From: Flavobacteriaceae bacterium
Lineage (GTDB): Bacteria; Bacteroidota; Bacteroidia; Flavobacteriales; Flavobacteriaceae
Direction of reading: 5' to 3'
DNA length: 32,051 nucleotides
Assembly: GCA_024644725.1 (NCBI GenBank)
Contig: JAHEHE010000030.1
Coordinates: forward strand, 1-32,051
Position 1 is the stretch's first letter, and every line of letters begins with the position of its first letter. Below, one piece after another: positions 1 to 32,051 of the stretch. A program made the translations under genes and the position numbers. A model generated the notes under the pieces. It did not search any database. It was not told the origin of the DNA and saw nothing but the letters and a program-made list of their open reading frames with translations.

Positions 1-291
1 AAGGAAACAGTAAAGAAGTTTGAGGACTACTTGGTTTCTAGAGGTGCCGAAATGATTTGGAAAGAAGATTGGGGCCTGAAGAAGCTGGCTTATCCGATCC
101 AAAAGAAAAAGACTGGATTTTATCACATGTTTGAATTCAAAATTGCCGGTGAGCACATTGCCGCGTTCGAATTGGAATTCAGAAGAGATGACAGCATCAT
201 GAGATACCTGACGGTTAAACTGGACAAGCACGCTGCTGCCTGGGCCGAGAAGAGAAGAGAAAGAGTTAAATCAAGTAATCCTAAGAAGTAA
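1..291 (+). CDS. rpsF: 30S ribosomal protein S6, 5'-truncated by window edge
   Basis: Binds 16S rRNA in the platform of the small ribosomal subunit, as a partner of S18. The frame is open from base 1 ([15 protein letters not shown]...) with no start codon, so the N-terminal strand lies outside the window; the TTG at 31 is an internal Leu, not a start. The visible 96 residues carry the S6 pattern [19 protein letters not shown], the following [20 protein letters not shown] strand and a basic tail. The stop overlaps the rpsR start by one base (TAATG), showing translational coupling in an rpsF-rpsR-rplI operon. Identification is from family pattern and gene order; confidence is high. Confidence 0.97.
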
Positions 292-587
292 TGGCAACAT
301 TAGAACAACAAGCTAAAGGAGGAAGCAAAGGAGAGATCAGGTATCTGACTCCTTTGGAAATCGATACGAAAGTAAAAGTCAAGTACTGCCGCTTCAAAAA
401 GAACGGCATCAAGTACATCGACTACAAGGATCCGGATTTCCTCATGTATCTGGTGAACGAGCAGGGTAAGATCCTTCCAAGGAGACTTACGGGTACATCG
501 CTGAAATACCAGAGAAAGGTATCTCAGGCGATCAAAAGAGCAAGACATTTGGCCCTTATGCCGTATGTCGGAGATATGTTGAAATAA
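291..587 (+). CDS. rpsR: 30S ribosomal protein S18
   Basis: Small-subunit protein of 98 residues that pairs with S6 on the platform of the 30S subunit. The S18 core is clear: a CRFKK segment near residue 33, then IDYKDPDFL, and the C-terminal signature [18 protein letters not shown] followed by the [10 protein letters not shown] helix. The N-terminal 15 residues are a polar, Gly/Lys-rich extension. Only one Cys (C33) is present, so this is a zinc-free form. The start ATG shares its A with the rpsF stop, and rplI begins 15 nt downstream. Typical of a Bacteroidota rpsF-rpsR-rplI operon with no ssb or priB between them. Confidence 0.97.
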
Positions 588-602
588 AAACTGGATGATA
601 TT

Positions 603-1058
603 ATGGAACTTATATTAAAACAAGACGTTGCCAACCTCGGATTTAAGGACGATGTCGTCACAGTGAAAAACGGTTACGGTCGTAATTACCTGATTCCGCA
701 GGGTTATGCTGTGCTCGCTACAGAATCTGCCAAGAAAGTACTTGCCGAAAACTTGAAGCAAAGAGCTTACAAAGAGCAGAATCTAGTGAAAGAAGCCAAC
801 AAAGTAGCTGAAGCCATCAAGGCCCTTGAGATGAAGATTTCTGCAAAGACTGGAGAAGGAGACAAACTCTTTGGTTCTGTCGGTAGTGCGGACGTTGCTG
901 CGGCGCTTGCAACGGAAGGACATGAACTTGAAAAGAAATTCATCACGATCGCGGGTGGATTGGTCAAGCGACTTGGAAAATACGATGCGAAAGTAAGGCT
1001 TCACAGAGATGTGGTTGTAGACCTTCCTTTTGAAGTTGTTGCCGAAAAGCAAGCTTAA
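603..1058 (+). CDS. rplI: 50S ribosomal protein L9
   Basis: Large-subunit protein of 151 residues that binds 23S rRNA at the base of the L1 stalk. The N-terminal domain shows the L9 signature: MELILKQDV, then GYGRNYLIPQGYA at about residues 24-36. A charged connecting helix (about 45-78) leads to the C-terminal domain with KLFGSVGSADVAAAL and the LGKYDAKVRLH strand. Length is normal for the family. It closes the S6-S18-L9 operon and is followed within 30 nt by an intrinsic terminator. Confidence 0.97.
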   Translation: MELILKQDVANLGFKDDVVTVKNGYGRNYLIPQGYAVLATESAKKVLAENLKQRAYKEQNLVKEANKVAEAIKALEMKISAKTGEGDKLFGSVGSADVAAALATEGHELEKKFITIAGGLVKRLGKYDAKVRLHRDVVVDLPFEVVAEKQA

Positions 1059-1082
1059 GCTCGAATCAGATAAAAATTATGG

Positions 1083-1112
1083 AAAGCCCGATCATGTGAT
1101 CGGGCTTTTTTT
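1083..1112 (+). terminator. Intrinsic terminator of the rpsF-rpsR-rplI operon
   Basis: A perfect 12-bp stem (AAAGCCCGATCA at 1083-1094 pairing with TGATCGGGCTTT at 1097-1108) is followed by a T run to 1112. The strict count leaves a 2-nt loop; a 4-nt loop with one pair fewer is more realistic. It lies 25 nt after the rplI stop. Confidence 0.93.
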
Positions 1113-1155
1113 ATTTGAGGGATTTGTTGTAAAATTGAATTCACATTAGCCACGA

Positions 1156-2106
1156 ATGACCCCATTGAACCCTATGAATCCCAACATTGACATACCGGAG
1201 ATTCCAAACCTGATTCACTATGCGATCCCTTTTTTCATTCTGACGTTGATCATTGAGATCGTGTTGACGTCCAGGCGCCAGATGAAGTCGTACACGTTCA
1301 AAGATGCAGCGGCTTCCATCTCAATGGGCCTGGGCAATGTTATTATCGGGCTTTTCGCCAAGGCATTGGTTTTCAGTGCCCTGACCTATGTCTATCTCAA
1401 TTTTAGAATTTTCACGATACCTTTCGTGTGGTGGGCCTGGATACTTGTTTTGCTCGCGGATGATTTCTGCTACTACTGGTTTCACCGGATCAGCCACGAA
1501 AATCGGTTTTTCTGGGCATCGCATGTGGTGCACCACTCCTCACAACGATACAATTTGAGCACAGCCCTGAGACAGACCTGGACCGGAAGCTTTATGTCTT
1601 TTGTCTTCTGGCTGCCCATGGCTCTTGCAGGATTCCATCCGATTATGATTCTTGCGCAGATGTCAGTGAGCCTGCTTTACCAGTACTGGATCCATACCGA
1701 ACTCATCGACAAGATGCCAAGGTGGTTCGAGGCGATCTTCAATACACCCTCACATCATCGGGTCCATCACGCTACCAACCCGCAATACCTCGACCGGAAC
1801 CATGCCGGAATCCTGATCATCTGGGACAAGCTCTTCGGAACCTTTGAGCCGGAAGTTGAAAAACCGGTTTACGGCCTCGTGAAGAACATTGCCACCTACA
1901 ATCCGGTCAAAATTGCCCTTTTGGAATGGTACAACATGTTCAGGGATGCGTTTACCAGCAAGACTTCGTTAGCCAATCGCCTGAGGTATTTCGTCAAACC
2001 CCCGGGATGGAAGCACGACGGAACAGGGCAGGTCTCCTCAGATCTTCGCAAACAGTGGGAAGCCGCTATTGAGGATCAACATCCAGGATCAGCTGGACCG
2101 ACTTGA
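1156..2106 (+). CDS. Fatty acid hydroxylase / sterol desaturase family membrane protein
   Basis: Probable membrane-bound di-iron oxygenase of the fatty acid hydroxylase superfamily (316 residues), which uses O2 to hydroxylate or desaturate a lipid. The histidine clusters expected for the iron site are present: HRISH at 110-114, HVVHH at 123-127 and HHRVHH at 200-205, with an extra His at 180. Hydrophobic segments lie near 20-40, 55-100 and 140-180. The family covers sterol, carotenoid and alkylglycerol oxygenases, so the substrate cannot be told from sequence. A second in-frame ATG lies at 1174, and neither start has a clear ribosome site. The 3' end overlaps the convergent priA gene by 41 bp, with no terminator between them. 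The gene sits just after the rplI terminator and should have its own promoter. Confidence 0.85.
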   Translation: MTPLNPMNPNIDIPEIPNLIHYAIPFFILTLIIEIVLTSRRQMKSYTFKDAAASISMGLGNVIIGLFAKALVFSALTYVYLNFRIFTIPFVWWAWILVLLADDFCYYWFHRISHENRFFWASHVVHHSSQRYNLSTALRQTWTGSFMSFVFWLPMALAGFHPIMILAQMSVSLLYQYWIHTELIDKMPRWFEAIFNTPSHHRVHHATNPQYLDRNHAGILIIWDKLFGTFEPEVEKPVYGLVKNIATYNPVKIALLEWYNMFRDAFTSKTSLANRLRYFVKPPGWKHDGTGQVSSDLRKQWEAAIEDQHPGSAGPT

Positions 2107-4540
2107 ATTGTGGGATCGCCTGAAAGGTGCTTCGAACCTTCATAAGTTGACCTTTTGAGGCCTTCAGCGAGGCCCCTTTTGGAATTTTGAGTAGCAATGT
2201 CCGAATGTATTTGTTTCGGATACGGCTGATTCCGGGCGTCGTAGGCCCCAAAACTCTTTCCCCATAGATGCTGTGCAGAGACGTTCCCATCCATTTTGCA
2301 GCTTCTTCCACCTTATTGTAATCCCGATCTTTCAAGGTAATACGTATCAATCGCACGAAAGGCGGATATTCGAACTGACGTCGCTCCTCCAGCTGCTCTT
2401 TGAACATGCCGGGGTAATCGTGCAGGGACACCTGCTGCAGGATGACGTGATACGGGTTGAAGGTTTGAATCGCCACCTTGCCGCGTTCTGCCTTTCGGCC
2501 CGAACGGCCCGATACCTGAACCATAAGCTGAAAGGTGCGCTCATGCGCCCTGAAATCAGGGAAATTCAAAAGATTGTCCGCATTGAGCACGCCTACCAGG
2601 CTGACATTGCCAAAGTCAAGACCCTTTGTGAGCATCTGTGTTCCGACCAAGATGTCAACCTCATGCGACTGAAACTCGCGTAGCAATTTCTGATAGGCGT
2701 ATTTGCCACGTGTCGTATCGAGGTCCATGCGCGCCGATCGAGCCTGCGGGAACAAGGTTTGGAGCTCTGTTTCTATCTGCTCCGTACCAAATCCTTTTGT
2801 GTCTAGCGTCGGGCTGTCGCACGCAGGACAGACCGACGGTAGCGGACGACTGTGCCCGCAATAGTGACATCGAAGCTCATTGCTAAATTTGTGAAAGGTC
2901 AGGCTCACATCGCAATTCGGGCATTGGGGAGATACCCCGCAGGTCTTGCATTCCACCACGGGTGAAAACCCACGTCGGTTCTGGAAGAGAATGATTTGCT
3001 TCTCAGCAGCCAGGGCCTCCTCAACGAGTTTCACCAATCGATCGGAAAAATGACCTGACATTCTTTTCTTTCGGTATTTTTCCTTGATGTCGACCAGCTC
3101 GATTTCGGGGAGCATAATCTGACCGAATCGTTCCTGCAGCTCGACCAACCCGTATTTTCCTTCGCGGGTATTGAAATAGCTCTCGATGGAAGGCGTGGCA
3201 CTTCCAAGAAGAACCTTGGCTCCGTGCAAATGTCCCATCATGATCGCGGTGTCCCGGGCCTGGTAGCGCGGGGCCGGATCAAATTGCTTGTAGGAGGAAT
3301 CGTGTTCCTCGTCAACGATGATCAGACCCAGTTTATCAAAAGGCAAAAGCACCGAGGAACGGGCTCCGAGGATGACCCCGGTCTTTTCTTTCTTTGCGAG
3401 CAGGTTGTTCCAAACCTCTACCCTTTCATCAACCGAATACCGGGAGTGAAAAACAGAGATATGATCGCCAAAAAAGTTGCGCAATCGTTCTATGATGTGT
3501 GTCGTCAAGGCAATTTCAGGAAGGAGATAGAGAACCTGTTCACCCCGGTCGAGCGCATCGCGCATGAGTTTCATGTAAATCTCCGTCTTACCGCTGGAGG
3601 TCACCCCGTGCAGCAGGCAAACTTCGTGACTTTCAAACTCTTGATCAATTCTTTCAAGGGTATCCCGCTGAACCGGACTGAGCTCTTTCAGTCTCTCTTC
3701 CTCCTGGCTGAAGGACACGCGGTCCTCCCGAACCTCCTGCACCTCAAAAATTTGTTTCTTGATCAGAGCCTGAACCGAAGCGGATGTAACTTCCAGGTTC
3801 TTCTTGATCGATTTCAGGGGCAGCCACTGCTCTTTATCCAGCAACACGACATCCTGGCCGCTTGCCCTGAGACTAAAGAAGGACATCAGGGCCAATCTCT
3901 GCTGCGGAGCCCTTTCAAGCTCATCAAGAAGTTGGTGCATTTCATCCTCTCCCGCAAAATCAGGGTTGAGCCGCACATATTTGACCCACTTGGGCCGATA
4001 TTTCTCGTAAATCTCCTCCTTTACCTCCACGATGTTCTTCTCGATCATTTTCCTGACCAGGGGCAGAACACTTTTTCGCTCCAGGATTTTTCCGAGCTCC
4101 TCAACCTTGAGTTTGTTTTGATGCTCAAGAGCTTCCAGGACCAAAATCTCGTCCTGGCTCAGGTCATCAATTTCCTCGAAAGCTTCGCTCTTGTGGATCC
4201 ATGTTTCACTTTCGATCAGGAAAGCATTGGGCAGGGCAGCTCTCAGGACCTCGCCTAAGCTGCACATGTAATATTCGGAAATCCATTCCCAAAGGGTTAA
4301 TTGTCTTTCGGAGAGCACGGGTTCCTCGTCAAGTATCTGGTAGATTTCCTTTGCCTGGTAAGCGGTGGGCTCCTCTTGGTGGATCCGGTAGACAATACCT
4401 GTATAGATCTTCGAATTTCCGAAAGGGACAGCCACACGCATACCTGTCTTCAGGAAGGAGGCCTCTGCCTGGGTGATGGCATAGGTAAAAGCCTTTTCGA
4501 GAGGAATGGGTAATATGACATCCGTATAGAACACTGACAC
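2066..4540 (-). CDS. priA: Primosomal protein N' (replication restart helicase PriA)
   Basis: Superfamily 2 DNA helicase that recognises stalled or repaired forks and reloads the replisome. Seen in order, numbered from the longest frame (GTG at 4579): N-terminal DNA-binding domain (DVILPIPLEKAFTY; VPFGNSKIYTGIV), Walker A GVTSSGKT at 325-332, Walker B DEEH at 423-426, GSATPS at 459-464, eight zinc-binding cysteines in four CxxC pairs (544-587), and the C-terminal helicase lobe with TQMLTKGLDFGNV and QVSGRSGR. The frame stays open to GTG 4579, but that codon lies inside the upstream gene's terminator hairpin and would add a hydrophobic tail unlike PriA. I therefore prefer GTG 4540, with GTG 4534 an equal alternative. 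No frameshift is seen. The start remains uncertain; the identity does not. Confidence 0.95.
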   Translation of the reverse strand: MSVFYTDVILPIPLEKAFTYAITQAEASFLKTGMRVAVPFGNSKIYTGIVYRIHQEEPTAYQAKEIYQILDEEPVLSERQLTLWEWISEYYMCSLGEVLRAALPNAFLIESETWIHKSEAFEEIDDLSQDEILVLEALEHQNKLKVEELGKILERKSVLPLVRKMIEKNIVEVKEEIYEKYRPKWVKYVRLNPDFAGEDEMHQLLDELERAPQQRLALMSFFSLRASGQDVVLLDKEQWLPLKSIKKNLEVTSASVQALIKKQIFEVQEVREDRVSFSQEEERLKELSPVQRDTLERIDQEFESHEVCLLHGVTSSGKTEIYMKLMRDALDRGEQVLYLLPEIALTTHIIERLRNFFGDHISVFHSRYSVDERVEVWNNLLAKKEKTGVILGARSSVLLPFDKLGLIIVDEEHDSSYKQFDPAPRYQARDTAIMMGHLHGAKVLLGSATPSIESYFNTREGKYGLVELQERFGQIMLPEIELVDIKEKYRKKRMSGHFSDRLVKLVEEALAAEKQIILFQNRRGFSPVVECKTCGVSPQCPNCDVSLTFHKFSNELRCHYCGHSRPLPSVCPACDSPTLDTKGFGTEQIETELQTLFPQARSARMDLDTTRGKYAYQKLLREFQSHEVDILVGTQMLTKGLDFGNVSLVGVLNADNLLNFPDFRAHERTFQLMVQVSGRSGRKAERGKVAIQTFNPYHVILQQVSLHDYPGMFKEQLEERRQFEYPPFVRLIRITLKDRDYNKVEEAAKWMGTSLHSIYGERVLGPTTPGISRIRNKYIRTLLLKIPKGASLKASKGQLMKVRSTFQAIPQFKSVQLILDVDPQ

Positions 4541-4568
4541 GAAGCTAAAGTTTATCCACCTGAAAGAC

Positions 4569-4600
4569 AAAAAAAACACCTTCTAAAAAGAAAGGTGTTT
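4569..4600 (-). terminator. Intrinsic terminator of the ccsBA-gpx operon
   Basis: On the minus strand AAACACCTT (4600-4592) pairs with AAGGTGTTT (4582-4574), with a 9-nt loop, followed by an eight-base T run (4576-4569). It lies 27 nt beyond the peroxidase stop and just upstream of priA, separating the two transcripts. Confidence 0.88.
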
Positions 4601-4626
4601 CAAAGATTTGAATCTGATTTTTTGGA

Positions 4627-5247
4627 TCAGTTGCTCTCGATCCATTTGACGATTGAGGGATCTGTCGGAAGTGTTCGCGGCTCGATCACCATAGCCAGTT
4701 CTCCATTCCCATCGATGAGATACTTCTGGAAGTTCCAGGCCACCTCTGAATCCTGCAAGCCGTTCTTTGACTTTTCGGTCAGAAACTGGTACACCTGGTG
4801 TTTGTCATCTCCTTTGACCGAGATTTTGGACATCATCGGGAAAGTCACCCCGTAATTCTCTTTGCAAAAGGATGCGATCTGCTCATCTGAGCCGGGCTCC
4901 TGTCCGCCAAAATTGTTCGCCGGGAAACCCACGATCACAAAATCCTGATCCTTGTACTGATCGTACAATTTCTGGAGGTCTGCATATTGAGGAGTCAGGC
5001 CGCATTCCGAAGCCGTATTGACCACCATGACCTTTTTGCCTTTGAGGCTTGAAAAATCAAATTCTGACCCGTACAGGTCGCTTACTTTAAACTGGTAGAT
5101 ATTTTCTTTGTTCATTGCTTGTTCTTTGCTTTCAGCCATTTTCGATTCGGCTTGGTTCGATTCGGCCTTGTTCGACTCTGATCCTTTTTTGCATCCCACG
5201 GTCAAAACGAGAAGTGCAACGCCAAGGATCCCTATAATTTTTTTCAT
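4627..5247 (-). CDS. Glutathione peroxidase family lipoprotein (probably thioredoxin-type)
   Basis: Thiol peroxidase of the GPx fold that reduces hydroperoxides, here exported as a lipoprotein. Residues 1-19 form a lipoprotein signal with lipobox LTVGC (C19). Residues 24-43 are a low-complexity linker built on AES repeats. The catalytic domain has NTASECGLTPQY with peroxidatic C82, FPANNFGGQEPG, FCKENYGVTFP with the likely resolving C128, and WNFQKYLI. The usual FPCNQF cysteine is Ala, but the resolving cysteine known from thioredoxin-dependent GPx enzymes is kept; this favours reduction by a thioredoxin-like protein over glutathione (inference). The start lies 1 nt after the ccsBA stop, so the two form an operon, which suggests a role in envelope redox balance near cytochrome c assembly. 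Confidence 0.92.
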   Translation of the reverse strand: MKKIIGILGVALLVLTVGCKKGSESNKAESNQAESKMAESKEQAMNKENIYQFKVSDLYGSEFDFSSLKGKKVMVVNTASECGLTPQYADLQKLYDQYKDQDFVIVGFPANNFGGQEPGSDEQIASFCKENYGVTFPMMSKISVKGDDKHQVYQFLTEKSKNGLQDSEVAWNFQKYLIDGNGELAMVIEPRTLPTDPSIVKWIESN

Positions 5248-5248
5248 T

Positions 5249-8200
5249 TTACGCCTTGATTTTTTTATTATTATTCTTTCTGAAGTACTTGTTGAATTTG
5301 AAATAGGCCAGCACGCTCAAAATTACGGAAATTATCAGCCAGCCCCAAATCTGGTTCGGTACTTCAGCAGATTCACCCTGTGCATAAGAGTGAAGCCCTG
5401 AGAGCAGGTGATTGACGCCCAAATAGGTCATCAGGATCGAGGCAAAGGCAAATGTCGCGGCCACATTGAAGGTATATTTGCTTTTAAAACCGGGAACCAG
5501 ACGAAGGTGCAAAACCAGCGAATAGACCATGATGCTGATCAGGGCCCAAGTTTCTTTCGGGTCCCAGCCCCAGTAACGTCCCCAGCTCTCGTTGGCCCAG
5601 ATACCTCCCAGGAAGTTTCCTATGGTGAGCATCACCAGACCGATCGTCAACGCCATTTCATTTATCGCCGTAATCTCATCGATGGCCAGTCTCATTTTCT
5701 TCTTGTTCTTCTTATTGGTGAATCCGTAAAGGATCAGAGCCAGCATGCCCAGGACCATTCCTATGGTAAACGGACCGTAGCTGGCGACAATGATCGCAAC
5801 GTGAACCATGAGCCAATAGGAATCCAAAACGGGAACCAGGTTTCCGATTGACGGATCCATCCAGTTCCAGTGGGCCACCATCAGCAGCATGGAGGTCACA
5901 AACGTGGTAGCCGCCAAGGTAAGTGGTGACTTCCGGCCGAAGATGATACCAAACAGCATCGTTGCCCAGGAAACATAGATCATCGATTCGTATCCGTTGC
6001 TCCAGGGCGCATGACCTGAAATGTACCAGCGGATGCCCAGACCGGCGGTATGATACAAAAACAAGAGAAGAATGATCAGGGTGCTCAATTTGATAAGCAG
6101 ATTGATCGTCTTGTTCGATTTGAAGATGTTGACAATCACCACGATAAACATCAACAAACTCGCATACATATAGTAAGCGAAAAGGCTCTTAAAAATATCG
6201 TACTTGTTGTAGAAAAGCTCCAGTTCCACCTTTCTTTCAGTGGGCATCACTGCGGTTCCGAACTTGCGCTGGAACTGGTGGATGCTCTGCAGGTATTCAT
6301 TGGCAACTGTGTAGTCTCCACTTGAGGTCGCCCCAACCACTTCGCGTCCATACAATGGGATGATGTTGCTCACATATAGCGAATCCTCCTCTGAAAAACC
6401 GGCTTGAGGCACCTCCATGAAAGAGTACCACTTGTTGTTCTCGGCTCCCTGACGGGGAAAGAATTTAAATATGGATCCCCCCAGGGCACCGAACAAAAGG
6501 TTGGCCCTGCCGTCGACATTAAGAACGCTCTCTTCATATTTGTTTTTGATCTTTTTCTTGTGGGCCACAGCAACCGCATCGGTCAACTTATAGACACCTT
6601 CCTCGGTAAACAGATCAGCGAAACGCGCGTATTTCTGGTCATGCGGAATGCCAATAAGGTCGCGCAATCGCGTGTTGTCCGTTTTAATGTAAATGAAAGG
6701 AACAAAATACCAGGCTCTCGGATTCACCATCATGGAGAGCATGACCTGGTCTGCGTTCATGTCGAGATAGGTATCTTTTTTGCTCACCTTTCTCAAGAGT
6801 TCAGAAGCAAAGGTGTTCACCGGCTTCATGCGCCCACCTGCATCCTGGATCACAAGTTTTCCAAAGGACTCGGCGTGAACAGGATCCACCACCTGGGCAG
6901 CGATCACCGAATCGATTACCCGGTACTGATCGTTGTGCGTATGTTGAGGCTGTGTTTGTTGGGCTTGCGCCAGGGTGACGGTCAGCAGTATGGCGGCCAG
7001 GGCCTTGGTCCTTTTTTTCTCGATCTTTTTCAATACCTGTTTCAGACCTCCAAATCGGGTGTTTTTCTCAAAGAGGATCCATATAAGACCGGTAAACAGC
7101 ATAAAATAGCCCAGGTAGGAGGTCCAGGTTCCCCACTGGTCGTAATTGACCGAAAGAAAGGTCTGTTCCACCTCGCCCTGATCGTTGTAGCTACTCTGAA
7201 AGAATCGATAGCCTTTGTAATCCAGCACGTGATTCATAAAAATCCTGAAGTCAAACACTTTTTCATCGTCTATTACCGTAATCTCACTGGCATAGGACTT
7301 CGGGCTCATCGAACCTGGGTATCGTTCCAATTGAAAATCCCTCAGTTTCACCGAAAAAGGAACCTGGAACTGTTTGGATCCATAGCTGAGCCTAAAGTTC
7401 AATCCATCCTGCTCCATGATCACCGGGCGCTCGATCTGTAACGCGGCTCCCATGAGGGATACATTGCGACGCGTATTCTTGGTTACAACTTCCACCTCGA
7501 GCAAGTCCCTTGTGTTTTCATCCTTGTTACCCGAAACCATATTCATCTTCCCGCGAACTGGCGGCTGAGGAACAACGAATTGATTGTTCTCAAATCGATA
7601 CAGGGCCCGTAAAAAAAACTGCTGTACGGAATCCTTTTTCACGTCACCCCCACTCTGCGTCGCCATCACCATATATGTGCCATCCGATGGGGCCAGGATT
7701 TTCAAAGTATCATTCTCCGTGAATATATTGGTAGCTCCGATGGTTGGATTCTCAAATGAGATTAAGGTATTGTGCACGTTGATCGTCTGACCCGCCCTTA
7801 TATAATGGTCATGTCTGCCACCGCCTCCGGATTCGACAATTTTCAGATAGAGTTCGCCATCCTCTGAGGTTTGAAATTCTTCATACGCATTCGGGATGTA
7901 ATTCACATAATTGATCTCGACCGGGTCTCCTTTGAAATCAGTTTTTATTGAAAAGTCATTGCCCCCGCGAATAAAATCCAAAAACCGAGCTGTTCTGTAA
8001 ATGAAATTACTCGCGTCCCCATAGGTGCTGGCAAAGAGGTAATTTCGGTATACCGGTGCTTTTTGATCCTTACCATCATCGATAATAACATTGACATAAG
8101 CTTTCTCAGAAAGCATCTTGTTAGTCGTTTCACCTTCGTAAATCGGCATGATACCTTCGAAGCTGATATATCGGGTAATGGCTGCCCCAGCGATTATCAA

Positions 8201-8458
8201 AATAAACGAAAGGTGAAGGATGAGCGTGGAGATCTTGGATCGGGACCACAACTCATAACGCTTGATGTTTCCGATAAAATTGATCACGAAGAAGATCATG
8301 ATCAATTCGAACCACCAGGCATTGTAAACCAATGCTTTAGACGCTTGTGTACCATAGTCGTTTTCAATGAAAGTGGCCACACCCATGGCGGCGGCGAACA
8401 GTACGAAAAGGACAGAGGTAAACCTTGTTGAAAAGAGGAAATCAGTAACTTTTTTCAT
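5249..8458 (-). CDS. ccsBA: CcsBA-type fused cytochrome c biogenesis protein (ResB + CcsA)
   Basis: System II cytochrome c synthetase (1069 residues): exports haem and joins it to CXXCH motifs of apocytochromes outside the inner membrane. The N-terminal half is ResB/CcsB-like, with three membrane segments in the first 100 residues, a large periplasmic domain, and another membrane helix near 455-475. A basic linker and a short hydrophobic segment (about 490-508) lead to a second periplasmic stretch. The C-terminal third is CcsA-like with several helices, the tryptophan-rich haem-handling motif (SWGRYWGWDPKETWALIS, about 955-973) and flanking conserved histidines (ISGHAPWSNGYES, LMVHVA, LGVNHLLSGLHS). 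It is divergent from the multihaem cytochrome cluster at 8807, whose products it would mature, and is coupled to the downstream peroxidase. Fused CcsBA is usual in Bacteroidota. Confidence 0.95.
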   Translation of the reverse strand: MKKVTDFLFSTRFTSVLFVLFAAAMGVATFIENDYGTQASKALVYNAWWFELIMIFFVINFIGNIKRYELWSRSKISTLILHLSFILIIAGAAITRYISFEGIMPIYEGETTNKMLSEKAYVNVIIDDGKDQKAPVYRNYLFASTYGDASNFIYRTARFLDFIRGGNDFSIKTDFKGDPVEINYVNYIPNAYEEFQTSEDGELYLKIVESGGGGRHDHYIRAGQTINVHNTLISFENPTIGATNIFTENDTLKILAPSDGTYMVMATQSGGDVKKDSVQQFFLRALYRFENNQFVVPQPPVRGKMNMVSGNKDENTRDLLEVEVVTKNTRRNVSLMGAALQIERPVIMEQDGLNFRLSYGSKQFQVPFSVKLRDFQLERYPGSMSPKSYASEITVIDDEKVFDFRIFMNHVLDYKGYRFFQSSYNDQGEVEQTFLSVNYDQWGTWTSYLGYFMLFTGLIWILFEKNTRFGGLKQVLKKIEKKRTKALAAILLTVTLAQAQQTQPQHTHNDQYRVIDSVIAAQVVDPVHAESFGKLVIQDAGGRMKPVNTFASELLRKVSKKDTYLDMNADQVMLSMMVNPRAWYFVPFIYIKTDNTRLRDLIGIPHDQKYARFADLFTEEGVYKLTDAVAVAHKKKIKNKYEESVLNVDGRANLLFGALGGSIFKFFPRQGAENNKWYSFMEVPQAGFSEEDSLYVSNIIPLYGREVVGATSSGDYTVANEYLQSIHQFQRKFGTAVMPTERKVELELFYNKYDIFKSLFAYYMYASLLMFIVVIVNIFKSNKTINLLIKLSTLIILLLFLYHTAGLGIRWYISGHAPWSNGYESMIYVSWATMLFGIIFGRKSPLTLAATTFVTSMLLMVAHWNWMDPSIGNLVPVLDSYWLMVHVAIIVASYGPFTIGMVLGMLALILYGFTNKKNKKKMRLAIDEITAINEMALTIGLVMLTIGNFLGGIWANESWGRYWGWDPKETWALISIMVYSLVLHLRLVPGFKSKYTFNVAATFAFASILMTYLGVNHLLSGLHSYAQGESAEVPNQIWGWLIISVILSVLAYFKFNKYFRKNNNKKIKA

Positions 8459-8508
8459 CAGTGAATTTTAACTTCATTTCAGTCAGCGAAGTTACGAATT
8501 ATTCGATG

Positions 8509-8534
8509 AATGAGTTTCAATTGAAAGACTCATT
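8509..8534. promoter_or_regulatory. Nested dyad upstream of ccsBA
   Basis: AATGAGT (8509-8515) and ACTCATT (8528-8534) form inverted arms around a perfect 12-bp palindrome TTTCAATTGAAA (8515-8526). It lies about 50 bp upstream of the ccsBA start on the minus strand. A near-consensus -7 box, TAACTTCG (one mismatch to TAnnTTTG), lies between at 8494-8487. It may be an operator or overlap the -33 region; the function is inferred only from position and symmetry. Confidence 0.4.
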
Positions 8535-8597
8535 TTAAAGGTGTAAGAATCGGTCTCTGATATGAGCAAACGGATGAGTAAATTTTGCTCCTAATAA

Positions 8598-8613
8598 TGT
8601 GATCTATGTCACC
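8598..8613. promoter_or_regulatory. Candidate CRP/FNR-family site
   Basis: TGTGATCTATGTCACC matches the classic CRP spacing TGTGA-N6-TCACA at nine of ten conserved positions. It lies in the 348-bp divergent region, about 140 bp from ccsBA and about 195 bp from the hexahaem gene, too far upstream of the latter for simple class II activation. Which regulator binds, if any, is not known. Confidence 0.4.
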
Positions 8614-8744
8614 ATGTCTCGTGACGAAAATGTCGTTGTAAGGTAGCCGAAGTGTCGCCTAAAAATGTGAATATAATGATTCTAAATAACTATTTAATTG
8701 TTTTTCAGCATTTTAAAAAAATATTAAAATGACATTTATCATGA

Positions 8745-8772
8745 TTTAACTTAGTAACTCATGTTACTTTTA
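8745..8772 (+). promoter_or_regulatory. Putative promoter and operator of the hexahaem cluster
   Basis: A perfect inverted repeat AGTAAC-TCAT-GTTACT (8753-8768) overlaps TACTTTTA (8765-8772), which is one base off the Bacteroidota -7 consensus TAnnTTTG. A TTTA at 8745-8748 lies 16 nt upstream and could serve as the -33 element. The expected start of transcription would leave a 5' leader of roughly 25-30 nt before the ATG at 8807. A dyad between -33 and -7 would suit repression or a CRP/FNR-type factor. The rest of 8459-8806 is AT-rich with no gene seen. Confidence 0.45.
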
Positions 8773-8806
8773 CTTAACATCTTTTAACATGTAAATTTCA
8801 AGTACC

Positions 8807-9904
8807 ATGAAAAATTCAAAGCTCTACAGTTTAATACTCATTTTTGCAGTTGCCTTGCTGAGTATTCAGTGTACCACAGACCCTATTCCAGGACCTCCGG
8901 GAGAAGACGGAGTTGATGGAGTTGATGGGGTTGACGGGGTTAACGGAACCGCCGAATGCGCCGTATGTCATAACGTTGCAAAATCAGAAGAAGTTCACGC
9001 TTCTTATCTGTTCTCGGGTCACTACAATGAAAACATGGATCATGATGTGGATGGTGACGGAATTAACGATCCCCTTTCACAATATGGAAACCGTGGTTTC
9101 GGAGGATTGTCTTGTACCTCATGTCATACCAACGATGGATACATAGACTGGGCTCAGAACGGAGTTAGTGGCCAGGGAGGTTCACATCCGGTATACGCAG
9201 GCACGCAAACAATCACATGTACAACTTGTCACGGCACGCACACAAGTTTCGACTTCGAAAATGACGGATTCGATTACGCTCTGCGAAGACTCGCACCTGT
9301 AATGCTCGTTGCTGAAAACTCTACTACAATTGACTATGGTGAAGAATTTACAAGCCATACATGTGCGACCTGCCACCAACCTAGAAGTACGTTCGAGGGT
9401 TCTATCAACGACGACGGAACTGTGGCTGTAGGCGGTCGATTTGGACCACACTATGGGGCTCAATCCACTTTATTGGAAGGAATTCAGGGTGCGGAATTAG
9501 CCGGATACGACTACCCTGGTGCTGACGGTACTGCAGTGCACAGATCGGGTTCCAGCTGTGTCGCATGCCACATGGGTGAATCAACGGGCAACAACGACGG
9601 TCTGCACACCAAAAAACCCACAGAAGCTACCTGTGTTCAATGCCACACCAATGGCGTACCATCCGACGTCACCGGATTTGAAGAATCTTACAAGGCTCTT
9701 GAAGACCTTCTTTTGGCTGAAGGACTCTTAGAACTTGATGAGGATGGTGAAACAAGCATAGTATCTGGGACATATGAGTTGATTCCCGCGGCGGCACTTT
9801 GGAACTATAGAATGCTCTACTACGACCACAGTCATGGAGTTCACAACCCCAAATACGCCAAGGCTCTCATCCAGAATTCAATCGATGCTTTGAATGGCAA
9901 TTAA
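8807..9904 (+). CDS. Hexahaem c-type cytochrome lipoprotein with collagen-like stalk
   Basis: Probable membrane-anchored electron carrier (365 residues). A lipoprotein signal ends at C22 (LSIQC). Residues 29-47 are a collagen-like Gly-X-Y run, a likely spacer from the membrane. Six CXXCH haem sites follow: CAVCH 51, CTSCH 103, CTTCH 138, CATCH 186, CVACH 251 and CVQCH 276. Spare histidines allow bis-His ligation, including the C-terminal HSHGVHNP. An acidic DVDGDGIND loop (80-88) resembles a calcium-binding site. The C-terminal helical end (GVHNPKYAKALI) is like that of other multihaem cytochromes, but no catalytic CXXCK site is present, so nitrite-reductase activity is not supported. It is the first gene of the cluster, followed by a strong hairpin that may limit read-through into the next genes. 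Inner versus outer membrane location is not determined. Confidence 0.88.
   Translation: MKNSKLYSLILIFAVALLSIQCTTDPIPGPPGEDGVDGVDGVDGVNGTAECAVCHNVAKSEEVHASYLFSGHYNENMDHDVDGDGINDPLSQYGNRGFGGLSCTSCHTNDGYIDWAQNGVSGQGGSHPVYAGTQTITCTTCHGTHTSFDFENDGFDYALRRLAPVMLVAENSTTIDYGEEFTSHTCATCHQPRSTFEGSINDDGTVAVGGRFGPHYGAQSTLLEGIQGAELAGYDYPGADGTAVHRSGSSCVACHMGESTGNNDGLHTKKPTEATCVQCHTNGVPSDVTGFEESYKALEDLLLAEGLLELDEDGETSIVSGTYELIPAAALWNYRMLYYDHSHGVHNPKYAKALIQNSIDALNGN
8891..8947 (+). repeat. Collagen-like Gly-X-Y coding repeat
   Basis: Codons for residues 29-47 of the hexahaem lipoprotein encode GPP-GED-GVD-GVD-GVD-GVN-G. The DNA is a near-tandem 9-bp repeat (GGAGTTGAT and variants), which can expand or contract by slippage while keeping frame. 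Confidence 0.8.
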
Positions 9905-9909
9905 ACCTA

Positions 9910-9948
9910 TTTAAAATGCAGATGGCGGAGTGCCATCTGCATTTTAAA
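9910..9948 (+). terminator. Strong 17-bp hairpin after the hexahaem gene
   Basis: A perfect 17-bp stem (9910-9926 with 9932-9948) encloses a 5-nt loop GGAGT. The stem ends in A/T runs on both sides, so it could terminate in either direction, but there is no separate long T tract. It lies 5 nt after the hexahaem stop and 35 nt before the next gene. It may give partial termination or protect the 3' end of the first message, giving unequal expression within the cluster. Confidence 0.72.
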
Positions 9949-9983
9949 ATCCGGTTACAGCTATTACAATCAAAACTATTTCC

Positions 9984-10358
9984 ATGAAAAATCTATATAA
10001 ACTCATAGTGTTGTCCGGCATGGCCCTCTTCCTGGGATCCTGTTACTACGACACGTTTCCTGAAGACACAGGCACGGTGCCAGATGAGGTATCCTATCAA
10101 CAAGACGTTCAGCCCATTTGGAATGCTGCATGTACAGAATGCCATGGAAACATTCCTCCAACTCTCGAAAATGGTGTCTCTTACACCAATTTGATAAATG
10201 GCGGGTATGTCGTGGCCGGGGATTCCCAAAACAGTGTGCTCTATCAATCGTTGTTGGGAATAGAAGGAGTCTCATTGATGCCTCCTTCAGGAAAACTTCC
10301 TGATTCCCAGATCAACATCGTGAAGAAGTGGATCGATGATGGGGCTGAAAACAATTAA
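9984..10358 (+). CDS. Monohaem cytochrome c lipoprotein
   Basis: Small electron-transfer lipoprotein of 124 residues. The signal ends in lipobox LGSC (C20). A short acidic linker leads to a class I-like cytochrome domain that begins with SYQQDVQPIWNAACTECH, has one haem site (C50-H54), and a likely Met axial ligand in SLMPPSG (M99). The C-terminal helix NIVKKWIDDGA is the usual last helix of this short cytochrome type, which also occurs as a domain at the start of planctomycete-type and Bacteroidota surface cytochromes. It follows the hexahaem gene after a hairpin and precedes a DUF5777 barrel by 17 nt, suggesting a role in passing electrons at a membrane surface. Confidence 0.87.
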   Translation: MKNLYKLIVLSGMALFLGSCYYDTFPEDTGTVPDEVSYQQDVQPIWNAACTECHGNIPPTLENGVSYTNLINGGYVVAGDSQNSVLYQSLLGIEGVSLMPPSGKLPDSQINIVKKWIDDGAENN

Positions 10359-10375
10359 CCTTTAAGCATTAAAAC

Positions 10376-11317
10376 ATGAAAAATTCAATAAAATATCTTA
10401 TCGTTTTTTTGATACTTCCTTTCATGGGCTATGCTCAAGAAGGTTCAGAAGAACAGACAGAAACTTCGGAAAAACCGAAGGAAAAACTCGAAAGAGCTGC
10501 TTTTGAAAGCTCCTATATCATCGACAATCAGACTGACGTAATCCTGAACAAAAAAGCTCTGGAAGTGATGTTCCAGCACCGCTTTGGATTGATCGATGAC
10601 TGGTCAGATTTTTACGGCATATGGGGTGCTGCCAACATACGCATTGGAGCGAGCTATGGAGTTCATGAGCGCGTGACACTTGGATTTGGTACGACCAAGA
10701 ACAGAAGGTACCAGGATCTGAATTGGAAAGTTGCTCTTTTGAGACAGACCCGTGAGGACAAAATGCCAGTCAACCTGACTTACTATGGTAACTTCGTCTA
10801 CGATGCAAGAAAACAAGACGCGACGAATGTTCCTCCTATAAACTACCATCAGGATCGATACTCCTATTTCCATCAGTTGATTCTGTCAAGAAGATTCAAT
10901 CCGAATCTCTCCTTGCAGTTTACGACAAGTTTATCGCATTACAATACGGTATATGGACCTGATCTCGAGAAAAACTATGAAGGAATGGACAATGATGTCT
11001 TTGGGATATCAATTGGCGGCCGTTACAAGATCAGCCCAAATACAGCAATTTTGATTGATTACAGTCAACCGCTTGTCAGTTATGATTTGTATAATACACA
11101 GAGTTTGAACCCGGATACGAACGTGTATGAATATAAATCCCTGCAACCAGGCTTTAGTCTCGGATTTGAATTTGGAACTTCGGGTCATGCCTTCCAGGTT
11201 TTCGTCAGCAACAATTGGGGAATAATCAACCAGGACAACTACATGTGGAATACGAATGACTTCTTCAGCGGAGATGTGCTGATAGGATTCAACATGACTA
11301 GGATCTATAATTTTTAG
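10376..11317 (+). CDS. DUF5777-like outer-membrane beta-barrel protein
   Basis: Predicted outer-membrane protein of 313 residues. A Sec signal ends near MGYAQ (residue 20-21); an acidic, Lys/Glu-rich stretch (22-40) follows. From about residue 45 the sequence alternates polar and hydrophobic residues in many amphipathic strands (VMFQHRFGLID, NIRIGASYGV, VTLGFGTTK, SLGFEFG), and the chain ends in aromatic Phe as barrel proteins do. The pattern fits the DUF5777 family as I know it from Bacteroidota, where members often sit beside c-type cytochromes; function is not established. No cofactor motif is seen. Its place between two lipoprotein cytochromes and a quinol module raises the idea of a porin partner. 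Family assignment is from memory of pattern, not a search. Confidence 0.75.
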   Translation: MKNSIKYLIVFLILPFMGYAQEGSEEQTETSEKPKEKLERAAFESSYIIDNQTDVILNKKALEVMFQHRFGLIDDWSDFYGIWGAANIRIGASYGVHERVTLGFGTTKNRRYQDLNWKVALLRQTREDKMPVNLTYYGNFVYDARKQDATNVPPINYHQDRYSYFHQLILSRRFNPNLSLQFTTSLSHYNTVYGPDLEKNYEGMDNDVFGISIGGRYKISPNTAILIDYSQPLVSYDLYNTQSLNPDTNVYEYKSLQPGFSLGFEFGTSGHAFQVFVSNNWGIINQDNYMWNTNDFFSGDVLIGFNMTRIYNF

Positions 11318-11350
11318 GCTTGAGAAGCCTCATTCACAAGTCAAAGAATC

Positions 11351-11593
11351 ATGGCACCAAAGAATAAATTTACACGAAGAGGTTTTTTACCCATACTGGG
11401 CGGCAGCTTGCTGCTGCCCTTCTTGGGTGAAGCGAAACCAACCCAAACCGATCAGGGACCTGATGATGAATACGAAACCCTCATCAAGCCCGACGGGACA
11501 CCTGTGAAGGTGAGAAAGTCTGCTCTGAAAGATGCCAAGGTGGTCAAGAAGCAGATCTCGAACAAGAAGCTCCTGAAATGGCTGGGCAAATAA
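11351..11593 (+). CDS. Small Tat-signal protein (80 residues), function unknown
   Basis: A tiny exported protein with a twin-arginine signal: FTRRGFLPILGG at residues 7-18, then a hydrophobic stretch and a short acidic linker. The mature part is about 50 residues: YETLIKPDGTPVKVRKSAL, likely a beta-hairpin, then a strongly basic tail (KDAKVVKKQISNKKLLKWLGK). There is no Cys, no haem site and no Fe-S motif, so a folded cofactor does not explain use of Tat. The layout resembles the N-terminal part of the next gene product, which also has a Tat signal followed by an LMTTEGDIIMV segment. It may travel with, or bind, the Fe-S protein. I do not recognise a named family. Confidence 0.75.
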   Translation: MAPKNKFTRRGFLPILGGSLLLPFLGEAKPTQTDQGPDDEYETLIKPDGTPVKVRKSALKDAKVVKKQISNKKLLKWLGK

Positions 11594-11635
11594 ATTTGTT
11601 GTCAGCCTGCAAGACGCTCATCTAATCCTACCAAC

Positions 11636-12649
11636 ATGAAAGAATCAAAAAAAGACGGTCGAAGAAAATTCCTCGACAAGGGGCTGAAATTAGGTGCTTT
11701 GACTGCCCTGGGTGGACTGGGAATTTCCAAGATCGCCTCAGGGCTCAATCGAAACTCCAAGGATGAAGGCCATGAGAAAATGGAGCTTATGACTACAGAA
11801 GGGGACATCATCATGGTGGATACAACTGAGGTCGAAGAAGTTCATCATCCTGCTGACCACGATGAAAAATATAACATCCGGGAAGGCATGCCCAACCGGA
11901 AGTTTGTCATGGTCATCGATCTTGCCAAATGCAAAAACGCCCTGGCCTGTCAAAGTTCCTGCAATAAGCATCACGCTATTACCGGAGACAATGCCTGGAT
12001 CAAGGTTTACAACATGAAGGAATCCAAGGAAGCCGCAAACTATTGGATGCCTGTAACTTGTCAACATTGTGACAAACCGGCCTGCGTAACCGTATGCCCC
12101 GTTGATGCTACATTCAAGCGAAAGGACGGCCTGGTTTTGATCGACAACGAACGATGCATTGGCTGCCGTTTCTGCATGGCTGCCTGTCCTTATTCGATCC
12201 GTGTATTCAACTGGAGCGAGCCCGACCAGGGAGAAATAACCGTGAATCTTGATATGGATATGGCTTCGCATCATCCGAGCCCTGAATATGCAGGAATGCC
12301 GAGTAAAGTAGGAACAGTTGACAAATGTGATTTTTGTCCTCATGCGGTTAAAAACAACGAATTACCCCACTGTGTGACAGCCTGCCCGAATGGTGTAATT
12401 TATTTCGGAGACAAATATGAAGACACTGTAACCAATGGCGAAGAGACTTTGAGACTCTCGAAATTACTCGAGGACAAAGCTGGTTATCGTCTGATGGAAA
12501 ATCTGGGGACACACCCAAGCGTCTATTATCTTCCACCGACCGATCGATTGGTGGATTTCGAAGACGGACTTGAGAACTACAACGAATATCAGTCGGTTGA
12601 AAAGCCCGAGATGACAGAAATGACAGAAATAGAAGAAAAACCTGAATAA
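11636..12649 (+). CDS. Tat-exported ferredoxin-type Fe-S subunit (NrfC/PsrB/DmsB-like)
   Basis: Electron-transfer subunit of 337 residues that would pair with the NrfD protein encoded 2 nt downstream. The N-terminus is a Tat signal (RRKFLDKG, 9-16, then a hydrophobic stretch to about 35), placing it in the periplasm. Four cysteine motifs follow: C99-x2-A102-x2-C105-x3-C109, C142/145/150/154, C174/177/180/184 and C231/234/246/250. The family norm is four Cys per motif; here the second position of motif 1 is Ala102, so one cluster probably has three Cys ligands and may be [3Fe-4S] or otherwise altered. Residues 49-75 are an extra segment with a histidine-rich HHPADHD patch. The C-terminal 60 residues are acidic. 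No molybdopterin subunit is next to it, unlike DmsABC or PsrABC. Confidence 0.92.
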   Translation: MKESKKDGRRKFLDKGLKLGALTALGGLGISKIASGLNRNSKDEGHEKMELMTTEGDIIMVDTTEVEEVHHPADHDEKYNIREGMPNRKFVMVIDLAKCKNALACQSSCNKHHAITGDNAWIKVYNMKESKEAANYWMPVTCQHCDKPACVTVCPVDATFKRKDGLVLIDNERCIGCRFCMAACPYSIRVFNWSEPDQGEITVNLDMDMASHHPSPEYAGMPSKVGTVDKCDFCPHAVKNNELPHCVTACPNGVIYFGDKYEDTVTNGEETLRLSKLLEDKAGYRLMENLGTHPSVYYLPPTDRLVDFEDGLENYNEYQSVEKPEMTEMTEIEEKPE

Positions 12650-12651
12650 GC

Positions 12652-13971
12652 ATGAAATCAAGAGAACAATTCATTCAGGATCTCGCCCCGAAAAAATTCA
12701 CGAAAATCGAAAAGATTTGGATGGTCCTTCTCATATCCATTATGGTCGCGGGTATGATCGCCTACATCGACCAGGTGGTGAACGGTCTTGAAGTAACCAA
12801 TTTGAATGATTACGCTCTCTGGGGCATCTACATTTCGAATTTCGTATTCTTCATAGCAACGAGTTTTATCGGATCGGCAGCTGTTGCAATATTGAGGCTG
12901 ACACGAAACAACTGGAGAACACCATTGGTGCGAATTGCCGAGATCATAGCCCTCGCTGCCATCATTATGGCAGGGATCACCATCGTCATCGACCTGGGAA
13001 GACCTGAAAGAGCTTTAAACACCATTCTTTATGCAAGATTTCAGTCTCCCATTACCTGGGACGTGATTATCATTCCTACTTATATCGTGGCGAGTTTTCT
13101 GCTTTTGTACTTCCCGCTGCTGCCGGATCTTGCGATTTTAAAAGAATATTATGCCAAAACTCATCCGAGATTAAGCAAATGGTATGGCAAACTCTCATTG
13201 AACTGGACCGGAAGCGTTGCCCAAAAGGCCATTCAGAACAAATCTGTACGGATCATTGCGGTGCTTATACTTCCATTAGGTCTTATCCTCCAAACCATCG
13301 ACGCCTGGCTGTTCTCGTCTACCTATCGAATCGGGTGGAACAGCACCAACTTTGGCCCGTATTTTATCTCCGGGGCCTTTGTGACAGGGATAGGAACGCT
13401 TGTTGCAGGAATATTCGTGGTTCGTCAGGTTAAAGGTCTTCAGGAATACATTACAGACAGTCATTTTGACAAAATGGGTAAGCTTTTGGCTTTGTCCTGC
13501 CTGGTGTATCTTTACTTCAACGCCAATGAATATTTAATGCCCGCTTACATGTCCACGGTCAATGAAGCCATTCACCTGGAGACTCTCTTTTCAGGTCATT
13601 ACTCCAACCTGTTCTGGTTTGTGACGATTGGTGGACTGGTTGTTCCTATAATTCTTCTTTTGTTCAAAAAGGGAAGAAAACCGGTGCCTATGTTCTTCAT
13701 AGGATTATTGGTTGTGATCGGAGCCTGGTGGAAGCGCTACATAATTATCACCCCTACCCTGCTGCATCCCTATCTGCCGATACAGGGTGTACCTGAATCC
13801 TGGCGTGACTATTTCCCAAGTTTACACGAATGGCTCATCACAGCTAGCAACCTGGCGACGGCACTGATCATTTTTACCCTCCTTGTACGCTACCTCCCTG
13901 TAGTGGCTATCCAGCGTACCATGGATGAGACAGAACAAGAAATAAAACAATCAAAGACATCGCAGTCATGA
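12652..13971 (+). CDS. nrfD: NrfD/PsrC-family quinone-interacting membrane protein
   Basis: Integral membrane subunit of 439 residues that in this family binds menaquinone or ubiquinone and exchanges electrons with a periplasmic Fe-S partner. About ten hydrophobic helices are visible, starting at 22-40. The family signature near residue 112 is present (IDLGRPERALNTILYARFQSP followed by TWDV, here described rather than continued). A polar loop at 180-205 and a conserved NEYLMPAY region near 290 follow. Related proteins are PsrC, NrfD, TtrC and ActC of alternative complex III. It starts 2 nt after the Fe-S gene and overlaps the next gene by 4 bp, so the three are translationally linked. The symbol is given for the family; the complex is not nitrite reductase Nrf. 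Confidence 0.9.
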   Translation: MKSREQFIQDLAPKKFTKIEKIWMVLLISIMVAGMIAYIDQVVNGLEVTNLNDYALWGIYISNFVFFIATSFIGSAAVAILRLTRNNWRTPLVRIAEIIALAAIIMAGITIVIDLGRPERALNTILYARFQSPITWDVIIIPTYIVASFLLLYFPLLPDLAILKEYYAKTHPRLSKWYGKLSLNWTGSVAQKAIQNKSVRIIAVLILPLGLILQTIDAWLFSSTYRIGWNSTNFGPYFISGAFVTGIGTLVAGIFVVRQVKGLQEYITDSHFDKMGKLLALSCLVYLYFNANEYLMPAYMSTVNEAIHLETLFSGHYSNLFWFVTIGGLVVPIILLLFKKGRKPVPMFFIGLLVVIGAWWKRYIIITPTLLHPYLPIQGVPESWRDYFPSLHEWLITASNLATALIIFTLLVRYLPVVAIQRTMDETEQEIKQSKTSQS

Positions 13972-14840
13972 AAGATTTTAAACTCACATACAGATCTCTT
14001 TTGATGTTTTTCCTCAGCACGTTGTTTGTTCTCTTCTTTATGAATGAGTCGCATGCACAGCAGAAGAAGGTTCGGGCAAGAATCAATGCAGAATATGTTA
14101 AGGTAACAGGAAAAGAGCACTACCTGGACATCAAGGCCTCGGCTAGAGTTGAGAGGCAAACCGTACCTGTTGAAAAAATAGACCTGATCATAGCGAAAGT
14201 TGAGGAAGAAGAGGAAACCGAAATTGGGACTGCTAAAACAGATTCTCAGGGCCAAGCCCGGTTCGTAATTCAAGATTTCAACTCTTTAAGACCAGACAGT
14301 ACGGGCTTCTACAACCTGATCGTGATTTTTGAAGGAAATGACGCCTTTAAAAAGGCATCGCGCGACGTATCCTTCAGAGATGCGACGATTGTAACTGAAC
14401 TAATTGAAAGAGACAGTTTGTATTTTATTGGAGCAAGAATAACCGACACGGCGCTTGACAGTGCAGTGGTGGAAACAGATTTGAACGTTCAGGTGGAACG
14501 ACTTTTTCGACCCTGGAAAATTGGGGAGGACTTTTACAGCACCGACGATGAAGGCTACATTGAAGTGCCGATTCCAAAGGGTATTCCCGGAGTTGATGGC
14601 ATTTTGAATCTGGAAGTGGTCCTGAAAGAAAGTGATGATTACGGTACGGTAAAAACAGTTTTAAAAGCTCCCGTGGGAGAATTGATCGTGGAAGAATCCA
14701 CGTATGATCAAAGAACCATGTGGTCTCCGAGAGGCAAAACTCCCGTTGTTCTGCTGGTTATCACGTACTCTTTTATATTCGTAGTTTGGGGGATTTTCTT
14801 ATATTTATTCATTAATTTGTTCAGAATAGTCAAATCTTAA
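13968..14840 (+). CDS. Exported Ig-like protein with C-terminal membrane anchor
   Basis: Unrecognised 290-residue protein. A signal peptide (hydrophobic 10-25, ending near SHAQ) is followed by two likely beta-sandwich repeats: about 35-130 (IDIKASARVERQTV-like strands, TDSQGQARFVI, GFYNLIVIFEGNDAFKKAS) and about 140-235 (IGARITDTAL, STDDEGYIEVPIPKGIPG, LNLEVVLKESDDYGTV). Each ends in a similar Ig-like pattern of an added-change strand followed by a value strand, as in bacterial Ig-like and carboxypeptidase-regulatory folds. A single hydrophobic helix at about 258-283 anchors the C-terminus, so the domains face the periplasm. No Cys or haem motif is present. ATG overlaps the nrfD stop (ATGA), pointing to a structural or assembly role in the NrfD complex (inference). 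Confidence 0.78.
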   Translation: MKDFKLTYRSLLMFFLSTLFVLFFMNESHAQQKKVRARINAEYVKVTGKEHYLDIKASARVERQTVPVEKIDLIIAKVEEEEETEIGTAKTDSQGQARFVIQDFNSLRPDSTGFYNLIVIFEGNDAFKKASRDVSFRDATIVTELIERDSLYFIGARITDTALDSAVVETDLNVQVERLFRPWKIGEDFYSTDDEGYIEVPIPKGIPGVDGILNLEVVLKESDDYGTVKTVLKAPVGELIVEESTYDQRTMWSPRGKTPVVLLVITYSFIFVVWGIFLYLFINLFRIVKS

Positions 14841-14851
14841 AATCATTTTTT

Positions 14852-15250
14852 ATGAAAAAAATTAAAAATCTTCTGCTTCTTGTTGTTTTCAGTTTTGGAC
14901 TCTTTTCATTTGGCGTTGCCATGCAGGATGAATGGGTCGTTCCTGACGAATATAAGAATATGAAGAATCCAACCGATCCCAAAGAAGATCTAAATATAGG
15001 CAAGAGCCTGTATGCGAAGCATTGTCAATCGTGTCACGGAAAAGAAGGGTATGGTGACGGAAAGAAAGCGAATGAAGTTGAAGGCGACCTGGGAGATTTT
15101 TCTTCACCTGAATTCCAGGCGCAAACAGATGGTGACCTGTTTTACAAAACTTCTATCGGTAGAAACGATATGCCTGAATACACGAAAAAAATGCCTGACG
15201 ATGAAGATCGTTGGCTGATCGTCAATTATATGAGAACATTAGCTGAATAG
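14852..15250 (+). CDS. Class I cytochrome c, monohaem
   Basis: Periplasmic or membrane-anchored electron carrier of 132 residues. Residues 1-24 are a signal peptide or N-terminal anchor with no lipobox Cys. The cytochrome c domain begins near DLNIGKSLYAKHCQSCHGKE, with haem site C58-H62, the usual GYGDG loop and a likely Met axial ligand in RNDMPEY (M107). The final helix is RWLIVNYMRTLAE. The start DEYKNMKNP is like that of small cytochromes next to alternative complex III and similar modules in Bacteroidota. It lies 12 nt after the Ig-like gene and is followed by a terminator, so it closes the cluster. It probably takes electrons from, or gives them to, the Fe-S/NrfD unit. Confidence 0.92.
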   Translation: MKKIKNLLLLVVFSFGLFSFGVAMQDEWVVPDEYKNMKNPTDPKEDLNIGKSLYAKHCQSCHGKEGYGDGKKANEVEGDLGDFSSPEFQAQTDGDLFYKTSIGRNDMPEYTKKMPDDEDRWLIVNYMRTLAE

Positions 15251-15274
15251 AGCTTGCATATTTAATTTTTTCTG

Positions 15275-15307
15275 AATAAAAGGGGCCTTTGGCTCCTTTT
15301 TTATTCT
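15275..15307 (+). terminator. Intrinsic terminator closing the cytochrome/NrfD cluster
   Basis: AAAAGGGGCC (15278-15287) pairs with GGCTCCTTTT (15291-15300) with one G-U pair and a TTT loop, followed by more T residues. It lies 27 nt after the cytochrome c stop. A/T pairs outside the stem can extend it. Confidence 0.88.
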
Positions 15308-15397
15308 CCCTGATCGACCCCTTGCCGTTTTGAGGATCTTTACGTGTCGTTCATCCCCTACTTCCAGCTGTTTAACTTTTTTAAGAAAATATTAACA

Positions 15398-15415
15398 TAG
15401 TTGCATATGCAACTA
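15398..15415. promoter_or_regulatory. 18-bp perfect palindrome, likely MarR operator
   Basis: TAGTTGCATATGCAACTA reads the same on both strands. The core TTGCATATGCAA is of the kind MarR-family dimers bind. It lies 15 nt upstream of the marR -7 box, over the expected -33 region, and 55 bp before the marR start. This position fits repression of the marR-efflux operon by its own first product. Confidence 0.8.
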
Positions 15416-15430
15416 ATTTTATTCAATTCG

Positions 15431-15438
15431 TACTTTTG
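15431..15438 (+). promoter_or_regulatory. -7 promoter box of the marR-RND operon
   Basis: TACTTTTG is an exact match to the Bacteroidota -7 consensus TAnnTTTG. The predicted leader to the GTG at 15471 is about 25 nt. A clear -33 TTTG at standard spacing is not seen; the operator palindrome occupies that region. Confidence 0.6.
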
Positions 15439-15470
15439 TTTTGCTTTAGAACTAATTCAGGCATAACAAA

Positions 15471-15929
15471 GTGAACCGGACCGCACAAACTTCCATTTCC
15501 CTACTCCCCTGGATAGGCAAGACAGCCAAGTTCGTCGATATTTACGTACATGATTATATGAAAGCCCAGAGAATTGATCTTTCCAAGGAACAATTCATTG
15601 TGCTCAAATACCTCAATGACAAAGACGGCCTGATTCAGAATGACCTGGCATTCATCACCAATCGATCCAAAACGGCTCTTACCCGTTTGATTCAAACCAT
15701 GGAGAAAAAAAACCTGGTTTTCAGGCGATCCTCTCCTTCTGATCTGAGGGTGAATCATGTTTACCTTACCGATCACGGGCGCGAAACCTGGGAAAAGGCG
15801 TATCCTCATTTTATCTGGATAGATAAAGAGCTTCAGAAAGGCATATCACAGGAAGCTTTGCAGACTGTGCGCGAAACAATGGAAAAAATTCAACAAAACA
15901 TAAAAATTCGAACCAACATCAACCCTTAA
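15471..15929 (+). CDS. MarR-family transcriptional regulator
   Basis: Winged-helix dimeric repressor of 152 residues. The N-terminal helix (SISLLPWIGKTAKFVDIYV) and the C-terminal helices (from about 118) form the dimer interface. The winged helix spans about 35-105: SKEQFIVLKYLNDKDG, the recognition region AFITNRSKTALTRLIQTMEKK, and the wing RRSSPSDLRVNHVYLTDHG, which has the conserved D-x-R and LT-x-x-G pattern. The frame begins with GTG at 15471; the next Met is too far inside the fold. The gene lies 5 nt before the efflux adaptor gene, with a perfect palindrome over its promoter, so it most likely represses its own efflux operon until a ligand is bound. The ligand is unknown. Confidence 0.93.
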   Translation: MNRTAQTSISLLPWIGKTAKFVDIYVHDYMKAQRIDLSKEQFIVLKYLNDKDGLIQNDLAFITNRSKTALTRLIQTMEKKNLVFRRSSPSDLRVNHVYLTDHGRETWEKAYPHFIWIDKELQKGISQEALQTVRETMEKIQQNIKIRTNINP

Positions 15930-15934
15930 ATACA

Positions 15935-17101
15935 ATGAGAAAAGTTATCAATATCATCCTGGGGATTCTTTTGATTGTGCTCGCCGTTTGGCTTGTCAAC
16001 GTCATGATCCTTAAAAATCAAAGACCTCAGCGTCCTCCAATGAAAATCGTGAAGACAGTTTTCATCGATACGGTACAGAATGGAACGATTCCTATCATGA
16101 TCCGGGCGAATGGAACCCTTGTGGCGAAAAACCGCATAGAGATATTCAGTGAGGTTCAGGGCGTTCTTCAAACCACTTCCAAAGAGTTCAGACCCGGTAA
16201 TTCCTACCGCAAAGGGGAAGTGATCCTGAAAATAAGAAGTGACGAACACTATGCGAATCTGCAAGCCCAAAAGAGCAACCTGTACAACTCCATCACCTCG
16301 ATCATGCCCGACATTCGACTGGACTACCCGGAAGAATACGAAAAATGGGAGGCTTACCTGCAGGAGTTTGACTTTGATAAAACCACTCCCCCCCTTCCGG
16401 AGACCAATTCGGAACAGGAGAAATTTTTCATTTCGGGTCGTAATATCTATACCACCTATTACAATGTGAAAAACCTTGAAGTCAGGTATTCGAAATATAC
16501 AATCCGTGCTCCTTACAGTGGGGTCCTCACAAACGCTCTTGTGAATCCCGGGTCTTTGATCCGTCAGGGACAGAAACTTGGAGAATTCATAAGTCCAAGC
16601 GTCTATGAGATGGAGGTGGCTATCAATGCAAAATACAGCGACCTGCTCCAGATCGGCAACACGGTCGAGGTAGCCAGTTTGGACAGTGGCAAGGAATGGC
16701 AGGGCAAAATAGTCAGGGTCAATGCCAATGTGGATCAAACCACTCAAACGGTTACAGCCTATATCGAACTCAGGGGTGAGGACCTGAAAGAAGGAATCTA
16801 CCTGGAAGCACATCTTGTTGCCAAATCGGAAGAAAACGCATTTGAAATCCCCCGCAAATTGCTGGTCAACAATGAGAGTCTGTACATACTCAAGGACTCC
16901 ATCATCGACCTGGTTTCGGTCAACCCTGTTTATTATACCGATGAGTCTGTTGTAATCAAAGGGCTACCGGACGGAACACCGATGGTTAGCCGCGTGGTTC
17001 CCGGAGCCTATCCGGGCATGGTCGTCAAGGTGTATGAAGAACGTCAGGGAGCGAAAGAGCCTGCGGAAGAAGAGTCTACCACCGAAACCGAAATGAACTA
17101 A
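15935..17101 (+). CDS. RND efflux periplasmic adaptor (HlyD/AcrA family)
   Basis: Membrane fusion protein of 388 residues that links the inner-membrane pump to the TolC channel. An N-terminal membrane helix (about 6-27) anchors it; there is no lipobox Cys. The first lipoyl half is near 60-105 (GTLVAKNRIEIFSEVQGVL) and the second near 185-215 (YTIRAPYSGVLTNALVNPGS). The region between them, about 110-175, is short and rich in Pro, Glu and aromatic residues rather than a long heptad coiled coil, so the hairpin is probably reduced. Beta-barrel (MEVAINAKYSDLLQIGNTV) and membrane-proximal domains follow, with an acidic tail (EEESTTETE). It lies between marR (5 nt) and the pump gene (12 nt). Confidence 0.92.
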   Translation: MRKVINIILGILLIVLAVWLVNVMILKNQRPQRPPMKIVKTVFIDTVQNGTIPIMIRANGTLVAKNRIEIFSEVQGVLQTTSKEFRPGNSYRKGEVILKIRSDEHYANLQAQKSNLYNSITSIMPDIRLDYPEEYEKWEAYLQEFDFDKTTPPLPETNSEQEKFFISGRNIYTTYYNVKNLEVRYSKYTIRAPYSGVLTNALVNPGSLIRQGQKLGEFISPSVYEMEVAINAKYSDLLQIGNTVEVASLDSGKEWQGKIVRVNANVDQTTQTVTAYIELRGEDLKEGIYLEAHLVAKSEENAFEIPRKLLVNNESLYILKDSIIDLVSVNPVYYTDESVVIKGLPDGTPMVSRVVPGAYPGMVVKVYEERQGAKEPAEEESTTETEMN

Positions 17102-17113
17102 GCCCCTGAGCTC

Positions 17114-20100
17114 ATGAAAAAAGTAATATCCTATTTTATCAAATACCACGTGGCGGTCAATGTCATCATCATCGCTGTGGTTATTTTTGGAATTCTTGGA
17201 GCTATGAGGATGAAATCGTCTTTCTTCCCGTTGCGTGACTCCAGGTTCATCAATATCACTCTTTTCTATCCCGGTGCATCGCCCCAGGAAATGGAGGAAG
17301 GAGTGGTTCTCAAGATCGAGGACAACCTCAAGGGAATCGTCGGTATCGACCGAATTACCTCGGTTTCCCGTGAGAACTCTGCAACGGTTACCATTGAGAC
17401 CGATCTAGACTACAACATCGATGTCATCCTTCAGGAAGTAAAGAACGCGGTCGACCGGGTTCCCTCCTTTCCGTCGGGGATGGAACCGCCGGTTGTGGCC
17501 AAATTGGAAAATATGGTTCCGACGATCAACTTCACCGTCAGCGGAGAGAATATATCGTTGCGGGCGCTGAAAAATTATGCGCGAGAAGTCGAGAACGATT
17601 TAAGGGCCATGCCGGGTATATCCCAGGTTACCCTGTCCGGTTTCCCGGATGAAGAAATCGAGATCGCCGTTCGTGAGGTTGATCTCAGAGCCTTCAACCT
17701 GACCTTTCAGGAAGTGGCTCGTGCTGTGCAGCAGTCCAACCTTTTGATCAGTGGTGGAAACATCAAGACCGACTATGAGGACTACCTGATCCGGGCACGG
17801 AACCGGGAATACTACGGAGAGGACCTGCACAACCTGATTGTCAAAGCCGATCGGAGCGGAAACGTCATCTACCTCAGAGACGTGGCCACGGTCAGGGACC
17901 GCTGGAATGAAAACCCGGATCGATTATTCTACAATGGCGATGTGGCCGTAAACATTCAGGTCAATAATACCAATAATGAAGACCTGATTGCGACAGCCGA
18001 TGTCATCAATGCCTATATTAATACCTTTAATCAGCAACACGACAACGTCCAGCTCAATGTAGCCAGCGACCGATCGGTTGTATTGAAACAAAGAACCGAA
18101 TTACTCACTGAGAATGCCATCATCGGTATCATACTGGTGCTTCTCTTCCTGTCGATGTTCCTCAACGTTAGACTTGCGTTTTGGGTTGCCTTTGGTTTGC
18201 CGATTTCATTTTTAGGGATGTTCATGTTTGCCGCGAATCTTGGGGTTACCATAAATGTTCTTTCGCTTTTCGGAATGATCATAGTTATCGGTATCCTCGT
18301 GGATGACGGTATCGTGATAGGAGAGAACATATACCACCACTATGAAAAAGGCAAGAGCCCGATCCGCGCGGCGATTGACGGAACCATGGAAGTGATCCCC
18401 CCGATCATTTCTGCCATTCTGACGACTATACTCGCCTTCTCAACGTTCTTCTTTTTAGAGGGAGGTATCGGGGAATTCTTTGCAGAGGTGTCGACAGTTG
18501 TGACCCTGACCCTGCTCGTTTCTCTGGTGGAGGCCCTGATCATACTACCGGCGCACATTGCTCATTCCAAGGCACTGGTCAGGGATCGCCCGAAATCCGG
18601 AGGGATTTTCAAGGTGTTCCGCCTGATTAACGAAAAGGCCGATCAATTTCTTCGTTTTAACAGGGACAAGCTATACGGGCCCTATCTCAAGTTCTTTTTA
18701 CAGAACCGTTTTCTGGGCCTGGCCATTCCCATGGCACTTCTGATCATTTCCATTGGGGGTATTCAGAGCAAGATCGTAAGAACTTCATTTTTTCCCAGTC
18801 TGGCCAGTGACCGGGTCTCCATTAGCCTTGCCATGCCACAGGGTACCAATGAGCGAATTACCGATTCTATCATCTCGGTGATTGAAGAGGCCGCCTGGCA
18901 GGTAAACGATGAGTACACCGAGAAACAGACCGGAAATGAACAGGTTGTAGAAAATATCATCAAACGCATCGGTCCGGGCTCCTCGAACGCGAGCCTGACC
19001 GTGAACCTGCTGCCTGGTGAGTATCGCGATTTTCCTTCGGGAGAGATTACCAATGCAATTCGAGAGAAAGCCGGCGTCATTTATGGTGTGGAGACACTCA
19101 CCTACGGGTCCGGAATGAATTTTGGCGGTAGTCCCGTTGCGGTTTCCCTTTTAGGAAACAATATTCAGGAGCTGAAAGATGCTAAAACCGAGCTCAAGAG
19201 CTACATGATGAGCAATCCTGTTTTGAAAGACGTTTCCGACACCGATCCTGCCGGGATCAAGGAGGTTCGAATCAAGCTGAAGAAAGATGCCTACATTCTG
19301 GGGCTCACCCTTCAATCTGTGATGAGCCAGGTGCGTTCCGGATTCTTCGGAGTCCAGGCTCAGCGCTTTCAGCGCGGGCAAGACGAAATAAAGGTTTGGG
19401 TACGCTACGAACTGGAAGACAGGTCCTCCATTCGAAACCTCGATGACATGTGGATTTCGACTCCAACGGGTGATCGCATTCCGTTTTCTGAAATCGCGAC
19501 CTATGAAATCGCCCGTGGAGATGTGGCCATCAACCACCTCAACGGACGTCGTGAGATTCAGTTAACGGCAGACATGTCTTCCCCGAAGGAAAGTGCTACA
19601 GACGTAATGACCGAGATCAGAACCGAAATTTTGCCGAATATCCTGGCCAAATACCCGAGTGTACAGCCCAGCTATGAAGGACAAAACCGGGAAGCGGCCA
19701 AAACGGTAAATTCGGCCAACCAGGTAGGTTTGGCAGTACTTATCTTGATCTACGCGGTGATCGCGTTTACCTTCCGATCCTACAGTCAGCCGCTGCTATT
19801 GATCATCATGGTGCCCTTCAGCCTGATCGGAATCGTCTGGGGCCATTACATACACGGATTTGCAATCAACATTTTATCCTGGCTGGGAATTATTGCTCTG
19901 GTGGGTATCATGGTGAATGACGGACTCGTCCTGGTGGGTAAATTCAATACCTACCTCAGGGAGGGAATGGATTTCAACGAGGCCCTTTTCCAGGCGGGAA
20001 AATCGAGATTCCGGGCTATTTTCCTGACCTCACTGACAACTGTGGCCGGTTTGATGCCCCTGTTGTTGGAGAAAAGTCGTCAGGCCCAGTTTCTCAAGCC

Positions 20101-20293
20101 CATGGCGATCTCCATCTCGTATGGAATCATGATCGCCACCTTCCTGACGCTCCTGATGCTCCCGTTGCTGCTCTCAATCAACAATAGCTTGACGGTGCGA
20201 TTGAAGTGGCTGATCACCGGAAGGAAAGTGAGCAAAGAAGAAGTAACAAGAGCCGTAAAAGAACTTAATATCAAAGATGATGAACTGGACTAA
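17114..20293 (+). CDS. RND-family efflux pump permease (AcrB/MexB-like)
   Basis: Proton-driven inner-membrane transporter of 1059 residues with the twofold RND layout. The first membrane helix is near 13-30; a large periplasmic domain (about 35-335) contains the SFFPLRDSRFINITLFYPG start. Membrane helices 2-6 (about 340-500) carry the proton-relay aspartates D397-D398 in ILVDDGIVIGENI. A second periplasmic domain (about 560-870) precedes helices 8-12, where D936 lies in GIMVNDGLVLVGKFN. Length and layout match full-size pumps, with no frameshift. Sequence style is that of the generic AcrB/D/F family rather than metal (CusA) pumps, as no Met-rich site is seen. Substrates are unknown. The 3' end overlaps the TolC-like gene by 17 bp. 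Confidence 0.95.
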   Translation: MKKVISYFIKYHVAVNVIIIAVVIFGILGAMRMKSSFFPLRDSRFINITLFYPGASPQEMEEGVVLKIEDNLKGIVGIDRITSVSRENSATVTIETDLDYNIDVILQEVKNAVDRVPSFPSGMEPPVVAKLENMVPTINFTVSGENISLRALKNYAREVENDLRAMPGISQVTLSGFPDEEIEIAVREVDLRAFNLTFQEVARAVQQSNLLISGGNIKTDYEDYLIRARNREYYGEDLHNLIVKADRSGNVIYLRDVATVRDRWNENPDRLFYNGDVAVNIQVNNTNNEDLIATADVINAYINTFNQQHDNVQLNVASDRSVVLKQRTELLTENAIIGIILVLLFLSMFLNVRLAFWVAFGLPISFLGMFMFAANLGVTINVLSLFGMIIVIGILVDDGIVIGENIYHHYEKGKSPIRAAIDGTMEVIPPIISAILTTILAFSTFFFLEGGIGEFFAEVSTVVTLTLLVSLVEALIILPAHIAHSKALVRDRPKSGGIFKVFRLINEKADQFLRFNRDKLYGPYLKFFLQNRFLGLAIPMALLIISIGGIQSKIVRTSFFPSLASDRVSISLAMPQGTNERITDSIISVIEEAAWQVNDEYTEKQTGNEQVVENIIKRIGPGSSNASLTVNLLPGEYRDFPSGEITNAIREKAGVIYGVETLTYGSGMNFGGSPVAVSLLGNNIQELKDAKTELKSYMMSNPVLKDVSDTDPAGIKEVRIKLKKDAYILGLTLQSVMSQVRSGFFGVQAQRFQRGQDEIKVWVRYELEDRSSIRNLDDMWISTPTGDRIPFSEIATYEIARGDVAINHLNGRREIQLTADMSSPKESATDVMTEIRTEILPNILAKYPSVQPSYEGQNREAAKTVNSANQVGLAVLILIYAVIAFTFRSYSQPLLLIIMVPFSLIGIVWGHYIHGFAINILSWLGIIALVGIMVNDGLVLVGKFNTYLREGMDFNEALFQAGKSRFRAIFLTSLTTVAGLMPLLLEKSRQAQFLKPMAISISYGIMIATFLTLLMLPLLLSINNSLTVRLKWLITGRKVSKEEVTRAVKELNIKDDELD

Positions 20294-21608
20294 GTATACA
20301 ATTGCATTTTGCCTGCTTTTATCATTTGCATCCCAGGCCCAGGAAGTTTTGCCCAAGCAGGGAGCCGTGGATTTGGCTCTGGAATACAACTATGACATCA
20401 GGGTGTCCAACAACGATCTTGAAGCTGCCAAAAACAGTGCAAGCATCTACAATAGTGGTTACCTTCCGTCGATTTTTGCCCAGGGTGGAGCGAACTACAA
20501 TGATGAAGAGAGCCAGATCGAATTCGTCGATGGCCGGGTTCAGGACAATATCGAGCAGACGACTACGAGTTACAATGCTTCTTTAGGGGTGGATTACCTC
20601 ATTTTCGACGGTCTTGGTAGAAGGTACAATTACAAAAGGTTGCAGGAGCAATACAACATCTCGGAGATCCGGGTAAGGCAAGTCATTGAAAACACATTGC
20701 TGGAGCTGCTGGCCTCCTATTACGACGTGGCCCGTTTGACAGAGAACAAATACAATCTCGAGCAGTCCCTGGCTATCTCCAAGGATCAATACCTGAGAGA
20801 GAAGTACGGCTATCAATACGGACAGAAAACCCAGCTGGACGTTTTGAATACGCAGGTCAATGTGAATATCGACAGCATCAATCTGCTCAACATTCAACGC
20901 GAGTTGGCCAATGCGAAACGCGATTTGAACGTCATCCTCGGTCGTGAAGTGGACGTTGATTTTGAAGTGGACACATCGGTTGCGTACGCGATGGACCTGA
21001 CCTATGAGAACATGCTCAAATCCGCCAAGGAGAGAAACGCACTCTTGCTGCAGGCAGAAAAGACCGTAACCCTGAGCGACTACGACCTCAAGATCAACAA
21101 GTCGGCCTGGATTCCCAGTGTGGGCGTCAACGGGGCCTACAGTTGGAATGATCTGGATCAGACTACCAATATTGACAACCCTTTTGCCTTTGCGGGAAGG
21201 ACTGCCACAGGCATCTCGGCCGGGGTAAGTGTTGCCTGGAATATATTTGATGGAGGATTGACACGTACACGTGTAAGAAACGCCAAGATTGTTCAGGAAA
21301 ACAGTAATATCGAAAAGGAGTTTGTGGAAAAAGACCTGGAACGAAACGTATCCAATGCCTGGGAAACCTACCAGAATTCCCTGTTTATTTTAGAGGCCGA
21401 AAGGAAAAACGTGGAGACCAACAAGGTGAACTTCGAACGCAGTGAGGAGCAATTCAAACTCGGTCAGATTATCACCGTCGAACTCCGGTTGGCCCAGGTC
21501 AATTTACTCAACGCTGTGAACAGCTTCAACCAGGCCAAATACACGGCCAAAGTAGCAGAATTGAGATTACTGCAGCTGGCCGGGCAGCTGATCGGTGCAG
21601 ATTATTGA
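20277..21608 (+). CDS. TolC-family outer-membrane efflux channel
   Basis: Outer-membrane factor of 443 residues that completes the tripartite pump. A Sec signal ends near ASQAQ (about 22). Two OEP repeats follow, each with long helices and beta-hairpins: QGAVDLALEYNYDIRVSNNDLEAAKN and NASLGVDYLIFDGLGRRYNYKRLQEQ in the first half, ENMLKSAKERNALLLQAEKTV and VSVAWNIFDGGLTRTRVRNAK in the second. The paired D-G-(L/G) strand turns are typical of the family. Two adjacent ATG codons (20277 and 20280) are possible starts; both overlap the end of the pump gene. A strong terminator follows, so this is the last gene of the operon. Confidence 0.94.
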   Translation: MMNWTKYTIAFCLLLSFASQAQEVLPKQGAVDLALEYNYDIRVSNNDLEAAKNSASIYNSGYLPSIFAQGGANYNDEESQIEFVDGRVQDNIEQTTTSYNASLGVDYLIFDGLGRRYNYKRLQEQYNISEIRVRQVIENTLLELLASYYDVARLTENKYNLEQSLAISKDQYLREKYGYQYGQKTQLDVLNTQVNVNIDSINLLNIQRELANAKRDLNVILGREVDVDFEVDTSVAYAMDLTYENMLKSAKERNALLLQAEKTVTLSDYDLKINKSAWIPSVGVNGAYSWNDLDQTTNIDNPFAFAGRTATGISAGVSVAWNIFDGGLTRTRVRNAKIVQENSNIEKEFVEKDLERNVSNAWETYQNSLFILEAERKNVETNKVNFERSEEQFKLGQIITVELRLAQVNLLNAVNSFNQAKYTAKVAELRLLQLAGQLIGADY

Positions 21609-21649
21609 TTCTCAGGATTTTTTAGGTTAAATTTTAGTTAAAAATCATA

Positions 21650-21684
21650 AGCAGGGGAGCCAAAACTGGCTCCCCTGCTCCTTT
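21650..21684 (+). terminator. Intrinsic terminator of the MarR-RND-TolC operon
   Basis: A perfect 13-bp GC-rich stem (AGCAGGGGAGCCA at 21650-21662 with TGGCTCCCCTGCT at 21667-21679) and AAAC loop is followed by a short T-rich tail. It lies 42 nt after the channel gene stop. Confidence 0.9.
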
Positions 21685-21716
21685 TCTGTGTAACATTTCT
21701 TGCAAAAGGGATTCCG

Positions 21717-21732
21717 CATGATTTATATCATG
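21717..21732. promoter_or_regulatory. Dyad upstream of ppdK promoter
   Basis: CATGAT-TTAT-ATCATG is a perfect inverted repeat with 6-bp arms. It ends 21 nt upstream of the ppdK -7 box, over the expected -33 region, so it is placed as an operator. The spacing (6-4-6) is the same as the dyad before the hexahaem gene, but the arm sequences differ. Confidence 0.45.
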
Positions 21733-21753
21733 AATCTGACCGGGTCGGATGTC

Positions 21754-21761
21754 TAACTTTG
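21754..21761 (+). promoter_or_regulatory. -7 promoter box of ppdK
   Basis: TAACTTTG matches TAnnTTTG exactly. The expected transcription start is near 21767, downstream of the upstream in-frame ATG at 21749, which is why the start at 21797 is preferred for ppdK. Confidence 0.6.
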
Positions 21762-21796
21762 TATTTCAATTAATTAGAAACAATAAAAGTTTAGAA

Positions 21797-24523
21797 ATGG
21801 AAACTATCGAAGACGTAAAAATGAATGTTTACAAGTTCGGCGACAAGACAGCTGACGGTAACAGCAAGATGAAAAATCTTCTTGGAGGAAAAGGTGCCAA
21901 CCTGGCGGAAATGAGTTCCCTCGGGATCCCGGTTCCTGCAGGATTTACTATAACTACTGAAGTTTGTACCAAATACAATGAAATCGGGAAAGAAAAGACC
22001 ATAGAAATGATCAAGCCCGATGTACAGGATGCGGTGAAAAACGTAGAGCGCATCATGGGTTCTGAATTTGGTGACAAGGACAACCCGCTTTTGATCTCTG
22101 TTCGTTCCGGTGCCCGTGTTTCCATGCCGGGTATGATGGACACAGTACTTAACCTGGGTCTCAACGATGAAGTCGTTGAAGGATTGGCCAAAAAAACCAA
22201 GAACGAATGGTTCGCATGGGATTCCTATCGAAGATTCATACAGATGTACGGCGGAGTCGTTTTGGGCATGAAACCAAAAACGAAATTGGATATTGATCCT
22301 TTTGAAGAAATCATGGAACACCTGAAAGAGAAACGACACATCCACTTGGACACTGAATTTACCATTCAGGATTTGCAGGACCTTGTCTACGACTTCAAGG
22401 ATGCCGTTAAAAAAAGAACAGGGCACGATTTCCCAACGGATCCGTGGGATCAGCTTTGGGGCGCCGTTGTTGCCGTTTTCAACAGCTGGAACGGAGACCG
22501 TGCGTTGTACTATCGAAAAATGCACAACTATCCATCTGAATGGGGAACTGCGGTGAATGTTCAGGCCATGGTTTACGGAAACATGGGAGATGATTCAGGA
22601 ACAGGGGTTTGCTTTACCCGCGACGCAGGTACAGGTGAAAATGTATTCAACGGGGAATACCTTATCAATGCACAGGGAGAAGACGTGGTTGCAGGTGTAA
22701 GGACACCTTTGCAGATCACGAAACTGGGATCTGAAAGATGGGCCGAGCTCGCTCATGTTGAAGAAGAAGAGAGAAAAACACAATACCCTTCACTGGAAGA
22801 GTTGATGCCCGAGATTTTTGAAGAACTCAACGGTTATCAGCAGAAACTCGAGGACCACTACCGCGACATGCAGGACATGGAATTCACCATCCAGAAAGGC
22901 AAGCTGTGGATCCTTCAAACCCGAAACGGAAAGAGAACAGGATCCGCCATGGTCAAAATTGCCATGGATCTGCTCAAATCAGGAATGATCTCTGAGAAAG
23001 AAGCCCTGCTCCAACTCGAACCGATTAAACTGGATGAATTGCTACACCCTGTTTTTGACGAAAAAGCGATCAAGCGAGCCCATGTCATTGCACAGGGTCT
23101 TCCCGCATCGCCAGGGGCCGCAACCGGACAATTGGTATTCTTTGCCGATGAAGCCGACAAATACAAATTCTCCATCCTGGCTCGAATCGAGACTTCTCCG
23201 GAGGATCTTGAGGGTATGAACATAGCCCGTGGTATCCTCACCGCACGTGGAGGTATGACTTCACACGCTGCCGTAGTTGCCCGTGGTATGGGTAAATGCT
23301 GTGTTTCAGGAGCCGGTGCCCTAAAAATCAATTATAAGAACAGATCGATGCGCGTTGGAGACAAAGTGTATCACGAAGGAGACTGGATCTCACTCAACGG
23401 TTCCACAGGGAACATCTTTGAAGGGAAGGTCGCAACTGTCGAACCTGAATTGAGCGGTGAGTTTGCCGAGATCATGGAACTTGCCGACAAGTACTCCAAC
23501 ATGAAGGTGAGAACCAATGCCGATACGCCAAAAGATGCGCGTGTAGCGAAAAACTTTGGCGCCCAGGGAATTGGTTTGACACGAACCGAGCACATGTTCT
23601 TCGAAGTGGACCGAATCCGGGCCATGCGTGAGATGATCCTGGCGGAAACCGTTAAAGGTAGAAGACATGCCCTTGAGGATCTGCTTCCTATGCAGCGTCA
23701 AGACTTTGAAGGTATTTTTGAAGCTATGGCAGGTCTCCCTGTGACTATTCGTCTGCTGGATCCACCACTTCATGAGTTCGTACCTCATCAATTGGCGACG
23801 CAAAAAGAATTGGCAGAAGACATGCACATTTCATTGCAAGCCGTGAAAAACAAGGTTTCAGAGCTTGATGAATTCAACCCGATGCTCGGACACAGGGGAT
23901 GCCGTTTGGGAAATACCTATCCGGAGATCACTGAAATGCAGACCCGAGCAATTATCGAGGCTGCACTCAACTTGAAAGCGAAAGGCATAGAGGCCAAGCC
24001 CGAGATCATGATTCCTCTTGTTGGAAACTACAACGAATTTGTAGAGCAGGAAAAAATCATCCGCTCAACGGCTCAAAAAGTTTTCGACGAATACGACGAT
24101 AGTATTGAATACCTCGTCGGTACGATGATGGAAATTCCGAGAGCGACTCTCGTTGCCGATAAAATTGCCGAGAGGGCGGAATTCTTCTCCTTCGGAACCA
24201 ATGACCTCACACAGATGGCGTATGGTTTCTCAAGAGATGATGCCGGTAAATTCCTGCCGATCTATATCAACAAGGGTATATTGACGTCTGATCCGTTCGA
24301 GGTACTCGATCAGGAAGGCGTGGGTCAACTCGTACAAATCGGAACGGAACGCGGACGTAAGACCAAACCCAATTTGAAGGTCGGAATTTGCGGTGAGCAC
24401 GGTGGAGAACCATCTTCTGTCGAGTTCTGCTACAACACCGGTCTGGACTATGTAAGTTGTTCCCCATTCCGCGTGCCAATCGCAAGATTGGCAGCAGCCC
24501 AGGCACAACTAAAAGCTTCGTGA
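21797..24523 (+). CDS. ppdK: Pyruvate, phosphate dikinase
   Basis: Interconverts pyruvate + ATP + phosphate and phosphoenolpyruvate + AMP + diphosphate, at the glycolysis/gluconeogenesis branch point. The 908-residue product has the three-domain layout: ATP-grasp domain starting at LLGGKGANLAEM, with VRSGARVSMPGMMDT; the swivelling phosphohistidine domain with GGMTSHAAVVARGMG (phospho-H490); and the PEP/pyruvate TIM barrel with GIGLTRTEHMFF, SFGTNDLTQMAYGFSRDDAG and GICGEHGGEP (catalytic C865). Length is normal. The frame extends to an ATG at 21749, but a -7 box at 21754 lies inside that extension, so ATG 21797 is the likely start; a further Met ten residues later is less likely. The gene is monocistronic, with its own promoter dyad and terminator. 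Confidence 0.96.
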   Translation: METIEDVKMNVYKFGDKTADGNSKMKNLLGGKGANLAEMSSLGIPVPAGFTITTEVCTKYNEIGKEKTIEMIKPDVQDAVKNVERIMGSEFGDKDNPLLISVRSGARVSMPGMMDTVLNLGLNDEVVEGLAKKTKNEWFAWDSYRRFIQMYGGVVLGMKPKTKLDIDPFEEIMEHLKEKRHIHLDTEFTIQDLQDLVYDFKDAVKKRTGHDFPTDPWDQLWGAVVAVFNSWNGDRALYYRKMHNYPSEWGTAVNVQAMVYGNMGDDSGTGVCFTRDAGTGENVFNGEYLINAQGEDVVAGVRTPLQITKLGSERWAELAHVEEEERKTQYPSLEELMPEIFEELNGYQQKLEDHYRDMQDMEFTIQKGKLWILQTRNGKRTGSAMVKIAMDLLKSGMISEKEALLQLEPIKLDELLHPVFDEKAIKRAHVIAQGLPASPGAATGQLVFFADEADKYKFSILARIETSPEDLEGMNIARGILTARGGMTSHAAVVARGMGKCCVSGAGALKINYKNRSMRVGDKVYHEGDWISLNGSTGNIFEGKVATVEPELSGEFAEIMELADKYSNMKVRTNADTPKDARVAKNFGAQGIGLTRTEHMFFEVDRIRAMREMILAETVKGRRHALEDLLPMQRQDFEGIFEAMAGLPVTIRLLDPPLHEFVPHQLATQKELAEDMHISLQAVKNKVSELDEFNPMLGHRGCRLGNTYPEITEMQTRAIIEAALNLKAKGIEAKPEIMIPLVGNYNEFVEQEKIIRSTAQKVFDEYDDSIEYLVGTMMEIPRATLVADKIAERAEFFSFGTNDLTQMAYGFSRDDAGKFLPIYINKGILTSDPFEVLDQEGVGQLVQIGTERGRKTKPNLKVGICGEHGGEPSSVEFCYNTGLDYVSCSPFRVPIARLAAAQAQLKAS

Positions 24524-24552
24524 TATTATTATTGTTAGAATTAATTGAAGCT

Positions 24553-24588
24553 AAGAAGAGGCGAACTTGTTTTGCCTCTTCTTTTTTT
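24553..24588 (+). terminator. Intrinsic terminator of ppdK
   Basis: AAGAAGAGGC (24553-24562) pairs with GCCTCTTCTT (24574-24583) around an 11-nt loop and runs into a T tract to 24588. It lies 30 nt after the ppdK stop. Confidence 0.9.
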
Positions 24589-24621
24589 CTGTATTCAGGT
24601 TGAAGTGATTATATTCGTCTT

Positions 24622-25386
24622 ATGATTCGAGTCGTTTTAATCGGTTCCGGAAATGTGGCTGTTCACCTGGCAAAAGCCCTGGAGAAAACGGAATCCATCA
24701 GGCTCGTTCAGTACTTCAGCAGAACCGATCGGAACAAACATTATTTTTCAGAGAATATCCCTCATACGAAAGACATGGTTTCTTTGGTTGAGGCTGACGT
24801 TTACCTGATCGCCATAAGGGATGAAGCGATTGAAGAGGTTGCTTCTCAAATCTCTGATCGAAAGGGGCTTGTTTTGCATACCTCGGGCAGCATTTCATTG
24901 AAGTCTCTCAGGTCAGCCAAGAGATATGGCGTTCTTTATCCGGTTCAAACCTTTTCCAAGGACAGGGAGCTCGACTGGAAAAAGATTCCGCTTGCCCTGG
25001 AGGCATCTTCGCCTGATGCTATGGCGCTTCTCAGAGAATTGGCATCCTCGCTGAGCGATCGAGTCTACGAGATCGATTCTGTACGCAGAAAGAAACTTCA
25101 TTTGTCTGCGGTTTTTGCCAATAATTTTTCGAACCACATGTTTGCTTTGGCCGAAGAGCTTTGTCAGGAAAACCAGCTCGATTTTGAACTTCTGAAACCC
25201 CTGATCTCTGAAACGGGTAAAAAAGTGATTTCAATCCCACCGGAAGAGGCTCAGACAGGCCCTGCCAGGAGACATGACTATACCGTACTTGAAGAACAGG
25301 CGAATGAGCTGAACAGGGATAAAAAAGTGATCTACGAAATGCTGTCCCAATCCATTTCATCACGATACCCGAAGAATGAAACATGA
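24622..25386 (+). CDS. DUF2520 Rossmann-like protein
   Basis: Probable NAD(P)-binding protein of 254 residues, of the type annotated as Rossmann-like plus DUF2520. The N-terminus carries the dinucleotide-binding turn in VVLIGSGNVAVHLAKAL (G8-x-G10-x2-A13). A second conserved stretch, VYLIAIRDEAIEEVA, and LHTSGSISLKSL fit the 6-phosphogluconate-dehydrogenase-like fold. The C-terminal half (about 150-250) is helical, with KLHLSAVFANNFSNHMFALAEELC and a TGPARRHD motif. The substrate is unknown; sequence style also recalls pyrroline-5-carboxylate and ketopantoate reductases. It comes 36 nt before kdsC, an arrangement common in Flavobacteriia. Confidence 0.85.
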   Translation: MIRVVLIGSGNVAVHLAKALEKTESIRLVQYFSRTDRNKHYFSENIPHTKDMVSLVEADVYLIAIRDEAIEEVASQISDRKGLVLHTSGSISLKSLRSAKRYGVLYPVQTFSKDRELDWKKIPLALEASSPDAMALLRELASSLSDRVYEIDSVRRKKLHLSAVFANNFSNHMFALAEELCQENQLDFELLKPLISETGKKVISIPPEEAQTGPARRHDYTVLEEQANELNRDKKVIYEMLSQSISSRYPKNET

Positions 25387-25422
25387 AACAAATGGAAGAG
25401 TAAACCTCTAATTACCAATCAG

Positions 25423-25950
25423 ATGGAAAAGAACTATAAAGAAATAATGCCTGAGATCACCACCTTTGTCTTCGACGTTGATGGGGTTTTGACCGATGGT
25501 ACCGTGACCGTTTTCCCCAATGGAGAGCTGGTGCGCACGATGAACATCAAAGATGGCTATGCCTTGAAAGTGGCCATCGAAACCGGCTACAAAATCTGCG
25601 TTATTTCGGGGGGAAACAACCCCGCGGTCAAATGGAGACTGGAAGGGCTGGGTGTTTCTGACATCTACCTGGGTGCACACAATAAAATGGACCAGTTCAA
25701 CGAATTTTTGGAAAAAAACGGGATCGAACCGGGAGAGGTACTTTACATGGGTGATGACATTCCGGACTTGCCGGTTATGAAAATGAGTGGCCTTCCGACC
25801 TGCCCTAAAGATGCAGTGCCTGAAATCCGTGACATATCTCTGTATGTATCCCAAAAAAATGGAGGAAAAGGATGCGTACGGGATGTGATCGAGCAGGTTC
25901 TAAAAGTCCAGGACAAGTGGAGCAATCATTTTGATGCACGATATGATTGA
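25423..25950 (+). CDS. kdsC: 3-deoxy-D-manno-octulosonate 8-phosphate phosphatase (HAD IIIA)
   Basis: Removes phosphate from KDO-8-phosphate to give KDO for lipopolysaccharide core. The 175-residue length is normal. HAD motifs are complete: motif I FDVDGVLTDG with nucleophile D18 and D20, motif II VISGGNN, the Lys in AHNKMDQF, and motif III/IV GDDIPDLPVM. The cap is minimal, as in class C0 enzymes that act as tetramers. ATG 25423 gives the MEKNYKEI lead seen in relatives; a later ATG at 25447 would leave only nine residues before motif I. The stop codon lies inside the first unit of a 14-bp repeat that fills the gap to the next gene. Confidence 0.93.
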   Translation: MEKNYKEIMPEITTFVFDVDGVLTDGTVTVFPNGELVRTMNIKDGYALKVAIETGYKICVISGGNNPAVKWRLEGLGVSDIYLGAHNKMDQFNEFLEKNGIEPGEVLYMGDDIPDLPVMKMSGLPTCPKDAVPEIRDISLYVSQKNGGKGCVRDVIEQVLKVQDKWSNHFDARYD

Positions 25951-25980
25951 CGAAATGTGATTGACGCAATATGATTGACT
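25943..25980 (+). repeat. Three GATTGAC units at 14-bp spacing
   Basis: GATTGAC occurs at 25945-25951, 25959-25965 and 25973-25979, with similar A/T-rich spacers. The repeat starts in the kdsC stop codon and ends 5 bp before the yihY-like ATG. It looks like a small tandem duplication; no function is shown. Confidence 0.6.
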
Positions 25981-25984
25981 GAAA

Positions 25985-26914
25985 ATGAGATTCTACTTCA
26001 AAAGGAAAATTGTCACGCTGATAGACAAAGTACTCAGCTTCCTGAGAAAAATTAAAATTCCGGGGCTCGAGGGCATGAATCTCATCGATTTGCTTGAAAT
26101 GTATATTTCGGGTATCATCAAAGGTACCCTGACCTCGAGGGCGGGCAGCATCGCTTTCAGTTTTTTCATTGCACTCTTTCCATTCGCTCTTTTCGTGCTC
26201 ACCCTCATTCCGTTCGTTCCCATCGAGGGCTTCCAGGAGAATTTCATGTCCTTTATTTTCAAGGTCATGCCCTCCCGGGATGCCTCAGAAGCCGTGAGGC
26301 ACGTTCTTGAGGACATCGCAAATAACAAATACGCAGAGCTCCTGTCTTTTGGATTCCTCCTTTCGATATTCCTGATGACCAACGGGGTAAATGCTATTCT
26401 GAGTGGTTTTGAGTACACCTATCACGATATTCAGACCCGAACCGTGATTCGGCAGTACATGGTTTCATTAGGGATCTCGCTGATACTGGCCTTTCTTCTG
26501 TTGTTGACCGTGGTTCTGATCATTATCATCGAATTCATCATCCGCTCCATGCAACAACAGGGAATTGTGAGTGATTCCAGTATTTTACTGAGTGGGGTTC
26601 AGATATTGATTCTCATCGGATTGCTCGTAGTTTCGATATCTCTTCTCTACTATTTTGGAACCCGAGAGGGACGTAAGATTTCGTTCTTTTCTCCAGGAAC
26701 GATTCTGACCGTTGTCTTGTTCATTGTCAATTTTTTCATCTTCAAGGCCTACCTCGAAAAATTTGGCCAGTACAATCAGTTGTACGGCTCCATTGGCACG
26801 GTGCTGGTCATCATGTTATTCATTTGGTTAAATTCCATTATCTTGCTGCTCGGTTTTGAACTCAATACGAGTCTTTTAAAATTACATCACAAAAATTTAG
26901 AGAAAATACAATGA
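25985..26914 (+). CDS. YihY/BrkB-family inner-membrane protein
   Basis: Integral membrane protein of 309 residues in the YihY/UPF0761 family, once misnamed ribonuclease BN. About six hydrophobic segments are visible: 50-75 (SIAFSFFIALFPFALFVLTLIPF), 115-130, 155-185, 200-225, 235-255 and 265-295. The opening basic, amphipathic region and the SRAGSIAFSFF pattern before the first helix are typical of the family, as is the LYGSIGTVLVIMLFIWL segment near the end. Molecular function is not established. The stop overlaps the following DUF2147 gene start (ATGA), so the two are translationally coupled. Confidence 0.9.
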   Translation: MRFYFKRKIVTLIDKVLSFLRKIKIPGLEGMNLIDLLEMYISGIIKGTLTSRAGSIAFSFFIALFPFALFVLTLIPFVPIEGFQENFMSFIFKVMPSRDASEAVRHVLEDIANNKYAELLSFGFLLSIFLMTNGVNAILSGFEYTYHDIQTRTVIRQYMVSLGISLILAFLLLLTVVLIIIIEFIIRSMQQQGIVSDSSILLSGVQILILIGLLVVSISLLYYFGTREGRKISFFSPGTILTVVLFIVNFFIFKAYLEKFGQYNQLYGSIGTVLVIMLFIWLNSIILLLGFELNTSLLKLHHKNLEKIQ

Positions 26915-27345
26915 AAAAAGTCGTTTTTTTCGCTTTGGCCTTTTGCCTTTACAGCGGAATCACATGGGCACAGGATGTTTTTGGCAAATGGTACAGCATC
27001 GATCCGGATACAGGTAAAAATGAGTCTATCATAAGGGTTTACGAGAAAGATCAGCAAGTTTTCGCGCAGATCGAGACCATTCTGAAAGAAGAGGACAAAG
27101 ACAAGACTTGCATCGAATGCACCGGAAAGGACAAGGACAAACCCATTGAGGGCCTTGTGATCATGAAGGGGCTAGTCAAAGATGGGGATGAATACAACGG
27201 TGGAAAGATCCTGGATCCGAAGAACGGAAAATACTACAAATGCTACATTACCCTCGAGGAAGAGAACAAGCTCAAACTCCGAGGCTATATCGGCTTCTCT
27301 GTAATTGGGAGAACCGAATACTGGTACAGGGTTGAAGGAAAATGA
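26911..27345 (+). CDS. DUF2147 family exported protein, copy 1
   Basis: Secreted or periplasmic protein of 144 residues. A signal peptide ends near ITWAQ (21). The mature part has the DUF2147 pattern: FGKWYSIDPDTGKNESIIRVY, a CxxC pair in CIECTGKDKDKPIEG (C67, C70), NGGKILDPKNGKYYKCYI (C111) and LRGYIGFSVIGRTEYW at the end, consistent with a small beta-barrel of the lipocalin kind. Function is unknown. Four-base overlaps on both sides (with the YihY gene and copy 2) show a coupled three-gene operon. Confidence 0.9.
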   Translation: MKKVVFFALAFCLYSGITWAQDVFGKWYSIDPDTGKNESIIRVYEKDQQVFAQIETILKEEDKDKTCIECTGKDKDKPIEGLVIMKGLVKDGDEYNGGKILDPKNGKYYKCYITLEEENKLKLRGYIGFSVIGRTEYWYRVEGK

Positions 27346-27776
27346 AGCGGGCCTTGACATGCCTGCTGCTTCTGCTGCCTTTGACGATCTTATCGGGCCA
27401 GTCAGTCCATGGAAAATGGATCACCTACGATATTTTTAACAGTTCCGTGGAAGAATCCGTTGTCGAGATCTACGAGGTCGATGGAGGGCTTTACGTGCGT
27501 ATCGACAGCATCATACCCGAAGAGCACAGAATGGACGTATGCAGCCGCTGCGATGGAAGCCTGAAAGATCAACCCATCAAGGGCTTGGAAATTCTGAAAG
27601 GAGCCCGGTTTGAAGACGGCATTTGGCAGGGTGCCAAGATTCTCAATGCAAAAAACGGGAGACGGTACGGGTGTCACATCACTCCCACGAAAGGAGACAC
27701 CTTGAAAGTAAGGGGGTTCATAGGCTATCCTATCTTTGGCAAAAACCTGTATTGGACGCGACTGAGAGAGGACTAG
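27342..27776 (+). CDS. DUF2147 family exported protein, copy 2
   Basis: Paralogue of the gene before it and also 144 residues. The signal peptide ends near LSGQS (20). The CxxC pair (CSRCDG, C67 and C70) and the later C111 (RYGCHI) fall at the same residue numbers as in copy 1, and the blocks KDQPIKGLEILKG and KVRGFIGYPIFGKNLYW match. Outside these blocks the two differ widely, so this is not a recent duplication. ATG overlaps the stop of copy 1. The stop TAG is interlocked with the stop of the convergent barrel gene in the sequence CTAG (27773-27776), and no terminator separates them. Confidence 0.9.
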   Translation: MKRALTCLLLLLPLTILSGQSVHGKWITYDIFNSSVEESVVEIYEVDGGLYVRIDSIIPEEHRMDVCSRCDGSLKDQPIKGLEILKGARFEDGIWQGAKILNAKNGRRYGCHITPTKGDTLKVRGFIGYPIFGKNLYWTRLRED

Positions 27777-28201
27777 AAGCGATAGCGGAAATTGAAGCCG
27801 AAATTAGCGTATACGAAGTCCATCTTATCGACTACGATAACGGCAGGCCTATAGTCCAGACCTGCCACCAATGGGACCGAGCGGAACCTGTATTCAAACC
27901 CCAACTCCCCCATCACACCGAGCTTGAACTCACTGGCAAACAAACTTGTTAAGCCGATTCCCGCGTAATAATTGAATCCTGAATTTTTAAAAACGGGTGC
28001 CACAACAAAGTCATAAAGCACATCCAGACCCACATTGTCTCCAAAGGAGACGGTCGTGTGAATTCTTCTTTGCTCGATGGGTATGACCGCATCGATGGCG
28101 ATATTGTTACCGTCCATGTCACCGAATCGCAAACCAACTTCCTGGGCCGAAAGCCCAACATAACAAGTTAAAAACAGCAGCAGGAAGGTAATTTTCTTCA
28201 T
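27773..28201 (-). CDS. Small outer-membrane beta-barrel protein
   Basis: Unnamed 142-residue protein with a signal peptide (ending near GLSAQ) and an amphipathic strand pattern: EVGLRFGDMDGNNIAIDAVIP, RRIHTTVSFGDN, VGLDVLYDFVVAPVF, FNYYAGIGLTS, FKLGVMGELGFEYRF, and a C-terminal strand ending in Phe (FGFNFRYRF). This fits an eight-stranded barrel with a C-terminal insertion signal. No Cys beyond the signal and no cofactor motif. It lies 24 nt after the beta-propeller gene in the riboswitch-led operon, so it may belong to B12 uptake, but a TACTTTTG box just upstream could also give it separate expression. Role in B12 uptake is inference from place only. Confidence 0.8.
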   Translation of the reverse strand: MKKITFLLLFLTCYVGLSAQEVGLRFGDMDGNNIAIDAVIPIEQRRIHTTVSFGDNVGLDVLYDFVVAPVFKNSGFNYYAGIGLTSLFASEFKLGVMGELGFEYRFRSVPLVAGLDYRPAVIVVDKMDFVYANFGFNFRYRF

Positions 28202-28212
28202 AACTTTTTCAG

Positions 28213-28220
28213 CAAAAGTA
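28213..28220 (-). promoter_or_regulatory. Possible internal -7 box
   Basis: TACTTTTG on the minus strand is an exact TAnnTTTG match between the beta-propeller stop and the barrel ATG. The predicted leader would be only about 5 nt, and no -33 is clear, so this is weak. Confidence 0.3.
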
Positions 28221-28225
28221 CAGAA

Positions 28226-29284
28226 TTACGGAAACACGACCTGACCCGGAACGATCCCAGCCTCAATCGTATTGACAAGGGTTCCTGAATTCACGTTGAA
28301 CACCTTTACCATTCCCTCAGAGGCAAAATCACCAGCGTCGGTGCCATAGAGCTCTCCGCTCGCCACAGTCATGCTGTAATAGAAACCTTCCAGACCGGTT
28401 ATACCTTCTTCCGGTAATTCTGAAGCTCCCGGGTTCATCCTGTAAATCTGGCCATTCATATGGTAAAAGAGCTGCCCAGCATCAAAATTCAAGAGTCCGG
28501 GATGAGCCGTGACAAGCTCAAATTCCTTAGAGGTGGAGCTAAAATCAGAGAGTTGGATCTTGTAGAGAGCACCTGAAGTTTCTACATCGGCATAAGACGG
28601 CTTTCCGGCGCAAAGCACCCATACATTGCCAGCCGCATCTGCTTGTAAGGAATTTGGCACATCTCCAACTTCAATGGTTCTGATCACTTGATTGGTGGCG
28701 GGGTCGATCAAAACAACCTGGTTATTAAAATTAAATCCACCTTGCAATGCGACCATGAGGCCTTCGGATGTCTCGAGCATGCGCTCCGGTCCTTCTCCTA
28801 CCGGGATGGTTGCCCGAACCTCATTCGCGTCCAAATCCACAACGGCAATAAAGTCATCCGAAGGGTCAAAGGGATCCCCCCAGTTGCTGACAAAACCCCT
28901 GCCTTCAGCCACAACGAAGTGTCTCGGATTTTTGATTTCATCGCCCTGGATCACAGCCAGTTTTTCCATGGTATTGCGGTCAACTACGACAATAGCTGAC
29001 GAATTGTTCACAACGATGTAGGCCCTGTCTCCATCGATAAACATCGAATTGACGATGTTACCCAAATTCTCCCCATTAACGCTCTTGTAAACCTCCTGTT
29101 GAATATTTCCGTCATCGCCCACAAAAGTGAGGGTCCCACTTCCATTTTGAAAGGGACCTTCATTGGTAATGAAGTACCCGAATTCATAATCTCCTTTTGA
29201 TTCCTGAACAGGATCAGTGTCATCTGAACAGGACAACAAAAACAAAGGGGTCAAAAAGAAGAACAGGAGTTTGATTAATTTCAT
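28226..29284 (-). CDS. btuG: Surface beta-propeller lipoprotein, BtuG-like
   Basis: Lipoprotein of 352 residues with signal and lipobox LLSC (C19). The mature part is a YncE/DUF5074-like beta-propeller: repeated blades such as DGDRAYIVVNNSSAIVVVD, FIAVVDLDANEVRATIPVG, NNQVVLIDPATNQVIRTIE and MVKVFNVNSGTLVNTIEAG, each about 40-45 residues. In Bacteroides, BtuG is a seven-bladed surface lipoprotein that binds vitamin B12 very tightly and caps BtuB. Here the gene starts 3 nt after btuB under a cobalamin riboswitch, which strongly supports the same role, although residues that contact B12 cannot be checked by eye. Other propeller lipoproteins without B12 function exist. Confidence 0.82.
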   Translation of the reverse strand: MKLIKLLFFFLTPLFLLSCSDDTDPVQESKGDYEFGYFITNEGPFQNGSGTLTFVGDDGNIQQEVYKSVNGENLGNIVNSMFIDGDRAYIVVNNSSAIVVVDRNTMEKLAVIQGDEIKNPRHFVVAEGRGFVSNWGDPFDPSDDFIAVVDLDANEVRATIPVGEGPERMLETSEGLMVALQGGFNFNNQVVLIDPATNQVIRTIEVGDVPNSLQADAAGNVWVLCAGKPSYADVETSGALYKIQLSDFSSTSKEFELVTAHPGLLNFDAGQLFYHMNGQIYRMNPGASELPEEGITGLEGFYYSMTVASGELYGTDAGDFASEGMVKVFNVNSGTLVNTIEAGIVPGQVVFP

Positions 29285-29287
29285 TTC

Positions 29288-31108
29288 TTAAAATTTATAG
29301 GTTAGATTTAAATGACCGTTTCTATTGGGCATCGGTCTGAAAGCCACAGATTGATAAGCTTGATCAAAGAGATTGTTCACCTTGACCGATAGAATCATTC
29401 TTCGATCAAAAAAAGATTTTACCAACTCCAGGTTTGAGAGGGCGTAGTCATCGAGGCTTTGACTGTTGGACGTTGTTGTAAACACTTCTCCGGTATACTG
29501 GACCTGGTACTGTGCCGTCCATGTCCTCCAACCGTATTGAAAGATTCCATTGGCCCGGTGCTCCGGGACATAAATGAGCTGGGTGTCCAATTCTTCATCA
29601 ACGGCTCGTGTAAAGTCGTAGGCCAGGTTCCATCTTATAAGATGCTGGTTAAACCTCTTGCCGCCTTGCACCGAAAACTCGATACCGTAATTGTTTGCCT
29701 CGTTTATATTCACAGGGCTCCAAATTCCGCCTGTACCCGGTTGCCACTGAATGAGATCCTGGCTATTGATTAAAAATCCCGTAAGGGAGATCGTGTGCAT
29801 CTCCTTTTGAAATTGAAGGCCCAACTCCCCCGAATGACTGGTCTCCGGTTCGAGGTCAGGATTCCCCCCAGGTTCCCAAAACAAGTCATTGAAAGTGGGC
29901 AGTCGATAATTAGACGAATAGGCCGCCTTTAAAGCAAAGGAGCCTGACAAGTCAAAGCGTCCGTCCGCTGAAAAGATGACCGGTATGGAATACGCCGTAG
30001 AAGTTCCCGCCCGTAGGCTCAGGTTGTAGGTGAAGCGTTCAACCGGGCGGTGTTGGAACAATCCATAGGCGGTGAAATCCGTTCGTTCGGCATCCTCAAG
30101 GCTTGAACCCGTCCCATTTGCGTTCTCCAGCTCCAATCCGCCCTTGATCAGGATTTCATCCCGAATGAAATAGGTTATGTCGTATTTGCCAATGAAACGG
30201 TCACTGGATCCTTCCGAGCGGTTCTCAGGCTGGTCCCGATTGAAAAAATAGGTGAAGTCCTCGTGAAGAAAGGCAAATTTTAAGGAAGAAGTAAAGCGAT
30301 CGGCCAGGTATTTCCATTCGGCCATCAATCGGGTATCGAGATTTTCCAGTCTCTCATTGCCCCTTACGGTCAGGGTCCTCGAAAGGTTCCTGTCATTTTG
30401 GAAAAGAATTGAATGAAACAAGATCTGGCTGTGCTCATCGAGTTGATACCCCAGAGAAACATTGGCGTTGTAGTTCTCAAATTGACCGTTTTCATTCTTG
30501 AGTTCGGTCCCCAGAAAGGGATAGTCATTCTCGGAACGCATCCCTCCCAATCCCAGTTTTACGGTAAAGCGGTCGGAGCTCACAAGGCCGCTGAATTGTC
30601 CTTTGTAGGTTTCATAGCTACCGGCCCCTAAGAAAACCCGGAATGCATCATCTTCGCCATAGGGAATCCGATCGCTTAAGTTGACCGCTCCCCCGACGGC
30701 CCCGTTGCCCAGCAAAACACTTCCCCCTCCTCTTCGGATCTCAATGGCATTGAAGCTGTTACCCTGAATGGTGTTGAAGTCGGTTTGTCCGTTAAGCGTA
30801 GAATTTATGGCAATACCATTCCAAAATACCCCGGTCTGGGAGGCTGTCGTACCGCGAAGAGAAATGGAGGAGACCATTCCGTACCCATTCTGCTTGAAAT
30901 ACAGGTTGGACTGCTTTTCGAGAAGCTCGCCCAAAGACTGATAATCAGAATTCAGCAAGGAGTCTGAAATCGTCTGTATGCTGTAGCCCGGATTGACGGA
31001 GCCCGCAAAATTGCCCTTCAAAAGGATTTCCTCCAGTTGCTCGGATTTTCCTGACTGAGCCGAAGCAGCGCCGAAAGAAAAGAAAATGAATAGTATAAAT
31101 AATCTCAT
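29288..31108 (-). CDS. btuB: TonB-dependent vitamin B12 receptor
   Basis: Outer-membrane receptor of 606 residues, energised by TonB, for cobalamin uptake. The signal peptide MRLFILFIFFSFGAASAQ defines the start at 31108; the frame is open further to 31219 but that extension is the riboswitch RNA read as protein. The plug domain (about 25-145) has SLGELLEKQSNLYFKQNGYG, SSISLRGTTASQTGVFWNGI and IEIRRGGGSVLLGNGAVGGAVN. The barrel ends with VKVNNLFDQAYQSVAFRPMPNRN and a final Phe. There is no N-terminal carboxypeptidase-like domain, so it is a BtuB/Cir-type receptor, not SusC. Assignment to B12 rests mainly on the riboswitch 40 nt upstream and the BtuG-like gene 3 nt downstream. Confidence 0.93.
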   Translation of the reverse strand: MRLFILFIFFSFGAASAQSGKSEQLEEILLKGNFAGSVNPGYSIQTISDSLLNSDYQSLGELLEKQSNLYFKQNGYGMVSSISLRGTTASQTGVFWNGIAINSTLNGQTDFNTIQGNSFNAIEIRRGGGSVLLGNGAVGGAVNLSDRIPYGEDDAFRVFLGAGSYETYKGQFSGLVSSDRFTVKLGLGGMRSENDYPFLGTELKNENGQFENYNANVSLGYQLDEHSQILFHSILFQNDRNLSRTLTVRGNERLENLDTRLMAEWKYLADRFTSSLKFAFLHEDFTYFFNRDQPENRSEGSSDRFIGKYDITYFIRDEILIKGGLELENANGTGSSLEDAERTDFTAYGLFQHRPVERFTYNLSLRAGTSTAYSIPVIFSADGRFDLSGSFALKAAYSSNYRLPTFNDLFWEPGGNPDLEPETSHSGELGLQFQKEMHTISLTGFLINSQDLIQWQPGTGGIWSPVNINEANNYGIEFSVQGGKRFNQHLIRWNLAYDFTRAVDEELDTQLIYVPEHRANGIFQYGWRTWTAQYQVQYTGEVFTTTSNSQSLDDYALSNLELVKSFFDRRMILSVKVNNLFDQAYQSVAFRPMPNRNGHLNLTYKF

Positions 31109-31110
31109 AG

Positions 31111-31138
31111 ACAACAGTTTTTCTTCCGAAAACTTTGT
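31111..31138 (-). promoter_or_regulatory. Hairpin between riboswitch and btuB start
   Basis: On the minus strand ACAA-AGTTTT (31138-31129) pairs with AAAACT-g-TTGT (31121-31111), with one bulged G at 31115. The loop holds GGAAG, a Shine-Dalgarno-like sequence, and the stem ends 2 nt before the ATG. It is a candidate expression platform that controls translation; there is no long T tract for termination. Confidence 0.5.
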
Positions 31139-31148
31139 TCTTACGAAA

Positions 31149-31314
31149 TTGGCAGGTTTCCTGGCTTGCGTCCCGATGTTTGCCTTCCCTTCTTTGAGAA
31201 AGTGGCTTGCAGTAAACACCGGCCACCGATAAAACGGCTTAGCTTACAGTTGCGGAGACAGCTCCCGACTCTAACGGGATTCCCATTTCAAATCCGCTTC
31301 GTGCGGACCAAAAT
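31149..31314 (-). ncRNA. Cobalamin (B12) riboswitch
   Basis: Read on the minus strand, the leader contains the conserved parts of the class in order: GAAATGGGAATCCCG, the GGGAGCTGTCTCCGCAACTG segment followed by TAAGC, GGTGGCCGG, GCCACT, GGGAAGGC, a GACGC link and the B12 box AAGCCAGGAAACCTGCC (31166-31150). Order and spacing match the adenosylcobalamin-type aptamer. The receptor gene starts about 40 nt downstream. Adenosylcobalamin binding is expected to lower btuB-btuG expression. Exact ends are approximate. Confidence 0.95.
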
Positions 31315-31320
31315 CAGGGA

Positions 31321-31328
31321 CAAAAGTA
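31321..31328 (-). promoter_or_regulatory. -7 promoter box of the btuB operon
   Basis: TACTTTTG on the minus strand matches TAnnTTTG exactly and predicts a transcription start near 31314, just before the riboswitch. A T-rich stretch about 16 nt upstream could be the -33 element. Confidence 0.65.
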
Positions 31329-31429
31329 CCTCTTCCCGGCCCATAAAAAAAATATTTTAGAAAGTTTTGTTTGAAAATATCGTAAACTTGCTGAACAAAA
31401 TTTGAACAATACGATTTTGCTTTCGTTGC

Positions 31430-32051
31430 ATGAAACTCAGTAGTCATTTTCAGTTTTTCCTCCTGCTTTTAATTGTTGTTTCCGCGTTTGTTTCTTCCTG
31501 TAAAAATGAACGCGAGGCGGAAAGGGAATCAGAAATACAGATTTCAACTGATTATAAAATTAGATATGCCAAAGGATTTGATATACAATATTTTAATACA
31601 CACAAAAAACTAATAATCAAATCGCCTTACCCCGATTCAAAGCAAGATTTTGTCTACACCCTCAGCAACAAAAAATTCGGAGACACAAACGAGCCTGAAA
31701 CCATTGGGATACCCCTGGATAAAATAGTAGCTACCTCCACGACCCATGTCCCGATGCTTGAAATTCTCGGGGCCGCGGATGCTCTTGTCGGATTTCCGAA
31801 TGCCGAATACATCACCTCCCGTGAAACGAGGGATCGAATTGAACAAGGGGAACTCGTCGATATTGGCAAAGACATGGGGCTCAATACGGAAATGGTAATT
31901 GCCCTTCAGCCTGAAGCCGTTATCGGGTTCGCGCTGGATGATTCCGACAAAGCTTACTCGACTTTACGCAAGAACAATATTCCGATCGTATTCAACGGCG
32001 ACTGGCTGGAAGAGACCCCTTTGGGCCGTGCGGAATGGATCAAGTTCTTCG
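31430..32051 (+). CDS. BtuF/FecB-like ABC transporter substrate-binding lipoprotein, 3'-truncated
   Basis: First 207 codons of a gene that runs off the window. ATG 31430 begins a lipoprotein signal with lipobox VSSC (C24), followed by a short charged linker. From about residue 40 the sequence has the pattern of cobalamin/siderophore-binding proteins of the helical-backbone type: YKIRYAKGFDIQYF, PLDKIVATSTTHVPMLEILGAADALVGFP, LVDIGKDMGLNTEMVIALQPEAVIGF and LRKNNIPIVFNGDWLEETPLGRAEW, corresponding to the strands and hinge of the N-terminal lobe. It is divergent from the riboswitch-controlled btuB, so it probably delivers corrinoid to an inner-membrane BtuCD whose genes may lie beyond the window. 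No riboswitch is seen in its own short leader; iron-chelate specificity cannot be ruled out. Confidence 0.88.
   Translation, partial: MKLSSHFQFFLLLLIVVSAFVSSCKNEREAERESEIQISTDYKIRYAKGFDIQYFNTHKKLIIKSPYPDSKQDFVYTLSNKKFGDTNEPETIGIPLDKIVATSTTHVPMLEILGAADALVGFPNAEYITSRETRDRIEQGELVDIGKDMGLNTEMVIALQPEAVIGFALDDSDKAYSTLRKNNIPIVFNGDWLEETPLGRAEWIKFF

Follow-up and report, generated by a model that had tools for sequence, protein, structure and literature searches.

We lean, with modest confidence, towards reading a cluster of eight genes in a Flavobacteriaceae bacterium as a quinone-linked conduit that carries electrons across the cell envelope; we infer the direction of flow, the localisation of the parts, their assembly into a complex and the acceptor. 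The cluster lies in a stretch of 32,051 nucleotides, hereafter the window. On the outer side of the inner membrane, NrfD would oxidise menaquinol and pass the electrons to the clusters of a Tat-exported FeS subunit, of which the distal one is probably [3Fe-4S]. They would then move to a small cytochrome c near a membrane-anchored Ig-like protein, and on to two outer-membrane parts, a monohaem lipoprotein and a DUF5777 barrel. The last carrier would be a haem lipoprotein of variable type (hexahaem, EB_dh or dihaem), which would hand the electrons to an acceptor outside the cell, for instance metal oxides or humics. The route fed by menaquinol would thus cross the envelope and probably be extracellular. 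A sequence-only reading of the window had proposed either a quinol:cytochrome c oxidoreductase or an electron path leading to the outer membrane or coming from it, and this is the interpretation that the evidence supports best.

The eight co-directed genes of that reading were all recovered as open reading frames on the + strand, from 8807 to 15250 (Table 1). The gaps between them, in this order, are 79, 17, 33, 42, 2, -4 and 11 bases, and the set forms one operon-like run that is followed by the terminator-like site. The module has a relative of the divergent ResB-CcsA gene beside it in L022, L024 (on one contig with L041), L028, L029 and L031. The window shows no excess over chance of Fnr-like sites or of the Bacteroidetes -7 element TANNTTTG, both sought in their familiar forms, and neither occurs in the 348-base upstream gap.

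Table 1. Features of the cluster and its surroundings, in window coordinates.
Feature	Position	Strand	Evidence or remark
ResB-CcsA fusion, cytochrome c maturation (divergent neighbour, accessory)	5249..8458	-	
Hexahaem lipoprotein, GxxGxx collagen-like linker after the lipobox	8807..9904	+	Pfam Mtrc-MtrF_II-IV
Monohaem cytochrome c lipoprotein	9984..10358	+	one CXXCH
DUF5777 outer-membrane beta-barrel candidate	10376..11317	+	PF19089, 1.1e-71
Small Tat-signal protein, resembles the N-terminal extension of the FeS protein	11351..11593	+	twin Arg in relatives
Tat-exported FeS subunit, four cysteine motifs, motif I being CxNAxxCxxxC	11636..12649	+	Fer4 domains
NrfD-family quinone subunit	12652..13971	+	PF03916
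Ig-like protein, signal peptide and C-terminal membrane anchor	13968..14840	+	
Monohaem cytochrome c, candidate periplasmic shuttle	14852..15250	+	Cytochrome_CBB3, Cytochrom_C
Intrinsic terminator-like stem-loop, 10 pairs, 3' of the last gene	15278..15300	+	

The module consists of a constant core with an interchangeable first gene. Among 80 named relatives, 57 loci had room to judge gene order, and the core (monohaem lipoprotein, DUF5777, FeS, NrfD, Ig, cytochrome c) is kept in 48 of them; this count combines 43 of 55 loci from the ORF caller with five loci whose uncalled gene was recovered by tblastn. The sequence-only reading had suggested a search for conservation of the eight-gene order; for the core the order is conserved, and since this spans many genera the gene set is not a chance assembly. 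Of the 30 best loci of an order survey, 24 have a monohaem lipoprotein close to DUF5777. Some relatives carry tandem NrfD copies, each with its own FeS gene. The first gene encodes the hexahaem protein, an EB_dh lipoprotein, both, a dihaem protein, or none of these, and its type changed at least 11 times on a tree of 49 rows, 48 of them different. The hexahaem protein is not the constant centre of the set, since many relatives lack it or have another protein in its place. In seven loci with room upstream the first gene is not a haem lipoprotein, so a surface cytochrome is not obligatory. Host genera include Eudoraea, Muriicola, Pelagihabitans, Aestuariivivens and Robiginitalea; many hosts belong to heterotrophic genera, and these five cultured genera are regarded as ordinary heterotrophs.

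The set contains no molybdopterin protein, as previously noted: the eight proteins have zero matches to this family in Pfam and NCBIfam. A search for a missing molybdopterin gene next to the cluster had been suggested, and none was found in the ORFs of 94 loci by single-sequence search or by a profile built from five G011 molybdopterin proteins, which matches only ActB of L033, its working control. The molybdopterin copies of the genus are located elsewhere than at the module loci. We rejected the Psr/Ttr/Dms-type molybdopterin CISM complexes because no molybdopterin catalytic subunit lies by FeS and NrfD in these 94 loci. The accompanying premise that known NrfD systems have such a partner or its remnant was wrong: NrfABCD, NhcABCD and MccACD have haem catalytic subunits, and the [NiFe] hydrogenase Hyd-2 is also named (available text of PMC8076601), while DsrMKJOP has five subunits, none of them a molybdopterin protein in the excerpt of PMC11434368. 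An NrfCD pair lacking molybdopterin and feeding multihaem cytochromes towards the outer membrane has already been proposed (excerpt of PMC3534657).

Several known systems were discarded as identities for the module, with NCBIfam scores below the cut-offs for DsrMKJOP (DsrO 178 vs 200 bits, DsrP 112 vs 350) and QrcABCD (QrcC 123.5 vs 400 bits, QrcD 67.8 vs 570 bits), as for NrfABCD nitrite reductase (nrfC 113.7 vs 377.6 bits). DsrM, DsrK and DsrJ had no NCBIfam match among the window proteins scanned. The FeS and NrfD genes of the module are neighbours, they come with cytochrome c partners and a molybdopterin gene is missing; by gene content the module would be classed as a quinol:cytochrome oxidoreductase of the NrfCD/SirCD type without molybdopterin. 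SirCD of Shewanella and Cbc4 of Geobacter (PMC11434368) and the NrfCD of Melioribacter roseus (PMC3534657) likewise pair FeS with NrfD or another membrane subunit, termed a b-type cytochrome in Cbc4, and lack molybdopterin; in the available parts of these papers they are proposed or shown to feed c-type cytochromes. Unlike them, the module joins the pair to an Ig-anchored protein, a barrel and lipoproteins, all in a single conserved order, and its FeS protein is one cysteine short in motif I. The dsrOhPh-tetrahaem locus of cable bacteria similarly combines a multihaem cytochrome with a DsrO/DsrP-like pair that is not part of DsrMKJOP, but its partner is tetrahaem, and barrel and lipoproteins go unmentioned in the accessible portion of PMC13047784. 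We found no description of the eight-gene cluster in the literature searched, where DUF5777 appears in no paper; the module looks like known kinds of parts in an order not found described there for this bacterial group.

The module resembles alternative complex III in its haem proteins, its putative flow from quinol to cytochrome c and its NrfD (PF03916 at 1.1e-29), whose nearest solved chain is ActC (236 bits). Asp114, Ser132 and Asp137 of NrfD fall on quinone-site positions, where acidic or Ser residues are found. The FeS protein (337 aa) has only Fer4-type (dicluster) domains in Pfam, and its motif I has lost the second cysteine in 110 of the 111 full-length members; the distal cluster is one cysteine short and probably [3Fe-4S]. 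In ActB of L033 the missing ligand is in motif III. The sequence-only reading had named identity with an alternative complex III variant as what would refute it. The comparison says otherwise: the module lacks the ActB-type molybdopterin-like/FeS fusion, has one NrfD gene vs ActC plus ActF, and its hexahaem profile gave an hhalign probability of 7 against a single sequence, the six-haem protein before ActB in L033, and thus no sign of ActA homology. The Ig-like protein of the window has zero Pfam matches above cut-off, its relative in L031 matches Big_1 above it, and of the 100 relatives that reach 150 aa, 96 have a C-terminal hydrophobic segment.

The likeness to ActC could also mean that the module is purely periplasmic, a quinol:cytochrome c oxidoreductase similar to alternative complex III that feeds soluble enzymes, e.g. 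oxidases or nitrous oxide reductase, with lipoproteins facing the periplasm. We consider this unlikely. The monohaem cytochrome c family is present in 79 of 94 loci and a relative, L044, has nosZ close by, as such a role would have it. However, nosZ was not found in the genome of the window, its distribution in the genus does not follow the module (present in 11 of 14 genomes that have the NrfD orthologue vs 6 of 8 without), and we rejected the link to nitrous oxide reductase. The cytochrome c does follow it, occurring mainly in the genus members that carry the module: among 22 genomes, this gene and NrfD are both present in 13, both missing in 5, and alone in 3 (the cytochrome) and 1 (NrfD). 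The barrel and the outer-membrane-type lipoproteins are conserved parts, which also speaks against a periplasmic role, and complex III seems to be separately encoded because the genome of the window has its ActC- and ActB-like matches on different contigs (C90, C68) from that of the module.

The same parts could run in reverse, from an extracellular donor through the surface haem protein to reduction of the quinone pool, which we judge improbable: many hosts belong to heterotrophic genera, and a [3Fe-4S] cluster of high potential at the point of exit would make outward flow the likelier direction. Precedents for the inward direction are QrcABCD, which runs towards menaquinone (excerpts of PMC13059093 and PMC8076601), and a fused cytochrome-porin that serves iron oxidation (excerpt of PMC8406198).

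At the outer membrane, the conduit that we favour would involve the monohaem lipoprotein and the DUF5777 barrel. The monohaem lipoprotein has only cytochrome matches below cut-off in Pfam, and its family (n=84) has CX2CH in 58 members, CX4CH in 25 and no motif in 1. DUF5777 matches porins best among solved structures, but weakly (E 0.36). As in MtrCAB and other porin-cytochrome systems, a multihaem lipoprotein of the MtrC/MtrF Pfam family lies near a barrel family; unlike MtrCAB, the module has a monohaem lipoprotein instead of the multihaem MtrA, its only other haem proteins are monohaem, and its barrel is without demonstrated MtrB homology. Cyc2 also combines a single haem with a barrel (available text of PMC8406198), but in the module these are separate genes, and the window protein does not contain the Cyc2 motif AXPXFAR[QK][TY] given there. 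Neither Pfam nor NCBIfam gave a match for the small Tat protein; twin Arg is found in 48 of its 56 relatives, and the one in L063 matches the FeS protein (6e-7).

The hexahaem protein matches PF22113 (Mtrc-MtrF_II-IV, 43.9 bits vs a cut-off of 30) and Cytochrome_C7, and its lipobox Cys is invariant in 19 sequences. The best solved match of its profile is an OmcA/MtrC-family cytochrome (1.6e-9), and NrfA nitrite reductases are matched too (2.8e-8). It had been proposed as the reactive or wiring part of the set. Across 33 homologues the six His of the haem motifs are accompanied by six more conserved His (five in 33/33, one in 31/33), and because of these the protein reads as a wire and not as a reductase, which fits the wiring half of the proposal and argues against the reactive half. 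A dedicated reductase, with the hexahaem, EB_dh or dihaem lipoprotein as catalytic subunit acting on small molecules, e.g. nitrite, sulfite or tetrathionate, is accordingly very improbable, despite the weak profile similarity to NrfA, eight-haem nitrite reductases and NrfB: the His count leaves no open haem by sequence, three dissimilar proteins substitute for one another, and some loci have none. Nor was any protein with CXXCK and at least three CXXCH called in the 80 named loci, a pattern blind to NrfA of the CXXCH type. Both acids of the published surface-export signal, at +4 and +5, are present in 1 of 25 hexahaem, 10 of 73 monohaem and 13 of 27 EB_dh lipoproteins, with acid at +4 alone in 20 of the 25 hexahaem proteins; the hexahaem and monohaem lipoproteins would thus fit this signal only partly.

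The hexahaem family occurs in 63 of 392 genomes of the phylum, and the FeS protein of the module (E 1e-80) in only 3 of these 63. Outside the module the family is found in multihaem clusters. We examined ten of its loci there. The homologue lies beside a single-haem protein of ~400 aa in five (L152-L155, L160), by 6-to-8-haem, 14-haem and ~425-aa haem-free proteins in three (L156, L158, L164), by 8-, 12- and 11-haem proteins in one (L159), and without any such haem or haem-free partner in one (L157). L156 additionally encodes, on the same strand, a separate NrfD/NrfC-type pair. L159 was rejected as a barrel-bearing locus: its 434-aa ORF sits on the other strand and is not barrel-like. In profile comparison, DUF5777 shows no homology to the fused single-haem proteins. 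A home-made amphipathic-strand score did not separate barrel candidates (z 1.7 for the DUF5777 protein of the window, 0.2 to 1.0 for four fused proteins, 0.4 for L156, 3.0 for L158, 1.9 for L164 and -1.5 for L159) from controls (-0.8, 1.0 and 1.5 for soluble or periplasmic proteins, 4.5 for a TonB receptor).

More tentatively, and with slightly less confidence than we place in the conduit itself, the cluster may represent a module for extracellular respiration in Bacteroidota, undescribed in the literature searched, which would combine one inner-membrane quinol oxidase, a distinctive FeS subunit, interchangeable surface haem proteins and a minimal outer-membrane step made of a single-haem lipoprotein and a small barrel. 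If this is true, cultured genera of heterotrophs such as Eudoraea, Muriicola, Pelagihabitans, Aestuariivivens and Robiginitalea would have a means of exporting respiratory electrons, by a route that could be tested in isolates. The set of inner-membrane enzymes that start extracellular electron transfer would gain an NrfD-based quinol oxidase, and the module would be an example of a single core refitted with different surface haem proteins.

The window is an entire contig (C27) of genome G000, which totals 2.83 Mb in 161 contigs and is 90.31% complete. The gaps between the eight ORFs of the module are 79, 17, 33, 42, 2, -4, and 11 bases. A divergent gene upstream encodes a ResB-CcsA fusion, involved in cytochrome c maturation, and downstream lies a MarR gene (identified with Pfam) accompanied by membrane-fusion-like and RND-like genes (both named by eye). 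The DUF5074 protein and TonB-dependent receptor encoded in the same window are perhaps a separate uptake pair.

Coordinates of features in the window and in loci of other genomes (L numbers)
Feature	Location	Remark
Eight module ORFs	window, 8807-15250	+ strand
Terminator-like site	window, 15278-15300	10 pairs; after last module gene
DUF5074 protein and TonB-dependent receptor	window, 28226-31219	- strand
~400-aa protein, one CXXCH past signal peptide, aromatic C-terminus	L152:7723-8949	adjoins hexahaem protein
Same type of protein	L153:10537-11736	adjoins hexahaem protein
Same type of protein	L155:11614-12873	adjoins hexahaem protein
Same type of protein	L160:8065-9339	adjoins hexahaem protein
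Run of haem-protein genes	L156:248-14998	one strand
HemA-family gene and lipoprotein	L038:12670-14708	after module
Second FeS/NrfD-like pair and four-haem protein	L039:12641-14622 and neighbour	adjoin module, opposite strand

The named holders of close relatives are Flavobacteriaceae, e.g., Eudoraea, Lutibacter, and Aestuariivivens. Of the 22 genomes in the genus, 14 have an NrfD orthologue of at least 68% identity, a figure that includes the window genome and two incomplete matches at the ends of contigs. Beyond the genus the module is patchy: the profile of the iron-sulfur (FeS) subunit matched at E 1e-80 or better in 5 of 296 genomes of the order and 11 of 392 of the phylum, all sampled at completeness of at least 90%. 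We scored the order of the monohaem, DUF5777, FeS, NrfD, Ig, and cytochrome c genes in the best 80 of at least 582 stretches confirmed in a scan of genome contigs. With ORF calling, 55 loci had room on both sides, the order being intact in 43 and failing in 12; 23 others were short (3 of them still complete) and 2 lacked a called FeS ORF. Since tblastn recovered genes uncalled as ORFs in L044 and L050 (Ig), L065 (monohaem), L059 (FeS and DUF5777), and L091 (FeS), the order is intact in 48 of 57 loci with room. The other nine (L035, L069, L074, L096, L105, L109, L111, L113, and L114) are rearranged, are interrupted by a tandem copy (L096), or have a part uncalled. L024 and L041 denote one and the same contig, as do L026 and L035, so counts mixing the members of a pair contain duplicates. 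Several loci carry a second FeS-NrfD-short Ig copy after the first. In genome G017, the copy at L026 looks decayed because its DUF5777 ORF is shortened and neither Ig nor cytochrome c is called after NrfD; a second FeS-NrfD-Ig set lies elsewhere, at L027.

The FeS subunit, exported by the Tat route, contains four cysteine motifs. Among 111 full-length members, 110 have another residue in place of the second Cys of motif I (Ala in 97, Leu in 10, and Glu, Gln, or Val in one each), L092_14 alone keeping this Cys. It is also present in the aligned PsrB chain (2vpw, listed as NRFC PROTEIN). By analogy with NarH-type proteins, the loss would yield a [3Fe-4S] cluster and presumably concerns the most membrane-distal cluster, on the side expected to receive a molybdopterin protein. 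In contrast, the ActB of an alternative complex III (in L033) retains motif I and has Thr for the second Cys of motif III. The nearest solved chains to FeS are 2vpw_B and 6cz7_B (114 bits each), and that to NrfD is ActC (236 bits; ActF, 45). The nearest NCBIfam models, DsrO and DsrP, respectively, are under cut-off. In our own mapping of the ActC residues named in PMC8076601 onto the ActC alignment, His139, Ser164, Asp169, and Asp253 of ActC correspond to Asp114, Ser132, Asp137, and Leu220. DsrP, QrcD, and MccD likewise have Asp at the position of His139. Among 13 aligned NrfD, Ser132, Asp137, and Leu220 are invariant, and position 114 differs in L031.

We searched for a molybdopterin partner using the five such proteins of genome G011. 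Single-sequence searches of 94 loci gave only FeS-type ferredoxin matches, and also missed the ActB of L033; a profile of the five matched that ActB alone in the same loci (E 1.6e-4). When the five proteins and ActB were compared by tblastn with the 80 named loci, the best 30 rows were all matches to the ActB FeS domain. PF00384 occurs in all 22 genus genomes, module present or not, and the five copies of G011 lie at least 585 kb from its module. A molybdopterin gene outside these loci possibly serves the FeS protein.

The gene preceding the monohaem lipoprotein is variable: some loci have the hexahaem protein there, others a lipoprotein of the EB_dh type (PF09459) with CX3CH, and others both of these, a dihaem lipoprotein, or no such gene. 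We labelled this head by hand in 48 of 89 tabulated loci, omitting those cut, ambiguous, or rearranged. We placed these loci and the window on an FeS tree of 49 rows, 48 of them different. The five states require at least 11 changes on it, versus 28.0 in shuffles; good support is seen for 15 of its 45 inner branches, so the exact number of changes is soft. The common core thus carries several alternative heads, of which the hexahaem protein is one. EB_dh lipoproteins mostly have CX3CH instead of CX2CH, and the monohaem lipoprotein of distant relatives (L083, L096, L101, and L105) has CX4CH. In L058, from a group of Cytophagales-type genomes, Pfam identifies a metal-efflux-like RND set that includes a CusB-like protein immediately before the core; gene sizes suggest a like set in L060, L061, L062, and L069. 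In L038 the module is followed by a HemA-family (glutamyl-tRNA reductase) gene and a lipoprotein without Pfam match, and genes of similar size (Pfam was run on L038 only) occur in L036, L044, L047, L050, L056, L059, L070, and L085. L039 is from a Lutibacter genome.

The hexahaem protein scores above the Pfam threshold for domains II/IV of MtrC/MtrF, and its profile matches first an OmcA/MtrC-family cytochrome (1.6e-9), then NrfA nitrite reductases (2.8e-8). We aligned 33 homologues, leaving out L039, L047, L076, and L094, whose starts or ends were cut or wrongly called, as well as proteins above 460 aa; 14 came from a later set of loci, and in seven of these one motif is CX3-4CH. Besides six columns of haem-motif His, six more His columns are conserved (five in 33/33, one in 31/33). 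This is the requirement of six bis-His haems, so by sequence the protein looks like a wire. At E 1e-25 it has matches in 63 of the 392 genomes of the phylum, many of them inside 600-980 aa frames, and only G000, G101, and G195 among the 63 have the module FeS. We inspected ten non-module loci. In L152-L155 and L160 the hexahaem protein stands beside a ~400-aa single-haem protein. A Tat protein goes with them; it was tested in L152, L153, and L155 and belongs to the Rieske type in all three. In L156, L158, and L164 it occurs with 6-to-8-haem, 14-haem, and ~425-aa haem-free proteins, in L159 its neighbours carry 8, 12, and 11 haems, and in L157 the match is part of a lone nine-haem protein. The L156 run comprises two hexahaem-family proteins, 6-, 14-, 3-, 4-, 11-, 8-, and 4-haem proteins, and an NrfC/NrfD-type pair. 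We infer that the ~400-425-aa proteins are barrels, a nature that no library or score tried supported; those of L152, L153, L155, and L160 resemble Cyc2 in layout but lack its motif.

The DUF5777 profile passes its cut-off in 91 of 146 genomes of the order. Of its best 30 loci (L165-L194, Flavobacteriales), which extend up to about 1.5 kb to either side, 24 also encode a member of the window's monohaem family, in some cases on the opposite strand. DUF5777 and the monohaem protein therefore recur as a pair in stretches that show no FeS/NrfD genes. A YceI neighbour was confirmed by Pfam in both loci tested (L168 and L178). The pair may be a split counterpart of the fused single-haem barrels; homology between DUF5777 and the fused proteins was looked for and not found. 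The cytochrome c goes with the module: of the 22 genus genomes, 13 have it together with the NrfD orthologue and 5 lack both, whereas NrfD stands alone in 1 (on a cut contig) and the cytochrome alone in 3 (Fisher p 0.011, ignoring kinship and genome incompleteness).

The principle is already known: PMC3534657 proposes that NrfCD, in the absence of a molybdopterin subunit, works as a quinol:acceptor reductase whose route may end at an Fe(III) reductase in the outer membrane, PMC11434368 describes SirCD and Cbc4, and PMC13047784 reports that cable bacteria have DsrOP homologues together with a tetrahaem protein. The gene order, FeS signature, DUF5777 partner, and changeable head are apparently new, as our searches of open-licence PMC papers found no account of them.

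We propose that quinol would be oxidised at NrfD, as homology suggests, and that electrons would pass through FeS to the cytochrome c near the Ig anchor. From there, they would reach the monohaem lipoprotein and barrel at the outer membrane, a step proposed from lipoboxes, the Pfam barrel family, and recurrent neighbours. They would then move on to the haem lipoprotein, whose putative surface position agrees only in part with the export signals that PMC5080379 defines, and finally to an acceptor outside the cell.
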